Assembly (NCBI GenBank): GCA_015654595.1
Contig: JAATGQ010000001.1
Span: 1-64,000, forward strand
Source of the DNA: Chitinophagales bacterium
GTDB taxonomy: Bacteria > Bacteroidota > Bacteroidia > Chitinophagales > Chitinophagaceae
Length of the DNA stretch: 64,000 nt
Direction of reading: 5' to 3'
Within the stretch, counting starts at the first letter, position 1; every line of letters starts with the position of its first letter. Both the position numbers and the translations under genes were made by a program. Below are positions 1 through 64,000 of this stretch, in pieces. The notes below the pieces were generated by a model. It was not told the DNA's origin and made no database searches. It saw only the letters and a list, made by a program, of their open reading frames with translations.

Positions 1-66
1 AATGCCCCCTTCCTGCTGTTTAAGGGCTGATACGATCTGACTCTCTGTAAATTGCTTGCGTTTCAT
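1..66 (-). CDS. IS3-family transposase OrfA, N-terminal fragment cut by window edge
   Basis: Reading the minus strand from the ATG at 66 gives 22 residues that begin MKRKQFTESQIVSALKQQ and run off the window edge. This is the usual start of the small helix-turn-helix OrfA protein of IS3-family (IS407-like) insertion sequences, which binds the element ends and is normally followed by a frameshifted DDE OrfB. Only the first helix region is visible, so the family is known but the element is not. It borders the reverse-transcriptase locus, which suggests that this side of the window is a mobile-DNA junction. Confidence 0.75.
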   Translation of the reverse strand, partial: MKRKQFTESQIVSALKQQEGGI

Positions 67-216
67 AATTCAAGTTTAAAGTTAACAATTCATTCGATTG
101 GTAACTCTAATTCTTGTGGCCGGAGTTCGGGGGAGCCGACATAACATAAATAAGGTTATAAAACAAAACTGAATCAAGAATCCATCAACAAAAAAAACTT
201 TCTGGAATTAATTACA

Positions 217-1794
217 TTAATCCCGCAGTAGACAATTCTTTTTTATGGCTTTTCTTAAAATGGCTCGATGTTTACTAATCTGCTTTATTATAGCTGGTTC
301 CTCCATGATTTCCGCGGCGCGAGCGACATATCGAAGGTAGTTGGTCTTATGCTTGACCTCTTCTCTACTAGAAAGAGTGATATAGCCACCGTGATCGTTA
401 GGTACAATTTTGATAAATCTTCGTGTGGGCTGTGTTTTGGACAAATCTAAGATCGTATATTGTCGATACAATTGTCGATAGAAAAGCACTGGAGCAGCAT
501 CGGCATTCTGTTCAGCAATTTTTTGAGCCCTTATACATTTGCGTCTGGCTGCTTTAATCATCCGGCGGTAAAACTTCGCCAAATTGGCGCTTTTTATACC
601 TGTTCTAAAGCCAAAAAATTCGAATCCTAAATATGTTAGCGGAATTCCAGGCACCCATTTCTCATCCACCCATTTTGCTGATACAATTTGATTCCCCAAT
701 TTTTAATCATGGCTCATTTTAAATTGAAACACCTCCGTTTTATCATTGCTCAATGAAACATTACTTTCTTCGATGGTTTGTTGTACCAATTGTCGGAAAT
801 CGTTCATCTGTTCTGGCTCGCAAACTATAATAATATCATCTGAATATCTACGATAAAGCCCGTGTTCTTTTGTTAATTCGAGCATTTTTATATCAAAGTC
901 CATCAAATATAGATTCGCCAATACGGAACTAATCGGCAGTCCCTGTGGAATCCCATGAATACGTTTTGTTTTTTTGTCTCTAAAGGGATATTTGTAGACA
1001 CGGATCTTCTTCGATTTTATTGACTGTCGGAAATCAGCAGGGGATTCAAAAAAAGCCTGTTGTCCCAATTCATTTCTAATTCGGGCTAATTTTCTTTCAT
1101 CAAACCCACTTCTTTTGGTGTATTTTGACGCGGGTTGCGAAATCCTCAAATCGCCTTTCAGAATATAAGAAAATTTCGTGGTAGCTTGAAACACATTGAA
1201 ATGAGCTGGCGGAAGTCGCCCGTTGTCGGGAAAGAGTGCCATCCACTTCGTTTTTAATAGATTGTGATCCATCCGGTTAAAGAAACTTTCAATGTCGAAC
1301 TTTAGTACAACTACCGGACGCGCCGATGCCCGTTCTTTTACATATTGAAACACTTCATGTGCAAAGTGAATGGTTCCCTTATTTCGTTTTTCGCCAGGGA
1401 TTGGCAATTTCCTATAAGCAGTTATACACTCCGTCAAACCTAGATGATTGTCTAATTCTTTTTCATAACGTTCACTTATAATATGGGCGTAATACCCGAA
1501 AATAAGCGCGTCCATATGGGTAGCATAGTGAAGAGGTCGTTCTTTAGCGTTGGCCACAACCTTTCCTCTTTTCTCTTTAGTATGATATCGCTTATTTTCC
1601 CTTTGCGGATCCTTTCTATATCTCCGCTCTACGATAACTGAGTGAATCAACGGATAGAACGAATAACCGGCAACAAAATCCGGGCTAGTAATTTTTCCTA
1701 TTAGTTCGCCCCTACGCTTTAAAACGTTTATTTTGGGCGTTATGTGCAGATACCCTTTGCTCTTTAGCCAAGGATACTCTTCCAAATTTATCAT
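217..1794 (-). pseudogene. DRT2-like (UG-group) reverse transcriptase, split by an in-frame TAA
   Basis: The first part (1794 to 703, 363 aa) has a KGYLHIT motif near residue 13, a conserved THMDALIFGYYAH block near 92-104, motif A with Asp at 167 (FDIESFF), GIPQGLPISS near 281-290 and the catalytic YSDD at 317-320. A TAA at 705-703 then interrupts the frame. The same frame continues from 702 to 217 with LTYLGFEFFG (motif E and thumb) and a basic C-terminal region, so the unbroken protein would be about 524 aa. The N-terminal layout resembles antiviral UG2/DRT2 reverse transcriptases rather than retron or group II intron enzymes; this is from memory of the family, not a search. Retron NAxxH/VTG and maturase features are not seen. 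The catalytic part may still be made alone, or a TTG at 699 may restart the C-terminal part. A structured RNA lies directly upstream. Confidence 0.72.
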
Positions 1795-1800
1795 AAAAAA

Positions 1801-2135
1801 GGACCTTGCAAATGTTTAACGTAAATACGTCGACGACATACGCTCTTGCGAGCCAGGACTGTTACCCATATTCATGAGTCACGATTTGGTTGAAATTGTG
1901 ACGTTATCTTCAAACTAATCATCTCTACAATGCTTACTCTACTATTGTCTGTTAATGCGTCAGGTATCCTGCCCCTTCGGCTGGAGGTGGTCTCAGCATC
2001 GCTGCTAAGGATCGCGCCCCCGCCCGAAAGCTGGCATGGTAATACCTCTCCTTTGCCTGTTCACCGTCTCCGGTGGCAAAGTCAGGCCGAAGCCCTTACG
2101 GTCCATTCCAGATGTTGGTCAACGTTGCAAGGTCC
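1801..2135 (-). ncRNA. Candidate structured RNA template for the adjacent reverse transcriptase
   Basis: An 11-bp perfect inverted repeat, GGACCTTGCAA at 1801-1811 and TTGCAAGGTCC at 2125-2135, closes a 335-nt segment that ends 6 nt before the reverse transcriptase ATG (1794). Inside are a bulged hairpin at 2051-2081 (CTTTGC/GCAAAG plus CACCG/CGGTG), a cUUCGg-type hairpin at 2084-2095 on the minus strand, CAGC/GCTG at 1994-2004, CAGG/CCTG at 1961-1971, a 9-10 bp hairpin at 1878-1902 and GCTC/GAGC at 1842-1853. The middle is visibly GC-rich against AT-rich flanks. A TAATTTTG box lies just upstream, placing the predicted transcript start near 2132-2135, at the repeat. Established DRT2 systems have such an RNA upstream of the enzyme. 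That this RNA is the template is inference. Confidence 0.5.
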
Positions 2136-2138
2136 AAT

Positions 2139-2146
2139 CAAAATTA
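2139..2146 (-). promoter_or_regulatory. Bacteroidota -7 promoter box (TAnnTTTG) for the RNA/reverse transcriptase
   Basis: On the minus strand this reads TAATTTTG, an exact match to the Bacteroidota TAnnTTTG -7 element. Transcription would begin about 4-7 nt downstream, at the outer edge of the inverted repeat that closes the candidate RNA. No clear -33 TTTG box was found at the usual distance. Confidence 0.5.
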
Positions 2147-2188
2147 TAGAAAATTAATTTATTATTGTATTTTATTGAAATTTCCGCC

Positions 2189-2848
2189 ATGTTCAACATA
2201 GGAGATATCGTCGCCTTCAACACCCACCCCTTTTTCGCCGGTCACACTGATATTGTGCTAGCCGGTGATCCACTACAACAGTCCCCGTTAATGATCATCA
2301 CCGAAGAAAAAAACATTACGCTTAGTGCAGATAAAGGACATAAAAAAAAGGGGGATTCCTTCACTCACTATAAATGCTGCTGGTATTCTGCCACCACCCA
2401 TAGATTTGAATTCGCTTGGTTCGATCCTCACCAATTGAAGCTAATCGAGCCACTGCCTCCTAACTTTGATACAGTACCAGCTATTGGCTGTAACGTGATA
2501 TTTAGGACCGCCAGAATAGAAACACAGAAAAAGAAAGGAAGCATACAATATGGAACTGGTATGGCCACGGAAGATCATCTCGGACTGAAAAGTCTTATGT
2601 CCTTTGTTAGCCCGGTCATGCACGTGATCGGATATCCCAGCAATAACGGAAAGTCGGATAAAAAACAAACTGCCACATTGCCTGCTTTTCCGCTTGTAAA
2701 GGTTAAATGGTTCAATCTGGGGGCTGATAAATATAGCGAGGCCGAACTTCCATTGTCATGCCTGGAAAAATTACCCCCGTTTGACACAGAAAAAATAGCA
2801 GCTATAAAAAATTCAATTGCGGCAAAGTTATCTAAAAATAAACATTGA
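2189..2848 (+). CDS. Hypothetical protein, first gene of a divergent two-gene cassette
   Basis: The protein starts MFNIGDIVAFNTHPFF; an in-frame upstream ATG at 2165 would add eight residues but sits closer to the minus-strand promoter. It is about 219 aa, with no signal peptide or membrane segment. The N-terminal GDIVAF...VLAGD pattern looks like a small beta-barrel (SH3/KOW-like) fold, which is inference only. The C-terminus is Lys-rich. It is divergent from the candidate RNA and reverse transcriptase, and its end overlaps the next gene, so the two plus-strand genes are probably co-transcribed. I do not recognise a named family. Because of its position it could be an accessory gene of the reverse-transcriptase system or an unrelated island gene. 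Confidence 0.6.
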   Translation: MFNIGDIVAFNTHPFFAGHTDIVLAGDPLQQSPLMIITEEKNITLSADKGHKKKGDSFTHYKCCWYSATTHRFEFAWFDPHQLKLIEPLPPNFDTVPAIGCNVIFRTARIETQKKKGSIQYGTGMATEDHLGLKSLMSFVSPVMHVIGYPSNNGKSDKKQTATLPAFPLVKVKWFNLGADKYSEAELPLSCLEKLPPFDTEKIAAIKNSIAAKLSKNKH

Positions 2849-3275
2849 CACCACGATTACCATCATCCAACCTCTTCTCATTGCTTGCTTAAATGGGACC
2901 TATCTTCTACGCTTCTTCGATGTAGTCACCAATAGGATTTCATGTGGCATTCTTATTGATTCCGTTCAAATATTGACTGAGCTTACTCAAGTTTATACGG
3001 AAAGGGCGCCAACTTTCGACTATAGCACCGGCAGTAAGCCGACGTTATTTCCAGGTGATTTGATCATGAAAAATCCCAAAAAGATTATCAGAATAAAATA
3101 TGAAAATAGGCACCAGGCTGTATCCGTTCGCTGTATTAAGGATTTTTCATTGTATGACGTCACGGAAGAAGGCGGAAAGAAAGAAACATATTTACAAGGT
3201 ATATGTTTGTCAAAAAAAGACACCAGAACATTCAAGGTTTCCAGTATTGAATGGGTTGAAATTATTAACCTATAA
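2817..3275 (+). CDS. Small protein with a WYL-like C-terminal half
   Basis: This is 152 aa if read from the TTG at 2817, which overlaps the previous gene by 32 bp. Other non-ATG starts closer to 2840 are possible, since no ATG is available near the junction. The C-terminal 65 residues, with IRIKYENRH, then YLQGICLSKKDTRTFKV and SIEWVEII, follow the strand pattern of WYL domains. These are Sm-like sensor modules common in regulators of defence loci and CRISPR. No HTH is visible in the short N-terminus, so it would be a WYL-only protein. The assignment is by pattern and is moderate at best. The overlap with the gene before it implies translational coupling. Confidence 0.5.
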   Translation: MRQSYLKINIDTTITIIQPLLIACLNGTYLLRFFDVVTNRISCGILIDSVQILTELTQVYTERAPTFDYSTGSKPTLFPGDLIMKNPKKIIRIKYENRHQAVSVRCIKDFSLYDVTEEGGKKETYLQGICLSKKDTRTFKVSSIEWVEIINL

Positions 3276-3474
3276 CAATTTAAGTTTAGTCTAATTTACT
3301 AAATATATTAGACTATTGCTAAATATTCAATCCACCACAAATTCACATTTGGAGTTAAAATACTATTCCTATATTGCAACAAGGCATTACATGGTAATAC
3401 ATTTCCTGCCGTCAAATAGCAAAAAAATACAAGAAAAAATATTTAAATTTGTAATGTCAATAAAACACAAATAG

Positions 3475-3705
3475 ATGAAAATAAGTATTATAGACAGCTA
3501 TATGATGTTTCTTCAAACACTTCGCCCTGATGCAAGGCGGGCTTTGATCTCAAAGCTTACACAGAGCCTTAAATCCGAACCGAAGAAACCCAAGAATCTG
3601 TTCGCTAAATCTTTCGGAGCCTGGGTAGGCAATGAATCTGCCGACGACATCGTAAAAGAAATAAAAGATAGCCGATCTTTTAGCCGGCAAATTGAGGAAC
3701 TGTGA
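3475..3705 (+). CDS. vapB: VapB-type antitoxin
   Basis: This 76-aa protein has a basic middle (KSEPKKPKNLFAKSFGAW) and the C-terminal pattern SADDIVKEIKDSRSFSRQIEEL. That tail is typical of small antitoxins that pair with PIN-domain toxins and wrap around the toxin's acidic site. Its stop codon overlaps the GTG start of the downstream toxin by 4 bp (GTGA), the classic type II toxin-antitoxin arrangement. The N-terminal DNA-binding part is short and not clearly AbrB or RHH. The complex normally represses its own promoter, which should lie in the AT-rich 3300-3470 stretch. No operator was identified. Confidence 0.78.
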   Translation: MKISIIDSYMMFLQTLRPDARRALISKLTQSLKSEPKKPKNLFAKSFGAWVGNESADDIVKEIKDSRSFSRQIEEL

Positions 3706-4100
3706 AGCAGTATCTTTTAGATACAAATATTTGTATCTTTTTCATGAAAGGACTATTCGGGTTAGGTACGAAACTCGAAAGCGCAGGAACTGACAATTGT
3801 TTTATTTCGGAAATCACTCTCGCAGAATTAAAGTTTGGTGTTGAAAATAGCCAGAACAAAGAAAAGAACCTGGTTGCTCTCGGCAACTTTTTAACAGGTG
3901 TCATCGTCATCCCTATATTTCCCAGCCTAGATGTTTACGCAAAAGTAAAGGCAAGGCTAAGAAAGGCCGGGCAGCCGATTGACGATTTTGATCTTTTGAT
4001 CGGAGCTACAGCTATTTCAAACGATCTTATTTTGATAACCAATAACGTAAGTCATTTGGGAAGAATGCAGGGGATCAAAATTGAAGATTGGACGAAATGA
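3702..4100 (+). CDS. vapC: VapC-type PIN-domain ribonuclease toxin
   Basis: This 132-aa PIN-domain protein shows the acidic residues expected for a metal-dependent ribonuclease: Asp in LLDTNICIFF (residue 6), Glu in SEITLAELKFG (about residue 41) and Asp in DFDLLIGATAI (near residue 98). VapC toxins cut tRNA or rRNA and stop translation until neutralised by VapB. Length is normal for the family and all motifs are present, so it is probably functional. It starts at GTG, overlapping the antitoxin stop by 4 bp. It lies between the reverse-transcriptase cassette and IS66, which fits a mobile island. Confidence 0.87.
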   Translation: MKQYLLDTNICIFFMKGLFGLGTKLESAGTDNCFISEITLAELKFGVENSQNKEKNLVALGNFLTGVIVIPIFPSLDVYAKVKARLRKAGQPIDDFDLLIGATAISNDLILITNNVSHLGRMQGIKIEDWTK

Positions 4101-4292
4101 TTTATTTTTTTGAATAGCCGTCCTAAAATATCCGGGGAAATAGTGCTCCATCTAGCATAGATAAACTCTACACATTGAAAATAAACGCGGCAAGAGACTT
4201 GTGTCGGGTTATTTCCTCTCCATACCAGAGAAACTAAAGGACGATTTTTTCGTATGCCTCCGATGAACTACCTATATTTCGTGTAAGAAGTC

Positions 4293-4580
4293 TCACTGGC
4301 GAGATTTTAGGAATGGTATTTCGTCTTTATCTGGATTGATGATAAATCTTTCCCAACCTTTGTCAATAATTTCATTTCTGGTTACTGGAAGAGCACGCCA
4401 GTCATCGGACATTGGATCATTGAGATAAGGGAGATCGAACGAATAATCCGTTGGAGATGCCCAATTTGTAAAACATTCTTCACATAGGAGAAGCATGCTG
4501 TTTGATAAGGATTCTTTTACGAATACAACCCATCCCTGATTGCAGGATGGGCACCATCCAGCTTTAAATTCATATTCCAT
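4293..4580 (-). CDS. Small zinc-ribbon-like hypothetical protein
   Basis: This is a 95-aa protein beginning MEYEFKAGWCPSC. Two CxxC pairs (CPSC near residues 10-13 and CEEC near 33-36) suggest a small zinc ribbon. The rest is acidic, with no membrane segment. Its start codon lies only 17 nt from the end of the IS66 tnpC reading frame, so its promoter may have been displaced or supplied by the insertion sequence. Similar short zinc-ribbon proteins are common in accessory DNA, some as immunity proteins, but nothing here proves that role. Confidence 0.55.
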   Translation of the reverse strand: MEYEFKAGWCPSCNQGWVVFVKESLSNSMLLLCEECFTNWASPTDYSFDLPYLNDPMSDDWRALPVTRNEIIDKGWERFIINPDKDEIPFLKSRQ

Positions 4581-4596
4581 AATACTTTATATTATA

Positions 4597-6075
4597 TTAT
4601 CCATTAGGGAGAAGTTCGCAGATTTTATTGATGGAGTGTGAGGGGATATTTTCCAGTACGCCTTTAAGCCAGTTGAATGGATTGATTCCGCGAAGCTTAC
4701 AAGTTCCCAGGAGCGAGTACAACATGGCGCTCCGTTGTGCAGCTTCATGGCTTCCGGCAAAGAGATAATTTTTTCGGCCTACGGCAACGGGCCTGATGGC
4801 GTTCTCCACCGGATTGTTGTCGATATTTAGTTTCCCATCGGTAGTATATATCATTAGGTGCGTCCACCGCTCCATACTATAAGCAAGCGCTTTGCCAATG
4901 GCGCTTTTAGGCAATACTTCGATGTAAGTCTGCTGCATCCATTTACCCAGGGCTTCCAGGATAGGTACCGCTTCCTGTTGGCGTAGTTGCAGTACCTGCT
5001 CGTGGCTCAACTGCTGATCGGCAACCCGTCGTTCTATGGCATAGAGCAACTGGAACTGGGACAGGGCATATTCTGCACGACCGGCATCATTGAGCTGCGC
5101 CTCTACAAACTTCCTTCGGGCATGGGCCATACAATGCAATAGGGTAACATCCTTCTGCTGGTCGAAGATGTTGTAGGCCGCATAGCCATCCCTTTGAAGG
5201 TGTCCTTTAAAGTCTTTGAGCATTTCCAAAGGCCCTTCTCTTCCTCTGCCTGGCTGGTAATTGAAGAGCACCAGGTCCTGCAGGCTGTTGTGATACACCC
5301 AGAAATAGCCCCGATGGGTCTCTCCCTTCTTATCCTTGTCCAGCACTTTGATGGGCGTCTCATCGGCATGCAAATAATCGCTGGCCATTACCTCTTTGGC
5401 AAGGGCCTCATATAAGGGGGTGATCAGTTTGCAGGTATTGCTGACCCAATCGGTAATGCTGCTGTAGGGGATGTTTGTCTTTTCACGGCTAAAGCGCTGT
5501 TGCTACCGATGCAAGGGTAGATGATCCACAAATTTGTCAATTACGATCTGCGCTAATAATCCCGGGCCGGCTATGGCTTTCGGTAAAGGTCTTTCCGGCA
5601 TAGGGGCGATCAGGATCGTTTGAGTATCCGGGCTGACATAATTGGGACGTACAAAGCGATTCACATATAACTTTCCAGGCTGATATTCCAGTTCTTCGGT
5701 GATCTCCTGACCGATTTGGCGACTGCCTTCCGGATGATCCACGTCGACCAGGATCTCTTTGCGTTCCAGGTGTTCCGGCAGCTTCATACGCCCCGGATGG
5801 GAGGTTGCGGAATTGGTCAGTATACTTTGAGACCGGGTGTATCCGATCTTTTTAGCCTTAACCAACGAGGTAGCGGCTACCGCCTCTGATTCCAGTCCCA
5901 TTGCCAGCTGAGCAGGGTCTGCGACATTAGCTACAAAGCGTTCCTGCCGGGCACCAAAGATCATCTTCTTAAGCTGGTCCAGTTCCTGCCGCAGCTGCAG
6001 GATATCGAGTTGGGATTGCTTGTATAGGGCTTTGTAATCAATATGTGCGGTGAGGAGCTCCATGTGCGGGAGCAA
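4597..6075 (-). pseudogene. tnpC: IS66 transposase TnpC, interrupted by an in-frame TAG
   Basis: The N-terminal part (6075 to 5503) has the leucine-rich coiled coil and MIFGARQERF motif of IS66 TnpC. After LPLHR the frame meets TAG at 5505-5503. The same frame then continues QQRFSREKTNIPYSS and on to the catalytic part: Asp in HADETPIKV, Asp in QRDGYAAYN, Glu in NPVENAIRPVAVGRKNYLFAGS, and the Leu-rich C-terminus. The lost residue was probably Gln (CAG to TAG), since related enzymes have PLYRQ here. Without suppression the DDE domain could only be made from an internal start. Total length, about 490 residues, is normal. Confidence 0.85.
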
Positions 6076-6077
6076 AT

Positions 6078-6482
6078 CTACTGAAAAGGGCTTACAGTAA
6101 GCGTTCTTGCAGGATCGTTATCAACAATTTGGCCTCCATGTTGATATCTTTTTCGTTTGCGAACATGCCGAAGACTGATCCTTTTTAGCAATAACAGGAG
6201 TTGGTCAGCTTCTATGCTTATAGCTGTTTCAGTAGCTGAAAAGGCAGGCAGTTCATAACTGCCTTTTTCAAGGCGTTTATGATACAGAGAGAACCCATCG
6301 CCTTCCCATAACAGAAACTTGACCTGGTTATGTCGGCGGTTCAGGAAAATAAACACCGCACCACACAGCGGATCTTTGTTTAATTCACTTTGTACAAGTC
6401 CGGATAATCCGTTGAAGCTCTTTCTCATATTGACCGGCTTACGATACAGATAGTACCGGCAGGAGGTAGAAAGGTGCAACAC
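6078..6482 (-). CDS. tnpB: IS66 accessory protein TnpB
   Basis: This 134-aa protein has the hallmarks of the IS66 Orf2 family: YLYRKPVNMRKSFNGLSGLV near the start and FIFLNRRHNQVKFLLWEGDGF in the middle. It is required for transposition of IS66 elements although its biochemical role is unclear. It is 2 bases from tnpC and 3 bases from tnpA, so the three are one transcription unit. Length is a little above the usual 115 aa because of a C-terminal extension. Confidence 0.9.
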   Translation of the reverse strand: MLHLSTSCRYYLYRKPVNMRKSFNGLSGLVQSELNKDPLCGAVFIFLNRRHNQVKFLLWEGDGFSLYHKRLEKGSYELPAFSATETAISIEADQLLLLLKRISLRHVRKRKRYQHGGQIVDNDPARTLTVSPFQ

Positions 6483-6485
6483 GGC

Positions 6486-6755
6486 CTAAAACAGGAGGCT
6501 TTTCAAATACGATACACTCACCGATTCATGGAAAACAACCCGGGTCCCATCCGGACAAACTACTTCACAGACCGATGAACTGGATGCTGGTTTTACGGTC
6601 AGGCTGACAAAATCCTGATTGGCTGCCATAACAGCCTGAGACTTACGGTACTGGCCGTACCAATAGTGGAAAATATGATAGGCAACATGTTGCTCACTAC
6701 ACCATATTTTCTGGGACTGCCCGCTCTGTTTCCAGACTTCAATCTTTTTGAACAT
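6486..6755 (-). CDS. tnpA: IS66 accessory protein TnpA
   Basis: This 89-aa protein reads MFKKIEVWKQSGQSQKIWC, a helix-turn-helix beginning typical of IS66 Orf1, and ends with VVCPDGTRVVFHESVSVSYLKSLL, the usual family tail. A stop codon lies nine codons upstream in the same frame, so the ATG at 6755 is the likely start. It is the first gene of the IS66 unit. The 270 bases upstream (6756-7026) hold no convincing gene and probably include the right end of the element. Confidence 0.8.
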   Translation of the reverse strand: MFKKIEVWKQSGQSQKIWCSEQHVAYHIFHYWYGQYRKSQAVMAANQDFVSLTVKPASSSSVCEVVCPDGTRVVFHESVSVSYLKSLLF

Positions 6756-7026
6756 CTCTTCCCGTACAGACTCTTAATTGGCCATGGGTTTTTGAGGCAA
6801 AAATATCGGGCCGCGATCTACCAGGCAATACGCACTTCACCGGATCCTTACGACGTCACAGCACTTCAAATTTTAATCTCCGACGGGCCGGAAAGAAGGG
6901 AAGTTTACAATCCCACCTGGTGGACATTAGGCTCAATTTTGCAGGTCCTTCTCTTTTTGTTGGATAACGTTAGATTCTTATCGCGGCAGGAATATCCTAT
7001 ATTTTCTCTAATGTATTGAAATTAAA

Positions 7027-7053
7027 TAGGCCGTCTCAAAAAGAGACGGCCTA
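7027..7053 (-). terminator. Terminator after the small Ser/Thr-rich gene
   Basis: An 11-bp perfect stem TAGGCCGTCTC / GAGACGGCCTA encloses an A5 loop (T5 on the minus strand). It lies 23 bases past the stop of the minus-strand gene at 7076-7264. Confidence 0.6.
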
Positions 7054-7075
7054 TGATGCTGTATTAATAGAATCC

Positions 7076-7264
7076 TTATTTCCGGCGAACTTCATTTATC
7101 ACTTTAGTTTCGACCTTAGCAGAATTCTCCTTCACTAAATGGGGAGATGATGCAATAACCTGGGTCATATCAACTCCTGGAACCTGAGTTGTAGTTATAG
7201 TCGTAGTACTAGACCCGCTATTATTGTTGGTTTGCGCAGCGCTATTTGAGGTACTTTTAGACAT
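7076..7264 (-). CDS. Small Ser/Thr/Asn-rich protein, paralogue of the one at 10.3 kb
   Basis: This 62-aa protein opens MSKSTSNSAAQTNNNSGSST, a low-complexity polar stretch, followed by TTTITTTQVPGVDM and a charged C-terminus. It has no signal peptide. Its start overlaps the end of the upstream membrane-protein gene by 8 bp, so the two form one unit. A second copy with about the same first 45 residues lies at 10130-10348, again right behind the end of another reading frame. The family is not recognised. The linkage suggests a small partner (immunity, antitoxin or chaperone) of the membrane protein, which is inference. Confidence 0.55.
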   Translation of the reverse strand: MSKSTSNSAAQTNNNSGSSTTTITTTQVPGVDMTQVIASSPHLVKENSAKVETKVINEVRRK

Positions 7265-7877
7265 AGACCAATTTATCGCAATTTACAATTTTTTCTTCAT
7301 ATACAAAATGTACTTTTTGGACCTTATCCTCCTTACGAGATAAGTGAAAGCCAATGCAGGCAATATAAGGGACTATAGCTGCCAATCCCCATAAAAGTGC
7401 CCTGTAATAAAAAGAGCTTTTCCCTACAAAAACCCTCTGATTGATTTGTTGAGCCTCGCTGAGTTCCGCTATATAGGATGCTTTTAAATAATCATCAATC
7501 ATCTTTTTTGCATCCTTTATCTGGTCAGCAGATAGCTCAGGGCGTAAAAATCTCTTTTCATATTGATTTCGAAGATCCGTCGAATATCTGTCCGAAATCT
7601 CTAAATATGCTACCCTTATAGGAATTAATAACCGGATGGTATATATCACTGATACAACTATCATCACCAGAAAAAATGTAGCCAAAAGGGAATAGACTAC
7701 TTTAGTTCCATCTATTAAATCCTGAATAATGGGAATCAAATAAATACCCATCGCCGAGTATATTAAAATGATATTAGTAAGCCGTCCAAGGATACCTTGA
7801 TAAGCTGAAAGATATAAATCAACACGTTTCTCTCCAAGGCTAATTATATAATCAAGATTATAAAAGGAGTTTTCCAT
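7257..7877 (-). CDS. Hypothetical membrane protein linked to the small Ser/Thr-rich protein
   Basis: This 206-aa protein has hydrophobic segments at about residues 33-53 (IILIYSAMGIYLIPIIQDL), 60-85 (VVYSLLATFFLVMIVVSVIYTI) and 160-178 (ALLWGLAAIVPYIACIGF). Between the second and third is a charged, probably cytoplasmic helix region. The overall plan, a membrane hairpin followed by a long soluble helical stretch, recalls small membrane effectors in defence loci (SLATT-like), but no diagnostic motif is seen and I do not assign it. It overlaps the following gene by 8 bp. Confidence 0.55.
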   Translation of the reverse strand: MENSFYNLDYIISLGEKRVDLYLSAYQGILGRLTNIILIYSAMGIYLIPIIQDLIDGTKVVYSLLATFFLVMIVVSVIYTIRLLIPIRVAYLEISDRYSTDLRNQYEKRFLRPELSADQIKDAKKMIDDYLKASYIAELSEAQQINQRVFVGKSSFYYRALLWGLAAIVPYIACIGFHLSRKEDKVQKVHFVYEEKIVNCDKLVYV

Positions 7878-8351
7878 CTGATAAAGTTTTGATGCAGCAA
7901 TTTAATGCGTAAGCCTCATTAGGGCAAATTCAAAAAGAAAGCTTACAAGCCCCTAATTCACTATAGAGAACTTACTCTTTTTTGTGGAATTTTTATGCTA
8001 GACGAATCATACTAGTAAATTTCATGCTTCGACCACAATTTTTTTCTTGGTTGTTTTCATGGCGGCTATAGCTTGTAAGTCAACATATAAAAAATGCAAT
8101 TGTGAATTAAACAATGAGGAGCTTACAGGCTTTCATTTGATTGAAGTCCCTCCCCTAAGGGATCAGCGAGATCCGCGGTCGCCGGCGCAGCTAATCCCTC
8201 TCTCTCTCCGCAAGTCAAAATCAATTGCCCAGCTCCAAGGCGGTTTTTTTTGTTTTGGAGCGTAAAGAGCACGCAGAATTGTACCTTTATCCATACTGAA
8301 TCAGCAAAATCCAGCAAAACTCAATCTCTTCAAACTTCCGGATCGTATAAT
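7878..8351. other. Intergenic stretch with att-like repeat copy A
   Basis: No convincing gene is seen in these 474 bases. The stretch contains repeat copy A (8189-8252) and the promoter region of the downstream Crp-family gene. The open frame that begins at 8250 most likely starts for real only at 8352. Confidence 0.5.
8189..8252 (+). repeat. tRNA-3'-end-like repeat, copy A
   Basis: The stretch reads AATCCCTCTCTCTCTCCGCAA, close to a serine-tRNA T-arm/acceptor 3' end. It is followed by GCCCAGCTC...GGCGG and a T8 run that resembles a tRNA-gene terminator. It matches the CCCTC...CCGCAA core of the copies near 14.07, 21.68, 27.24 and 30.13 kb. No tRNA body precedes it, so it is best read as an attachment-site remnant. 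Confidence 0.4.
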
Positions 8352-8942
8352 ATGGAAAACTATAGCCATTTTAAAACTTTACGTCAGAAATTTCCCGTTC
8401 CAGACAGCGATCCGTTTTTGGAAGAATTAGAACATCGATGCACTGTAATTGAAATAAAAAAGAACGAATCTCTTATTACCCATCAAGCCGATAATAGGAA
8501 AATGTTCTTTATCGTATCTGGCAGTTTTATCCGGAATATAATCTCCTCAAGTGGGGATGAAAAAACAGTGATGTTTCATACCGAGAGTTTCCATGAATTT
8601 GTAAAAGCTTATGATACCATCTATTTCCATGAAAAGACAAACTATGAGATCAAAGCAAACGAAAAATCGATTGTCATAGCTTTCGACTATGATTTTTTGT
8701 ATCAACGGGTAAAATTAAACCTTGAATTATTGGTTTATTTTACGGAAAGAACAGAACAACTGTTTACCACGCTGGACCTATTTCGCAATTTTCAACTGGC
8801 CCTGACAAGCGAAGAATATTTAGTTTGGCTTTATCAACACTACAATTTTTTGTTCCAGCGGTTTCCCGCCCAAAACATTGCCAGTTTTATGGGGATTTCA
8901 CCCGTTTGGCTGAGTAAATTAAAGGCTAAGCTCACTTCTTAA
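8352..8942 (+). CDS. Crp/Fnr-family transcriptional regulator
   Basis: This is about 196 aa from the ATG at 8352 (MENYSHFKTL). The N-terminal cyclic-nucleotide-binding-like beta roll is visible (IEIKKNESLITHQADNRKMFFIVSGSFIRNI, residues 35-65), followed by a long helix and a short C-terminal HTH (FPAQNIASFMGISPVWLSKLK). It belongs to the Bacteroidota CRP-like group that usually lacks cAMP-binding residues. It is 185 bases upstream of, and co-oriented with, an SDR oxidoreductase that it may control. The longer reading frame from 8250 has an unconvincing N-terminus. Confidence 0.8.
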   Translation: MENYSHFKTLRQKFPVPDSDPFLEELEHRCTVIEIKKNESLITHQADNRKMFFIVSGSFIRNIISSSGDEKTVMFHTESFHEFVKAYDTIYFHEKTNYEIKANEKSIVIAFDYDFLYQRVKLNLELLVYFTERTEQLFTTLDLFRNFQLALTSEEYLVWLYQHYNFLFQRFPAQNIASFMGISPVWLSKLKAKLTS

Positions 8943-9127
8943 ATTAATTTAACCGAATTACATTTTATTTATTCGACCATTGCTTTATTATCCTGGATAA
9001 GACAATAGGCAACGCTTTGCATCCCTCATAATAAGAGGAATTCATATTCATGCCTATCTGACTAGGCTGCAAAATAAAAAGTAGGCTGAAAGGATCCGTT
9101 ATTTTTTAATTTATAATAATAGCAAAA

Positions 9128-9934
9128 ATGGCAAAGAAAAAAATTCTGATCACCGGGGCAGGCTCTGGTTTCGGAGAAGGCGTCGCTCTTGGACTGGCAA
9201 AATTGGGTCACGAGGTAATTGCGAGTGTACAAATATCCCCTCAGATCACCCCATTGAAGAATAAGGCTGAAAGTTTGGGCCTGCACAACTTACGCGTTGA
9301 AAAGTTGGATATTCTGGATCCTTATGATGTTAAATACGCTTTAACATGGGATTTTGATATTTTAGTAAGTAATGCAGGAATAGGAGAAGGCGGCCCCGTT
9401 TTCGAAATTCCGATGGATCTGGTAAGACGGAATTTTGAGACCAACGTATTTGCGCCCCTCAGCTTTGCCCAACAATTTATTGCAAAGCTGATTGTCGGGG
9501 GACGAAGTGGAAAAATCGTCTTCACATCGTCTATGGCAGGCATCTTTGTCCCGGATGGCTATGGGATTTATGCTGCCACCAAACACGCTTTGGAAGCTAT
9601 CGCGGAAGCACTGGCGGCCGAACTAAAGAAATATAACATACAGATTCAGACAGTAAACCCGGGTGCCTATTTGACCGGCTTTAACGAGACCGCAGCCGAA
9701 AATTGTTTCAGGTGGTTAGACGATAGCAAGAATTTTACGAAAAGAACGGAATATCGTGCCTTTTTTGATAATATGCTTAGCACTCCGCAGGGAAGACTCG
9801 ATCCAAAGGAAATGATCGACGCAATGATCGATATCATCCCTTCCGACACCGGTAAATTTAGAAATGTTGTTCCCGCGTTCGTAGAGGATATGCTGAAAGA
9901 TTACCAGTCGAAGATCTGGAATAGTACAATTTAA
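9128..9934 (+). CDS. Short-chain dehydrogenase/reductase (SDR)
   Basis: This 268-aa protein has a classical SDR fold: the glycine-rich NAD(P) motif GAGSGFGEG near residues 10-18, NAGIGEGGPVF near 83-93, catalytic Ser in FTSSMAGIF and the YGIYAATKHALE active site (Tyr, Lys about four apart) near 150. The substrate is unknown. Length and motifs are complete. It follows a Crp-family regulator and precedes a hydrolase remnant, one of several regulator-oxidoreductase pairs in this window. Confidence 0.88.
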   Translation: MAKKKILITGAGSGFGEGVALGLAKLGHEVIASVQISPQITPLKNKAESLGLHNLRVEKLDILDPYDVKYALTWDFDILVSNAGIGEGGPVFEIPMDLVRRNFETNVFAPLSFAQQFIAKLIVGGRSGKIVFTSSMAGIFVPDGYGIYAATKHALEAIAEALAAELKKYNIQIQTVNPGAYLTGFNETAAENCFRWLDDSKNFTKRTEYRAFFDNMLSTPQGRLDPKEMIDAMIDIIPSDTGKFRNVVPAFVEDMLKDYQSKIWNSTI

Positions 9935-9944
9935 TTCTGTCACT

Positions 9945-10216
9945 ATGTATCACACCGTAATAAAATCAGGCTCTTCGTAAAAGACGAAGGAAAAGGACAG
10001 CCCCCATTAGTATTTCTTCATTTCTGTGGAGGATCATCACAAACATGGAATGGGGTTACTGCTTTACTCAAAGATAAATTCCGTTGCATCAGCTATGACC
10101 ATCGGGGCTGGGGAAGATCAGACAAAACTTCAACAGGATATAACATTGAATCTCTTGCAAGTGATACATTGGGGATCGCGGCCATTACCATCACTAAAAG
10201 GATGTATTTCATTTAA
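9945..10216 (+). pseudogene. Alpha/beta-hydrolase remnant, truncated and frameshifted
   Basis: The frame ending at 10216 reads FVKDEGKGQPPLVFLHFCGG, then SSQTWNGVTALLKDKFRCISYDHRGWGRSDK. This is the oxyanion HGG-like and YDHRGWGRSD segment of an alpha/beta hydrolase. The probable ATG at 9945 (MYHTVIK) is in another frame, so a small indel lies near 9965. The protein stops after about 85 residues, before the nucleophile, at the point where the sequence duplicated from 7.15 kb begins. It is a broken gene, probably cut by that duplication. Confidence 0.7.
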
Positions 10217-10348
10217 AAATTTCTGATGAAACGATGCAATAACCAGGATCATATCAACTCCTGGAACCTGGGTTGTAGTGATAGTCATAGTACTAGACCC
10301 GGTATTATTGTTGGTTTGCGCAGCGCCATTTGAGACACTTTTAGACAT
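10130..10348 (-). CDS. Second copy of the small Ser/Thr-rich protein, altered C-terminus
   Basis: The first 40 or so residues (MSKSVSNGAAQTNNNTGSST, then MTITTTQVPGVDM) closely match the 7076-7264 protein. The DNA match covers about 10225-10372 against 7145-7290 and includes the end of the preceding reading frame. Downstream of residue 42 the similarity stops and the frame runs into the antisense of the hydrolase remnant, so the C-terminus is not original. It is probably a decayed duplicate. Confidence 0.5.
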   Translation of the reverse strand: MSKSVSNGAAQTNNNTGSSTMTITTTQVPGVDMILVIASFHQKFLNEIHPFSDGNGRDPQCITCKRFNVISC

Positions 10349-10351
10349 AAA

Positions 10352-10552
10352 TCAATTATTGCAATTTACAAGCTCAACAAATTCCTGGCAACACTTAACA
10401 GCGGCTCTTTCTGGGCAATTACCATATTTGCCGGCCAAGACACCTATGACGTTTGGGTCCGAGTAATAAAGGCCGGTATGCCGCCCCATCCCCCACCGCT
10501 CGTAAATGGCAAGGAGACAACGCTTATTAATATCCATATAGCCCAACCACAA
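10352..10552 (-). CDS. Short hypothetical reading frame upstream of the duplicated small gene
   Basis: This 66-aa frame begins MWLGYMDINKRCLLAIYERW, is Cys-rich near its end (NCPERAAVKCC) and ends LVNCNN just before the small Ser/Thr-rich gene. Its tail corresponds to the IVNCDK tail of the 206-aa membrane protein at 7257, so at least its 3' end belongs to the duplicated block. The rest has no recognised relatives. It could be the end of a larger lost gene. Confidence that it is expressed is low. Confidence 0.3.
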   Translation of the reverse strand: MWLGYMDINKRCLLAIYERWGMGRHTGLYYSDPNVIGVLAGKYGNCPERAAVKCCQEFVELVNCNN

Positions 10553-10631
10553 CCGGCAGTCGACTATTCAAAGGCACATATAAGATGTAAAATGAAGGAG
10601 CGAACTTTAAAAGAAGTCAACTATATGGGAG

Positions 10632-11549
10632 TTATGGTATAAGTACGATCTTACCTCTGGTATGCCTTTTATCCAATTCCATATATGCATCCCGTACTTG
10701 CATTAAAGAGTAAGTTTTTGCTATGGAAAATTCCAGTTTACCTTGATCTATCAAATTGGCTAATTCTGCCAACACTTTAATATTTGCTGCTTTAGCGCTG
10801 CCTTCAGCTTTTACGCCGTACTTAGCAACCGCCGCATAATCAATGATGGTGTTTATACGGTTTTTGGGAACGCCTAATGCAATGGCTAAATCTACATAGC
10901 CATTTCCAAAATTGTCTATAAACGCATCAATTTTTCCGTTAGCTGCATTCCGAATGCGATCAGCCTGGCCGTCCCCATATATTACAGGCACAACACCGTG
11001 GTCAGAAAGCCATTGTTGATTTGATTCTCCAGCCAGACCAATTACCGTAGCGCCTGCGTCACGCGCCAGTTGAACAACTAATGAACCCACGCCACCAGCA
11101 GCTGCGGATACTACTACCGTGTCTCCTGGTTTTAATGCGACAGCTCGTACTGCGGCATATGCAGTAGTTCCAGCCACAAATAATCCCCCTCCCTGTTCCC
11201 AGGAGACATTGGCTGGCTTAGGAACAATATGATCTAAATCAGCCAGAACATATTCTGCATGACTAGCGCGGTTGTCGCTAAAACCAATTACTTCGCTGCC
11301 AAAGGTATATGCTGTCACATCGGACCCGACTTCTTCAATCACTCCCGCAAAATCACTACCCTGTCCCATTGGCAACGTCCAGGGATACTTTTCGGCCAAT
11401 TTACCTTCACGAATGAAAACCTCACCCGGATTAATACCAGCTGCCTTAACTTTAACCAGTAATTCGCCTTTTTGAGGAACCGGCCTTGGTATATCTTTAA
11501 TCTTCAGTTCGTCTAACCCGCCATATTGATCGATTCTTACTGCTTTCAT
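10632..11549 (-). CDS. Zinc-independent MDR-family NADP-dependent oxidoreductase (quinone reductase-like)
   Basis: This 305-aa protein starts MKAVRIDQYGGLDELKI, with the GroES-like fold at residues 1-125 and a Rossmann fold containing VVVSAAAGGVGSLVVQLARDAGATVIG near 145-170. The Cys and His ligands for zinc are missing, as in quinone oxidoreductases. The C-terminus RHTRGKIVLIP is typical. It probably reduces quinones or enones with NADPH. No regulator is directly adjacent. A related gene is at the right window edge (63268). Confidence 0.87.
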   Translation of the reverse strand: MKAVRIDQYGGLDELKIKDIPRPVPQKGELLVKVKAAGINPGEVFIREGKLAEKYPWTLPMGQGSDFAGVIEEVGSDVTAYTFGSEVIGFSDNRASHAEYVLADLDHIVPKPANVSWEQGGGLFVAGTTAYAAVRAVALKPGDTVVVSAAAGGVGSLVVQLARDAGATVIGLAGESNQQWLSDHGVVPVIYGDGQADRIRNAANGKIDAFIDNFGNGYVDLAIALGVPKNRINTIIDYAAVAKYGVKAEGSAKAANIKVLAELANLIDQGKLEFSIAKTYSLMQVRDAYMELDKRHTRGKIVLIP

Positions 11550-12145
11550 AGTATCCTAATTTAAATTTGAATTAACAAGCGGCTGGAGAATTACCTCATT
11601 TTTCGGCTGAATATCTGCCGCAGTCATCTTTTTTTCATCCTATGTCCGGTCAATAGATAGCTCATTGCTTCGATAAAGCTAAAGAAAATCTTGAAATGGG
11701 CCTGACTTAGTCCGAGCATTTACCTGCCGTGCCAGATTTTTGGGACGACCTTGATATAGCTCAAGATATAATTATATCATGAACCCTAAGAATACTAATC
11801 CCCACTCTGAAATGTAGACTGATCCACTCTTTATTTTTATAAACTGATTCAGGGTTCGCGATATCGTGTCCATATCGCCTGCCTCAATCTTCGTCGCCAA
11901 AACATAACAACAAAGCTCCGCCGGCATGGAAAATCTGGAATCGCAGTTCTTGCAGGTACTCTTTCGTCACAATTTACACTGCCATAACCCGAAAACGCGA
12001 TAAAAATCTTACCACGATCGCCATCAACAAACAGAAAAATTATTCTATCGACATCGGAATTTTGAATAAGACAAAGCGAAATTTGGCTAATGATGTCTGC
12101 GGATTACGGAGCACCTTTGCTTCATAATTTTAAAACATGTGAAAA
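11550..12145. other. Intergenic stretch with one possible 51-aa reading frame
   Basis: This 596-base stretch has no clear gene. One minus-strand frame at 11772-11927 starts MPAELCCYVLATKIEAGDMD and ends ISEWGLVFLGFMI. It has plausible protein character but no recognised family and could be the tail of a lost gene. No terminator with a clear T-run was found. The part before 12146 must hold the promoter of the NmrA-type gene. Confidence 0.3.
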
Positions 12146-13042
12146 ATGAAAATAGTATTAACAGGATCTTTAGGGAATGTCACCAGGCCACTTTCAGTAG
12201 AGTTGGTAGGCAAAGCGCACGCAGTAACCGTTATCAGCAGCAAAACCGAAAGACAGGCAGCTATTGAAGCGCTAGGCGCAACAGCGGCAATCGGATCTGT
12301 TTTAGATGTAAACTTCCTTACGGAAACATTTAAAGGCGCGGATGTAGTTTATCTGATGGAACCACCTATAAATTTCTTTGACCAAAATGCTGATACTGAG
12401 ACCCACTGGACTGATATTGCAAAAACCTATGCCAAGGCCATCCTTTTGGCAGGCATAACAAAAGTAATCCATCTGAGCAGCGTTGGCGCCCACACTAATA
12501 AAGACAACGGAATGTTTGCCATACACTACAAGGAGGAGTCTATCTTAAAAGAATTGCCGGATGCCGTAGCTATCAAATTCATGCGGCCTGTGGGGTTTTA
12601 TACTAATATTTTTAGATCTATGCAAACTATAAAAACGCGTGGCGCTATCGTTGCAAACTACGGTGGGGACAAAAAAGAACCCTGGGTTTCGCCATTGGAC
12701 ATTGCCAGTACAATTGCTGAAGAAATTGAATTACCTTTCAAAGGCCGAACATTCCGTTACATAGCAAGTGAGGAACTTTCGCCTAATGAAATAGCAAAGA
12801 TATTAGGTAAAGCAATCGGGCAACCTGATCTTAAATGGGTTGTCGTTTCTGATGAAGAATTGGTAAATGGAATGTTACAATTGGGAATAAACCCGGGAGT
12901 GGCGAAGGGGTTTGCACAAATGCAGGCATTTCAAGGCAGCGGACGCTTATATGAGGATTATTACCGATACCCTCCGGTTTTAGGGAAGACAAAATTTGCG
13001 GCGTTTGCCGAAGATTTTGCCAAAGTCTTCAATCATCAATAG
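12146..13042 (+). CDS. NmrA-like NAD(P)-binding protein
   Basis: This 298-aa protein begins MKIVLTGSLGNVTRPLSVEL, an atypical-SDR nucleotide motif, with GADVVYLMEPP near 70 and the central IKFMRPVGFYTNI. It lacks the usual YxxxK pair, as do NmrA/HSCARG-type proteins that bind NAD(P) as redox sensors or act as azoreductase-like reductases. It is followed after 13 bases by an AraC regulator on the same strand, so the two are probably co-transcribed. Confidence 0.82.
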   Translation: MKIVLTGSLGNVTRPLSVELVGKAHAVTVISSKTERQAAIEALGATAAIGSVLDVNFLTETFKGADVVYLMEPPINFFDQNADTETHWTDIAKTYAKAILLAGITKVIHLSSVGAHTNKDNGMFAIHYKEESILKELPDAVAIKFMRPVGFYTNIFRSMQTIKTRGAIVANYGGDKKEPWVSPLDIASTIAEEIELPFKGRTFRYIASEELSPNEIAKILGKAIGQPDLKWVVVSDEELVNGMLQLGINPGVAKGFAQMQAFQGSGRLYEDYYRYPPVLGKTKFAAFAEDFAKVFNHQ

Positions 13043-13055
13043 CAATCTCAACAAA

Positions 13056-13970
13056 ATGGGGAACCAAAATCCATACCGGGTAAAATCAATCAGCGAGTTT
13101 CACAAATTGTGCGGCTTACCCAAACCTGAACATCCTTTGATAAGCGTGATAAACAGGGCCGATGTCGCTCATTCGGAGGACATCAGTTTAGTACTCGATT
13201 ATTATTCTATTTCCATTAAAAAGGATTTAAACGGGAAAATCAAATACGGCCAGCAGTCTTATGATTTCAACGAAGGGGTCATGTTCTTTATTGCGCCTAA
13301 CCAGGTTTTTGGCAAAGTGGAGACAAATTCAAAATCAGTTTTAAAAAGATCGGGTTGGACATTACTTGTCCACCCTGATTTTCTTTGGAATACACCACTT
13401 GTAAAAAGAATTAAGCAATATGAATTCTTTAACTATTCGGTAAACGAAGCATTATTTCTTTCTGAAAAAGAGGAAGCAACCATCAACAACATTGTGCTAA
13501 ATATCCGGCAGGAATATCACGCGAACATTGATAAGTTTAGCAAAAGCATTATCATTTCCCACATTGAGGCACTGCTCAATTATGCCGATAGATTTTATCA
13601 TCGTCAGTTTCTCACACGAGAAAAGGGCAATCATCAAATATTGGAACGTTTGGAGCAATTATTGACTGATTATTTTAACAGCGATGACTTAATATCAAAA
13701 GGCTTACCAACGGTGAACTACCTTGCGCAGGCATTGCACCTTTCGCCCAAATATTTGGGCACTTTACTAAAAATACTGACGGGACAAAATGCCCAACAAC
13801 ATATTCATGAAAAACTGATTGAAAAAGCCAAGGAAAAATTATCTACTACCAATCTTTCAATAAGCGAAATTGCCTACCAATTAGGCTTTGAACATTTGCC
13901 CTCCTTCAGTAAATTATTCAAAATAAAAACGAAACAGACTCCTTTGGAATTTAGGGCATCTTTTAATTAA
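13056..13970 (+). CDS. AraC-family transcriptional regulator
   Basis: This is 304 aa from MGNQNPYRVKSISEFHKLCG at 13056; a longer frame from 12996 overlaps the previous gene and has an unlikely N-terminus. Residues 1-170 form the cupin-like sensing part (KIKYGQQSYDFNEGVMFF). The C-terminal 100 residues carry two HTHs (SPKYLGTLLKILTGQNAQQHI; ISEIAYQLGFEHLPSFSKLFK), ending TPLEFRASFN. Paralogues are at 27381 and 58404. It probably controls the NmrA-type gene just upstream. Confidence 0.87.
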   Translation: MGNQNPYRVKSISEFHKLCGLPKPEHPLISVINRADVAHSEDISLVLDYYSISIKKDLNGKIKYGQQSYDFNEGVMFFIAPNQVFGKVETNSKSVLKRSGWTLLVHPDFLWNTPLVKRIKQYEFFNYSVNEALFLSEKEEATINNIVLNIRQEYHANIDKFSKSIIISHIEALLNYADRFYHRQFLTREKGNHQILERLEQLLTDYFNSDDLISKGLPTVNYLAQALHLSPKYLGTLLKILTGQNAQQHIHEKLIEKAKEKLSTTNLSISEIAYQLGFEHLPSFSKLFKIKTKQTPLEFRASFN

Positions 13971-14304
13971 ATCCGGCCAAGCATCCTTATGCTTCTTTTT
14001 GACAATCGAAAATACACGCTGGCTAACGGACTTTGGTGCATAATCTTACCCAAACCACCGGCAAAAAGGTTCGAAACTTGTCCCTCTCCGCGCATTCAGA
14101 ATTGGGAAGAATATCCTTCTTTTCATATTAACCTGTGTTTCTCCCGGGGAACCAAGACGGCAAAGAAGTTGTCTTCAGAATCGATGGCCACATCCAAGGC
14201 CTCGATACTGTCGGCTATTATATTATGTTACCCAACACATTACCGACGATGCCGTATATAGGATATGGTGATGACATCAGCGGTTGATGTCCGGTCGTAG
14301 AGGA
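13971..14304. other. Intergenic stretch with att-like repeat copy B and a gene remnant
   Basis: This holds repeat copy B (14062-14096). After it, one plus-strand frame around 14145-14285 reads NQDGKEVVFRIDGHIQGLDT, then VGYYIMLPN. This has protein character without a start codon and looks like the end of a lost gene. No intact gene is supported. Confidence 0.35.
14062..14096 (+). repeat. tRNA-3'-end-like repeat, copy B
   Basis: The sequence AAAAAGGTTCGAAACTTGTC followed by CCTCTCCGC matches a tRNA T-arm (GGTTCGAAA) and acceptor 3' end (CTCTCCGC) with no tRNA body upstream. It is the copy closest to an intact tRNA end among the five in this window. Confidence 0.5.
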
Positions 14305-14547
14305 CTAACTAACTATTTTCCGGGTCTTCAGATATTTACCAGGATGACGAGCCGCATAGTCTATCGTAAGGCTGCGAACCCGTTCAAGTTTCGCACTTTT
14401 TGCTTCGGGTCGAGCTTTTGCAATTCGTTCAACATAATCCTTTTGGCAACTTGGGCGAAGCATATCCCAGGCGCTTTTAAACCGCTTATCTGTGGTAAGT
14501 TCGGCAGCTAATTCAGGAGGAATTGTTGTACCCGCTTTTGTTTCCAT
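14305..14547 (-). CDS. YdeI/OmdA-like small protein
   Basis: This 80-aa protein has the pattern LTTDKRFKSAWDMLRPSCQK followed by DYVERIAKARPEAKSAKLERV. That is the C-terminal domain of the YdeI/OmpD-associated (bacteriocin-protection, OmdA) family. Here it is a stand-alone short version, about the length of the domain, with the N-terminal DUF1905 domain missing. The molecular role is unknown. It is isolated between remnants and may itself be the surviving part of a larger gene. Confidence 0.65.
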   Translation of the reverse strand: METKAGTTIPPELAAELTTDKRFKSAWDMLRPSCQKDYVERIAKARPEAKSAKLERVRSLTIDYAARHPGKYLKTRKIVS

Positions 14548-14791
14548 ATCAACAATTTGTAAGGTAAATTCCTCAAAGCCTGTGCCAAGTACAGAAGTTT
14601 AAATGCTGATTTTTCAGAAGAAGACTGGCAGGCATTCAGGCCTGTGAAAAGGTATCGGTGGTAGCCAGGGAAACACTGAGCCGTATCCGGGGCAGAAGGC
14701 GTTAATGCTATTTTGTGACGATCGTCACTACTTACTTTCTATAGGGCTGCCGACCTTTGTTTCAATTAATAACTAATTACAAAATCAAAGT

Positions 14792-15160
14792 ATGAAACAG
14801 GAAAAACAGGCAACAACAGAAACTGCCTCGGCCTTGGTATTATCATTTATCAATGCACTGAACAAAGAAGAATTTGACTTGGCACGCAGTTATGTAAACG
14901 ACGACTTCACTTTTAACGGGGTGCTTGGCAGCCGTCATGGAGCTGACAATTATTTTGAAGACATGAGGAAAATGAAATTCAGGTATATGGTCAAAAAGGT
15001 ATTTGCAGAAGAAAGCGATGTTTGTCTGTTCTACAACATCACGATTGCCGGAGTCAGCATCTTTGCCAGTGGATGGTATCAATTAAAAGATCAAAAATTG
15101 AGTTCTTTAACCGTTCTCTTTGATCCGAGACCCGTCCTTGACGGTTCTGCTAAACAGTAA
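14792..15160 (+). CDS. SnoaL-like (NTF2-fold) protein
   Basis: This 122-aa protein fits the small alpha+beta cone fold: TASALVLSFINALNKEEFDL, then ARSYVNDDFTFNGVLGSRHG, a central FRYMVKKVFAEESDVCLFYNI and GWYQLKDQKLSSLTVLFDP. NTF2-like proteins of this type are ketosteroid-isomerase-like enzymes or ligand binders. The catalytic pair cannot be named here. There is no operon partner. Confidence 0.72.
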   Translation: MKQEKQATTETASALVLSFINALNKEEFDLARSYVNDDFTFNGVLGSRHGADNYFEDMRKMKFRYMVKKVFAEESDVCLFYNITIAGVSIFASGWYQLKDQKLSSLTVLFDPRPVLDGSAKQ

Positions 15161-15348
15161 CTGCATACAAGCGTTATAGAAAAAGCGCAGATTCGATTTT
15201 TTACATCGCTTGTGCCGTTTTATTTTCTGTCAATTCGTTTTCTAATAAATAGATTTGGTGCCCTGCTTCATTTGGACGGGTGGCTCGATATTACTCTTCG
15301 TTCCTTATCTTACTTGGAAATAGCAATTTTTGCCGGCAGACATAATAA

Positions 15349-15383
15349 AAAAAGCATCCTCCACCGTTACCAGGTCGAAGATG
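15349..15383 (-). terminator. Terminator after pntB
   Basis: On the minus strand an imperfect stem GCATC...ACC / GGT...GATGC is followed directly by T7. It lies 17 bases past the pntB stop codon. Confidence 0.6.
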
Positions 15384-15399
15384 CCTCTATTATCATCGA

Positions 15400-16791
15400 T
15401 CAAAGCGCTTTAATTTGATTGATCAGTTGCTGCAGAACCCCTTTGGCATCCCCAAAGAGCATGGAGGTATTCGGCTGAAAGAACAGCTGATTGTCTATAC
15501 CGGCATATCCGGGTCGCATGCTGCGTTTGTTGACGATGACCATTTTCGCTTTCCCGACTTCCAGGATAGGCATACCGTATATCGGACTCGAAGGATCATT
15601 CTCGGCGGCAGGATTGACCACATCGTTTGCGCCAAGGATAAGCACCACGTCCGTAGTAGGGAACTGTTCGTTGGACTGCTCCGTTTCCAGCAGATCATCA
15701 TAAGATACATTTGCTTCGGCCAGTAGTACATTCATATGCCCCGGCATGCGGCCAGCTACGGGGTGGATAGCATATTTAACCTCTACCCCTTTGTCGCTCA
15801 GCAATTTTTCGAGTTCGTGACAGGTATGCTGGGCCTGTGCTACCGCCAGGCCATAACCCGGCACTATCATGACCTTGTGTGCATACCCCAGCACCATGGC
15901 CGCATCGCTGATGCTCACTTCCTTATAGGTTCCCTGCGTACCCGGCAGAGCAGCTGCTTTGGTTCCACCGAATGACCCGATCAACACATTTTTCAGCGAA
16001 CGGTTCATCGCCTTACACATCAGCAGCGTCAGAATAGCGCAGGCTGAACCTACCAGGATACCACCGGTGAGCATCACCTGATTGTTGTACAGGAACCCGC
16101 CGAAAGCAGTCGCAACACCTGTAAGCGAATTCAACAGGGAAATGACGACTGGCATATCCGCCCCCCCGATGGGTAATACGAATAATACGCCATAACAAAG
16201 GGACAGGGCGAGAAGAATGTAAAAAAGAATTGCAGGGGTGACTGATATCCCGCACAGCAGGCCCACGCTCAACAATAATATGAGGGCTGGCACTACCAGG
16301 TTGGTCACTTGCTGCCCTGGGAAAGTGAGGTCTTTCATTTTGCCGCTTAGTTTCCCGTAAGCTATCATACTGCCGGCAAAAGAGATGCTGCCGATCAATG
16401 CTCCTGCGAGGATGATCAACAGGTGTAGAACAGTCTCCCCGCCGGCCAGACGGCCAAACTCCAGCGTGGAGATCAGCGCGGCGCATAAGCCGCCCATCCC
16501 ATTGAAAATGCTGACCAGTTCAGGCATGGCCGTCATTTTTACCCTGCGCGCAGCCCTTGTCCCGACAACGGCGCCGATAACCAATGAGCCCGCAATCCAT
16601 CCATAGTTATGGAGGTGTTGCCCATTGTCGGTTCGGTATAGAAGCAGCGTGCCTAAGATGGAGATACCCATACCCGTTGCCGAGACCTGATTTCCCCTTC
16701 TGGCGGTTTCAGGATGGGACAGCATTTTTAAACCTATGATAAAACAGACGGAGCCGATGAGATAACAGACCGATAAAATACTAGTTTCCAT
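15400..16791 (-). CDS. pntB: NAD(P) transhydrogenase subunit beta
   Basis: This 463-aa protein has an N-terminal membrane domain of about eight or nine helices (residues 1-260) and a C-terminal NADP(H)-binding domain with GYGLAVAQAQH, HPVAGRMPGHMNVLLAEANV and LGANDVVNPAAENDP, all family signatures. It forms the proton-translocating transhydrogenase that makes NADPH from NADH using the proton motive force. The order pntA, pntAB, pntB with gaps of 9 and 6 bases shows one operon. Length is normal. Confidence 0.96.
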   Translation of the reverse strand: METSILSVCYLIGSVCFIIGLKMLSHPETARRGNQVSATGMGISILGTLLLYRTDNGQHLHNYGWIAGSLVIGAVVGTRAARRVKMTAMPELVSIFNGMGGLCAALISTLEFGRLAGGETVLHLLIILAGALIGSISFAGSMIAYGKLSGKMKDLTFPGQQVTNLVVPALILLLSVGLLCGISVTPAILFYILLALSLCYGVLFVLPIGGADMPVVISLLNSLTGVATAFGGFLYNNQVMLTGGILVGSACAILTLLMCKAMNRSLKNVLIGSFGGTKAAALPGTQGTYKEVSISDAAMVLGYAHKVMIVPGYGLAVAQAQHTCHELEKLLSDKGVEVKYAIHPVAGRMPGHMNVLLAEANVSYDDLLETEQSNEQFPTTDVVLILGANDVVNPAAENDPSSPIYGMPILEVGKAKMVIVNKRSMRPGYAGIDNQLFFQPNTSMLFGDAKGVLQQLINQIKAL

Positions 16792-16797
16792 GACGAA

Positions 16798-17154
16798 TTA
16801 TTTGTTTAAAGGTTTGGACTTGGGGACCTCGTCTTTGCCAGCGACCCCTTTGCGGGGTTTGAACATTTCCAGCATCCGGTCGGTCACTACGAAGCCGCCG
16901 ACTACGTTTAAAGTACCTACGATCACTGCGATGAAACCCAGCACCAACGCCAGGTAATCATCCGGTTTTACCGATCCCATAGCAATGATGGAGCCGATAA
17001 TGATGACGCCGTGAATAGCATTGGCGCCGCTCATCAAGGGTGTATGTAAAACGGAGGGAACCCTTGAAATGACTTCCACACCTAAAAAGACGGATAAGAT
17101 CACTATATAGAACATCTCCAGGTGACCCTGAATAAAATTAAGTATTGCTTCCAT
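16798..17154 (-). CDS. pntAB: NAD(P) transhydrogenase subunit alpha, membrane part (PntAB)
   Basis: This 118-aa protein corresponds to the C-terminal membrane segment of E. coli PntA, encoded separately here as in many Bacteroidota and alphaproteobacteria. Three helices are visible: FYIVILSVFLGVEVISRV, AIHGVIIIGSIIAMG and LALVLGFIAVIVGTLNVVGG. The HTPLMSGANAIHG motif is characteristic. It sits between pntA and pntB in the operon. Confidence 0.94.
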   Translation of the reverse strand: MEAILNFIQGHLEMFYIVILSVFLGVEVISRVPSVLHTPLMSGANAIHGVIIIGSIIAMGSVKPDDYLALVLGFIAVIVGTLNVVGGFVVTDRMLEMFKPRKGVAGKDEVPKSKPLNK

Positions 17155-17163
17155 AGTTGTTAT

Positions 17164-18297
17164 TTAAGATTGAACGGTGACGGATGATTTTGCAATGGCC
17201 TCTACCCGCTTGTTCAGGATCGCGCCGCCATGTGTGATACAAGCCGAACTGACGATATCGTCTGCTAAGTTGACCTGCAAAGCTCCCGACTTGTCGATCA
17301 GCAATTTGAGGAAATTGATCACGTTCCTGCCATAGAATTTACTGGCATCGGAGGGCATCGAGGAGGAAAGATTGGAGTCCCCAATGACCGTGACCTGCCC
17401 GCAGAGTACGGAGGCCTGGTCTTTCGTCACTTCCGTGTTTCCTCCCGTGGCAGCAGCCAGGTCGACGATGACCGATCCCGGTTTCATAGCCCGGATCATC
17501 TCTTCCGTCACGAGCACCGGCGCCTTTTTACCAAAGATCTGCGCCGTGGTAATGACAACATCCGATTTTCGGATGCTTTCGGCAATCCGCGCTTTTTGTT
17601 TTTGCTGGAACTCTTCGGTCTGCGCTACGGCATAGCCGCCCGCTGCGGAGGCATCTGCCGCCCCTTCCACCTCCACGAACTTCGCCCCTAGGCTCAATAC
17701 CTCTTCCTTCGCCGCAGGCCGTGTGTCGAACACTTCCACTACGGCGCCTAGTCGCCGGGCCGTGGCCACGGCCTGCAGGCCAGCCACCCCGGCCCCCAGC
17801 ACCAGCACTTTAGCCGGCGCCGCGCTGCCGGCAGCAGTCATCAGCAGAGGGAAATAACGAGGATATAACGATGCGGCGCGTAATACCGCTTTATACCCCG
17901 CGATATTGGCCTGGGAACTCAGCACATCCATGCCCTGCGCCCTGGTGGTGCGGGGCAGCATATCCATGCTGAAGGTCGTGAGCCCTTGTGCAGCCCAGTC
18001 TGCCATCAGCAAAGGATTGTACAAAGGCTGGTAGACCCCTACGAGGATCTTACCCTTCCCGGCAGCAGGCAGATCCTCCGAATGAATGCTGAACAAAATG
18101 TCTGCCCCATTAAGGATATCCGACCTTTCCTTAATAAGCGCTCCGCTCTGAATGTCCTCATCGGAGCAAAAAGCACGCTGGCCCGCACCCTGTTCCACCC
18201 AGACAAGGATACCTTCTTTCGTCAAACCCTTTATTTCACCGGCTAACAGAGACACCCTTGATTCAAAAGCCGGTTCTTTCAATATACCGATAGTCAT
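17164..18297 (-). CDS. pntA: NAD(P) transhydrogenase subunit alpha, NAD-binding part (PntAA)
   Basis: This is about 377 aa from the ATG at 18297 (MTIGILKEPAFESRVSLLAG); the longer frame from 18339 adds a hydrophobic stretch across the upstream terminator and is unlikely. The NAD(H) site VLVLGAGVAGLQAVATARRLGAVVEVFD and the alanine-dehydrogenase-like fold are clear. It forms the soluble hydride-donor domain of the transhydrogenase. It is first gene of the pntA-pntAB-pntB operon, and a terminator at 18321 separates it from the dehydrogenase upstream. Confidence 0.95.
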   Translation of the reverse strand: MTIGILKEPAFESRVSLLAGEIKGLTKEGILVWVEQGAGQRAFCSDEDIQSGALIKERSDILNGADILFSIHSEDLPAAGKGKILVGVYQPLYNPLLMADWAAQGLTTFSMDMLPRTTRAQGMDVLSSQANIAGYKAVLRAASLYPRYFPLLMTAAGSAAPAKVLVLGAGVAGLQAVATARRLGAVVEVFDTRPAAKEEVLSLGAKFVEVEGAADASAAGGYAVAQTEEFQQKQKARIAESIRKSDVVITTAQIFGKKAPVLVTEEMIRAMKPGSVIVDLAAATGGNTEVTKDQASVLCGQVTVIGDSNLSSSMPSDASKFYGRNVINFLKLLIDKSGALQVNLADDIVSSACITHGGAILNKRVEAIAKSSVTVQS

Positions 18298-18320
18298 TAT
18301 GAAGAAGTTAAGAAGAATGA

Positions 18321-18354
18321 AAAAAAAGGGCCATCCCATTATGCTGGGATGACC
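18321..18354 (-). terminator. Terminator between succinate-semialdehyde dehydrogenase and pntA
   Basis: On the minus strand GGTCATCCCA / TGGGATGGCC encloses GCATAA and is followed by a T-run. It ends the dehydrogenase transcript just before pntA. Confidence 0.75.
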
Positions 18355-18377
18355 TTTCTTGTAGCTACGATTTGGGG

Positions 18378-19781
18378 TTAATAAGGATTTTGGACTGTAG
18401 TGACCCGGATCAGCTTAGTATTTACGAATTCGTAAATGGCAGCCTGGGACTGTTCTCTTCCATATCCGGAATGCTTGGTGCCTCCGAATGGAAGCTCGGG
18501 GGCGATGCCCGTGACATGGTTGATATAAACCATACCGGTATCTATCTGCCTGGCCACATTAATGGCCCTTTCATTATTAGAGCTGAATACGCTGCCTCCC
18601 AAACCAAAGTCAGTGGCATTGGCCAGCTTAATGGCTTCTTCTTCGTTCTTGACCTTATAAAACATAAAGACAGGCCCGAATATCTCTTCCTGGTACGCAG
18701 AATTATCAGGTTGAATATTCGTCAGAATAGTAGGTTCCATAAAAGCTCCGGGTCTGTCGATACGGTGCCCGCCGTACAGAACGATTGCTCCTTCCTCTAC
18801 AGCCAGCTGAACCTGCTGGATCACATCCTCTACAGCCTTTTCGCTGCTCAGGGGAGCCAGATCGGTTTTGGCGTCAAGAGGGTCGCCCACAGTCAGGGAA
18901 GTGAAGGCCTTTTTTACCTTTTCCAGGAAAAGATCGGCGATTCCTTCTTCTACAATGACCCTTTTAGGCGACACACAAACCTGACCCGCATTCCAGATAC
19001 GCCCTTGAACGGCTGCTTTTACCGCATCATCGACATTGGCATCGTTCAGGACGATAAAGGCGTCGCTCCCGCCCAATTCAAGCGTCGATTTCTTGACATA
19101 TTTACCAGCGGCCGCAGCGACGGATGCTCCGGCGGGCTCACTTCCTGTAAGTGTTACCGCCTTGATCCTTTTGTCGGCAACCAGGCCATCGATCTTGCTG
19201 CCCGGGATGAATAAGTTCTGATAGACTCCTTTTGGAAAGCCTGCTTCCAGGAAGATGTCCTCCATGATCTTCGCACATTGAGGTACGTTGGAAGCATGTT
19301 TCAATAACATTGTATTACCCGCCATCAGGTTAGGCGCGGCAGAACGGGTTATCTGGTAAAAGGGGAAGTTCCAGGGCTGGATGCTCAAGATAACTCCAAG
19401 TGGTTCATAGGTGAGGAAGGCAGAGCCAAGCGGCGTATCCAAAGGATGGTCCGCGAGAAATTTCTCCCCGTTGTCTGCATAATAGTCGAAAATAGAGGCT
19501 GAAAGCTCTACTTCGCCAATGCTTTCTTTCAGCAGCTTGCCCATTTCCAGGGTCGCCAGCTTGCCCAGCTCGGTCTTCCTGCTGCGAAGGATGGCCGCCA
19601 CCTTATGTAGCAATTGTGCGCGATGCGCTTTGGGCGTTTTTTTCCAGCTCTGAAAAGTGCGGTCGCCAAGCTCGATCTTTTCATCGATCTCTTGATCGGA
19701 CATGACATCGAATTCTTTTACGACTTCATTATTAAAAGGATTTACCGTTTTAATTGGCGATGTTTTAACTAACGTTTTCAT
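18378..19781 (-). CDS. NAD(P)-dependent succinate-semialdehyde dehydrogenase
   Basis: This 467-aa aldehyde dehydrogenase has the catalytic Glu in TLELGGSDAFIVL, catalytic Cys in WNAGQVCVSPKRVIV, the nucleotide motif LTGSEPAGASVAAAAG, and the FGPVFMFYKV and PELPFGGTKHSGYGRE family signatures. The pattern is closest to succinate-semialdehyde dehydrogenases of the GabD/YneI group, which convert succinate semialdehyde to succinate. It is a separate transcript from pntAB, although both relate to pyridine-nucleotide balance. Confidence 0.88.
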   Translation of the reverse strand: MKTLVKTSPIKTVNPFNNEVVKEFDVMSDQEIDEKIELGDRTFQSWKKTPKAHRAQLLHKVAAILRSRKTELGKLATLEMGKLLKESIGEVELSASIFDYYADNGEKFLADHPLDTPLGSAFLTYEPLGVILSIQPWNFPFYQITRSAAPNLMAGNTMLLKHASNVPQCAKIMEDIFLEAGFPKGVYQNLFIPGSKIDGLVADKRIKAVTLTGSEPAGASVAAAAGKYVKKSTLELGGSDAFIVLNDANVDDAVKAAVQGRIWNAGQVCVSPKRVIVEEGIADLFLEKVKKAFTSLTVGDPLDAKTDLAPLSSEKAVEDVIQQVQLAVEEGAIVLYGGHRIDRPGAFMEPTILTNIQPDNSAYQEEIFGPVFMFYKVKNEEEAIKLANATDFGLGGSVFSSNNERAINVARQIDTGMVYINHVTGIAPELPFGGTKHSGYGREQSQAAIYEFVNTKLIRVTTVQNPY

Positions 19782-20135
19782 ACAAATTGTTATTTAAGAG
19801 GCGATTATTGGTATTTTACCCGGATTCCGATTTATATGTTGATCCTCGGTCCGGGATCATTTTCGTTGACAAAAGTAAAGCGCGGGTTCGCTTTGGATTA
19901 TGACATACAACACCTCGAACAATGACTTATGTCATCTGATGCAGCCGCTGGGCCATTGCCCGCAGCAATAAGTAAAGAGGCTGCATCGAAATGTCGATAC
20001 AGCCTCTCTATGTTCGGGTCCCTGTCATAGACGGCCTGGGAAGGCGCTGGCAGAATAGATTTATTAGGTGAACTTCTTCCTCCTTAAACCTGGAAGATCG
20101 GTATCGGCTTTAACGAAGCCTATGGAAGTATACCC
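19782..20135. other. Intergenic stretch with a long hairpin at 19976-20007
   Basis: There is no gene in these 354 bases. A strong hairpin AGAGGCTG-C-ATCGA / TCGAT-A-CAGCCTCT (19976-20007, loop AATG) lacks a T-run on either strand, so it may stop or stabilise the clpP operon transcript. The part near 19800-19900 must contain the dehydrogenase promoter. Confidence 0.45.
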
Positions 20136-20804
20136 TTATGACGTCGGATGCTGTTTAAACCCAATACTCTCCCGGTTTTTGCCCGAAACCTGAAAATGAA
20201 TTTTACTCTGGACCTCATCCAAAGAGATAAGATCGTCGGTATCTCCTAATACTTCATCGATGAGGCCGTACTGTTGGGCTTCAATGCTGTTCATAAACCG
20301 GTCGCGGCGGAACATCTCTTCTATTTCTTCCCGGCTATGACCGGAAAATTTGCCAATCAGGTAAAAGATCTGATTCTGAAGTCGTTCCTGTTCTCTATAG
20401 GCAATACGTACGTCCTCCGTATATCCCTTGGCGCCCCCGCCGGTAGGATGCATATGAATGGTAGCATGCGGCAGAGCATAACGCTGCCCTTTTTGCCCCG
20501 CCGTAAGCAGAACGGTGCTCATACTGCCGCAAAAACCCATAGCTACCGTGACTACCGGTGATTTTAGCTTCCGCATGGTATCATAGATGGCAAAGCCTCC
20601 ATACACGATGCCGCCTGGACTGTTGAGGTAGAGCATGATGGGGTTGTGATTTTCACTGTCCAGGTAGAGCAGCTGAGCCACGATAAGATTGGCTACGTTC
20701 TCGTCTATAGCAGATCCCAGGTACACAATCCGCTCTTTCAGCAGCAGGCTATAGATATCGTAGGCCCCCTTGGTCGAGCTGTCGATGACGGTTGGAATGA
20801 TCAT
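20136..20804 (-). CDS. clpP: ClpP-like ATP-dependent protease subunit
   Basis: This 222-aa protein matches ClpP with LNSPGGIVYGGFAIYDTM, the catalytic Ser in MGFCGSMSTVLLTAG, His in ATIHMHPTGGGAKG and the Asp in RRDRFMNSIEAQQYGLIDE. The active-site context (GSMS, IHMHP) differs from housekeeping ClpP, so this is an accessory paralogue. It starts 2 bases after the small gene that follows an ECF sigma factor. The operon suggests that it degrades an anti-sigma factor or other target on demand (inference). Confidence 0.88.
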   Translation of the reverse strand: MIIPTVIDSSTKGAYDIYSLLLKERIVYLGSAIDENVANLIVAQLLYLDSENHNPIMLYLNSPGGIVYGGFAIYDTMRKLKSPVVTVAMGFCGSMSTVLLTAGQKGQRYALPHATIHMHPTGGGAKGYTEDVRIAYREQERLQNQIFYLIGKFSGHSREEIEEMFRRDRFMNSIEAQQYGLIDEVLGDTDDLISLDEVQSKIHFQVSGKNRESIGFKQHPTS

Positions 20805-20805
20805 A

Positions 20806-21063
20806 TCAGATGAATATAGTTTTTAATTGATGGGCAAATGCGGGTTCCTCCAACAGCTGCCGGTAAATCCCCTCTATCCTGTCACGTTCTTTCTTTCGGC
20901 TGTACAGTCGGATCAACCGATGAGCCATGCGCTGTGCCTCGACTTTTTCAGCCAGTGCATCACCCATTGACAGCCGCGCCTCGAAGCGCTTTCCTTCTTC
21001 TTCGCTAAACTGGCGGAAAAGGTATTGATCGATCTGGGCAATCTCATTCAGGTCACTGCGCAT
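20806..21063 (-). CDS. Small anti-sigma-like protein between sigma factor and ClpP
   Basis: This 85-aa protein reads IAQIDQYLFRQFSEEEGKRF, then EARLSMGDALAEKVEAQRMA. It is the N-terminal helical part of Bacteroidota anti-sigma-like proteins (IxxYLxGxLSxEExxxFExxL). No membrane segment or zinc motif is present. It overlaps the sigma gene by 11 bp and is followed by clpP. It may bind the sigma factor and be a ClpP substrate, but that is a hypothesis from gene order. Confidence 0.6.
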   Translation of the reverse strand: MRSDLNEIAQIDQYLFRQFSEEEGKRFEARLSMGDALAEKVEAQRMAHRLIRLYSRKKERDRIEGIYRQLLEEPAFAHQLKTIFI

Positions 21064-21559
21064 AGATTTCTGTTATTTTTATTTCCTTCCGGACTTTCTC
21101 CAGACATTTATATTTCTGTACCGTTGCCGATCTTCTTCCCTTGAATCCGAATCGGCCGGCAATATGATCCATCGAGCAATGGTCGTAATAAACAGCTTTT
21201 AAAAGCTCCAGGCATTTCTTCCCGCTCTTTTGAAGAGAATCCAGCAATTTTTTCTCCCTTTCTTCTGTGTCCGGTTCTTCCGGCGTTGCCGGTTCGAACC
21301 CTTCGGGCAGTGACAGCATCGCCCCCTTTTTCCGGGTATGCAGCCAGCAGATTTTCGCTGTGCCCAGCAGATAGGCCCTGGGGGAGGAATGAAGCTGCAG
21401 CGTTCCAGCCTTCCCTTTTTCCAGGTAAATCAGTAAAGCATCATGGAAGCTGTCTTTAGCCTCTTCGAGACTTCCACCCATCCGCCGGACCATCCGTGCG
21501 AAATCGGGAAAACTTTCTCTATACAGCTCGATGATAGGGTCATCATATTGTAGGGTCAT
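21053..21559 (-). CDS. ECF-type RNA polymerase sigma factor
   Basis: This 168-aa protein shows region 2 (YRESFPDFARMVRRMGGSLE, then EAKDSFHDALLIYL), a spacer, and region 4 with SMDHIAGRFGFKGRRSATVQKYKCLEKVRK. These are sigma-70 family features of short ECF type. It is the first gene of a tight three-gene unit with an anti-sigma-like gene and clpP. The sequence around 21560-21640 holds the promoter, which could be autoregulated. Confidence 0.83.
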   Translation of the reverse strand: MTLQYDDPIIELYRESFPDFARMVRRMGGSLEEAKDSFHDALLIYLEKGKAGTLQLHSSPRAYLLGTAKICWLHTRKKGAMLSLPEGFEPATPEEPDTEEREKKLLDSLQKSGKKCLELLKAVYYDHCSMDHIAGRFGFKGRRSATVQKYKCLEKVRKEIKITEIYAQ

Positions 21560-21958
21560 GCAAGTACCTTTTTTAATAAAGTGTCTAAAAAGGTAGGATA
21601 ATCACCCGAAAATGAGACATATTTTCTAACAAAAGCTTTCAATAAATTGAATTATCTGCCATAAACCAACCGCGAAGAGGTTCGAAAACTGTCCCTTTTG
21701 ACCCGCAAATTTTTTATTTTTATTAACCCGCTAATTTTCAGCGGGTTTTTTATTGGATATATATCTTCAAATCAGCATAGAAATGTAAGATACTGAACAT
21801 CATATTTCTATATAGTCCGAATCCTCTTTGGCTAATTTAGTCGAAAGCGATCAATAATAACAATCAAGAAAAATCATACCCACTGACAAAAATATTCATA
21901 TTTTTTATCGACAAGTGTATCGATACACGATACGACACAAGGACCACTAGACGATTGC
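21560..21958. other. Intergenic stretch with att-like repeat copy C
   Basis: No gene is supported. The stretch contains repeat copy C (21641-21752) with a terminator-like hairpin ACCCGCTAATTTTCAGCGGGT followed by T6 at about 21725-21752, then the AT-rich promoter region of the broken higB gene. Confidence 0.5.
21641..21752 (+). repeat. tRNA-3'-end-like repeat, copy C, with terminator
   Basis: AATAAATTGAATTATC is followed 42 bases later by GGTTCGAAAACTGTCCC and ACCCGCAAA, then an ACCCGC/GCGGGT hairpin with T6. Copy D has the same two blocks at the same spacing, so the homology extends beyond the tRNA-like core. It is probably an attachment-site remnant of an integrated element. Confidence 0.5.
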
Positions 21959-22198
21959 ATGATACAAACGATTATTCATAAGGGATTACGGCTAATATCT
22001 GACCAAGATCGCTTTAATTCTTGACGCCTCGACGCAGTCTCTACTGAAGATGATATTAAGGCTCTTGGAGGAAGTATTCATCGTTTGACAGGCAATTATG
22101 CAGGGTTTTGGTCCATTAAGGTCAGCCCTAACTATCGCATTGTTTTTCGATATGTCAAAGGCGATATTTTTAATGTTGATAACATAGATTATCACTAA
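21959..22198 (+). pseudogene. higB: HigB-type toxin, broken by an in-frame TGA
   Basis: From the ATG at 21959 the frame reads MIQTIIHKGLRLISDQDRFN, S, then TGA at 22022-22024. It continues in the same frame RLDAVSTEDDIKALGGSIHR, LTGNYAGFWSIKV and NYRIVFRYVKGDIFNVDNIDYH. The second part is the diagnostic C-terminus of RelE/HigB mRNA-cleaving toxins. Length is a little short for the family. The toxin is therefore probably inactive, together with its frameshifted antitoxin downstream. Confidence 0.8.
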
Positions 22199-22215
22199 AA
22201 GGAGGAAAAAATATA

Positions 22216-22537
22216 TTGAAACTCCACACGAGCCTTACCCCCATCTCATCCGGGAACTATCCTTCGCGAACTATTCATGAACGAGCGCAATCTAACCATT
22301 ACAGATCTTGCAAAGGGCCTTGGCATGACGAGAGCGAATGTATCTGCCGTTGTCAATGGCCGGGCAGGAATCAGTCCGGAATTGGCGGTAAAACTTTCGG
22401 CCGCATTCGGTAATAGTGCCACATTCTGGACAGACTTACAAACCCATTATGAGCTTTGGCATGCCGAAAAAAAGATTAAACGTTCTACTATCCATCGTTT
22501 TAAATTGCCGAAAAACCGGCAATCAGCAAATGCCTAA
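22216..22537 (+). pseudogene. higA: HigA-type antitoxin with N-terminal frameshift
   Basis: The first codons read KLHTSLTPISSG, and the expected continuation GTILRELFMNERNLTITDLA lies one base out of frame, so one extra G near 22255 breaks the usual HigA N-terminus. A shortened antitoxin could still start at ATG 22277 and would retain the whole XRE HTH (LTITDLAKGLGMTRANVSAV, VNGRAGISPELAVKLSAAF), 86 aa. HigA normally represses the higBA promoter. It follows the dead higB gene by 17 bases. Confidence 0.75.
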
Positions 22538-22579
22538 TGGATATAGTGTTATTTTGGACAATACCTGACAATAAACTAA

Positions 22580-22918
22580 TTATAACCCTGACTGACACCT
22601 AGGCAAAATATTTTTTCTACCCCACTCGGCGATTTCATCAAATACCGGGGAGAGACTTTCCCCCATTTCGCTAAGCGAATATTCCACTCTTAACGGAATT
22701 TCATCGTATTGTTTTCGTACGATTAAACCGTCTTTTTCAAGTTCCTTCAATTGCTCGGTTAATACCTTCCTTGAAATGGTCGGTATACGCACCGCTATCT
22801 CGCCAAAACGCCTTGTTCCGAATGTCAGCTGATACAAAATGATACCTTTCCATCTTCCGCTGATCAGCTCAAGCGTAGCAATAACCGGACTGTCTGTTAC
22901 TGTCCTTTCCTTTGGCAT
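22580..22918 (-). CDS. HxlR-family transcriptional regulator
   Basis: This 112-aa winged-helix protein has PVIATLELISGRWKGIILYQ, FGEIAVRIPTISRKVLTEQL and EYSLSEMGESLSPVFDEIAEWG, all typical of HxlR. A conserved N-terminal Cys, often the redox sensor in this family, is not seen. It is divergent from an NmrA-type reductase at 23043. The 124-base gap carries GTTAC/GTAAC half-sites, matching an HxlR operator pattern seen elsewhere in this window. Confidence 0.9.
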   Translation of the reverse strand: MPKERTVTDSPVIATLELISGRWKGIILYQLTFGTRRFGEIAVRIPTISRKVLTEQLKELEKDGLIVRKQYDEIPLRVEYSLSEMGESLSPVFDEIAEWGRKNILPRCQSGL

Positions 22919-22921
22919 AAC

Positions 22922-22968
22922 GGTTACGTTTTCGTTACCACTTTTTTAATGGTTACCTAAAGGTAACA
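22922..22968. promoter_or_regulatory. Candidate HxlR operator (GTTAC/GTAAC array)
   Basis: Between HxlR and the divergent reductase lie GGTTAC (22922), GTTACC (22934), GGTTACC (22951) and GGTAAC (22962). The same half-site recurs in the arrays at 36346 and 38317. Binding by the adjacent HxlR protein is inference. Confidence 0.5.
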
Positions 22969-23042
22969 AGTTGCTTTTAAAACCATTGTCAGTTTCTTTG
23001 CATAACGAAGATTAAATCATTCATATTAAAAAACCAAAGCCG

Positions 23043-23927
23043 ATGATTTTAATAACGGGTGCAACAGGGCAATACGGAAATATAGTTGTTAATTTACTCT
23101 TAAGAAAGGGAATTAACAAATATCAGATCTCAGGATTAGGCAGAGACGCTGAGAAAGCCAGCAAATTAAAAGACAACGGTATCCGGATTGTTACAGGAGA
23201 TTATGACAATTATGCTTCACTGGTCCATGCGTTTAATGGCATTGACAAACTGTTGTTCGTTCCGGGACGCGATCTGGATAAGCGTATACTACAGAACGGG
23301 AACGTAGTGAAAGCGGCTGAAGAAGCCGGTGTAAATCACTTTGTCTATGCAAGTCTTGAAAGCAAGAACGAAACCAATAGCTCCCCACTTTGGATGATTG
23401 CTGAGGCACATTTGCGAACGGAGCAATTGTTGAGGGAAAGTGGCTTGACATACACTATTCTTAAAAACAATTTGTACATGGATTTTATTCCCGATTTCAT
23501 CGGAAAGGATGTATTGCAGACAGGTACCATATATCTGCCTGCCGGAGCGGGTAAAATAAGTACGGCTTTGCGTTCCGATATGGCAGGAGCTGCTGCTGAG
23601 GTTCTGACTTCCACGGGACATGAAAATAAGGTCTATAATATTACTAATATCGAAGCCTACAGCTATCTGGATATTGCAAACTATCTTTCAGAGATATCGG
23701 GAAAAACAATCAATTATATCTCACCTGCACCGGAAGAATTTGCAGAAACATGGAAGAGAGCTGGCGTCGCTTCCCGTGTTATAGAAATAACTGTGGGTTT
23801 TGCCCAGGCACAGGCACAAGGTGACCTTGACAGGATAAGCCAGGATTTATATAGACTACTTAAGAGAACACCAGTTTCCTTAAAAGACTATTTAAGGCAG
23901 TTTTATTTGCATCAGGCAAGACAATAG
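23043..23927 (+). CDS. NmrA-like NAD(P)H-binding oxidoreductase
   Basis: This 294-aa protein begins MILITGATGQYGNIVVNLLL, an NAD(P)-binding Rossmann motif of the atypical SDR/QorB-like group, with FVYASLESK near 105 and YTILKNNLYMDFIPDF near 140. Such proteins act as NADPH-quinone reductases or redox sensors. It is divergent from an HxlR regulator, the usual arrangement for QorA/YtfG-type genes. Length is complete. Confidence 0.85.
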   Translation: MILITGATGQYGNIVVNLLLRKGINKYQISGLGRDAEKASKLKDNGIRIVTGDYDNYASLVHAFNGIDKLLFVPGRDLDKRILQNGNVVKAAEEAGVNHFVYASLESKNETNSSPLWMIAEAHLRTEQLLRESGLTYTILKNNLYMDFIPDFIGKDVLQTGTIYLPAGAGKISTALRSDMAGAAAEVLTSTGHENKVYNITNIEAYSYLDIANYLSEISGKTINYISPAPEEFAETWKRAGVASRVIEITVGFAQAQAQGDLDRISQDLYRLLKRTPVSLKDYLRQFYLHQARQ

Positions 23928-24168
23928 CCGTTACTTACTTTATCCGATAAGGTCCGGCAACAAAAAGCCTTGCAGATTAAAAAATAATCCAGCTTTTACG
24001 TTATATGCAGATTTGACAGTCCCGCCTTTCTTACATGGGTTCTTGACGATCCGGTTTTTTGCTTACATACTTTAGACATAGTCCTGAGACGGCCTTGCAG
24101 AGGCGGATGTTTACAAATCATTAGTCATTAATAGGGGCCATAAATCCAGGTTCAACGGTTCGTAAAAT

Positions 24169-25146
24169 TCACTGTTTACAGGCGTACGATTTCAAGTCGT
24201 TACTGTATTTTTTGGGCTTTTTCCCAATATGCTTTTCAAATACTCTTGAAAAATGACTTATATTTTCAAAGCCCATTTGATAGCCAGCTTCTGATACAGA
24301 TAGTTTTTCCTCGATCAATAACCGGGCGGCTTCTTTCATGCGAAGATGCTGAAAGTAATCGTAAATTCCCATGCCAAAAACTTGCGTAAAAATTTTGCGG
24401 AGTTTTAGTTCGCTCATTCCTGCAATTCGTTTCAATTCCACGATACTGCTTGGTTTGTTCAATGAGGAAGCAATTTTGTCACGCACCTGGTAAATAGATT
24501 TTATTTCCCGGCCACTTAGTTTCTGATGGACAGACTTTTCGCGTTTTCGCAAACTTTCGAATAAGTAGAAAAGCAACTCCATTGCCTTAATTTTGTAATA
24601 ATAACTTTTCATAGCGCCTGGCTCTTCTTTTTTCACGATGTCGTTTACCGTGCGCAAAATATCATCGGTCATAAGCTCTTCAATCAAAAAATTGTGAGTG
24701 CTGTCAAACAGAAACTGAAAATGCTGCGTCTCCTCATTCAAAAAGCTTTTTAAATAGTCGGCGCTGACACTAATTGAAACATGCGTTACCCGGGTATCTT
24801 TAGTAAAATGGATTTTTTGCTTTATAGTAAATGGGAATATACGTACATACGGGGGGTCCATGTTGTGTTTAGCTCTACTTTTACCGTCGATAATCGAGGC
24901 GCTATCTTCGAAGATGTTGTAAAATAAAAAACCAATACTGTTTTTGATTGCTGATATTCCAGTTTCGCGCGTGAAATTATCTTTGACGATAAATGAGCCA
25001 AAATGCATCGCCATGTCCGGCAAAAAAGTAAAGGCATTAAAAAAGTCGACTTGGAAATGTTGTAACTCCTTTTCTATCGGTAGACCTATCTTGTTGGCAT
25101 ATTGAAGAATTCTAGTGTCTACGTTTTTGCTGATTGCCCTTTTCAT
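24169..25146 (-). CDS. AraC-family transcriptional regulator
   Basis: This is about 325 aa from MKRAISKNVDTRILQYANKI at 25146; the longer frame from 25242 would cross the divergent promoter. The C-terminal two-HTH domain is clear: IVELKRIAGMSELKLRKIFT and VSEAGYQMGFENISHFSRVF, ending with GKKPKKYSNDLKSYACKQ. The N-terminal sensing domain is of the group with a hydrophobic FYNIFEDSAS segment. It is divergent from a flavin monooxygenase. A related, frameshifted copy is at 62149. Confidence 0.87.
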   Translation of the reverse strand: MKRAISKNVDTRILQYANKIGLPIEKELQHFQVDFFNAFTFLPDMAMHFGSFIVKDNFTRETGISAIKNSIGFLFYNIFEDSASIIDGKSRAKHNMDPPYVRIFPFTIKQKIHFTKDTRVTHVSISVSADYLKSFLNEETQHFQFLFDSTHNFLIEELMTDDILRTVNDIVKKEEPGAMKSYYYKIKAMELLFYLFESLRKREKSVHQKLSGREIKSIYQVRDKIASSLNKPSSIVELKRIAGMSELKLRKIFTQVFGMGIYDYFQHLRMKEAARLLIEEKLSVSEAGYQMGFENISHFSRVFEKHIGKKPKKYSNDLKSYACKQ

Positions 25147-25254
25147 AATTTTTACGACTATTTTTAATAGTTTTTGGATTATTTTAATTGTAAAGCTACA
25201 ACTACTTTTGTATCGAATGCAAGATTCCATAGTAAACAACAAATTCTGAAAGCT

Positions 25255-26370
25255 ATGAAAAAACAGGTTTTAATTTCAGGTGCAAGTTTCGCAGGATTGA
25301 CTTTGGCTTATTGGCTAAACAAGTTTGGTTATCAGGTGACCGTAGTAGAAATGGGGAAAGGACTTAGAAAAGGTGGCTCTCCCATCGACGTTCGCGGTAA
25401 AGCCTTGGAAGTTGTAAAAGAAATGGGCATATTAGAAAAAATCAAGGCCAATGAATTTGTACATACTGATGAGATTGTAAACGCCAAAGATGAAACATTG
25501 GCCACTTTTTCAATAAATGCCCAGGCGGAATACCTTGGGGATATTGAAATTCATCGCGGCGATCTGGTGGAGATAATTTATGAAATCATTCCAAAAAATG
25601 AAGTTGAAATTATCTTTGGTAACAGCATAGAAAAATTGATTCAGCATGAAAATAATGTTGAAATATCCTTTGAAAGCGGGGAGAGCAGAATCTTTGATTT
25701 AGTGTTTGGCGCAGATGGCACGCATTCTGCCGTAAGGAGACTTGTCTTCGGAGATGAAGAAAATTTCAAGAAGTTTTTCGGTGTTTATTTCGCCTTTGCC
25801 GAAGCAAATCATATACAAACGGGCAGACCCAGGAACTCAGGAATAGTATTCCGGGAAGTGGGAAAACAGGCCGTGATTTATCAATTCAAAGAGGCAGCGA
25901 ATGCCATACTTTTGTTCAGAGCGCCTAAATTAGATTGGGATTACAGAAATCAAGATCAACACAAGCAAATTCTGAAAGAACATTTTGCCAACGATTCAAA
26001 TTGGAAAATCCCTGAAATTTTAGACACAATGCTTCATTCCGACAATTTGTATTTCGATGAAGCGTGTCAAATTCATATGCCCACCTGGACAAAAGGACGT
26101 GTTGCTTTAGTTGGCGATGCCGCGCACGCTCCAAGTTTTTTCACAGGAATGGGTACAAGTTTGGCGTTACAAGGCGCAACACTGTTAGCGAAAGAGCTTC
26201 ACGAAACCGACGATTTCAAAATAGCTTTTGAAAAATATACCGAAACGTTCAAACCATATGCAGAAAGCATTCAAGCCCGCATTACACGTGGCCTAAAAGT
26301 TCAATTACCTGAAACAGAAGAAGAGTTACAGGCGTCTATTATGGCATGGAGTAATAAGAAAAAATCGTAA
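25255..26370 (+). CDS. FAD-dependent monooxygenase (PHBH/TetX-like group)
   Basis: This is about 371 aa from the ATG at 25255 (MKKQVLISGASFAGLTLAYW). It has the N-terminal FAD-binding GxSxxG and the second FAD motif DLVFGADGTHSAVRR near 163 and VALVGDAAHAPSFFTGMGTS near 283. This is the group that includes aromatic hydroxylases and tetracycline-inactivating TetX. The substrate cannot be told, so resistance should not be assumed. It is divergent from an AraC regulator that probably responds to the substrate. Confidence 0.88.
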   Translation: MKKQVLISGASFAGLTLAYWLNKFGYQVTVVEMGKGLRKGGSPIDVRGKALEVVKEMGILEKIKANEFVHTDEIVNAKDETLATFSINAQAEYLGDIEIHRGDLVEIIYEIIPKNEVEIIFGNSIEKLIQHENNVEISFESGESRIFDLVFGADGTHSAVRRLVFGDEENFKKFFGVYFAFAEANHIQTGRPRNSGIVFREVGKQAVIYQFKEAANAILLFRAPKLDWDYRNQDQHKQILKEHFANDSNWKIPEILDTMLHSDNLYFDEACQIHMPTWTKGRVALVGDAAHAPSFFTGMGTSLALQGATLLAKELHETDDFKIAFEKYTETFKPYAESIQARITRGLKVQLPETEEELQASIMAWSNKKKS

Positions 26371-26642
26371 CACCCACAGATGAAGAATTTAAAGCTTGAG
26401 CCAGCGGATTACCGTCGAAGAAGCTTGCTCTGCATTTTAAGTTTAGCAATGGCGTAGATTTATGGTAACGGCTGTAAAAGCGTATCAAACCTTTAAATTT
26501 ATCGATTTTACATCTCTTTAGCAGGAATAATCACAGATAATAGCGGATTCGCCAGGAAAAAACAAGTCCTCTTATGCAACGGATATAATAATAAAAAGGA
26601 GGTAGCGATAAATATAGACGACCTTTGAGAAAAATTATCATT

Positions 26643-27098
26643 ATGCAAAAGAAAAGTTTATTCACGGCGGGGTTGGTTGCAATTTCCATAACAGTAACAG
26701 CACAAAAAATAAACACTGATTCTCTCTCCATTGTATCCAGGATAAGCGACTATCAGCTGAAAAGAGCCAAATTACAGAATATGGTAAAGCAGACCACCTG
26801 GGACAAGCAGGACGCCGCTACTAAAGTACAAACCTCTGCCGACAAGAATAGCCAGGATGCCAACAGGCTGAATAGCGATCCCCAAAACATGCAGTTAGCG
26901 AAGAATGCCGACAACTCTGCTTCCGATGCAAGAAAGGATTCAAGGAACGCCAGGAATGCAAATAAAAAATTAGAAAATTTAAACAAACAGATCGCGGGCC
27001 TGGATACTAAGATCTCTGAACAGCAGCAGAAACTACTTGCTTATACGAATGTGGCGCCGATGACAGTACCTGCAGTTGACACTGCACATCGTTTGTAG
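26643..27098 (+). CDS. Exported coiled-coil protein of unknown function
   Basis: This is 152 aa from MQKKSLFTAGLVAISITVTA (26643), a Sec signal peptide ending near AQ at 21. The mature part is rich in Asn, Asp, Ala and Lys, with heptad-like patterns (KNADNSASDARKDSRNARNA, then NKKLENLNKQIAGLDTKISE) typical of a long periplasmic or surface coiled coil. No family is recognised. It is a single gene, followed by repeat copy D. Confidence 0.65.
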   Translation: MQKKSLFTAGLVAISITVTAQKINTDSLSIVSRISDYQLKRAKLQNMVKQTTWDKQDAATKVQTSADKNSQDANRLNSDPQNMQLAKNADNSASDARKDSRNARNANKKLENLNKQIAGLDTKISEQQQKLLAYTNVAPMTVPAVDTAHRL

Positions 27099-27191
27099 TA
27101 TAATATGATATAGGAGAAGATATACAGCATCCGTAAGCATCGCTGAGATCTTATCTGTTATCTGGCTTCGGATACATCCGACAAGGCTCGA

Positions 27192-27303
27192 AATAAATTG
27201 AATTATCATACCTAAATCGCTGGTTAAAAGGGGGCGAAAACTGTCCCTCCTGCCCCGCAGCTGGCGACAACTCATCAAAAAGATGAGCTGTCGCCTTTCT
27301 ATT
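27192..27303 (+). repeat. tRNA-3'-end-like repeat, copy D, with terminator
   Basis: AATAAATTGAATTATC at 27192 is followed 43 bases later by GGCGAAAACTGTCCCTCC and TGCCCCGCA, then a GGCGACA...TGTCGCC hairpin with a T-rich tail. Both blocks and the spacing match copy C. Short reading frames across it are antisense noise. Confidence 0.5.
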
Positions 27304-27380
27304 TTCGTCCAGATTGCCTGATTGCCGGGCAATAGCCCCAAGGTAAAATTGACTTTATAGGTTCGAAATTGATCTTTTTC

Positions 27381-28277
27381 TCAATTCGCCATCCGGTACT
27401 CATTCGGCGTCATTCCTACCCGCTGTTTGAACAGCCGGGTAAAATGTTGCGGGTACTTAAACCCCAGTTCATACGCGATCTGGCTGACCGATTTTTCCTG
27501 GTCAAATATCCTTTCCTTCGCCATATCGATCACCTTTGATTGTATATACTCGTGCGCGGTCTTGCCCGTCTCTTTTCGGATCAGGTCGCCAAAATAGCTA
27601 GGGGACAAATTCAATTCCCGGGCGCAATACGCAACAGAAGGCAGACCCACCGTCTGCGATTTGTCGGATTGGTAGTACTCGTTCAGCAGCGTCTCGAATT
27701 TTTCCAGGATGCCTTTGTGTGCACTCTCCCTCGTAATAAACTGCCGGTCATAGAAGCGGACACAGTAATTCAGCAAGAGCTCGATATTCGACACGATCAG
27801 CTGCTTGCTATGCTTGTCAATGGCGTGCAACAGTTCGTACTCGATCTTTGCAAAAGATTCCAGCACGATCTTCCTTTCTCTTTCCGACAGATGAAGTGCT
27901 TCTTTGGATTGGTAGCTAAAAAAGGAATAGTCCTGAATGTGCTTTCCTAGTGCCGTGCCGTGAATAAAATCCGCATGGAATACCAAGCCGTGCCCTTTCG
28001 GCTGGAAGGTCTCGCCATTGCTGTTCACGCCTGCGACCTGGCCGGGCGCTAAGAATACCAGTGTGCCTTCCTGGTAATCATAATTATGCCGGCCGTACAC
28101 CATATCACCGCACTTCACATCCTTAAGGAATATAGTATAAAAGCCGAAATACATTTTATGCCCCTGTCGCGGAGCAGCCTTGGAAAAGTCCACCACGCTG
28201 ACCTGCGGGTGCAAGGTCTCGTTATTGTTGAACGCATTGTAGTCACTGATCGTCTCGAATCGCAGCATCTTTTCCAT
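27381..28277 (-). CDS. AraC-family transcriptional regulator
   Basis: This is a 298-aa paralogue of the 13056 and 58404 regulators. The sensing part includes MVYGRHNYDYQEGTLVFLAPG and VFHADFIHGTALGKHIQDYS. The C-terminus has two HTHs (ELNLSPSYFGDLIRKETGK and VSQIAYELGFKYPQHFTRLF) ending RVGMTPNEYRMAN. It is divergent from a broken and an intact aldo-keto reductase, which it probably controls. Confidence 0.88.
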   Translation of the reverse strand: MEKMLRFETISDYNAFNNNETLHPQVSVVDFSKAAPRQGHKMYFGFYTIFLKDVKCGDMVYGRHNYDYQEGTLVFLAPGQVAGVNSNGETFQPKGHGLVFHADFIHGTALGKHIQDYSFFSYQSKEALHLSERERKIVLESFAKIEYELLHAIDKHSKQLIVSNIELLLNYCVRFYDRQFITRESAHKGILEKFETLLNEYYQSDKSQTVGLPSVAYCARELNLSPSYFGDLIRKETGKTAHEYIQSKVIDMAKERIFDQEKSVSQIAYELGFKYPQHFTRLFKQRVGMTPNEYRMAN

Positions 28278-28400
28278 ATCCCGGTAGTTTTAACCCCCTA
28301 AAAGTACCAAATATCCACCTTGCCCTACCCTCCCGGACCTCAAATCCACAATAATGGTAAGCAAATCCAGAATCCATATACAAACCATGCCATCCCTTAA

Positions 28401-28863
<463 letters not shown>

Positions 28864-28866
28864 TAG

Positions 28867-29865
<999 letters not shown>

Positions 29866-29898
29866 TCTGAAAATCCATATCGACGGCGACCGTCTGCC

Positions 29899-30055
29899 CC
29901 CATTCGTACGATCTCACCGGCAAAACCGTCATACCGTTCAACACCAGTGCAGGTTATGGTGTTGGCAGCGGTTTTCAGACGATAAAGAAGCTGTGTCCCA
30001 ATAGCAAAGTTTTAGAGGGATTTTCTATCATTATTGTCTGTGCCGTCCAGGTTCA
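29899..30055 (+). pseudogene. Flavodoxin remnant
   Basis: One frame reads YDLTGKTVIPFNTSAGYGVG, then SGFQTIKKLCPNSKVLEGFS. This is the C-terminal part of a flavodoxin-like protein (GKTVIPFxTSGGxGxG ... LxPxAxVLxGFS). There is no start codon and most of the protein is absent, so it is a fragment left by rearrangement. Confidence 0.7.
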
Positions 30056-30090
30056 CCAGCAAACCCAATTCAACCATCTTACTCCAGCCA

Positions 30091-30200
30091 TAAATTCATT
30101 GATTATCAATTAGTTTTTTTACAAAAAGGATCGAAAGTTGCCGCCAGCTCTCCGCAAGTCCAATGACAATAGTGCCCTCGCTGAAAGCGCGGGCATTTTT
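30091..30200 (+). repeat. tRNA-3'-end-like repeat, copy E, with terminator
   Basis: TAAATTCATTGATTATC is followed about 41 bases later by AAGGATCGAAAGTTG, then CTCTCCGCAAGTC, then a GCCC...GGGC hairpin with T5. It keeps the general layout of copies C and D but with more differences in the core. Confidence 0.45.
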
Positions 30201-30495
30201 CGTTTCCGGGGAGCGTGGCGAACTTATCCGGTGAAGGGGGCGGGAAAGAATGCCATTATTCATCCCAGATAAAACAGGGAAGAAGTAAAAAATTTTGAAT
30301 TTCCACCTTTCTTCCTATCTTCACAAAGCCTCTTATTCATTGCAACGGCAACTCTCGGTCCTTCACATTTCGTCGTCGCAAGTCAATAGTTCGTTTCGTT
30401 TTTTTATTCGCGTTATTTTAGTATCTGCAACGTTATTTGTTCAGGGTAAGGTTTTTAGTAAATAATTTAAAACGTACACTTTTAAAATTTTAACT

Positions 30496-30744
30496 ATGAG
30501 ACTTTCCGATTTTATCGTACTGAATGAGGATGAAAAAAAGTCAACTGTTCTCCACCAGGGCGTGCTCATCGCCAAGAGAAGTAGCCTTGATTCTATGGTG
30601 TTTCTGTTCCAGTTAGGTAGCTATTATGTCGAAGCGTACTGCAATCCTGAAAATAAGGCGATCGAAGAATACAGGATGTTTGACAACATCGATGTGTTAC
30701 AACCTTATTTGGAGGCCATTCCCCTTGATAAGCTACTGAGCTGA
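30496..30744 (+). CDS. Conserved small cytoplasmic protein of unknown function
   Basis: This 82-aa protein starts MRLSDFIVLNEDEKKSTVLH and includes FLFQLGSYYVEAYCNPENKA. It has no signal peptide or membrane segment. It resembles short Chitinophagaceae hypothetical proteins, but no function is known to me. It is a monocistronic gene with its own terminator at 30767. Confidence 0.65.
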   Translation: MRLSDFIVLNEDEKKSTVLHQGVLIAKRSSLDSMVFLFQLGSYYVEAYCNPENKAIEEYRMFDNIDVLQPYLEAIPLDKLLS

Positions 30745-30766
30745 GTTTTTGTGCATTTTTTTGAGT

Positions 30767-30816
30767 TATCCCGTCCCTCGTAAGCTACCAGTATTTGGGA
30801 CGGGATATTTTTTTTT
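30767..30816 (+). terminator. Terminator after the 82-aa gene
   Basis: The stem TATCCCGTCCC / GGGACGGGATA is followed by T9, with a loop of about 19 bases, on the plus strand. Confidence 0.8.
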
Positions 30817-30964
30817 GCTTGATATCAGAATTTACTGTATCTTTATACCGTTAATTTGAGTTCTGCATCTGTATTTGTTAATTTATCCCGCCTCACAATC
30901 AGGATTTCTTTCCCTCTACATTTTTTGCTTTTCTCTTTTTTTTTATCTTTTTTAATTGTTAAGT

Positions 30965-31279
30965 ATGAACATTTACGTTTCCAATTTAAGTTTCAACGTA
31001 CAGGATGAAGACTTAAAAGAATTTTTTACTCCTTATGGCGAAGTAACGTCGGCTAAAATCATTATGGACAGGACGACCAACCAATCCCGCGGTTTTGGTT
31101 TTGTTGAAATGCCTGACGAAGCTGCTTCCAAAAAGGCAATTGCTGAACTCGATGGTGCAACTGTTGAAAACAGGACCATTAAAGTCAATGAAGCAAGGCC
31201 CAAAGAGGAAAGACCGGCCCGCAACAATAACGGCGGTAATTACAACAACGTAAATAGCTATAATAATAATAGATATTAA
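30965..31279 (+). CDS. RRM-type RNA-binding protein
   Basis: This is 104 aa from the ATG at 30965. A single RRM has RNP2 NIYVSNLSF and RNP1 RGFGFVEM, with an Asn/Gly/Tyr-rich tail (NNNGGNYNNVNSYNNNRY) as in Bacteroidota Rbp proteins that bind U/G-rich RNA and act in cold or stress response. A long T-rich stretch precedes the gene (30910-30960), a possible regulatory leader. A strong terminator follows. Confidence 0.92.
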   Translation: MNIYVSNLSFNVQDEDLKEFFTPYGEVTSAKIIMDRTTNQSRGFGFVEMPDEAASKKAIAELDGATVENRTIKVNEARPKEERPARNNNGGNYNNVNSYNNNRY

Positions 31280-31300
31280 CAACCTTGAATTGTTGAAAAA

Positions 31301-31328
31301 AGCTCCGGTTATCCGGAGCTTTTTTTTT
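31301..31328 (+). terminator. Terminator after the RRM gene
   Basis: AGCTCCGG / CCGGAGCT with a TTAT loop is followed by T8. Confidence 0.88.
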
Positions 31329-31647
31329 GCGATCACTCTTCGATTAGTTTACCAATATATTGCGGGTTGGCGGAAAAGTTCGGCTAATTTATTTTGACTT
31401 CACAAGAATAGAAGAAATTGAAACTCTCACAGCCAGAACAGGCCTTGATACTAGTGGCTGGTGGGAAAAACGATGATTTAATATTCCGAACCAGTCAGGG
31501 ATTTTTACGAATTGCTGACAAAGGATTTTAGATGCTTTCTTGACAGCCACATGCGAATTTTTTTCAGGAGGTCGGTCAATTTTTCAGCGTCCTATCAAAC
31601 GGCACACAAGTTGTTCGGAAAAAATCAAATCCAAAAAAGGAGGAATT
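31329..31647. other. Upstream region of hsp20, no gene
   Basis: About 319 bases without a convincing gene. The open frames that run into hsp20 from 31512 and 31540 lack protein character. An AAAGGAGG motif at 31636-31643 just before ATG 31648 is an unusually strong Shine-Dalgarno sequence for this phylum. Confidence 0.5.
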
Positions 31648-32109
31648 ATGAACAACATCATCAAGAAAACGGACAACCGTCCGACGACGTTTGGAAGTGT
31701 TGTAGACGAACTCTTCCAGAGCAATTTAAATCGATTCTTCGACGACCGCGCGTGGGGTTTCAACGGTCTATCCTCGGAAAGCCGCGTGCCGGTGAACATC
31801 CGGGAGACCGATACGTCGTATGAGATCGAAGTCATTGCGCCGGGATTGAAAAAAGAGGATTTTCAGCTGTCATACACCGGTGACACACTGACTGTTTCTT
31901 TTGAGAAAGCCGATGAGAAGACCACGGGCGATGGACAAAAATGGATTCGCCGGGAATACCAGTCCGGCGCCTTCTCCCGCAGCTTTACCATCGACAGCAC
32001 CGTCGACGTGGATAAGGCTAAAGCCCACTATGAAAATGGCCTGTTGACGCTGACACTGCCCAAGAAGGAAGAAGCAAAACGCATTTCCCGCAAAATTGAT
32101 GTGCAGTAA
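31648..32109 (+). CDS. Small heat-shock protein, Hsp20/alpha-crystallin family
   Basis: This is 153 aa from MNNIIKKTDNRPTTFGSVVD, with the start chosen by the AAAGGAGG motif five bases upstream. The alpha-crystallin domain (VPVNIRETDTSYEIEVIAPG, then SRSFTIDSTVDVDKAKAHYE, NGLLTLTLPKKEE) is complete. It acts as an ATP-independent holdase that hands clients to GroEL/Hsp70. It is followed by a terminator, then a Kef-type antiporter and groESL. Confidence 0.93.
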   Translation: MNNIIKKTDNRPTTFGSVVDELFQSNLNRFFDDRAWGFNGLSSESRVPVNIRETDTSYEIEVIAPGLKKEDFQLSYTGDTLTVSFEKADEKTTGDGQKWIRREYQSGAFSRSFTIDSTVDVDKAKAHYENGLLTLTLPKKEEAKRISRKIDVQ

Positions 32110-32138
32110 GCTGCGTTCAACCAAACAAATGATTAACC

Positions 32139-32166
32139 GGGCGGACATTACGTGTCCGCCCTTTTT
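32139..32166 (+). terminator. Terminator after hsp20
   Basis: GGGCGGACA / TGTCCGCCC with a TTACG loop is followed by T5. It shows that the antiporter downstream starts at ATG 32185 rather than at 32152. Confidence 0.88.
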
Positions 32167-32184
32167 CTGATCCATTTCGAGCCT

Positions 32185-33330
32185 ATGGGAAATGTTTTAG
32201 CTCACCTGAGTATTGTCTCTCTGGTAATCCTTCTTTTGATCATCGTGCTTCGCAGATGGAGCCAGCCGTATTTAATAGCCTATATTCTAGCCGGAATCGT
32301 TCTCGGTCCGGGAGTAGCAGGATTGTTTACTCCGGGCCAGGAGCCCGCCATCCTGGGTGAATTCGGTATCATCCTGCTCATGTTCTTTCTTGGTCTGGAG
32401 ATCGAAATTCCCGACCAGGCCACCTTATTATTTCGGCCTGTAGTGGGCCAATTCGTAAAAATGTCGATGGCATTGGCGGTCGCGTGGCTGGTAGGTGCAT
32501 GGCTTGCCTGGAGTTGGCAGAACAGGCTGCTATTGACCGTGTTGCTTACCTTCAATAGTACCGCTGTAGTAAGCGAATATATGCGGCGGACGGGAGACCT
32601 GGAAACGCCTACGGGAAAACTTGTACTAAACACCTTGTTACTGCAGGACGTGCTGGTTGCCCCGGTATTCGCCTTTTTCCAATGGGTGGGAAGGCCTGCG
32701 ACGCAATGGGGAACGATCGTTGCCTCCATCGCCGTCGCCGTCGCGCTTTTCTACTTGCTACGAGCTATCCGCAATCGGAACATATGGTCATGGAGCGGCT
32801 GGCGCCTGTTGGAAGAGGACCATGATCTGCAGGTGTTCCTTGCCGTATCCTGTTGCCTGGGCTGCTCATGGCTGTCGTCACTGGCCGGGCTATCCGCGCC
32901 TATAGGAAGTTTTGCTGCAGGTCTGTGGCTGGGAAAAACAAAAGGCTTTGGCTGGCTGGGAGGGGTGCTTAAGCCATTCAAGGTTTTCTTCGTTTCCCTG
33001 TATTTCGTATCGGTGGGCCTTTCGTTGGATCTTCACTATGTAGCCGGACACTGTTTCTCTATCCTGGCGATCACGGGTGCCGTACTGATCATAAATAGCC
33101 TGATATCCGCAATAGCATTCCGGCTGCTAGGGATGAAATGGAACGATAGCTGGTGGGCCGGCGCGTTGTTGTCGCAAACTGGAGAGTTGGGACTGCTTGC
33201 CTGCTCCATGGCAGCCAACTCAGGCATGATCGATACCGGGCTATACAAGCTGGCGGTGGCCGTTACAGGACTGACATTGTTGTTCTCCACTGTATGGACT
33301 TCGGCCTTGCGGGCAATACTAAGAAGATAG
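32185..33330 (+). CDS. CPA2-family cation:proton antiporter (Kef-type), membrane domain only
   Basis: About 381 aa with 11-12 hydrophobic helices. It has LIAYILAGIVLGPGVAGLF at residues 25-45 and FGIILLMFFLGLEIE near 70, hallmarks of monovalent cation:proton antiporter-2 proteins. TLLLQDVLVAPVFAF carries the conserved Asp. The C-terminal RCK/TrkA-N domain of KefB/C is missing, so it is an Na+ or K+/H+ exchanger without nucleotide gating. It lies in the Hsp20-GroESL stress block. Confidence 0.87.
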   Translation: MGNVLAHLSIVSLVILLLIIVLRRWSQPYLIAYILAGIVLGPGVAGLFTPGQEPAILGEFGIILLMFFLGLEIEIPDQATLLFRPVVGQFVKMSMALAVAWLVGAWLAWSWQNRLLLTVLLTFNSTAVVSEYMRRTGDLETPTGKLVLNTLLLQDVLVAPVFAFFQWVGRPATQWGTIVASIAVAVALFYLLRAIRNRNIWSWSGWRLLEEDHDLQVFLAVSCCLGCSWLSSLAGLSAPIGSFAAGLWLGKTKGFGWLGGVLKPFKVFFVSLYFVSVGLSLDLHYVAGHCFSILAITGAVLIINSLISAIAFRLLGMKWNDSWWAGALLSQTGELGLLACSMAANSGMIDTGLYKLAVAVTGLTLLFSTVWTSALRAILRR

Positions 33331-33337
33331 GGCATTG

Positions 33338-33634
33338 CTACAATACAGTGTCATCCAGGTTTATTTTCTTGAAAAGCTCCCGCGCGATAACTTTCAGATT
33401 TGCGCCCAGTTCCTCTACCGTACAACTGACAACCTGCATATTCATCGGCAGCCCATCCCGCTTTTCAACTAGGTCCATATGCAGGACTTCCGAATCGCCC
33501 TTTGCCGGCCGACCTTGCAGGCTCTCGAAAAGCCTGATGGCAAATTCACGATCGCTGCCCAACTCGAAACACCCGAAGCGCTCAAAGCCGTCCAGGGCTT
33601 TCATGTTTAGCTCAATGTAAAATTTACGTTCCAT
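33338..33634 (-). CDS. Small conserved protein in the stress block
   Basis: This 98-aa protein begins MERKFYIELNMKALDGFERF and includes DREFAIRLFESLQGRPAKGD. It is soluble, probably alpha/beta, and convergent with the antiporter, with only 7 bases between stops. No family is recognised. It may be co-regulated with stress genes, but there is no direct evidence. Confidence 0.55.
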   Translation of the reverse strand: MERKFYIELNMKALDGFERFGCFELGSDREFAIRLFESLQGRPAKGDSEVLHMDLVEKRDGLPMNMQVVSCTVEELGANLKVIARELFKKINLDDTVL

Positions 33635-33842
33635 AAATCAAAGCATTTATATTACGTATCCGGCTTCAACCGTTATGCCAAAAGCACCAACGGAATTTTT
33701 GACATTTCCCGCTGAAAATAGACTGAAAAAATTTCATTTTTTCCGACTGGCATATTGCTTGTTGAGCCCATTATAATCGTCCAGCTAATTATTCATTGAA
33801 CGTAGTTAGTGGCTTTGTTTAATTCATTCAAAATCATTACTT

Positions 33843-34124
33843 ATGTCAAGTAAATCGCAAATCACTCCCTTACACGACCGGGTCATAATCAAGCCCGAGC
33901 CTGCCGAAGAAAAGACCGCCGGCGGGATCATCATCCCGGACACGGCAAAAGAAAAACCCCATCGAGGTACCGTAATCGCTGTCGGACCTGGCAAAAAAGA
34001 CGAGCCGGTCACCGTAAAAAAAGGGGATGCCGTTCTTTACGGTAAGTATTCCGGGACAGAGGTCAGGATCGACGGACAAGACCTCCTGATCCTTCGGGAA
34101 GGCGATATCCTCGCAGTCGTATAA
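33843..34124 (+). CDS. groES: GroES co-chaperonin
   Basis: This 93-aa GroES has [20 protein letters not shown], the mobile loop, [13 protein letters not shown] and the end [13 protein letters not shown]. It forms the heptameric lid of GroEL. It is 54 bases before groEL in one operon. No clear CIRCE inverted repeat was seen upstream. The sequence has small differences from housekeeping GroES and may be a second copy in this genome. Confidence 0.96.
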
Positions 34125-34178
34125 CCCTAATATTTTACTTAATTCCTTAATCTTTCTCTCACTGTTAAATTGTCTTTT

Positions 34179-35807
34179 ATGGCAAAGCAACTTTTCTTTG
34201 ATACAGACGCAAGAAATAGAATGAAAAAAGGGATCGACATCCTGGCGAATGCCGTCAAGGTCACCTTGGGACCGCAGGGACGTAATGTCATTCTCGAGAA
34301 GAAGTTTGGCGCATCGACCATTACCAAAGACGGCGTGAGTGTGGCCAAAGAGATTGAACTCGAAGACCCTATCGAAAACATGGGCGCACAAATGGTCAAA
34401 GAAGTAGCCTCTAAAACGGCGGACGCTGCCGGAGACGGAACCACCACGGCAACCGTACTGGCACAGGCCATTGTTTCGGAAGGGCTTAGGAATGTCGCGG
34501 CCGGCGCCAACCCGATGGACCTGAAAAGAGGGATCGACAAAGCTACCGAGTTGGTGGTCGGTCATCTGAAACAACAATCGCAGGCCGTAGGTAACGACAA
34601 CGATAAGATCCGCCAGATAGCTACTGTCTCCGCCAATAATGATGACAACATCGGCCGGTTGATCGCAGAAGCCTTTACGAAAGTAGGCAAGGAGGGAGTC
34701 ATTACCGTGGAAGAAGCGAAGGGCACAACCACAACTGTAGAAGTCGTGGAAGGTATGGAGTTCGACCGAGGGTATATTTCACCCTATTTCGTGACCAACC
34801 CAGAAAAGATGGAGGCCGAATTGCAGAACCCCTATGTGCTCATCTACGATAAAAAGATCAGCGTGATGAAAGATATGCTGCCGCTGTTGGAAAAAACTGC
34901 GCAGAGCGGTCGACCTCTGCTGATTATCGCCGAAGACCTGGATGGGGAGGCTTTGGCGACATTGGTCGTGAATAAAATCAGGGGGACGCTGCGGGTGGCT
35001 GCTGTCAAAGCACCCGGTTTCGGTGACCGGCGTAAGGAAATGCTGGAAGACATTGCCGTCCTCACAGGTGGCATTGTGATCAGCGAAGAGCGTGGCTATA
35101 AGCTGGAGAATGCGGATCTGAGCTATCTGGGAACAGCCGATGCCATCACGATCGATAAAGAAAATACGACCATTGTCGGTGGTAAAGGCAAGAAGGAAGA
35201 TATCCAGGCGCGGGTTAATCAGATTAAGGCGCAGATCGAGAACACGACCTCCGATTACGATAAGGAAAAGCTGCAGGAGCGGTTGGCTAAGCTCAGCGGC
35301 GGTGTTGCCGTGCTGTATGTCGGGGCTGCGACGGAAGTGGAAATGAAGGAAAAGAAAGACCGTGTCGATGACGCACTCCATGCTACGCGCGCAGCGATCG
35401 AAGAAGGTATCGTGCCCGGCGGCGGTGTGGCCTATATCCGCGCCATAGAAGCCCTGGAAAAGCTTTCGGGCGCTAATGCCGATGAAAACACCGGCATCGC
35501 CATCATCCGAAGGGCCATCGAAGAACCTCTGCGCCAAATTGTTCGCAACTGCGGGCTCGAAGGTAGCATCATTGTTCAAGTGGTGCGTCAGGGGAAGAAC
35601 GATTATGGATTCAACGCCCGCACCGAACAATATGAGTCGCTCCTGGCTGCGGGAGTGATCGATCCGACCAAAGTATCCCGCATCGCCCTTGAAAATGCAG
35701 CGTCTATTGCCAGCCTCCTCCTCACGACGGAATGTGTGGTATCGGACAAGCCAAAAAATGAAACGGTTCCGGTCGCTGCGCCTGCCGGGATGGGAATGGA
35801 TTACTAA
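34179..35807 (+). CDS. groEL: GroEL chaperonin
   Basis: This is 542 aa from [20 protein letters not shown] at 34179. The ATP site [16 protein letters not shown] and [15 protein letters not shown] and the apical domain are complete. The C-terminal tail is short, ending GMGMDY rather than a GGM repeat. With GroES it folds proteins in an ATP-driven cage. It lies in a block with Hsp20 and an antiporter, apart from typical housekeeping neighbours, so it may be an accessory copy. Long antisense frames on the other strand are shadows. Confidence 0.97.
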
Positions 35808-35987
35808 CTCGGCGAGCAAAAGTTTATTTTTCTTTACACTAAGCGAATCCCGTTGCCCGGGCAGTGTCCTAGGGTATACGGGATTCCACTATTTGTAACA
35901 GAACCGGCATGATGAAAAAATGCTATCATCTTCTCTTCTGTACCGATATTTTACGGATATTATGTATAAGACTAAAATCAAACTCAA

Positions 35988-36344
35988 TTATTTCCCGACA
36001 ATCTTCTTGCGGTGTTCTACTCCCCAATCTGTCAGATTGCCGATAATCGTCTGCAGCGTATTGCCGTGTTCCGTAAGTTCATATTGAACCGATATGGGCT
36101 GAGTGTTCAATATGGTTCGTTTTACCAACTCGTTTATCTCTAGTTCCTTTAATTCTTTACTTAACATTCTATTCGAAATCCCATCCACATCATTCAAAAT
36201 ATCGGAAAATCGCCTCTTACCGTAGCAGCAAATAGAGGAGATGATAGGAATTTTCCATTTCCCGTTAAGCGCATCCATTGCGTCTTGAACAGCCCTCATT
36301 CTTTTCCTTTGCTCCTGTTGAAACTCTTCTATTTTACACCCCAT
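35988..36344 (-). CDS. HxlR-family transcriptional regulator
   Basis: This 118-aa protein has DALNGKWKIPIISSICCYGK, RFSDILNDVDGISNRMLSKE and YELTEHGNTLQTIIGNLTDW, the HxlR winged-helix pattern, with a Cys pair (ICC) that could be redox active. It is divergent from an SDR at 36453. The gap contains a GTTAC-repeat operator nearly identical to one before a second SDR at 38262, so this protein probably controls both. Confidence 0.9.
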   Translation of the reverse strand: MGCKIEEFQQEQRKRMRAVQDAMDALNGKWKIPIISSICCYGKRRFSDILNDVDGISNRMLSKELKELEINELVKRTILNTQPISVQYELTEHGNTLQTIIGNLTDWGVEHRKKIVGK

Positions 36345-36345
36345 A

Positions 36346-36396
36346 ATGTTACTATGTTACACCGATGTTACTGTTATTTTTCGGCACAAAGTTACC
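36346..36396 (+). promoter_or_regulatory. HxlR operator array before SDR
   Basis: The array contains ATGTTACTATGTTACACC, then ATGTTACTGTTATTTTT and AAGTTACC. About 40 of 51 positions match the minus-strand sequence of 38367-38317. It ends 57 bases before the SDR start, against 55 bases in the other case. Confidence 0.6.
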
Positions 36397-36452
36397 AAAG
36401 ATAACCTCACGATTCTACCTTTATGCCGTTAAACAAAAATAAATTCTCAAAA

Positions 36453-37223
36453 ATGAGTAAACTGAAGAACAAGGTTGCCGTGATTACAGGCGGCAACAGC
36501 GGTATCGGGTTTGGCATTGCTGAAGCGTTTAAAAACGAAGGCGCAGTCGGTGCAATCACAGGAAGAAATGAGGCTACCTTGAACAGCGCCGTCGAAATCC
36601 TGGGTGGTAATTTTATAGGCATAAAAGGAGACGTAACAAATCTTAATGACCTGGAGAACCTGTATAAGACTACGGCTGATAAGTTTGGGAAGATAGACGC
36701 ATTGGTAGTAAATGCCGGCGGCGTTGTGGACGGGATCCCCTTGATGACGATCAGCGATGTAACGGAAGAAGGTTACGACAGCTATATGGATCTGAATTTA
36801 AAAAGCGTTTATTTCACCGTAAAGAAATCACTTCCCTATTTAAATGACGGGGCTTCCATAATACTGATCGCGTCGAACGCCGCACATCGGGCTGCGCCCG
36901 GAGCGACGATATATGCCGCTGCAAAAGCCGCCGTTATTTCACTGGGCAGAGGCTTATCGCTCGATTTATTATCAAGGAGAATAAGGGTGAACACAATTTC
37001 ACCCGGCTCAATTGATACTCCGGTTTTTGGAAAGATGGTACCGCATGATCTGGTGGATCAGGTAAAGCAAGTCTGGATAGACCTTACGCCGCTTGGCAGG
37101 CAAGGAACTCCGGCTGAGATCGGCAAAACGGCTGTATTTTTAGCCTCCGACGATTCCACATTCATCGTAGGCGCCGATATCCTGGCGGATGGCGGTATGG
37201 CTAATGCCTTCACGGTGAAATAA
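36453..37223 (+). CDS. Short-chain dehydrogenase/reductase
   Basis: This is about 256 aa from MSKLKNKVAVITGGNSGIGF; the ATG at 36423 would add ten residues. The nucleotide motif GGNSGIGFGIA, NAGGVVDGIPL, the Ser in LIASNAAHRAA and the YAAAKAAVISLGRGLS active site are complete, and the C-terminus has the usual DGGMANAF. It is divergent from HxlR across a shared operator. Confidence 0.9.
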   Translation: MSKLKNKVAVITGGNSGIGFGIAEAFKNEGAVGAITGRNEATLNSAVEILGGNFIGIKGDVTNLNDLENLYKTTADKFGKIDALVVNAGGVVDGIPLMTISDVTEEGYDSYMDLNLKSVYFTVKKSLPYLNDGASIILIASNAAHRAAPGATIYAAAKAAVISLGRGLSLDLLSRRIRVNTISPGSIDTPVFGKMVPHDLVDQVKQVWIDLTPLGRQGTPAEIGKTAVFLASDDSTFIVGADILADGGMANAFTVK

Positions 37224-37321
37224 ACCTATCAACAACTGCATTAGACTGACTATAATCCAGGCTTGGATTACACTGCAGATCTGAATTGTTGATCTATTCC
37301 TTTTTTGTACTACAAGTGCGT

Positions 37322-37374
37322 GCGACTTTTGACTGGCTTATCAACGATAATATTACCTGGAGAGTGGAATTCTC
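37322..37374 (+). pseudogene. Fragment of a porin gene
   Basis: The frame reads ATFDWLINDNITWRVEF, almost identical to TTFDWLITDNITWRVEF near the end of the porin at 48402-49874. The match then stops. This is a short remnant of a second porin gene, with no start or other parts nearby. Confidence 0.7.
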
Positions 37375-37461
37375 AATCGGCACTGCTATCGCCCTGGACG
37401 GGTCCATAGCATCGGGCATTGGCCCAAGGATCAGTACGGCCCGGCAAACCTAATTGAAACA

Positions 37462-37497
37462 AAAAAAATCCCTGCTTCCGGAAGAAGCAGGGATTTT
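37462..37497 (-). terminator. Terminator after SDR (minus strand)
   Basis: AAAATCCCTGCTTC / GAAGCAGGGATTTT with a 5-base loop is followed by a T-run on the minus strand, 7 bases past the SDR stop codon. Confidence 0.8.
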
Positions 37498-37503
37498 GAG
37501 ATT

Positions 37504-38262
37504 TTAAAAGCCGTACATACCACCCGAAACGGAAATACGTTCTCCCGTAATCCAAGCTGCATCGTCGGAAGCAAGAAATACGGCAGCTTTCGCAATATCT
37601 TCGGGCTGTCCCCTGCGGCCAAGCGGCGTATGGGCAACAAATAATTTTTCATACTCACTGCCAGTAATTACACCCGCGCTGCGCGCACCTTCTGTTTCCG
37701 TAGCACCCGGCAAAATAGAATTGATACGAATGTTCTTTGCACCCAGCTCTTTCGACAAGGAAATCGTTATGGCATCTAATGCTGCTTTTGTTGCAGAGTA
37801 CAAGGAGGCCGTCGGAAGAGGCATTTTACTTGCACCCGAACTGATATTGATGATATTACCCCCCTTATCGCCAAACAGCTTCAAAGATGCCTGGATAGCA
37901 AGTATAGCTCCCAAAACATTGACATCGAAATGCTGATGAAAAGCTTCCGCTGATACCTGTTCAATAGGAAAATATCCTTGAAAGGCTGCGTTGTTTACCA
38001 AAATATCCAAAGCGCCATAAGCCTTCTTTGTTTCTTCAAACAGCCGGATCACATCGGCTTCTTTCGATACATCGCCTTGTACTGACATGGCTGTGCCTCC
38101 ATTATCGGTGATGGCTTTTACGACTTTATCCGCACCTTCTTTACTTGAAGCATAATTCACTACAACCTTTGCACCTTCCTTGGCAAAGTGTTTTGCTATA
38201 GATGCACCTATCCCTTTCGAAGCACCCGTGACCATCGCTACTTTGTTTATTAACTTGCTCAT
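37504..38262 (-). CDS. Short-chain dehydrogenase/reductase (FabG-like)
   Basis: This is about 252 aa from MSKLINKVAMVTGASKGIGA, with start 38262 preferred over 38274 by homology of the first residues with other SDRs. It has the TGASKGIG motif, NNAAFQGYFP, Ser in INISSGASKMP, Tyr/Lys in YSATKAALDAITIS and the ITGERISVSGGMYG end. It resembles glucose 1-dehydrogenase or 3-oxoacyl-ACP reductase homologues. The operator array 55 bases upstream matches that of the HxlR-linked SDR at 36453. Confidence 0.9.
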   Translation of the reverse strand: MSKLINKVAMVTGASKGIGASIAKHFAKEGAKVVVNYASSKEGADKVVKAITDNGGTAMSVQGDVSKEADVIRLFEETKKAYGALDILVNNAAFQGYFPIEQVSAEAFHQHFDVNVLGAILAIQASLKLFGDKGGNIINISSGASKMPLPTASLYSATKAALDAITISLSKELGAKNIRINSILPGATETEGARSAGVITGSEYEKLFVAHTPLGRRGQPEDIAKAAVFLASDDAAWITGERISVSGGMYGF

Positions 38263-38316
38263 TATTTCTATCATTTATTGTTTGAGCAACAAAGCTAGAA
38301 CAGCAAAGCTACTTTT

Positions 38317-38367
38317 AGTAACTCTATATCAAAAAGTAACAGTAACACCAGTGTAACAAAGTAACAT
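38317..38367 (-). promoter_or_regulatory. Second HxlR operator array, before SDR at 38262
   Basis: On the minus strand this reads ATGTTACTTTGTTACACTGG, then TGTTACTGTTACTTTTT, close to the array at 36346-36396 in the same orientation towards an SDR. No regulator is adjacent, so control in trans by the HxlR at 35988 is likely. Confidence 0.6.
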
Positions 38368-38534
38368 TCTGATGTAAACTGCTTTTCGCCTTGCAGCAGC
38401 TTGTGGTTATAACTTCCTTCCGTAGGGCTGCTGTGTCACCACATCATGGGTTCGCCTAACATTCGTTCATTATCCAAACCAGCGGGAGGCAGATAACCAA
38501 TTGACAGGGGATTATTTTTTAATGTTAAGGAGTC

Positions 38535-38580
38535 TTTACGGCTTCCCGTAAGAAAAGCTGTATTACTGTTTCTATTTTAG
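38535..38580 (+). promoter_or_regulatory. Palindrome plus -7 box before the HNH/DUF4407 operon
   Basis: TTTACGG-CTTC-CCGTAA (38535-38551) is followed 22 bases later by TATTTTAG (38573-38580), a TAnnTTTG-like box. The same pair, with identical spacing, precedes the gene at 45467. A palindrome here suits an activator such as a response regulator. Confidence 0.6.
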
Positions 38581-38600
38581 CTTATCAACATATCAAACCC

Positions 38601-39002
38601 ATGTCTCAACCCCAGTACCGTTACCAACATCTTACCTTCACAAACAATGAGCCTTATTCTCGATATATACAGGTCGGACGACCAGATCCGGCAGGAATGA
38701 CCGATCGTGAAAAATCGTCTGGCTCTACACCAAAGACACACGGCTCCTACGGCCCATTGCTCTTCCATCCTAAGTGGAAATCAAAAAGAAAAGAGATCTT
38801 GATTCGAGATAATCACAGCTGTATTCATTGTAAAAAGGGTGGGAATCTACAAATCCATCATCGCCAGTATCACTTTATCATAAATCAACAACAGTTTAAA
38901 CCTCCTTGGGACTACCCGAACCATTTGCTCATCACACTATGCGACCTGTGCCATAGCAGGGGCCATAACAAATATAAAGTACCAATCATCAATATAACAT
39001 AA
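38601..39002 (+). CDS. HNH endonuclease-like protein
   Basis: This 133-aa protein has HPKWKSKRKEILIRDNHSCI, HCKKGGNLQIHHRQYHF and HLLITLCDLCHSRGHNKYK. It shows two CxxC zinc pairs and the His residues of an HNH nuclease core. The first 60 residues are polar and could bind DNA. It is the first gene of a three-gene operon with a coiled-coil protein and a DUF4407 membrane protein, with gaps of 5 and 9 bases. The combination suggests a defence or DNA-uptake role (inference). Confidence 0.85.
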   Translation: MSQPQYRYQHLTFTNNEPYSRYIQVGRPDPAGMTDREKSSGSTPKTHGSYGPLLFHPKWKSKRKEILIRDNHSCIHCKKGGNLQIHHRQYHFIINQQQFKPPWDYPNHLLITLCDLCHSRGHNKYKVPIINIT

Positions 39003-39007
39003 ACTTT

Positions 39008-39571
39008 ATGGGACTATTCAAACTCTTCAACCGTCAACAGAACAACGCCAATAACCCAGCCCAGGATGAATCCCTTATAAATGACATACCTGAAGAGACC
39101 TTCATCGAAAAAGAACAACCAGAAATGGATCAAAAAGCGGAAAAGTCAACCACTCCAGCCATCAATGGCATTCATACATTATATGAATTCCTGGATAAAA
39201 ATCACGAATCCAAGGGCTACCAGGATGCATTGATGAATCCCGACACCTCTCATCTTTATCAAAATGTCATTGCTTTAAAAAATGACCTTGAAAGGTCTAT
39301 TCGAAAGGTGAAGACTTTTTACGAAGACTTTATCAGACAAATCGACTTTCACATCACCAGTCGAGGCAGAAGCGGAATGATCGATATCGTCGAGGAGTTA
39401 TCGGTGAAAAAAGCAACAGCAGAAAGTCATATCAAGCAGGTAATCGAGATCGAGGAACAGGCAAAACAAGATAAGGGTGTCGGACATGGAATTATCATAA
39501 GCTATACTCGCGGATTTCGAAACGGCCTTGCGGCCATTTCAGGTCATTCTATTCTAAATAATCACTTTTAA
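39008..39571 (+). CDS. Soluble coiled-coil protein in HNH/DUF4407 operon
   Basis: This 187-aa protein begins MGLFKLFNRQQNNANNPAQD, with an acidic polar N-terminus, and then helical segments (VIALKNDLERSIRKVKTFYE, VKKATAESHIKQVIEIEEQA). It has no signal peptide or membrane segment. No known family is recognised. It sits between an HNH nuclease and a DUF4407 membrane protein and may bridge them. Confidence 0.6.
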   Translation: MGLFKLFNRQQNNANNPAQDESLINDIPEETFIEKEQPEMDQKAEKSTTPAINGIHTLYEFLDKNHESKGYQDALMNPDTSHLYQNVIALKNDLERSIRKVKTFYEDFIRQIDFHITSRGRSGMIDIVEELSVKKATAESHIKQVIEIEEQAKQDKGVGHGIIISYTRGFRNGLAAISGHSILNNHF

Positions 39572-39580
39572 TTCATTCTT

Positions 39581-40594
39581 ATGAGAAATAAATGGGTACA
39601 ATTCGGTTGCTTTCTGACCGGCTACAATTATAATATCTTAAGAAATTGCAGCGAAGCAGCCTTCAAGTCGGTAAAAAAGTATACTGCCGCCATGATCATC
39701 GTCTGTATTCTCTGGTTTTTCATCGGCTTCACCTTTGCACAGCGATATCTGTCATCCGGGATATTAGGCGGCACGCTGGCGGGAGGGATCTCGGTAGTAA
39801 TTATTATACAAATCGAGAAACAAATTATCCTTTCTATAAATCCGGGCAAAATGTTACTCATTTTCAGAACCTGCCTGGCTCTTATGATGGCTGTACTTGG
39901 TTCTGTCATTATCGATCAGATATTGCTGGCAAAGGATATAGAAGTCGAGAAAGTCAGCTACGTTTCGAATAAGGTCGATAGCTTATTACCCAAAAAAACT
40001 GCCGAGTTAATGAGCCAGATTTTAGGGCTGGATACATCAATCGCGGCAAAGGAACGTGAAAAGCAGCAATATGTCGACGAAGTTGCCAAACATCCAGTCA
40101 TTCCATTCATCACTAGCCAGACTCAAACGATTCATACGCCGGTTAAATACACCGACAGATCCGGAAAAGACTCTATTGTTACAGAGACAAAATCGCAGGT
40201 TTCAGTATCGAAGAACTATGTACCCAATCCCAAAAGCGCACTCATACCATCGATAGACACGAACATTTCGGAGATGCAGAAGCAGAAAACGGCAAAACAA
40301 AACATGCTGCTCAATATCAGGCCGGATCTGGAAAAAGAACTGAAGGAAAAAGCGGGGTTCCTTGATGAATTGAAAGTTATGGTCCAGCTTATTTCAAATT
40401 CATACGTAGCATTGTCGTTCTGGTTACTCTGGATCTTATTCTTCCTCTTCATCGAGATGCTTGTTCTCTTTAGCAAAATGGGCGACAAATCCAGCGATTA
40501 CGAAAAGGCAGTGCTTCATCACATGAACCTACAGATATGGCGCCTCGATGCACTCGCAAAAGAGCTCTCATCAGAGAAAACAACAAGACAGTAA
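39581..40594 (+). CDS. DUF4407-type membrane protein
   Basis: This 337-aa protein has three N-terminal membrane segments (TAAMIIVCILWFFIGFTFAQ; GILGGTLAGGISVVIIIQIE; LLIFRTCLALMMAVLGSVII), a long helical soluble domain (residues 125-275) and a C-terminal segment YVALSFWLLWILFFLFIEML. This is the DUF4407 layout, of unknown function, often found in accessory DNA. It is last in the HNH operon. A hairpin GCTCTGGC/GGCCAGAGC at about 40632-40654 follows the gene. Confidence 0.8.
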   Translation: MRNKWVQFGCFLTGYNYNILRNCSEAAFKSVKKYTAAMIIVCILWFFIGFTFAQRYLSSGILGGTLAGGISVVIIIQIEKQIILSINPGKMLLIFRTCLALMMAVLGSVIIDQILLAKDIEVEKVSYVSNKVDSLLPKKTAELMSQILGLDTSIAAKEREKQQYVDEVAKHPVIPFITSQTQTIHTPVKYTDRSGKDSIVTETKSQVSVSKNYVPNPKSALIPSIDTNISEMQKQKTAKQNMLLNIRPDLEKELKEKAGFLDELKVMVQLISNSYVALSFWLLWILFFLFIEMLVLFSKMGDKSSDYEKAVLHHMNLQIWRLDALAKELSSEKTTRQ

Positions 40595-40702
40595 CGCCAG
40601 CTTTACACTTTACATTTCCAGTCATAACAAATCGGCTCTGGCTTTGGGCCAGAGCTGCCCAAAATCTCTTTAACATTGTCAATTTAACGCCTCTCCAGGC
40701 CC

Positions 40703-41092
40703 CTACTTCCTACCCACCAACGAAAGCCCCCATAAAAACCTTCCATTAGTCTCATCGACAAACCAGATCTTCCTGCTCGAATCCTTCACAACACATTTCT
40801 TAGACAAAAAATACTTTATCTTCTTAGGGTCCGCATCTAACCAATCGAGAATTATCGTATCGTCTTTCCGGGAATAACGCCCATGGTATTCATTCATCTT
40901 CACCATAAAAACAACCCAACGCTTCTCATAATACCTAAAATATCCATTCTCCTTCAAAGTCAAATATCCATCTCCCAGCATGTCCTCCATCCCGTAATAA
41001 GTCGCAATGGGCTTGGAACGCCTGAAAGAGGGCTTAGACGACGCACAAGCCGCCAGCATGAACAACAAAACAATCAGAATGGGATTTCTCAT
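40703..41092 (-). CDS. Lipoprotein of unknown function
   Basis: This 129-aa protein starts MRNPILIVLLFMLAACASSK, a lipoprotein signal with Cys at 16. The mature part has YLTLKENGYFRYYEKRW and YHGRYSRKDDTIILDWLDAD, a beta-rich pattern seen in small Bacteroidota lipoproteins that report on cell-envelope load. The family is not identified. It is monocistronic. Confidence 0.72.
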   Translation of the reverse strand: MRNPILIVLLFMLAACASSKPSFRRSKPIATYYGMEDMLGDGYLTLKENGYFRYYEKRWVVFMVKMNEYHGRYSRKDDTIILDWLDADPKKIKYFLSKKCVVKDSSRKIWFVDETNGRFLWGLSLVGRK

Positions 41093-41494
41093 TTCAAATC
41101 CAGATTAATAAGCCCAAAATAATTATTTTACCCCAATCGTCAAACTGACCAAAAAAGAAGCGCAATAAATAAGTTGGCAATCAATAAAATATCTGTTAGA
41201 GACATATGATCAAGCTTAAGGTATGAGGTATTAGAGTTTTTACAAATTAAAAGAAATAATTAAACCTTGTTTCAAACCTTGACAAGACGGCTTTTGAGCA
41301 GCAACTACAGAAACGACGGTTTGTCCATCGTTAAAAATGATTGAAACAAAAAAGCGATGGCTGAAACAAACAAGTAATATAAGGAACATTAAAAAAAGAT
41401 CCCCAGGGTCTATCCTTTTACATTTCATCAAACCTACAATACCTCCATCTTTAAACTTTCCGGATTCCCGTAATCCCGCTGTCAACTATAAAAA
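41093..41494. other. Intergenic stretch, nothing recognised
   Basis: In these 402 bases no gene with protein character and no clear regulatory site is seen. The minus-strand frame at 41240-41485 has no support. Confidence 0.4.
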
Positions 41495-42430
41495 TTAATA
41501 CACAGACGTACTCGACAACGCTCCCGATAGACAATACTTCCTGATCATATAATCAGTGGCAGGTTTCAACCTCAATTGCGGGTCAACGGGATGAAACCCA
41601 TCTCCGGTAAAAAATTCCACTTTCCTGTTATGCTTTGCGTACCAAACCTTTCTCACGGACTGCTCCGTAATCGTATCCGGCCGGGTGATCATCCTGAAAT
41701 GAGAAACCTTCTCAGGATCCAATGCCACCACCAGCGTGCCCTCCAGCTTCTGTTTACACGAGATGGTATCATAATGATCCCCATTCCAAAACATACAGGC
41801 CTCTGGCCCCGGATAAACCTGATGCCCACCTGAAAGAGGTCCCTGGGGTTTAGTCACTCGCCCTGAATAATATCGGATACCCAAAGTCGCCGCCGCCAAT
41901 AACGTTATCACCGCCGCGCTCTTCCACAAACTAAAATTAAAGCCCCTTTTAGTCAGCTCAGCCACCCGAACAGCCGGCTCATCCTCAACAGAAGAAGATT
42001 CCTCCTCCATTTCGCCGCCATCGTCCTCCACAACCATCTTTTCATCCTCTTTTACCTCCAGCATTTCCGGATCAACATAATCATAATGCTCGTTATATGG
42101 CCGAGGCTGAAAGTCCAACAGCCACGCCAGTAGCTCAATATTTATCTCTGCAGTAGTGCCGGACCGACCGCTAAGAAAATTGATCAACGGCCTGAATTTG
42201 TCAATATCGTAACGGGATATAGCCTGCAAAAAAGCCGACTTATCCCCGCCATGCTCAAAGAACTCCCGAAGCCTCAGGTCATCTGTCTTATTATACCTTT
42301 CCTGGCAAACCATTATACATTGCTTTCTCAGCCCGGCAGGAGTCGGCTTACTCAGCAATCTCGGCAGCGTCTGATTCGCCTTTCTGGCCTTGTAATAAGC
42401 CACTACAGCATTTTCATAATCGCGAAACAT
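41495..42430 (-). CDS. Single-pass membrane protein of unknown function
   Basis: This 311-aa protein has a soluble N-terminal domain (residues 1-125), an acidic linker (EEDEKMVVEDDGGEMEEESS region near 128-150), one membrane segment near 168-185 (AAVITLLAAATLGIRYYSG), and a C-terminal domain outside the membrane with EACMFWNGDHYDTISCKQK. This layout resembles anti-sigma or surface-sensing proteins, but no sigma gene is adjacent and no motif proves it. It ends 39 bases after the 9-bp-repeat region starts. Confidence 0.6.
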   Translation of the reverse strand: MFRDYENAVVAYYKARKANQTLPRLLSKPTPAGLRKQCIMVCQERYNKTDDLRLREFFEHGGDKSAFLQAISRYDIDKFRPLINFLSGRSGTTAEINIELLAWLLDFQPRPYNEHYDYVDPEMLEVKEDEKMVVEDDGGEMEEESSSVEDEPAVRVAELTKRGFNFSLWKSAAVITLLAAATLGIRYYSGRVTKPQGPLSGGHQVYPGPEACMFWNGDHYDTISCKQKLEGTLVVALDPEKVSHFRMITRPDTITEQSVRKVWYAKHNRKVEFFTGDGFHPVDPQLRLKPATDYMIRKYCLSGALSSTSVY

Positions 42431-42820
42431 AAAAACAAGTTTTATAGATCTATTCGAATTCCCGGAATTCCTCCGGTGTGATTAACCCTCCAATCGGAAT
42501 TCTCAGCACCCCTCACCGGAATTACCGGAATCATCGGAATTACCGGAATCGTTTGCCAATCAAGGCTTTACACCACCCTATCTTCGTTTCGAAATCACCG
42601 GCCACCTCATTAGCTAAGAGATCCACTGTACAGATTTGATTTCCGTGAGCAACGACCGCGGTTGTCGATAACCGACCAGGGAAGCGATTAAAAACTTCCG
42701 CGATCAATGCCCGCACCACTTCCCCAAAACAAGTAAGCAGAACGCTTACCCACAACTCAACACGCTTTCCGGCTGCCCGCCAGCCGAACAGGCAAATCAT
42801 TCACAAAAAAAAACAAAACC
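42431..42820. other. Intergenic stretch with short tandem repeats
   Basis: 390 bases hold the 9-bp tandem array at 42516-42551 and scattered CGGAATT motifs from about 42462. The minus-strand frame 42540-42800 is not supported. The end of the stretch is the upstream region of the 50-aa peptide gene. Confidence 0.4.
42516..42551. repeat. Four tandem 9-bp repeats (CCGGAATTA-like)
   Basis: CCGGAATTA, CCGGAATCA, TCGGAATTA and CCGGAATCG follow one another directly. Further CGGAATTC copies lie at 42494 and near 42462. They lie between the divergent membrane-protein gene and the small peptide gene and could be iterated protein-binding sites. Confidence 0.7.
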
Positions 42821-42973
42821 ATGTTACATTGGCTTATAGCAATGTTCTGGGCCCTCTCATGCCCCAATCATTCCAGTACTACCGCCACACACGACTCTCA
42901 TCAGATAACCGTCCTTGACGACACGGGCGGAGATACAGGGCCCATCCCTCCTACGGGACCGCCCCATAAATAA
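42821..42973 (+). CDS. 50-aa secreted or lipid-anchored peptide
   Basis: Starting at ATG 42821: MLHWLIAMFWALSCPNHSST, then a polar stretch and the Gly/Pro-rich end GPIPPTGPPHK. The hydrophobic start with a Cys at 14 is like a short lipoprotein or export signal. A strong terminator follows directly. It lies 90 bases upstream of the TPR kinase gene, so it might be a signal peptide sensed by that kinase, which is speculation. Confidence 0.5.
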   Translation: MLHWLIAMFWALSCPNHSSTTATHDSHQITVLDDTGGDTGPIPPTGPPHK

Positions 42974-42982
42974 CCACTATCA

Positions 42983-43015
42983 GTAAGGCAGGATAATCCC
43001 TGCCTTACTCTTTTT
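42983..43015 (+). terminator. Terminator after the 50-aa peptide gene
   Basis: GTAAGGCAGG / CCTGCCTTAC, 10 bp perfect, with a 6-base loop and a CTCTTTTT tail. Confidence 0.85.
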
Positions 43016-43063
43016 AATCCAAAACCTATAAAACTTTTTATACCTTTAAGTTAAACACCCCTA

Positions 43064-44722
43064 TTGCGAGCCGCTTACGTCTTACCATTCCTTCTGATCG
43101 CCTATACCTACGGATGCAAGGAAAAACCAACCGTTGCTCCCGTCGTTACTTCTGCTGACTTTGACAAAGGAGTCAACTTTTTGGACCATCAGAACGATTC
43201 AGCCTACTATTACTTTAACAATACGACCACCCGCTCAAAGGACAGTCTCAAGATAGCTCAGGCCTATAATTATATGGCCGTTATCCAGGCAGATGCAGGC
43301 GATTACTTTGGGAGCCAGGAAAGCCTGCTTTCCTCTCTGAAATACCTTAACGAACAAAAAGACAGCGACTACAACTGCCTGGTAGCAGATTATAACCAAC
43401 TGGGAAGAAACAGCGCCGATCTAAAAAACTATCCAACAGCCATCTCTTACTACGATCAGGCATTAAAGTTAATAAAAGACGACTATTCTGCAACAGTTGC
43501 GCTCAACAACAAAGCCGTCGCATACCAGGACGAACGGCAATATGCTCAGGCAATCGCTATATATCAATCGATAATAGAGAAAAGCAAAAACTATAAAATA
43601 ATATACGCCAGGGTACTGACAAACCTGGCAAGAGCCAGATGGCTGCAATACGCAAGCTATAATGCCGAACCCGAATTACAGAAATCCCTGCAAATAAGAA
43701 AAGATGAAAATAGCGACTGGGGGCTGAACTCCAGCTACGCACATCTTTCTGAATATTATGCACATACACACCCAGACTCCGCATTTGTTTACGCTCAAAA
43801 TATGTACCGCATAGCAAAAAAGCTCAACAGCCCGGATGATATCCTGGAGGCCTTGCAAAAACTTATATTGTTCGGTCCCCCAGGATCTGCCAAATCCTAT
43901 TTTGCCCAATATCAACAATTGAGCGATAGTATATTAACAGCAAGAAGCGCCGCCAAAAACCAATTTGCCCTGATCAGGTACGAGACCGAAAAGAACAAAG
44001 CCAACATCCTCCGTTTACAAAAAGACAACTCGGAAAAAAAGATCCAGCTTATAAAACGAAACGTAACGATTGCCGGCATAATCATCCTTTCCGTAGCGAT
44101 CTGTATAAGTATAATCCTCTGGAACAGAAAACGTAAGCAGAAAATAGAACGCGAATCCCGCGAAGCGATCCTCAAAACCTCCCGGAAAGTACACGATGTC
44201 GTCGCCAATGGCCTTTATCGTATTATGGCAGAGCTCGAGCACCTCCCCGATATAAAAAGAGAAGAGCTGTTGGACAAATTGGAGATCATGTACGAGAAAT
44301 CCCGCGATATCTCCTATGAAGAGCCAAAAGCTCCGTCACAGGAATATCATACAAAAATAGACACATTGTTGAATTCGTTCAATAATGTAGCCACCAGGGT
44401 CCTCATCGAAGGCAATTCCCAAGAGTACTGGATCAACATCTCTCCTTCGATAAAGAAAGAATTAGAACTGATCCTGCAGGAGTTGATGGTCAATATGAAA
44501 AAACATAGCAAGGCAAGAAATGTTATCGTGCGATTCGAAAAAGCTGGAAATTCCTTGGAAATTACCTACCAGGACGACGGGATAGGCCTTCCGTCACCAA
44601 GAACCTACGGCAACGGTCTAGCGAATACGGAAAACCGTATTATCCGCAATGGCGGAGAGATTACTTTTGACAACAGCCCTCCAAAGGGACTGAAAATCAA
44701 AATCTACTTTCCAAACGCCTGA
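43064..44722 (+). CDS. TPR-containing lipoprotein sensor histidine kinase
   Basis: This 552-aa protein starts at TTG 43064, and its first 19 residues end in AYTYGCKEK, a lipoprotein-type signal. TPR helices (residues 30-290: AIAIYQSIIEKSKNYKII, ALNNKAVAYQDERQYAQ) form the periplasmic sensor. A membrane helix NVTIAGIIILSVAICISIIL follows near 330. The histidine box is HDVVANGLYRIMAEL, and the ATPase domain has ELILQELMVNMKKHSKAR, DDGIGLPSPRTYGNGL. It is of the HisKA_3 type. The response regulator is 6 bases downstream. Confidence 0.88.
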   Translation: MRAAYVLPFLLIAYTYGCKEKPTVAPVVTSADFDKGVNFLDHQNDSAYYYFNNTTTRSKDSLKIAQAYNYMAVIQADAGDYFGSQESLLSSLKYLNEQKDSDYNCLVADYNQLGRNSADLKNYPTAISYYDQALKLIKDDYSATVALNNKAVAYQDERQYAQAIAIYQSIIEKSKNYKIIYARVLTNLARARWLQYASYNAEPELQKSLQIRKDENSDWGLNSSYAHLSEYYAHTHPDSAFVYAQNMYRIAKKLNSPDDILEALQKLILFGPPGSAKSYFAQYQQLSDSILTARSAAKNQFALIRYETEKNKANILRLQKDNSEKKIQLIKRNVTIAGIIILSVAICISIILWNRKRKQKIERESREAILKTSRKVHDVVANGLYRIMAELEHLPDIKREELLDKLEIMYEKSRDISYEEPKAPSQEYHTKIDTLLNSFNNVATRVLIEGNSQEYWINISPSIKKELELILQELMVNMKKHSKARNVIVRFEKAGNSLEITYQDDGIGLPSPRTYGNGLANTENRIIRNGGEITFDNSPPKGLKIKIYFPNA

Positions 44723-44728
44723 ATCAAC

Positions 44729-45391
44729 ATGATAAAAAAAGTACTCATAGCGGAAGATCACGAGACAGCTAATATCTCCTTACAAAAGACGTTGGATGAC
44801 CTGGGGATCAATGGATATCACTACGTCCACTATTGCGACGACGCCTTGACAAAAATAATAAAAGCCAGACAGGATAACGACACCTATGACCTGCTAATCA
44901 CCGATCTCTATTTCGAACCCGACCAGAACACCCAAAAGCTCCCAGACGGAACAGCACTCATCAAGGCAGCAAGAGAAATTCAGCCGGATCTCCGGGTCCT
45001 GGTTTTCTCTGCGGAAAACCAGGCTCATCTTATTAAAGCTCTTTTTGACGACCATGAAATAGACGGTTATGTTCGTAAGGCTAGGAACGATGCAAAAGAA
45101 CTCAAAGCAGCCATAGAAAAGATAGCCGCTAACCAACGCCATTTCCCCAGACATGATCCGCACCTGATCACCCCGCCAGATTACGAGTTCACCCCTTTCG
45201 ACAAGATCATTTTATCCCTTCTGACTCAGGGCGTGCAACAAAAGGATATCCCAGAGCACCTCAAACGGCAACAGATAAAACCATCAGGCTTAAGCAGCGT
45301 CGAGAAAAAGTTGAAAGAAATGCGTGAAGCATTGAATTTTACCAGCAACGCCCAGCTCATCGCCCATTGCAAGGATATGAAATTGATTTAG
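44729..45391 (+). CDS. Response regulator partner of the TPR kinase
   Basis: This 220-aa protein has a receiver domain beginning VLIAEDHETANISLQKTLDD, with the phospho-acceptor Asp in YDLLITDLYFEPD (about residue 57). The C-terminal part (KIILSLLTQGVQQKDIPEHL, LSSVEKKLKEMREALNFTSN) is an HTH resembling LuxR-type DNA binding. It follows the kinase gene by 6 bases. The palindrome that starts 4 bases past its stop, and its twin at 38535, are candidate binding sites. Confidence 0.82.
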   Translation: MIKKVLIAEDHETANISLQKTLDDLGINGYHYVHYCDDALTKIIKARQDNDTYDLLITDLYFEPDQNTQKLPDGTALIKAAREIQPDLRVLVFSAENQAHLIKALFDDHEIDGYVRKARNDAKELKAAIEKIAANQRHFPRHDPHLITPPDYEFTPFDKIILSLLTQGVQQKDIPEHLKRQQIKPSGLSSVEKKLKEMREALNFTSNAQLIAHCKDMKLI

Positions 45392-45395
45392 CCAT

Positions 45396-45441
45396 TTTAC
45401 GGTTTCCCGTAAAAAAAATTGTCAGCTAGTTTCTACTTTAG
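45396..45441 (+). promoter_or_regulatory. Palindrome plus -7 box before the small Cys-rich gene
   Basis: TTTACGG-TTTC-CCGTAAA (45396-45413) is followed 22 bases after its inner half-site by TACTTTAG (45434-45441). It is the twin of the site at 38535. Its position next to a response-regulator gene suggests activation by that protein. Confidence 0.6.
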
Positions 45442-45466
45442 TTTCAAAACCCCTAAACCCCCTTAA

Positions 45467-45691
45467 ATGAAATCATTATTATTGGCATGTCTGCTCTTTA
45501 CCACAACGACATGCTCTGTCACCGAAGCCGCACACAAAGATACCGTGTACGTCTGCGACAGCCCCAATGCAACACGATACCATTACAAACAAAATTGCAG
45601 GGGACTAAGCAACTGTAGCCACAGGATCATTGCCATGCCCTTGGAAAAAGCCCAGAAAAGCAACCTGACGTTGTGCAAATGGGAGCGCTGA
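45467..45691 (+). CDS. Small exported Cys-rich protein
   Basis: This 74-aa protein has a signal peptide MKSLLLACLLFTTTTCSVTE, then VYVCDSPNATRYHYKQNCRG, LSNCSHRIIAM, ending LTLCKWER. The YHY...CRGL..C.H pattern is found in small Bacteroidota proteins of unknown role with four Cys residues, likely disulphide bonded or metal binding. It has the palindrome promoter shared with the HNH operon. Confidence 0.68.
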   Translation: MKSLLLACLLFTTTTCSVTEAAHKDTVYVCDSPNATRYHYKQNCRGLSNCSHRIIAMPLEKAQKSNLTLCKWER

Positions 45692-45747
45692 GGCAGCCCG
45701 ATCGAGTTCGCCTGCCCCCGCACACTAACCAATAAACTACAATTCTA

Positions 45748-46005
45748 ATGGCAACAAATGTCTTAAACCAGGATTGGTCCGACTACGACGATAAAAAGAG
45801 ACGAGGCTTCTCCGATACCAAGGATTTCGCCTGTACCGAGCAATGGGAAATAAATTACCTCCTTTCAAAAATCAAAAGGCTCTATCCGTTATATCCTGAC
45901 CAACATATTCTTACGGCAATAGCCACCTGCTGCCAGACCCTTAAATCACCACACCCCAGAAAACCATTTGTAGAATGCGTCATGAAAAGACTGCGAGAGC
46001 AATAA
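45748..46005 (+). CDS. Small cytoplasmic protein of unknown function
   Basis: This 85-aa protein begins MATNVLNQDWSDYDDKKRRG and contains YLLSKIKRLYPLYPDQHILT, then AIATCCQTLKSPHPRKPFVE. It is helical and has no signal. It is 56 bases after the small Cys-rich gene and before a terminator, so probably the second gene of that unit. Function is unknown. Confidence 0.6.
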   Translation: MATNVLNQDWSDYDDKKRRGFSDTKDFACTEQWEINYLLSKIKRLYPLYPDQHILTAIATCCQTLKSPHPRKPFVECVMKRLREQ

Positions 46006-46010
46006 ACAAA

Positions 46011-46042
46011 AAGAACAGGCCCGCAAGACCTGTCCTTTTTTT
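46011..46042 (+). terminator. Terminator after the 85-aa gene
   Basis: GAACAGG / CCTGTCC with one mismatch and a 9-base loop, followed by T7. Confidence 0.65.
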
Positions 46043-46057
46043 ATATCCCAAGGGAAC

Positions 46058-46558
46058 TTATCGGATATTTATTCTCAGTCCTCTCAGCATTTCCCGCACC
46101 TCCTCGCTTTCCAAAATATACTCCCTAACCCATTCTCTGCGGTGACCGGGGACTTTTTCAATCTCTTCCAGTATAAACTGAAGATTCTCCAGCTTATTCA
46201 CCACGGCAGGCTTTGTATACTGTGTAATTGGCGCCTTCCATCCAAAAAAGGACCGGATCCTGTTCTTCCACTTTTTTCGCAGGTAATCGAAACAGAGATC
46301 CCGCGCCGCCTGGTATAACCATTTTTGCATGTCGGAGTAAGTCTGTATACCCGCCCTGGCATGAAACAGCAGATAAAAGACTTTCACAACAATGTCGTCA
46401 GCAGCAGACTTCTTACGCACAATACTCATGACAAAAAACAGAATAGAACTTCCCAGTCTGTTATAAATCCATCGTAGAGCCTCTCTTTCCCCCTCCCGAA
46501 ACGGTTCCATAACCGAGACCTCATTTAGTTCAACAGCAGCGTTTGCGTCGTTTTGCAT
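46058..46558 (-). CDS. Sigma-70-like (ECF) RNA polymerase sigma factor
   Basis: This is 166 aa from the ATG at 46558 (MQNDANAAVELNEVSVMEPF); frames from 46621 cross a terminator hairpin. Region 2 shows EGEREALRWIYNRLGSSILF, FVMSIVRKKSAADDIVVKVF and WLYQAARDLCFDYLRKKWK. The C-terminal part is short and a region 4 HTH is not clear, so it is divergent or truncated. It has an unusual leader with a hairpin and T-run. Confidence 0.68.
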   Translation of the reverse strand: MQNDANAAVELNEVSVMEPFREGEREALRWIYNRLGSSILFFVMSIVRKKSAADDIVVKVFYLLFHARAGIQTYSDMQKWLYQAARDLCFDYLRKKWKNRIRSFFGWKAPITQYTKPAVVNKLENLQFILEEIEKVPGHRREWVREYILESEEVREMLRGLRINIR

Positions 46559-46585
46559 TATTCGTAATTCAATTAGGTTTAGCTT

Positions 46586-46619
46586 AAAAAAGCCCCGCCT
46601 TATAGACATAAAGCGGGGC
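46586..46619 (-). terminator. Hairpin with T-run between upstream palindrome and sigma gene
   Basis: On the minus strand GCCCCGC / GCGGGGC (46619-46592) is followed by T6 (46591-46586), just before the sigma-factor start at 46558. In this direction it would stop transcripts before the gene, so it may act as an attenuator. Confidence 0.5.
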
Positions 46620-46630
46620 ACTCTCGAAAG

Positions 46631-46646
46631 TTACTGTTTCCAGTAA
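46631..46646 (-). promoter_or_regulatory. Variant palindrome TTACTG-TTTC-CAGTAA
   Basis: This has the same plan as TTACGG-TTTC-CCGTAA at 45396, including the TTTC spacer, with one changed base per half-site. About 21 bases downstream on the minus strand is TATGTCTA, a weak -7 box. It could place the sigma gene in the same regulon. Confidence 0.4.
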
Positions 46647-46747
46647 ACAACTAATCAAATACCAATAACCATTAAAACCTTTTTCCTATTTAGGCAAATA
46701 TAAAGGGGTTATTCCTATTTTTTAGTCAATAAAGATCGATAACCGAC

Positions 46748-46778
46748 CTTAATTATGCCCAAATTGGACATAATTAAG
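46748..46778. promoter_or_regulatory. 31-bp palindromic operator
   Basis: CTTAATTATG and CATAATTAAG flank CCAA-A-TTGG, 28 of 30 positions paired around A46763. A further TTTGGGCATAA at 46785-46795 is the inverse of 46753-46763. It lies in front of an HTH gene, a likely autoregulatory site. Confidence 0.6.
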
Positions 46779-46832
46779 ATACTATTTGGGCATAAACCAT
46801 TGTCTTCAATGAGGTTATGCGCATATTTGAGA

Positions 46833-47120
46833 ATGGCCCTGGAAGAAAAAATAAAAATCATGAAGCCTCTTTTAGATGCAGGAGGCATAAAATTATTCAA
46901 GGACCTATTTCAATACGTCCCTAAAAGCTCCGTCGCCAAAAAATTAGGAATAAAATACCACCGCTTTCTAAAACTAACGCAAAACCCACAGGACCTCCGA
47001 TACAGGGAAGTCTATTCTCTCGCACGGGTTTTAAACATAGACCCAATGATCCTCTCCAACCTGGTACACAACCAGATCAATCAAGGTAAACGCGGGGTAA
47101 AAAAGGTTAATTTAAAATAG
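46833..47120 (+). CDS. HTH-domain protein (XRE-like)
   Basis: This is 95 aa from MALEEKIKIMKPLLDAGGIK at 46833. Earlier in-frame ATGs at 46755 and 46809 would put the palindromic operator in the coding region and give an unlikely N-terminus. The HTH is VPKSSVAKKLGIKYHRFLKL and the second part (YSLARVLNIDPMILSNLVHN) fits small Bacteroidota DNA-binding proteins. Regulation by the palindrome upstream is likely. Confidence 0.65.
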   Translation: MALEEKIKIMKPLLDAGGIKLFKDLFQYVPKSSVAKKLGIKYHRFLKLTQNPQDLRYREVYSLARVLNIDPMILSNLVHNQINQGKRGVKKVNLK

Positions 47121-47131
47121 CCTTGCGTAAG

Positions 47132-47743
47132 CTATTTCGTATTCGACATATACAGCTGCAACCATTCTTTCAGTTGTAAAAGATTCTTGGTTGCCGTTTT
47201 CCTTAAAATATTTCGTTTATGTGTCGCCACAGTGGACTGTGAAATATTTAAGTTTTGTTCTATAACGGAACCGTCCACTCCTTGAAGCAAATATCCCAAG
47301 ACTTCAGTTTCCCTTTGCGTAAAGATCCCTTCTACCTGTGCCGCTTTTTGCGGCGACAACATCGGTTTCATACTTTCCTTTGTTCCAAGAAACTTTCTGA
47401 GATATATCTTGATCTCCTCTTCTTCTGACTCCTTTGACAAAAAATTAGGTATACCATAACCAATTAATGCCCGCCCATACAACACCTCGCTATGCATGGA
47501 AAAGATCAGGATATTCAACTTCGGATATAGCCGCCTGATATTTGGAAGAACATCCAGGCTCGACCCATCAGAAAGAACGATATCAAGGATCAAATGACTA
47601 TAGGACTTCTCTTTCAATTTTTTCATTAGCTCTGCAGAGCTTCTGACTTCATCGATATTCGTATAGCCGATATCCTTACATTGAAACCGTAGACCGCTTC
47701 TTACTATGCTGTGATTGTCTGCCAGAATAATTTTGACAGTCAT
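47132..47743 (-). CDS. LuxR/NarL-type response regulator
   Basis: This 203-aa protein starts MTVKIILADNHSIVRSGLRF, with the receiver Asp in HLILDIVLSDGSSLDVLPNI (near residue 54), and a C-terminal LuxR HTH: FTQRETEVLGYLLQGVDGSV, QSTVATHKRNILRKTATKN. There is no kinase next to it, so it is an orphan whose partner may be the TPR kinase or one elsewhere. It is convergent with the HTH gene at 46833. Confidence 0.9.
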   Translation of the reverse strand: MTVKIILADNHSIVRSGLRFQCKDIGYTNIDEVRSSAELMKKLKEKSYSHLILDIVLSDGSSLDVLPNIRRLYPKLNILIFSMHSEVLYGRALIGYGIPNFLSKESEEEEIKIYLRKFLGTKESMKPMLSPQKAAQVEGIFTQRETEVLGYLLQGVDGSVIEQNLNISQSTVATHKRNILRKTATKNLLQLKEWLQLYMSNTK

Positions 47744-48401
47744 AACAGATAATTTTTTATTCTTGTTTTAAAATCGTTTTCAGGAAACAGTCTTCAAGCA
47801 TAAGATGTTTGCCAGGCCTCATCTTCAGCCCAACCGACAGCGATAGAATAATCAATAACGATGTCTATAATAATTACTCCAAGATGATTGATTTAACTAT
47901 TCGTTTTTCACATAAATTTCAACATCGTCTACTCCACCCCGCGATTTTCCACTGCTGCCTACTTTTCGCAACTTCGATCACCAGTGTCAAACAACCAAGA
48001 TGCAACAAGAAGAAAAGAAGATTCAGGTACACGATAAAAGAGAAGATCTTAGCAGCAGTTTCCACGCCCTTCAACTCAGCGAAAACTCTTTCTGTATGTT
48101 CAAAAACGGCATATTGAATTCCCGCCTTACACTCGGAACTGAATTCGAAACCAGGAAAACAAAAAGCGTCCTTAACCCGATCGTTAAGGACGCCTCTTAA
48201 AAAAGTCAACCTATTTAGCAGCCTTGTCTGTACATTTCGTTCTACCTGCCTTTCAAAATGAAAGGCCAATCATGTTCTTTTGAAAATCTACCAGGTATAT
48301 CGCTTTCAACAACATTTTATAATTAACTGATAATCAAACAGCTAATATCTTTTGGTTCAAATGGGTCCAAATCTTGGCAATTTGGAGTCAAATCAAATTA
48401 A
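47744..48401. other. Long intergenic stretch with a strong hairpin
   Basis: No supported gene is seen in these 658 bases; open frames on both strands (47809-48117, 47919-48269) lack protein character. A terminator-like hairpin is at 48166-48193, with T5 on the minus strand. AT-rich DNA upstream of the porin (48300-48400) holds its promoter. Confidence 0.5.
48166..48193 (-). terminator. Strong hairpin with T-run on minus strand
   Basis: GCGTCCTTAAC / GTTAAGGACGC, 11 bp perfect with a 6-base loop, followed by T5 on the minus strand. No minus-strand gene ends just upstream, so the transcript it would end is unknown (possibly a small RNA). Confidence 0.6.
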
Positions 48402-49874
48402 TTGGAAATGAAAAAGGTATTGCTCCTATCTGCCTTTGCACTTTGTTCTCTTTTACTTCGTGCTCAACAGCCCGAACAAACAAATCACCAGGCTATAATC
48501 GATGAGATCCGACGCGAGATACTCGACTCTCTTAAAAAGAACCCTTCTTTCTTATATAAAGGCGGCGCCGCGCCCGTCGACACCACTCCGGCCCAGGCAG
48601 ACCCCTTTTCCTTTGGAGATTTTACCTGGATAAACGGGAACGACCGTCGTCATTCTGCACTGCTCGACAGCAAGTATTTTACAGGAACCTTCATGCTCGA
48701 CGCCAATTACAACTACTCCAACCGTAACCCGATCGACCATACCGTCGTAGGATCCACGGCACTGGCCCGTGAGAATGAATTCCAGATCTCTGACGTGGTC
48801 ATCGGTGGCGAGTTTCATGCCAACAATGTACGCGGTAAACTATTGACTCAATTTGGCACCCGCAGTACGGTCGTCCCCCGTAATGACCTGAGCACTTATC
48901 GCGGTCAGTATGACCTGGCTTCTGTCTATCGCTATATCAGCGAAGCTTATGGAGGCTATCACTTCAATGCACTGCACGGGATCAACGTAGACATGGGATT
49001 GTTTATGTCCTACGTTGGGCTTTTCTCTTACTATGCGAATGAAAACTGGGCTTACCAGCCATCCTTTACCTCCGACAACACACCCTGGTTCTTCAATGGG
49101 ATGCGCATCCAGATCTTTTTATCCGATAGATTAAAGATCGAACCCTGGATCATCAATGGCTGGCAGTCTTATGGCAAGTTCAATGAAATGCCAGGCTTCG
49201 GCGGTCAAATACTGTGGCGTCCCACAGAAGCGCTCCAGATTTTGTCCAACAACTATTACGGCACAGACGCAGCCGGTCTTCCCGGTCGCAAAAGGTTCCA
49301 TACGGACAACAGTTTTGAGATGCGCTACTATAACCACCCCGAATCCCATGGAATCAGCCGCGCAGCCTTCTCGGTCACAGGAGACCTTGGCTTCGAAACG
49401 GGTGACGGAGTCGTCGCCTTTGGCGGAGACAGCGCAAAACCCGCACAAAACTTTATCAGCGGAATGATCTACAACAGACTTTGGTTTAACCGGAACAAAT
49501 TTGGCTGGACAGTCGGCGGTGGTTTTATCCACAACCCCGGACGCTACCTGGTATTAGCCCCAACCGGCGACGCCAGCCCGCTCCCTAACCCCAATAATCC
49601 AACCCAAACAGAAGGAACACATCCGTTTACGGAAAATCCCGGCGACAAATTCGATGGCTGGGATGTGTCGACAACCTTCGACTGGCTGATCACGGATAAT
49701 ATCACCTGGCGGGTAGAGTTCGTAAACCGGCACTCAAGCGTACCCTACTTTGCAGGACACGGCGGGGTAACTTCTCCCACAGGCTATACCACAACAGCCA
49801 TCCCTGCTAACTGGCAGCCCGACCTCGTCAAGTCTGAATCCCGTGTCATTTTTGCACTGCTGGTAAGACTGTAA
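48402..49874 (+). CDS. Putative outer-membrane porin (BBP2-like)
   Basis: This 490-aa protein has a signal peptide (MEMKKVLLLSAFALCSLLLR, AQ) and then a long beta-barrel with alternating aromatic strands (FMLDANYNYSNRNPID, IDMGLFM-like YVGLFSYYANENWAYQ, TTFDWLITDNITWRVEF). It ends with a strand terminating in LVRL. The pattern matches the putative beta-barrel porin-2 family of Bacteroidota. A fragment of a paralogue is at 37322. A terminator follows. Confidence 0.85.
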   Translation: MEMKKVLLLSAFALCSLLLRAQQPEQTNHQAIIDEIRREILDSLKKNPSFLYKGGAAPVDTTPAQADPFSFGDFTWINGNDRRHSALLDSKYFTGTFMLDANYNYSNRNPIDHTVVGSTALARENEFQISDVVIGGEFHANNVRGKLLTQFGTRSTVVPRNDLSTYRGQYDLASVYRYISEAYGGYHFNALHGINVDMGLFMSYVGLFSYYANENWAYQPSFTSDNTPWFFNGMRIQIFLSDRLKIEPWIINGWQSYGKFNEMPGFGGQILWRPTEALQILSNNYYGTDAAGLPGRKRFHTDNSFEMRYYNHPESHGISRAAFSVTGDLGFETGDGVVAFGGDSAKPAQNFISGMIYNRLWFNRNKFGWTVGGGFIHNPGRYLVLAPTGDASPLPNPNNPTQTEGTHPFTENPGDKFDGWDVSTTFDWLITDNITWRVEFVNRHSSVPYFAGHGGVTSPTGYTTTAIPANWQPDLVKSESRVIFALLVRL

Positions 49875-49893
49875 AACCCTGAACCACTGAAAA

Positions 49894-49924
49894 GAAAGCG
49901 GAGCCCCCTCCGCTTTCTTTTTTT
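49894..49924 (+). terminator. Terminator after the porin
   Basis: GAAAGCGGAG / CTCCGCTTTC with a CCCC loop is followed by T7. Confidence 0.88.
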
Positions 49925-49938
49925 CCGTACTTTGGGCT

Positions 49939-51171
49939 ATGCAGCTTTACGACGCTCTTGCAGGTATCACTATTCTGGCAGCCTTATTTGGTTATATTAA
50001 TTATCGATTCATCCGCCTTCCAGACACGATAGGCGTCATGCTTATCTCGCTGGTCGCGTCATTAGCCGTAGTTGTACTGGGTATGCTCCGGCCCGAAATT
50101 TTCGAACAGGCGACCGCCTTTATCAGAAAGATAGATTTTTATACGGTCCTGGTAAAAGTCATGCTGGGATTCCTGCTCTTTGCCGGCGCGATACACCTTA
50201 ATGGCCGGGCATTAAAGGAAGCAAGAGTAGCCATATTAACCTTCTCAACGTTAAGCGTCCTCATAAGCACCACGCTCGTTGGCGGCCTGCTTTACTTTTT
50301 ATGCCATTTACTAAATCAACCTATTCCTCTCGTTTATTGTTTTTTGTTCGGCGCACTGATATCCCCCACCGATCCGATCGCAGTGCTTAGTATCCTCCGG
50401 CAGGCAGGAATCGCGCCCTCCCTTGAATTAAAGATCACCGGCGAATCGCTATTTAATGATGGCGTTGGCATCGTCGTTTTTCTTTGCATTTACCAGATCG
50501 CAGAAGCAGGACTTGGACAGCTTTCACTCTCTTCCGTCTTTTTGCTTTTTCTACAACAGGCTGGCGGAGGACTAGCCCTCGGCATCGCCCTCGGCTATCT
50601 CGGCTACCTGCTGCTCCGGCCTATCGATCACTACCAGGTGGAATTGATGATCACGATCGCCATCGTACTAGGCGGCAATATGCTGGCAGAACTACTGCAC
50701 GTCAGCGACCCGCTTGCCATGGTCATGGCAGGACTTATTACCGGGAATAAAACCCGGTTGAAAGGAATGAGTGAGATCTCAAGGGACTACATCGATAAAT
50801 TCTGGAGTATGGTCGACAACATGTTAAACGCGATCCTGTTTCTGCTGATCGGTCTTGAAATGCTGATCATCCCATTTAATCTACCCTTACTTTGGCTTGG
50901 ACTAAGCGCAATCCCGATCGTTCTTCTTGCACGATATATCTCTGTGCTACTTCCCATCGGCTTCCTTCGTCACAAAACCTGTTTTGAAAAAAATGCAGTC
51001 GGGCTCCTTACCTGGGGAGGACTGCGCGGCGGCCTGTCTGTCGCTTTAGCCCTCTCTGTGCCTGCCTCAATGTATGGGGAACACTTTGTTGCGATTACCT
51101 ATATCATCGTCCTGTTTTCTATTATCGCACAGGGACTGACCATCGGCAGACTTGCAAAACGTCTTGCTTAA
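49939..51171 (+). CDS. CPA1-family Na+/H+ antiporter (NhaP-like)
   Basis: This 410-aa protein has about twelve membrane helices. The family signatures are LISPTDPIAVLSILRQAG (with the exchange-site Asp), ITGESLFNDGVGIVVFL and the late TWGGLRGGLSVALALSVP. It exports Na+ or K+ in exchange for protons. No C-terminal regulatory domain is present. It follows the porin terminator and is convergent with an FtsX-type permease. Confidence 0.93.
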   Translation: MQLYDALAGITILAALFGYINYRFIRLPDTIGVMLISLVASLAVVVLGMLRPEIFEQATAFIRKIDFYTVLVKVMLGFLLFAGAIHLNGRALKEARVAILTFSTLSVLISTTLVGGLLYFLCHLLNQPIPLVYCFLFGALISPTDPIAVLSILRQAGIAPSLELKITGESLFNDGVGIVVFLCIYQIAEAGLGQLSLSSVFLLFLQQAGGGLALGIALGYLGYLLLRPIDHYQVELMITIAIVLGGNMLAELLHVSDPLAMVMAGLITGNKTRLKGMSEISRDYIDKFWSMVDNMLNAILFLLIGLEMLIIPFNLPLLWLGLSAIPIVLLARYISVLLPIGFLRHKTCFEKNAVGLLTWGGLRGGLSVALALSVPASMYGEHFVAITYIIVLFSIIAQGLTIGRLAKRLA

Positions 51172-51175
51172 CCCG

Positions 51176-53563
51176 TTAATCAGCCTTCAACGCCTTCATC
51201 GGATTCGCCATCGCCGCCTTCAAAGCCTGGAAGGAAACCGTCAACAAGGTAATAAGCAGCGCCCCTGTTCCCGCGATAACAAATACCCACCAGTATATCG
51301 GCGTCCGGTATGCATAAGAAGCAAGCCAGCCGTTCATCGCCCACCAGGCAAGCGGGAAAGCGATCAGACAGGACAAAGCCACCAACTGCAGAAACTCACG
51401 GGAAAGCAAACCCGCAAGACCATGTACAGAAGCGCCCAGCACCTTCCGTATCCCCAGCTCCTTTGTCCGTTGCTCTGCCGTATAAGCTGCCAGACCAAAA
51501 AGACCGAGACAGGATATCAGTATCGCAAGCCCCGCAAACACGCCGGCAAGTCTGCCGATACGCGTCTCTTCGTCAAAAAGCTGATTAAAACTCTGATCAG
51601 CAAATTTTACTTCGACAGGAAAACCGGGATTATCCGATTTGATAACAGCCGTAATTTTTCCGATAGCATCCGATGCCGATACGCCCGCCTTTAACCGCAT
51701 ATCAATAGCATGACAATATTGTTGAAACCTGGGTCTGCAGGTCATGATCAGCGGCGCAGGCTTGCCATACATATCATTAAAAACGAAGTTGCGGACGACG
51801 CCGACAATAGTCACCGGAATATGGTTCACCCCGTCAAAAGTGACGATGCGGCTGCCAGGCTTCCCGGCCTTGCCCATCAGCTTGGCCATGCTCTCATTGA
51901 TAAGCATCGAGTTACTGTCATCAGCAGCCTTTGGATAAAGATCCCGTCCCGCTATTATCTTCAAACCCATTGTCGAAACATATCCCGGCGAGATCAGTTC
52001 CTGGTTGATATATTCTTTGCTATTCAGATCATCGCCTTCCCAGGTAAGATGCTGGTTATCCGTTCCGCTCCAACAGGATAGCGGGGCGCTAAAACTAAGT
52101 GCGACATTATCCACTACGCCCGTAGCCAGCAGATGATCCCGGATGAGGTCATAATGCTCGGCCATCTTGCCCTGGACATCAAGATAGAGAAGGTTCTGCC
52201 GCTGGAGCCCCAGTTCCCGATCCTTGATATGCCTGATCTGCTGCGCGATGATAATGGTGCAGATGATCAGCGCTATCGAAACAACAAACTGCGCCGTGAC
52301 CAATCCTTTGCGGATAAAACCCGCGCCGCCCTTCATCCGGATCTTTAACCCCTTCAACACCATGATCGGGTTAAAGGAAGAAAGATAAAAGGCCGGATAG
52401 CTTCCCGATAACAAACCACAGCCAATGCCAATCACCAGCAGGCCGGTGAGATGAACCGGCGAAAAAGGATGAAAAACTAGCTCCTTCCCCACCAGCATAT
52501 TAAAGGACGGTAAAGCCAGGTACACCAGCAACACCGCCAACAGGACTGACAAAAAAGAAAGCGTCATCGATTCGGAAATGAAACGCCCGACAAGCGACCA
52601 TCTCAATGCGCCAAGCGTCTTACGAACACCTACCTCTCTTGCCCGTAGTCCTGCCCGGGCCGTAGCCAGATTCATAAAGTTGATACACGCGATCAGCAGA
52701 ATGATCGAAGCGATAAGACTGAAAAGCCGGACGAATTTCACCGCCCCGCCATCTTCCTTGCCATTTGTAAAATTATTATAGAGATGCCAGTCCTTCATCG
52801 GCCACAGATACATATTGACCTTGGCATACGCTATATCCTTTGGCCGGGTAAGATCCGTGAGCTTACTGGCGATAACATCGGGGTTCGCGCCTGGCTCCAA
52901 CTCAAGAATGACTGGCCTTCCATAGCTGCCCCAGGTCTTCAGCCAGCCCTGTTGATCTATGTGATCGTCAAAGGACGCCAGCCAATTGAACCGCAGCGTC
53001 TCATTGGTTGGGAAATCCGGAACGACACCCGTAACCGTATAGTTGATGCTATTGTCCATGACAAGTGCTTTCCCCATAGGATCAACGTCGCCAAAGAATT
53101 TCCTGGCCGTAGACTGGGTAAGCACGATAGAATGTTTACCCCGCATACAGCCAATAGGATTGCCTTTCAGAAAAGGGATCTTCAGCAACTGAAAATAGTT
53201 GGAGTCCGCATAAACGCCATCCTCATAAAGCAGCTTATCGCCGGCTTTGAAAAGCGCCCGATCGCCATTGGTTATCCTGACGGCATAACGGATACCCGGA
53301 ATAGTCTTGATCGCTTCAGGCGCCAGCGGCCCAGGGACACTACCCATACTGCTGATCTGGCCATCGTAGGGAATATTCATACGAATCTTATAGATCAACC
53401 CGCGGTCAGCTGTCTGACTGTCCCAGGTGACCTCGTCCTCCACCCACAGGAACACAAGAGCTGCACAAGCGATGCCCAATGCCAGGCCGGCAACATTCAA
53501 AAGACTAAACGTCGGTTTATTTCGCAGACTGCGAAATATAGTGAGGATATAGTTCTTAAGCAT
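51176..53563 (-). CDS. FtsX/MacB-like ABC transporter permease
   Basis: This is about 795 aa from MLKNYILTIFRSLRNKPTFS at 53563; a longer frame reaches 53596. It has two MacB periplasmic domains and eight membrane segments in two FtsX modules (TARAGLRAREVGVRKTLGAL, YTAEQRTKELGIRKVLGASV). Bacteroidota carry many such permeases without an adjacent ATPase. The substrate is unknown, often antibiotics or lipoproteins in relatives. Confidence 0.92.
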   Translation of the reverse strand: MLKNYILTIFRSLRNKPTFSLLNVAGLALGIACAALVFLWVEDEVTWDSQTADRGLIYKIRMNIPYDGQISSMGSVPGPLAPEAIKTIPGIRYAVRITNGDRALFKAGDKLLYEDGVYADSNYFQLLKIPFLKGNPIGCMRGKHSIVLTQSTARKFFGDVDPMGKALVMDNSINYTVTGVVPDFPTNETLRFNWLASFDDHIDQQGWLKTWGSYGRPVILELEPGANPDVIASKLTDLTRPKDIAYAKVNMYLWPMKDWHLYNNFTNGKEDGGAVKFVRLFSLIASIILLIACINFMNLATARAGLRAREVGVRKTLGALRWSLVGRFISESMTLSFLSVLLAVLLVYLALPSFNMLVGKELVFHPFSPVHLTGLLVIGIGCGLLSGSYPAFYLSSFNPIMVLKGLKIRMKGGAGFIRKGLVTAQFVVSIALIICTIIIAQQIRHIKDRELGLQRQNLLYLDVQGKMAEHYDLIRDHLLATGVVDNVALSFSAPLSCWSGTDNQHLTWEGDDLNSKEYINQELISPGYVSTMGLKIIAGRDLYPKAADDSNSMLINESMAKLMGKAGKPGSRIVTFDGVNHIPVTIVGVVRNFVFNDMYGKPAPLIMTCRPRFQQYCHAIDMRLKAGVSASDAIGKITAVIKSDNPGFPVEVKFADQSFNQLFDEETRIGRLAGVFAGLAILISCLGLFGLAAYTAEQRTKELGIRKVLGASVHGLAGLLSREFLQLVALSCLIAFPLAWWAMNGWLASYAYRTPIYWWVFVIAGTGALLITLLTVSFQALKAAMANPMKALKAD

Positions 53564-53789
53564 ATCCAGGCGCATCCAAGCCTGTGCCAGGATCATAACA
53601 AACTAAAAACCAAGGCATAGAAATATGCAATCCGTCTTTTGCTGTTCGGTTTCGATACTGCAGGTGTTCGTCCCTGAACCCTCCGCAGGTAGCCCGCGTC
53701 CCTGAAACAAACCCAGCAGATTTTGTTATTTTTTACCGGGCCACCCCAATTTCAGTTAACATTGCAGACAATAAACGTTCAGGACATAA

Positions 53790-55769
53790 GTGATTGAATC
53801 AACTCTCTTTCAGGGTGGCGGAGAAATGGGTCGCCGGATACGCGAATACGACTGGGCATCCACTGCCGTAGGTCCGATCCGGGACTGGCCCACCAGCCTC
53901 GTCAACGCCCTAAACATCGTCCTTTCTTCCCGATTCCCCATGTTCATCTGGTGGGGGTCGGATCTGATCCAGTTTTATAACGACGCCTACCGCCCCAGCC
54001 TGGGCAACACCGGTAAGCATCCTGCCGCACTGGGGCAGCGCGGCGAAGAGTGCTGGCCGGAGATATGGCCCGTCATATACCCGTTGATCCAGCAGGTCAT
54101 CAACGGCGAAGGCGCCACCTGGAGCGAAGACCAGTTGATTCCTATCTATCGCAACGGCCGGCTGGAAGATGTCTATTGGACCTTTAGCTATAGCCCCATC
54201 ATAGACGAAAAAGGTGCCATACGCGGCGTATTGGTGGTCTGTAGCGAGAATACGGAAAAAGTACTCGCCTTTCATCAGCTCAAGGAAAGCGAAGACCTTC
54301 TCAGTTTTGCGATTGAAGCCGCCGAACTGGGTACCTGGGACTACAATCCAGGTACCGGAAAATTCAGCGGAAACGCCCGGGTAAAAAACTGGTTTGGCCT
54401 TGCAGTCGATGAGCAGATCGATCTCGAAAATGCACTGACAGCCATTACCCCAAAGGACCGGACCCGCGTTTCTGTAGCTATACAGCAGGCGCTGCAATAT
54501 CAATCGGGCGGATTCTACGATATCCGCTACTCCATCGTCAATAAGCTGGACGGTAAAGAAAGGATCGTGCGCGCAAAAGGCCGCGCCTGGTTCAACGAGG
54601 ACCGCATTGCTTATCGATTCAATGGAACCTTGCAGGACGTCACCGAACAGGAATCGGCCGACGAGCGTTTGCGCCATGCGCAGCATACCGCCAGACTGGC
54701 CATCGAATCCGCCGACCTCGGCGTATACGAGATCGATCTTGAAACCGATGTCGTCACCTCATCCCAACGATTTAACAGCATCCTTGGCATACAACCGCCC
54801 CTCCTGCGGAAAAACCTGACCGATCTTCTTCACCCTGACTATCGGGAAGTCCAGACCCTCGCCAGCCGCGAATCGCTTATCACCGGGGTCCTCAACTACG
54901 AGGCCCGGATCATCCGGACGGACAAAGAAGACCGATGGCTGCGGATAAAAGGAGTGTATACCTTTTCGGAGGACGGCCGGCCCAAAACCCTGACCGGCAT
55001 CATCCAGGATATCACCATCGAAAAGCAGGCAGAAGAAAAACTTACGGAACTTGTTGCGATAAGAACCAACGAACTCCAGCGAAGCAACGAAGACCTGATG
55101 CAATTCGCCCACGTGATAAGCCATGACCTCAAGGAGCCCGTACGAAAGATAAAACTCTATGCCGACCGGATCAACGAGGAAATGCCCGATGCCCTGCCGC
55201 CCCGCGCCGGTCTTTACCTTGAGAAGATCCATCACTCAGCCGTCCGCATGTACTCGATGATTGACGGAGTACTGAATTATTCTTCCCTCAATGCCAGTCA
55301 CGAGCCATTCGAAACACTTGACCTCAACGAGATCGTCCGGAATGCGCAGACAGATCTGGAAGTGATCATCCACGAAAAACAGGCCCGGATCGATATCGCC
55401 GCTCTACCTTCCGTAAACGGCATCCGCGTGCTGATCCGTCAGCTTTTTTATAATCTGTTGAATAATTCTCTAAAATTCAGTCAGGCCAATGTATCGCCAG
55501 TAATCAAAATCTACGCGGAGGATACAACGCAGCATGCCGGCGCAGTCAATATTGTGATTGCCGACAATGGCATCGGCTTTGACCCCGCCTATCAGACAAA
55601 GATATTCGAATCATTTACAAGACTGAATTCCAAGGATCGATATGAAGGAACCGGGCTTGGTCTTTCTCTATGCAAAAAGATTATCCATCGTCATGGCGGA
55701 CAGATCCATGCGACCAGCAACCCCGGACAGGGAGCCACTATACATTTCTCGCTTCCGCTGGCTACGTGA
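53790..55769 (+). CDS. Cytoplasmic PAS-domain sensor histidine kinase
   Basis: This 659-aa protein starts at GTG 53790. It has three PAS-type domains (residues about 20-155; 170-290; 300-415) including WTFSYSPIIDEKGAIRGVLV and ARIIRTDKEDRWLRIKG. It then has a HisKA domain with FAHVISHDLKEPVRKIKLYA and an HATPase domain with LFYNLLNNSLKFSQ, DNGIGFDPAYQTKIFESFTR and GTGLGLSLCKKI. It has no membrane segment or signal, so it senses an internal cue. No response regulator is adjacent. Confidence 0.92.
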   Translation: MIESTLFQGGGEMGRRIREYDWASTAVGPIRDWPTSLVNALNIVLSSRFPMFIWWGSDLIQFYNDAYRPSLGNTGKHPAALGQRGEECWPEIWPVIYPLIQQVINGEGATWSEDQLIPIYRNGRLEDVYWTFSYSPIIDEKGAIRGVLVVCSENTEKVLAFHQLKESEDLLSFAIEAAELGTWDYNPGTGKFSGNARVKNWFGLAVDEQIDLENALTAITPKDRTRVSVAIQQALQYQSGGFYDIRYSIVNKLDGKERIVRAKGRAWFNEDRIAYRFNGTLQDVTEQESADERLRHAQHTARLAIESADLGVYEIDLETDVVTSSQRFNSILGIQPPLLRKNLTDLLHPDYREVQTLASRESLITGVLNYEARIIRTDKEDRWLRIKGVYTFSEDGRPKTLTGIIQDITIEKQAEEKLTELVAIRTNELQRSNEDLMQFAHVISHDLKEPVRKIKLYADRINEEMPDALPPRAGLYLEKIHHSAVRMYSMIDGVLNYSSLNASHEPFETLDLNEIVRNAQTDLEVIIHEKQARIDIAALPSVNGIRVLIRQLFYNLLNNSLKFSQANVSPVIKIYAEDTTQHAGAVNIVIADNGIGFDPAYQTKIFESFTRLNSKDRYEGTGLGLSLCKKIIHRHGGQIHATSNPGQGATIHFSLPLAT

Positions 55770-55796
55770 AAGGATAGTATACTATCAGCGCCCACC

Positions 55797-58340
55797 TCAA
55801 TAATCAAATTTTATCTGAAACCTAACCCCATACTGCGGAATATTCGGGTGATTCAAATATGTAAACCGCTCGATAAAATCTACCCGCAGCAATTTAAAGA
55901 TATTCCCGATCCCAAACCCAGCCTCGGCATAAGGCTGACTTCCCAGCGCAAATGTACTCATCTGCCCATCGATCAACGGGAACCGCATCAACCCCGCATT
56001 CTTCGACGGGTCATTCTCTGACCGAAGGCCGCCATACAACACCTTTACAGTCAGGATCTCCCGCCATTTCAATTTTTTCAGCACAGGGATCTTGTTGAAT
56101 AAAAATCCATTAAAATGATGCTCGATATCAGCCCCGACATAATGATCACTCACAAACTCGAGGAAGTTAATCAGGTTATAAGAGTCCGGCATATAGATAT
56201 ACGTCTGATTCGCCGGAAGGATCTGCAACAAAGGAAAAGGCAGCTTCCCGATCACATAAGAACCGGATAAGGTCAGATCAGTGTACCCAAACGTCGAAAG
56301 ATAAAACCGTTTGAATACGCCGGCATTGATATTCTGATAGGTATAATTCCCGCCGAATAGCCCCTTGACACCGGCGATAAACTGAAGACTAAAGATCGGA
56401 TACTGATTCGGGAAAGGTATCCGGTAAACCCGTCCCTGGTAAAACTTCTCATGCGGAGCCCAGCGGATCTGCGCCGACAACTGCGTCGTGGCCAGGTTCG
56501 TCACCGTATCTATAAGCCCTTCCTTCGGCTGAAGATACTGGATTGCTCCCGCCGGCTGCTGCTCCCAGTATTTAAAGCCAAACCCATATGAAAGATGATT
56601 CGGCAGCTCCTGCATATAGTCGATCCGGAAGATATTATTATACAGATAGACGTCATTCACCCCCCGCTTGAACGAAGATAAAAAACTGTTGTCCTGCACA
56701 AACTGCAGCTCCTGTCCCGGGATCTTGACGTCATGCTGATAATTGACCTTCAGATAATGCTGCGGATAACCATAGTCCGATAATTTGTTAAAGGAATAAG
56801 CTATCCCTGCGTCATATTTCCACTTCTGATCTTTAAACCCATATGCACCATAGCCGTCTACCCAGAATCGCTTGCTGAATGACGGCGTCGTACGTCCGCC
56901 AAGACCAAGGCGTAATCCCTCGACGGGATTAAAGCTATAAAAGGTATTCACCGGACCGATCTCCACCGGTCCCGCACTCTTATACCCCGCTGCCACCAGG
57001 TTGATCAGATCTTTCGCCCGAATAAAAGGCTTTAACCGCCGAAGACTGTCGATATTCGAATATACCCGCGCCTCACCCGAAGTCAATGGCTCCTGGCGAT
57101 GCTGTTCCCAATAACTCTCCGGCATGGCCATCGCCTCGGCCGAAGGCTCCAATGGAGCCGGCTTACTAAAGACGCTGTCGCCAAAAGGCTCGCCCGTCTT
57201 CAAATGTGCATAAGACATATACTTCCTGCCGTGTATACCCTTACTCTTTGAAGAGATCGTAAAATCTGCCGAAGCATCACTACTGATACGATAAAAATGC
57301 CCGCTCGGCGTCTTTACAAACTCCTGGCGGATATGAAAGTTCTTGATAAAATTCAGATTGACCCGCTTACTCAGCGTCATCACCACCTTCTGAACAGCAT
57401 AGTTGCCATCCAGCGTGATGTAAAACATCCCCCGCAAGAGAAGATCGTCGGGATTCCTTGGCTGGAAGTTCAGCCGGATCAACCTTTCCCCGTTGACGAC
57501 AACAGTATCTCCTAAAAAGAACTCGTAATAAAGGGGCGCAGAACCCGACAAAGGACTCAGAAACTGGTTCGTAAACAACAGGATATTGTTATCGTAAATG
57601 TCTACATCCGCGAGTAGGGTATTTACATACGAACTCAAGCCCTTCGTATCTACCAGGTCGCCAAAATCAACCTTTTTGTCGGCCTTCACTTCGCGCTTAT
57701 GCTGTTGGGGTTTCCGTTGAAAATAATTATCGGATAGCTGCTCTTCAAGATATACCGGATAATATTTCGACGTATCCCCTGCTACAGTATCCGGATGCTC
57801 AAAAAGAAATTTATATGGCCGGAAAAGCTTTTTATCAAATCTCTTAGGGTCAACATCCCGAAGGCTGATCTCCAGCTTGTCATACTCCTCATAACTGGCA
57901 TAATCAAACGACTCCGGCCGGTTATTCTCTTTATTCGCAATCACCTTCCTGATCAACTCCACCGCAGGATTATCCTTATTCCGATATTTAGCATGCTTGT
58001 TGGTTACCACCACCTGCGTCATTTTCTCCGCATCCTGGCTCAGTGACACCGTCATCGTATCCCGCCCCGGCGCCAGATCAGCCAGCGTTTGAGAGGTATA
58101 ACCAACCATCGATACGACCAGGGTAAACTTTCCGGAACCCGCGGGGACAGGGATCGTAAACCGCCCTTCAGTATTTGTCCGGATTCCGCGATGCTCAGTC
58201 TTGTTATAAACGCTTGCATTGTTCAGCGGCTCGTGCGTAACGGCGTCGACCACCGTACCCGACAAATAATGGGTCTGAGCATCAGCAGATACACTGAAAA
58301 ATAATAGCAACAGGAAAGAAAGCCGGAAAGGTGATTTCAT
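55797..58340 (-). CDS. DUF5686 outer-membrane protein with carboxypeptidase-like repeat
   Basis: This is about 847 aa from MKSPFRLSFLLLLFFSVSAD at 58340, with a signal peptide, then a CarboxypepD_reg domain (LSGTVVDAVTHEPLNNASVY to YTSQTLADL, residues 25-105), followed by the DUF5686 region and a C-terminal beta-barrel that ends with the aromatic GVRFQIKFDY. DUF5686 proteins are large outer-membrane proteins of Bacteroidota with unclear role in glycan or TonB-like systems. Length is usual. Confidence 0.88.
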   Translation of the reverse strand: MKSPFRLSFLLLLFFSVSADAQTHYLSGTVVDAVTHEPLNNASVYNKTEHRGIRTNTEGRFTIPVPAGSGKFTLVVSMVGYTSQTLADLAPGRDTMTVSLSQDAEKMTQVVVTNKHAKYRNKDNPAVELIRKVIANKENNRPESFDYASYEEYDKLEISLRDVDPKRFDKKLFRPYKFLFEHPDTVAGDTSKYYPVYLEEQLSDNYFQRKPQQHKREVKADKKVDFGDLVDTKGLSSYVNTLLADVDIYDNNILLFTNQFLSPLSGSAPLYYEFFLGDTVVVNGERLIRLNFQPRNPDDLLLRGMFYITLDGNYAVQKVVMTLSKRVNLNFIKNFHIRQEFVKTPSGHFYRISSDASADFTISSKSKGIHGRKYMSYAHLKTGEPFGDSVFSKPAPLEPSAEAMAMPESYWEQHRQEPLTSGEARVYSNIDSLRRLKPFIRAKDLINLVAAGYKSAGPVEIGPVNTFYSFNPVEGLRLGLGGRTTPSFSKRFWVDGYGAYGFKDQKWKYDAGIAYSFNKLSDYGYPQHYLKVNYQHDVKIPGQELQFVQDNSFLSSFKRGVNDVYLYNNIFRIDYMQELPNHLSYGFGFKYWEQQPAGAIQYLQPKEGLIDTVTNLATTQLSAQIRWAPHEKFYQGRVYRIPFPNQYPIFSLQFIAGVKGLFGGNYTYQNINAGVFKRFYLSTFGYTDLTLSGSYVIGKLPFPLLQILPANQTYIYMPDSYNLINFLEFVSDHYVGADIEHHFNGFLFNKIPVLKKLKWREILTVKVLYGGLRSENDPSKNAGLMRFPLIDGQMSTFALGSQPYAEAGFGIGNIFKLLRVDFIERFTYLNHPNIPQYGVRFQIKFDY

Positions 58341-58403
58341 GCTGTACCTGCAAGATACGGGCATACCCTAACCAAGGTTGCGTTTAACGACATTTTAATA
58401 TGC

Positions 58404-59303
58404 TCACCTAAATGAAGCCCTGAATTCTAAAGGTGTATTTCCTGTTTTAGCTTTAAATAATTTATTAAGAGATTGTGAATGCTCAAAACCCAGCAGATAC
58501 GCCACTTCGCTTACTGTCAACGTACTGGTACTCAATAATAATTTTGCTCTCTCGATAACATGCTGATGAATATGCTGCTGTACAGTTAGACCAGTCAGCG
58601 ATTTTAGCATGTCTGACAACCGGCGCGGCGCAACCTGTAAATACTCTGCCACCTGTATCGGCGAAGGGATACCCTTTATCAAGGGCTGATCCGCATCAAA
58701 ACAACCTTTTAAATATTCGTTCACCCGATCAACCAGCTCTGAATGCCGTATATCCCTAACCGCATACTGCCGACGATAAAATCTTTCCCCATATACCAAC
58801 AAGGTCCGCAAATGCGCCGCCAGTACATCACGACTGCTGCCATCCCCCGGTCCGGACAATTCCTCCCTGATCGCATCAAAAATAGCGCTCACAATAGTCC
58901 TTTCCGCCCCGGATAAGAACAAGCCCTCCTTTATAGCATAAGAAAAGAATTCGTAATTCGATATCCCCCTCAACAGATCGGGATGAAAAAATAAGGAAAA
59001 GCCATTATAAGAAACGGCATCGTCAGGAATCTCTACCAACTGGCTGGGACCCACAAACGCCATACTACCCTTGCAAAAATCATAATGCCCATTGCCTTAA
59101 CGAACCTTACCGTCAAAACGATCCTTTAACGAAATTTTATAAAACCGGAGCAGCAGCTTAACCCCCACTTCCTTCGGTAAAGTCTGATCCCGATCATGAT
59201 CGATCACAGCCATCCACTCATTCCTCATGGTCGGTAAACCGAGGAATTCCATCAGTGCTGGTATCCGGTCAAACTCCATTAATGACGCCTGGCCTCTTTT
59301 CAT
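58404..59303 (-). pseudogene. AraC-family regulator interrupted by an in-frame TAA
   Basis: The first part (59303 to 59097) ends FDGKVR then TAA at 59099-59097. The same frame continues GNGHYDFCKGSMAFVGPSQL from 59096, and the C-terminus (VAPRRLSDMLKSLTGLTVQQ, VSEVAYLLGFEHSQSLNKLF, TPLEFRASFR) is intact. Paralogues at 13056 and 27381 have Tyr at the stop position (KIKYGQQSYDF, DMVYGRHNYDY). The DNA-binding half may still be made from ATG 59063. It lies behind an SDR gene. Confidence 0.87.
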
Positions 59304-59321
59304 CCAATAAAGTTACGACTT

Positions 59322-60062
59322 CTAATCCTGCACAGCAGGCCGGATAACAATATCCCCAACCTCCACATCCGAGGGCTGCTCTATTGCATATATCACCGCA
59401 CGCGCAATCGCATCGGGCGAAATAGCAATGGCCTCTGCCCGTTTGAGCATCGCTTCCTTCATAGCAGGATCTTTCATCCCGCTCGCAAGATCTGATTTGA
59501 CAAAACCCGGCGAGATACCCGTCACACGAGGCCAGCCCTTCGACTCCTGCCGCAGCACCTCGGTAATCGTCCTCACGGCATTCTTTGTCCCCGCATACAC
59601 CCCCTGCATCGGAACGATCTTGATGCCGGAGGTGGAAATGATATTGATGATATGACCTGACTGCTGCCGTTCAAAAACAGGCATAGCCGCTGCTATCCCA
59701 TACAATACTCCTTTCAGATTCACATCGATCATCTCTTCCCAGCCTTCGACATCCAACGCATCGATCCTTCCCACTTGCGCCACGCCCGCATTGTTGACCA
59801 GCACATCCAAACGCCCATACCGCGCCATCGCCAGATCAACCAAAGCCTCCAGATCTTTCCTGTTCCGTACATCCACTTCACAGAAAACAGCCTCTCCTCC
59901 TTCTGCATTGATCCGGTCTGCAATAGCCTTCAACTTGTCCGCCCTCCTGGCGCCCAAAACCAGCTTTACTCCACGCACCGCCAGTCCATAAGCGATCGCT
60001 TCTCCTATCCCTGAACTGGCGCCCGTAATCGCCGCCACTTTACCCTTTATCAGATCCTCCAT
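59322..60062 (-). CDS. Short-chain dehydrogenase/reductase
   Basis: This 246-aa protein starts MEDLIKGKVAAITGASSGIG, with NNAGVAQVGRIDALDV, Ser in INIISTSGIKIVP and the YAGTKNAVRTITEVL active site. The end DVEVGDIVIRPAVQD is typical of YdfG/NADP-dependent SDRs. It lies 18 bases upstream of the broken AraC gene, same strand, so a pair of enzyme and regulator. Confidence 0.9.
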   Translation of the reverse strand: MEDLIKGKVAAITGASSGIGEAIAYGLAVRGVKLVLGARRADKLKAIADRINAEGGEAVFCEVDVRNRKDLEALVDLAMARYGRLDVLVNNAGVAQVGRIDALDVEGWEEMIDVNLKGVLYGIAAAMPVFERQQSGHIINIISTSGIKIVPMQGVYAGTKNAVRTITEVLRQESKGWPRVTGISPGFVKSDLASGMKDPAMKEAMLKRAEAIAISPDAIARAVIYAIEQPSDVEVGDIVIRPAVQD

Positions 60063-60158
60063 TGTTATATTCGTTTAGACTACAAATTTCGGCCGCCGAA
60101 AGCCGCCGCTTGTAGCCGATTTAGTATATCTTGTAACCACAATTACCAAACTACACTT

Positions 60159-61457
60159 ATGCACCCGCTAAAAGCCCCTCTCCTCGCCCTGCTGCTGATA
60201 ACCACCCTATCCGGCTTCGCCCAGCAACGTGTTTTTACGGAAGACATCGACCGGTTCTGGATCGCTTACGACAGCGCAGGAACGACTACCGACAGCATAA
60301 AACAGGTAGACATTATCCAATCCCTCTACCTCGATAAAGCCACCCCTGGCCTAAAAGCATTTGCAAAAGCAAGAAATTACAACGCACCGCTATACGTCAA
60401 ACTCATCCGCCACTACCCGCGCTTCTGGGCCTCCATCCGGCCAAATACGCTGCAGGTCAAATCGCAGACAGAAAAGATCGAAAAAGCCATCGATCAGTTA
60501 AAAACGCTCTATCCCTCACTAAAGGATTCTAAAATGTATTTTACGATCGGTGGACTGCGCTCCGGAGGTACAACCACCGACCACATGGTCCTGATAGGCG
60601 CAGAAATAGCCACAGGCAACCCGACCACCGACGTCTCTGAATTCTCCAGTAAATGGCTGGCCGGCGTATTTGCCGCCGCAACACCTGATAACCTGGTACA
60701 ACTCAACATACACGAATACGTCCATACGCAACAACATGGAGAAAGTGAAAACTTACTGGCACAGACTATAAAAGAAGGCTCCTGTGACTTTATCTCGGAA
60801 CTCGCCACTAAACAACCTTTGCATTCTCCCTACCAGGCCTACGGCAAGGAACATCGCGACGAACTAAAAGAGGCATTCAAACAAGACATGTTCACCACCG
60901 CAATGTCACGCTGGCTCTACCAGGGTAACGATGCCAAACCGGTGGCAGACCTCGGCTATTTCATCGGCTACGACATCTGCCAGTTTTATTATAAACACGC
61001 TTCCAATAAAACACAGGCCATAAAGGATATCATTGAACTCAATTACAGCGACACCACCGCCGTAGAAACCTTCCTCCAACACTCCGGCTACTATAAGGAA
61101 CCAATCGATAAACAAGCCCTGGTGCAAGCGGCGGCCCTACGTCAACCTAGGCTGACAAGCGTACTCCCCATCCACGAAGGCGATAGCGCCATCTCAGCAG
61201 ATACAAAAGAACTGACCTTCGTCTTCTCAAACCCAATGGGAAACAATTATTCCATCAACTACGGCCCCAAAGGCAAGACCGCTTATCCGATTACCACCGT
61301 CCGCCCTTCCGCAACGGATAAAACACAGACTATCGCCGTTGTAGCCCTCGAACCCAACCACGAATACCAGTTCGTGATCAGCAACCGGAGCTTTTCCTCG
61401 GCCGAAGGCTATCCACTGGACCACGACTATCTGATCCAGTTTAAAACCAAACCGTAA
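60159..61457 (+). CDS. Exported zinc metallopeptidase-like protein with C-terminal Ig-like domain
   Basis: This 432-aa protein has a signal peptide (MHPLKAPLLALLLITTLSGF, AQ). The central part carries NIHEYVHTQQHGE, an HExxH zinc motif, and a downstream KEGSCDFISEL with Glu as third ligand, as in DUF2268-type peptidases. The C-terminal about 100 residues (LTFVFSNPMGNNYSINYGPK, NHEYQFVISNRSFSSAEGYP) look like a Big_5-type Ig domain. It is probably periplasmic or surface bound. Confidence 0.75.
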   Translation: MHPLKAPLLALLLITTLSGFAQQRVFTEDIDRFWIAYDSAGTTTDSIKQVDIIQSLYLDKATPGLKAFAKARNYNAPLYVKLIRHYPRFWASIRPNTLQVKSQTEKIEKAIDQLKTLYPSLKDSKMYFTIGGLRSGGTTTDHMVLIGAEIATGNPTTDVSEFSSKWLAGVFAAATPDNLVQLNIHEYVHTQQHGESENLLAQTIKEGSCDFISELATKQPLHSPYQAYGKEHRDELKEAFKQDMFTTAMSRWLYQGNDAKPVADLGYFIGYDICQFYYKHASNKTQAIKDIIELNYSDTTAVETFLQHSGYYKEPIDKQALVQAAALRQPRLTSVLPIHEGDSAISADTKELTFVFSNPMGNNYSINYGPKGKTAYPITTVRPSATDKTQTIAVVALEPNHEYQFVISNRSFSSAEGYPLDHDYLIQFKTKP

Positions 61458-62148
61458 GCCCGATAACACGCTGTTAACCATCCCGTCATTAATCCTTTAA
61501 TCCCATTTTCATTCTATGGAGTATAACTTAACTTAAAATCTCGACGAATGAAGATCCAAAAATTGATGTACGGACTGGTCCTCTTCCTGGCCTCCTGCGC
61601 TTCCGCTCACACGACAGCACCGCCACAGCCACAACACCCGGCCTGACACCCTTCTTGATAAGTAGCGCCAAGGCAGCGCCCTGCTGCCACTTCCCACCCG
61701 GAAAAGACACCCTTACCGCCCTCCAGCAATCTCCTGCTTTATAACCGCAGCCTGCCCCAGAACTACCCCGACTTTAGCTACCAGTCTGCGCAATCTTCCG
61801 CACTGACCCACCTCCGTCAAAAATATAAACTCGACTCCATCGCCGGAACAGGTACAGCAACAGACCGCATATTCCGACTGCTCAACTGGTTTCACAACCA
61901 GGTTCCCACGGCGACGTCCAGAACCTGCCCATCCTCACCGCCGAAAACATCATCGAGACCTATCGCAAAGAAAAATACCCGCAGGAGAACGCCTACATAA
62001 AGGACGAGAACGGCAATCTGCTCAGCATAGAGGAAGTCAGACAACGCCTGATCGACCACCGCCCCCTCATCCTGGATCCTACAGCCAACGACGAACTGTT
62101 CTGGAAGAAACCCTGACAACACAAAAATGTTTTATCTTCGACTCCACT
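61458..62148. other. Stretch with a broken transglutaminase-like gene
   Basis: 690 bases with no intact gene. It holds the remnant described at 61549-62117 and minus-strand shadow frames only. Confidence 0.5.
61549..62117 (+). pseudogene. Transglutaminase-like lipoprotein remnant
   Basis: The start MKIQKLMYGLVLFLASCASA is a lipoprotein signal, but it soon meets a stop. Another frame gives LLLYNRSLPQNYPDFSYQSA to LLNWFHNQVP, and a third LPILTAENIIETYRKEKYPQ followed by YIKDENGNLLSIEEVRQRL and LILDPTANDELFWKKP. These pieces match the start and end of Bacteroidota transglutaminase-like proteins with the catalytic middle deleted. At least two frameshifts are needed. Confidence 0.65.
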
Positions 62149-63128
62149 ATGGAGCTGGACTTTGTAACAGATAAAGATCATGACTTCCTCGCCGTCTTTG
62201 CAAAAAAATTCAAAGCACGCTACCAGGCTGGCAGAGTCTCCATACCCGCCAGCCTGGGCAAAGGAAGCATACGTCGGATCGACCTCGACCCGGATATAAA
62301 AATGGTCATCCACCACTACCGGCTCAAAGAGGAATTTATCATCAGACGCAAATCCCCCGATACAATAGACGACCTCGTTACCTTCATCTTCCATAGCAAC
62401 GAATCACCCGTCAACATGATCGCCGAAGGGCAGCCCCGGATCCAAATGTCCGGCAACAATGAATCCGCCATCCAGATCGCATCCAGCAACCTCAATTCCG
62501 TCAGCCACTTCCCCGCCAATACGGATATCTATTTCACCGTCGTCGCCATCCGCAGAGACCGTCTGAAAAATATGCTCCACCTGCAAAAACGCAATAACCT
62601 GGTGGAGTCCATCCTCAGCGAAACAACCTTTCTCTTCTACGAAAGCATGGACAGAGAAACGCAAAAAGTCCTCCGGCAAATCACAGAATACACCGCCCAG
62701 GATGAACTGAACACCCTCTATTATATGTTCAACGTCCAGCATCTGCTCTATATCCTCTTTCAGCAGTTGTTGCAACGCGACGCCCATTCCCAACAGCCGA
62801 TAAATAAGACTGACATAGAAATGCTGTTCGTCGTCAGAACAAGCCTGCTGGCCGACCTCGGTAAACCGCCCTACCTCCCGGAACTGGCCGCCATGGCCGG
62901 CATGAGCGAAACAAAACTAAAACGGCTCTTCAAACAGGTATTCGGCGATTCTATTTATAATTATTTCCAGAAGTCCAGGATGGAAGAAGCCGCATTTTTA
63001 CTTTCCAAAGGAGGCCACTCCGTGGCCCAAACAGGCTACGAACTAGGCTTCTCAACCTCAGCCACTTCAGCCGTCTCTTCGAAAAACACTACGGCGCCAC
63101 CCCAAAAAAGTTCTCCCTCACCAAATAA
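62149..63128 (+). pseudogene. AraC-family regulator with C-terminal 1-bp frameshift
   Basis: The frame from ATG 62149 (MELDFVTDKDHDFLAVFAKK) carries the sensing domain and first HTH (PPYLPELAAMAGMSETKLKR, LFKQVFGDSIYNYF) up to YELGF near 63049. The expected end SNLSHFSRLFEKHYGATPKK, FSLTK is present but one base out of frame (near 63053-63056), ending at TAA 63128. Read as is, the protein continues 50 residues in a wrong frame to 63210. Its relative at 24169 is intact. It stands before an oxidoreductase gene. Confidence 0.85.
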
Positions 63129-63267
63129 TCCCCCCGGAAACCACCGGCGGTGTCTTCGAAACCACCGCCATACCCCCGACCGGATTGGACTGATTTTCGG
63201 CCTCGCATGACTATTTTACCCGCGCACGCTGACCGAGCTTTGTGTTGTCAATCAAATAAAACAAATC

Positions 63268-64000
63268 ATGAACGCAATTACATTAACGCAATACGGAAAT
63301 AGCAAAGACCTCGCAACAGCCACTCTGCCCGTTCCCACGCCAAAACCTGACGAAGTTCTCGTACGCATACACGGCGCCGCAGTCAACCTGCTCGACCTTA
63401 AAAAGGCGTCCGGCTTCCTGAAAGCAGTGATGCCCCTGTCCTTTCCCTGGATACCCGGCATCGACTTCTCCGGTACCGTAGAATCTATCGGCAGCAACGT
63501 CACAAATTTCAAAAAAGGCGACGAAGTATACGGCGCCAACCTCGCAGGCGGTACCTACGCGGAATACCTTGCCGTCCACACCGACGTCATCGCCCATAAA
63601 CCCAAAAACCTCAACTTCCTTGAAGCCGCCTCCGTACCTGTTGCCGCAGAAACGGCCTGGCAGACCATCCAACGCCATGCAGCAATCACCCCAGGCCAGA
63701 CCATCCTCATCCATGGCGGCAACGGAGCCGTCGGAGCCTACGCCATACAAATCGCCCACCAGGCAGGCGCTCACGTGATCACCACCGCAGCAGCCAGCTA
63801 TAAAGAACATTTGCAAACACTTGGAGCCGACGAAGTCATCGACTACACCACCACCTCTTTCGCAAGCGCAATAGAAAAAGTAGACACCGTCATCGATACC
63901 GTCGGCGGCGACACTTTACTACAATCTATTCCGCTGATAAAAAAGGGAGGCCTGCTGATAACACTGACCCAACCTGCGCCAGCCGACCTGGTTGCCCAAC
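63268..64000 (+). CDS. NADP-dependent MDR oxidoreductase, cut by window edge
   Basis: From ATG 63268, MNAITLTQYGNSKDLATATL opens a GroES-like domain. The cofactor motif is TILIHGGNGAVGAYAIQIAH (about residue 150). The protein is still open at the window edge after 244 codons; the family is about 305-325 aa. It lacks zinc ligands, as in quinone oxidoreductases, and is related to the gene at 10632. It follows a frameshifted AraC gene on the same strand. Confidence 0.88.
   Translation, partial: MNAITLTQYGNSKDLATATLPVPTPKPDEVLVRIHGAAVNLLDLKKASGFLKAVMPLSFPWIPGIDFSGTVESIGSNVTNFKKGDEVYGANLAGGTYAEYLAVHTDVIAHKPKNLNFLEAASVPVAAETAWQTIQRHAAITPGQTILIHGGNGAVGAYAIQIAHQAGAHVITTAAASYKEHLQTLGADEVIDYTTTSFASAIEKVDTVIDTVGGDTLLQSIPLIKKGGLLITLTQPAPADLVAQ

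Follow-up and report, generated by a model that had tools for sequence, protein, structure and literature searches.

The locus at the start of the window (the whole 64,000-nt stretch of DNA analysed here) is very probably a Bacteroidota DRT2 phage-defence locus, itself probably decaying, with an RNA-templated neo-repeat mechanism. Its reverse transcriptase (RT) belongs, by sequence profile, to the Drt2 (UG2) family and not to the retron or group II intron RTs. Compensating sequence changes preserve the upstream RNA together with its terminal stem, and the complementary strand of the RNA middle appears to carry a never-ending open reading frame (ORF), which is new here. Comparison among related loci supports the RT family, the conserved RNA fold, the in-frame circular ORF and the linkage to a partner gene, and the clade of the window is a new variant of DRT2. 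In the literature collection searched, no paper names DRT2 together with Bacteroidota or Bacteroidetes, and one review (PMC12593503) reportedly mentions both DRT2 and Flavobacterium.

On the minus strand, the frame between 1794 and 217 is one RT gene in two pieces, separated by a single in-frame TAA. The RT gene placed at 217-1794 by an earlier sequence-only reading is therefore a Drt2 frame as proposed, but an interrupted one:

706-1794, minus strand: N-terminal piece of the RT, Drt2/UG2, 363 codons, palm with YSDD
703-705, minus strand: in-frame TAA splitting the RT gene between palm and thumb
217-702, minus strand: continuation of the RT gene in the same frame, thumb part, Drt2 profile positions 374-466

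That reading had called the enzyme a DRT2-like RT of a Bacteroidota relative and suggested a profile search, which bears it out: the 363-residue piece matches PADLOC PDLC03757 (Drt2) with E 1.7e-97 and 325.5 bits, and NF041746 (Drt2) with E 8.2e-78 and 262.4 bits, and these Drt2 models match the 160-residue continuation with their C-terminal portion. The split RT scores below the NCBI cut-off of 390 bits, as do all 148 genomes scanned. The catalytic YxDD motif is present as YSDD in the window RT and in three aligned homologs, the nearest solved chains are Drt2 (e.g. 9c0i_A), and a search of the window's genome with the RT piece gave one match.

Relatives were collected with an alignment scan of one-per-species genome contigs, keeping the best 80 of 313 loci; with seven further hits and the window this gave 88 upstream regions, which include duplicates (L099 repeats L008, and L097 repeats L005). 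The loci were recruited by similarity to the window, and the set is biased to the window's own clades. Scanning genome contigs with a single protein yielded no confirmed relative. Nor did a scan of IMG/VR, and we therefore claim no viral carrier.

Directly upstream of the RT gene the window holds the following RNA parts, from 5' to 3':

2139-2146, minus strand: box TAATTTTG, part of the probable ncRNA promoter, stopping 3 nt short of the stem
1801-2135, minus strand: DRT2 ncRNA, 335 nt from stem end to stem end
2125-2135, minus strand: terminal stem P1, 5' arm, TTGCAAGGTCC
2112-2125, minus strand: inner helix P2, 5' arm (approximate register in the window)
2101-2104, minus strand: helix P3, 5' arm, GGAC
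2051-2081, minus strand: 5'-handle hairpin P4, CTTTGCC / GGCAAAG
1879-1883, minus strand: pseudoknot arm 1, CGTGA, directly 3' of the template
1864-1879, minus strand: hairpin P5, ACTCAT / ATGGGT
1856-1859, minus strand: helix P3, 3' arm, GTCC
1827-1839, minus strand: inner helix P2, 3' arm (approximate register in the window)
1820-1824, minus strand: pseudoknot arm 2, TTACG
1801-1811, minus strand: terminal stem P1, 3' arm, GGACCTTGCAA, followed by UUUUUU at 1795-1800

The 11-bp stem described earlier between 1801-1811 and 2125-2135 pairs perfectly, and P1 would bring together the two ends of the 335-nt RNA, whose 5' end we infer at about 2135 (minus strand). The spacing claimed on either side is also correct: the box TAATTTTG, which we take to be a Bacteroidota promoter of the TAnnTTTG type, lies 3 nt before the stem, and six nucleotides, TTTTTT, separate the 3' arm from the RT ATG at 1794 (minus strand). 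The claim of at least six hairpins stands in part, since the conserved parts are the three long-range helices P1, P2 and P3, a short helix after P3, two hairpins (P4 and the ACTCA/TGGGT hairpin) and the pseudoknot. When 1795-2140 (minus strand) was folded, as that reading had suggested, its energy was lower than that of 100 out of 100 shuffles (z -3.72). The opposite strand also folds well (z -3.13), so that energy alone cannot choose the RNA strand. Rfam, at its gathering thresholds, recognised no known RNA in the window.

The fold was compared across loci by pairing each arm with its partner from the same locus or with arms from other loci, in 24 chosen RNAs. Same-locus arms fit better in all six helices, with z of 9.7 for P1, 10.7 for P2, 3.7 for P3, 9.1 for P4, 4.5 for P5 and 5.4 for the pseudoknot. 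Three of these RNAs (L064, L088 and L095) have no terminal stem, probably because the RT start was set too early and the 3' arm was cut off. The RNAalifold consensus of the same RNAs has 50 pairs, with standard pairing in 996 of 1154 cells and 36 pairs changed on both sides. P1 alone is paired in 185 of 204 cells, compared with 36-44% for slid controls, and all 10 of its pairs show changes on both sides, the compensating changes that the sequence-only reading had asked for in a covariance test. The support for the pseudoknot comes from the comparison of arms; with the register held fixed it is paired in 74 of 120 cells.

When 87 loci were searched bluntly for the stem, 64 of them reached p<=0.05 for P1 and the mean z was 3.96; with the 3' arm taken from another locus the mean z was -0.13, and 2 of the 87 exceeded z 2. 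The stem recurs at the same place upstream of Bacteroidota drt2 genes with differing sequences. Under our first stem-and-promoter rule 77 of the 88 loci gave a stem, and a TAnnTTT[GTA] box lies near it in 66 of the 77, a count to be read knowing that the stem choice itself had given a bonus to such boxes. Three drt2 loci on proteobacterial plasmids gave no significant P1. On a Persicobacter plasmid, a Bacteroidota drt2 of greater distance (L124) keeps a 13-bp terminal stem upstream of position 2501.

The middle of the RNA, between the P4 hairpin and the pseudoknot, carries the putative template:

2041-2043, minus strand: ATT at the 5' end of the template
1894-1896, minus strand: ATT directly 3' of the template, counterpart of ACA-2
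1897-2043, plus strand: neo repeat unit in the cDNA-strand reading, 147 nt (49 codons) that stay open over the repeat junction

The neo repeat of the window contains an ATG at 1930-1932 (plus strand), and an in-frame TGA at 1891-1893 sits immediately outside the template. Across 77 loci, two duplicates included, the longest stop-free run averaged 75.7 codons on the complementary strand; the sense strand averaged 53.1 and shuffled sequences 49.3. Marking the codons revealed ATT in phase at both ends of the RNA middle. We turned this into a fixed rule: an ATT after AGGN6, or else AGGN7, and a second ATT 13-19 nt before a conserved G[ATG][CT]TCA. The rule was drawn up after looking at the sequences and then applied to 87 loci; it found the anchor in 57 and both sites in 37, which leaves 20 anchored loci with an ATT site missing. 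The two ATTs are a multiple of three apart in 32 of the 37, where 12.3 would be expected; the other five were counted as misses, although several of them offer a choice of ATTs. All 32 in-frame loci have an open complementary circle, where dinucleotide shuffles give 2.3, and 9 of the same 32 have an open sense circle. The repeats take 18 different lengths from 102 to 213 nt, among them 141 nt in Runella limosa (L033), 195 nt in Mucilaginibacter gossypiicola (L047) and 198 nt in Chitinophagaceae bacterium 26-R-25 (L008/L099), all three intact relatives, and the distance from either ATT to the anchor follows no three-fold rule (16/13/8 and 15/14/8). These results agree with the earlier proposal that the locus is a relative of DRT2 systems, in which an upstream RNA is copied into repeated cDNA.

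A sister clade uses GTA as its triplet. Both sites lie where they usually do in 15 of the 19 loci inspected, and 12 of these 15 are in frame; all 12 are open on the cDNA strand and 2 on the sense strand. In the three misses (L102, L109 and L110) the distance is not a multiple of three, as with broken neo frames or another junction. Two loci depart from their clade's triplet at both template ends and stay in frame, L103 of the GTA clade with GTT and L050 of the ATT clade with ATC, as expected if the two triplets must match. A later set of 18 loci contained three with the ATT-clade anchor, two of which, L121 and L114 (the latter a near-copy of L046), have an in-frame, open circle; the third, L128, has no 5' site; L127 has the GTA-clade anchor and likewise no 5' site. 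As a control, ACA pairs 90-160 nt apart were sought in three proteobacterial plasmid drt2 loci: the Psychrobacter locus has one open circle, of 105 nt, and L125 and L126 (Rhizobium and Ketogulonicigenium) have no open ACA circle of 90-160 nt. A shared-word search over the 23 anchored loci that fail the rule or fit it badly turned up open, in-frame candidates in 22; with many competing words and no null, these are left out of our counts.

When the hand-drawn ATT and GTA groups are marked on the RT tree, each of them makes up one side of a branch (supports 99 and 100); 33 ungrouped rows may lie inside these groups. The window RT falls with the ATT group on a branch of 0.91, compared with a median of 0.21. 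By itself the neo frame of the window is ordinary: the longest antisense run has p 0.22 and the sense circle is open as well. Its template has a GC content of 50%, the highest of the 32 (median 32%), and its open frame therefore proves little alone.

The predicted Neo repeats are 34-71 residues long with a strongly hydrophobic stretch. Taking the best 17-residue Kyte-Doolittle mean as the measure and 1.6 as the threshold, 31 of the 32 loci exceed it in the neo frame, compared with 9 and 0 in the other two complementary frames, 2, 20 and 13 in the sense frames and 2 of 32 for the shuffled means. Substitutions by codon position in eight close pairs number 138/114/179, a modest third-position excess among pairs that are not independent. 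A Pfam scan of five repeats gave nothing better than E 0.15, and a PHROGs scan of three gave nothing up to E 0.1. AlphaFold models one Neo repeat as a single helix, with a weak pTM of 0.37.

The search for a neo promoter used a matrix built from 66 Bacteroidota ncRNA promoters, which other promoter types may escape. This matrix found no promoter across the repeat junction (mean z 0.34), and the half-circle away from the junction scored higher (1.38). When the whole circle was scanned, 14 of 32 loci reached p<0.05 on the cDNA strand versus 3 of 32 on the sense strand; the window, with p 0.315, is outside the 14. Boxes of the TAnnTTTG type lie whole inside the repeat, on the cDNA strand, in L085, L072, L059, L034, L008 and others. 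We treat these internal boxes as a lead only, for the conserved Ile-Phe codons could produce the same signal.

Next to the ncRNA, and divergent from it, lies a partner gene, in the window also in two pieces:

2189-2848, plus strand: 5' piece of the partner gene, YodC-like part
2820-3275, plus strand: 3' piece of the partner gene, WYL part, in another frame (frameshifted)

The interruption of both protein genes, the ATT rather than ACA template ends and the partner gene are features absent from the sequence-only reading. Profiles seeded from the two pieces match in 83 of the 88 loci recruited by similarity to the window, and the partner is absent from L002, L003, L004, L006 and L009. It points away from the ncRNA, with the opposite orientation in L108. 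In two genome samples, with at most four candidates scored per genome, the partner is held by 3 of 395 and 5 of 394 genomes, which are seven different genomes with the window's own counted once; it stands beside a drt2 RT in all seven, and no stand-alone copy was seen. RTs matching the window alignment occur in 12 and 12 genomes of these samples, and the more distant drt2 genes are thus without the partner. Four plasmid drt2 loci have none either, one of them from Bacteroidota (L124, in the stretch examined).

The seven partner proteins scanned match the DRT-associated PADLOC models RTasWYL-YodC (PDLC03787) and RTasYodC (PDLC03806), with E down to 3.4e-117, and three of them show a Pfam WYL domain. 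PADLOC's DRT models reportedly go back to Mestre et al.; what is seen here is that proteins of these same models are a near-constant neighbour of two Bacteroidota drt2 clades. The partner model (pLDDT 80.8) consists mostly of beta strands. Among the 50 fold matches listed are PafBC, BrxR, CapW and DriD, together with high-ranking SAWADEE and Tudor domains, and the sequence matches in the PDB are two AAA ATPases and PafBC/PafC over the C-terminal part, with a weak fifth match. The WYL domain is thus common to the partner and to the WYL proteins of defence and damage response (BrxR, CapW, PafBC, DriD) by Pfam, PDB sequence and fold, while the rest of the partner differs from them in its mostly beta-strand model, in which no DNA-binding HTH was recognised. 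In a literature search on YodC with reverse transcriptase or WYL, none of the matches listed held YodC. In these clades the partner accompanies the RT and, judging only from its WYL relatives, probably controls it; PafBC is reported to respond to single-stranded DNA (PMC11804915), which suggests by analogy that the partner may sense cDNA.

The likeness to the Neo system, DRT2 of Klebsiella pneumoniae, as described in the portions consulted of PMC11100668, PMC12039810 and PMC12596737, extends to the RT family, the ncRNA directly upstream, the same order of 5'-handle hairpin, template and pseudoknotted 3' domain, short identical triplets at both template ends, a repeat length that is a multiple of three and a stop-free, hydrophobic frame on the cDNA strand. 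In Klebsiella the pseudoknot pairs G155-C159 with G250-C254 (PMC12596737, in the part consulted), and the arms here occupy the same positions, one immediately following the template and the other close to the 3' end of the RNA. Klebsiella Neo is likewise biased to hydrophobic codons in the excerpts of PMC12039810. The triplets differ, being ACA in Klebsiella and ATT (window clade) or GTA (sister clade) here, and so do the repeats, 102-213 nt here as against 120 in Klebsiella and mostly 117, with several of 111 or 129, in its close kin (PMC12039810, same excerpts). The terminal stem also sets the Bacteroidota loci apart from the three proteobacterial ones, and the partner gene of 83 of the 88 loci contrasts with the single protein gene of Klebsiella DRT2. 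The consulted part of PMC12039810 describes a neo promoter rebuilt at the repeat junction; our loci, unlike Klebsiella, gave no promoter match there and have promoter-like boxes inside some repeats. The excerpts of the DRT2 discovery preprint state that the RNAs of divergent clades were predictable, call their Neo annotation 'more challenging' and suggest other mechanisms (PMC11100668).

In intact relatives, an RNA of roughly 290-450 nt would start at a TAnnTTTG-type promoter, and the terminal stem would join its two ends, with the 5'-handle hairpin and the pseudoknotted 3' domain framing a template of 102-213 nt. The RT would copy as far as the 5' end of the template. There the final cDNA bases, made on ATT (or on GTA in the sister clade), would re-pair with the identical triplet just 3' of the template, and the next round would start in register. 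Once made double-stranded, the tandem-repeat cDNA would offer a stop-free frame with a repeat length that is a multiple of three, and a hydrophobic, probably helical, Neo-type repeat protein would halt the infected cell, the RT probably being under the control of the partner with its YodC-like part and WYL domain. Template jumping, the second strand, Neo toxicity and the phage trigger we infer by analogy with Klebsiella DRT2.

Two other explanations of the RT and its RNA were weighed against this one. That the enzyme is a retron or group II intron RT beside an unrelated RNA would account for an RT adjoining a structured RNA closed by an inverted repeat, and the sequence-only reading had compared the locus with retrons. 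This is hardly credible given the profile scores: the best retron model reaches 51.5 bits against a cut-off of 235, and group II intron models 70.8 bits, whereas Drt2 reaches 262.4, about 190 bits or more above both, and the nearest solved structures are Drt2. The retron comparison is accordingly dropped. The RNA might also template repeat cDNA that acts as DNA, its open frame being a by-product of structure or composition. DRT9 and DRT10 offer a precedent, as class 2 UG RTs which make repeat cDNA from an associated RNA, although they belong to other RT families, and the parts consulted of PMC12632851 and PMC12483538 describe no coding role for their repeats. The missing promoter match across the junction and the sense frame rich in hydrophobic peaks (20 of 32) would also fit. 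A by-product would not be expected to combine 18 repeat lengths with multiples of three in 32 of 37 loci, or to open the complementary circle in 32 of 32 against 2.3 in shuffles and 9 on the sense strand; the GTA clade behaves likewise, no other frame has as many hydrophobic peaks as the neo frame (31 of 32), and the close pairs show the third-position excess (138/114/179). We consider DNA-acting repeats very improbable and retain the coding neo repeat.

The copy in the window is probably decaying and probably inactive, its RT carrying an in-frame stop and its partner a frameshift while the RNA fold and neo frame are intact; the lack of a good internal promoter and the remains of insertion sequences on both sides, identified by eye, point to decay as well. 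An IS66-like element lies at 4597-6755 (minus strand), with tnpA, tnpB and tnpC read by eye and tnpC split into 4597-5388 and 5503-6075. At the contig end, 1-66 (minus strand), an IS3-type transposase frame appears by eye to start, so that the locus lies between insertion sequences. Also by eye, two overlapping small genes at 3475-4100 (plus strand) look like a toxin-antitoxin pair, the second with a PIN domain (VapC-like). The stretch 8000-64000 is overlapped by 41 ORFs of at least 180 aa.

RT readings are full length in most of the 88 loci and short in four: in L053 the thumb is frameshifted late, in L081 codon 351 is an in-frame TAA and the remaining RT follows without a change of frame, in L060 a stop comes after 346 codons, 83 nt from the end of the contig, and in L009 the reading stops after 229 codons and nothing beyond matches. 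The stops of L081 and L060 lie a little upstream of the window's, all three falling within about 20 codons, at different codons, between palm and thumb. We read these three interruptions as decay, assembly error or a two-piece RT being the alternatives. A programmed RT stop was considered and rejected: of three stop-bearing RTs, the two besides the window's have the stop at the very C-terminus.

The window copy might still be functional, with lesions that are errors of a draft assembly (265 contigs, 87% complete) or with an RT that is read through or acts as a two-piece enzyme. In favour, neither lesion is large, RNA fold and neo frame are intact, and L081 and L060 are also interrupted between palm and thumb. 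We nevertheless think this unlikely, considering two lesions at one locus, the adjoining IS66-like element with its split tnpC, the long RT branch (0.91 versus a median of 0.21), the different codons of the three stops and the great majority of full-length RT readings; a decaying copy remains our preferred reading.

A bolder view, which we regard as quite doubtful, would see here a second form of de novo gene synthesis, with restart at ATT or GTA, a neo promoter whole inside the repeat, a membrane-seeking Neo, and gating by the WYL-YodC partner through sensing of single-stranded repeat cDNA. Altogether, two Bacteroidota clades obey one rule, in which a clade-specific triplet stands at the template ends and the circle is in frame, and cDNA junctions and Neo sequences are thereby predicted for 44 loci (32 and 12). 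RNA-templated gene creation thus becomes testable in Bacteroidota, where it is tied to a partner gene.
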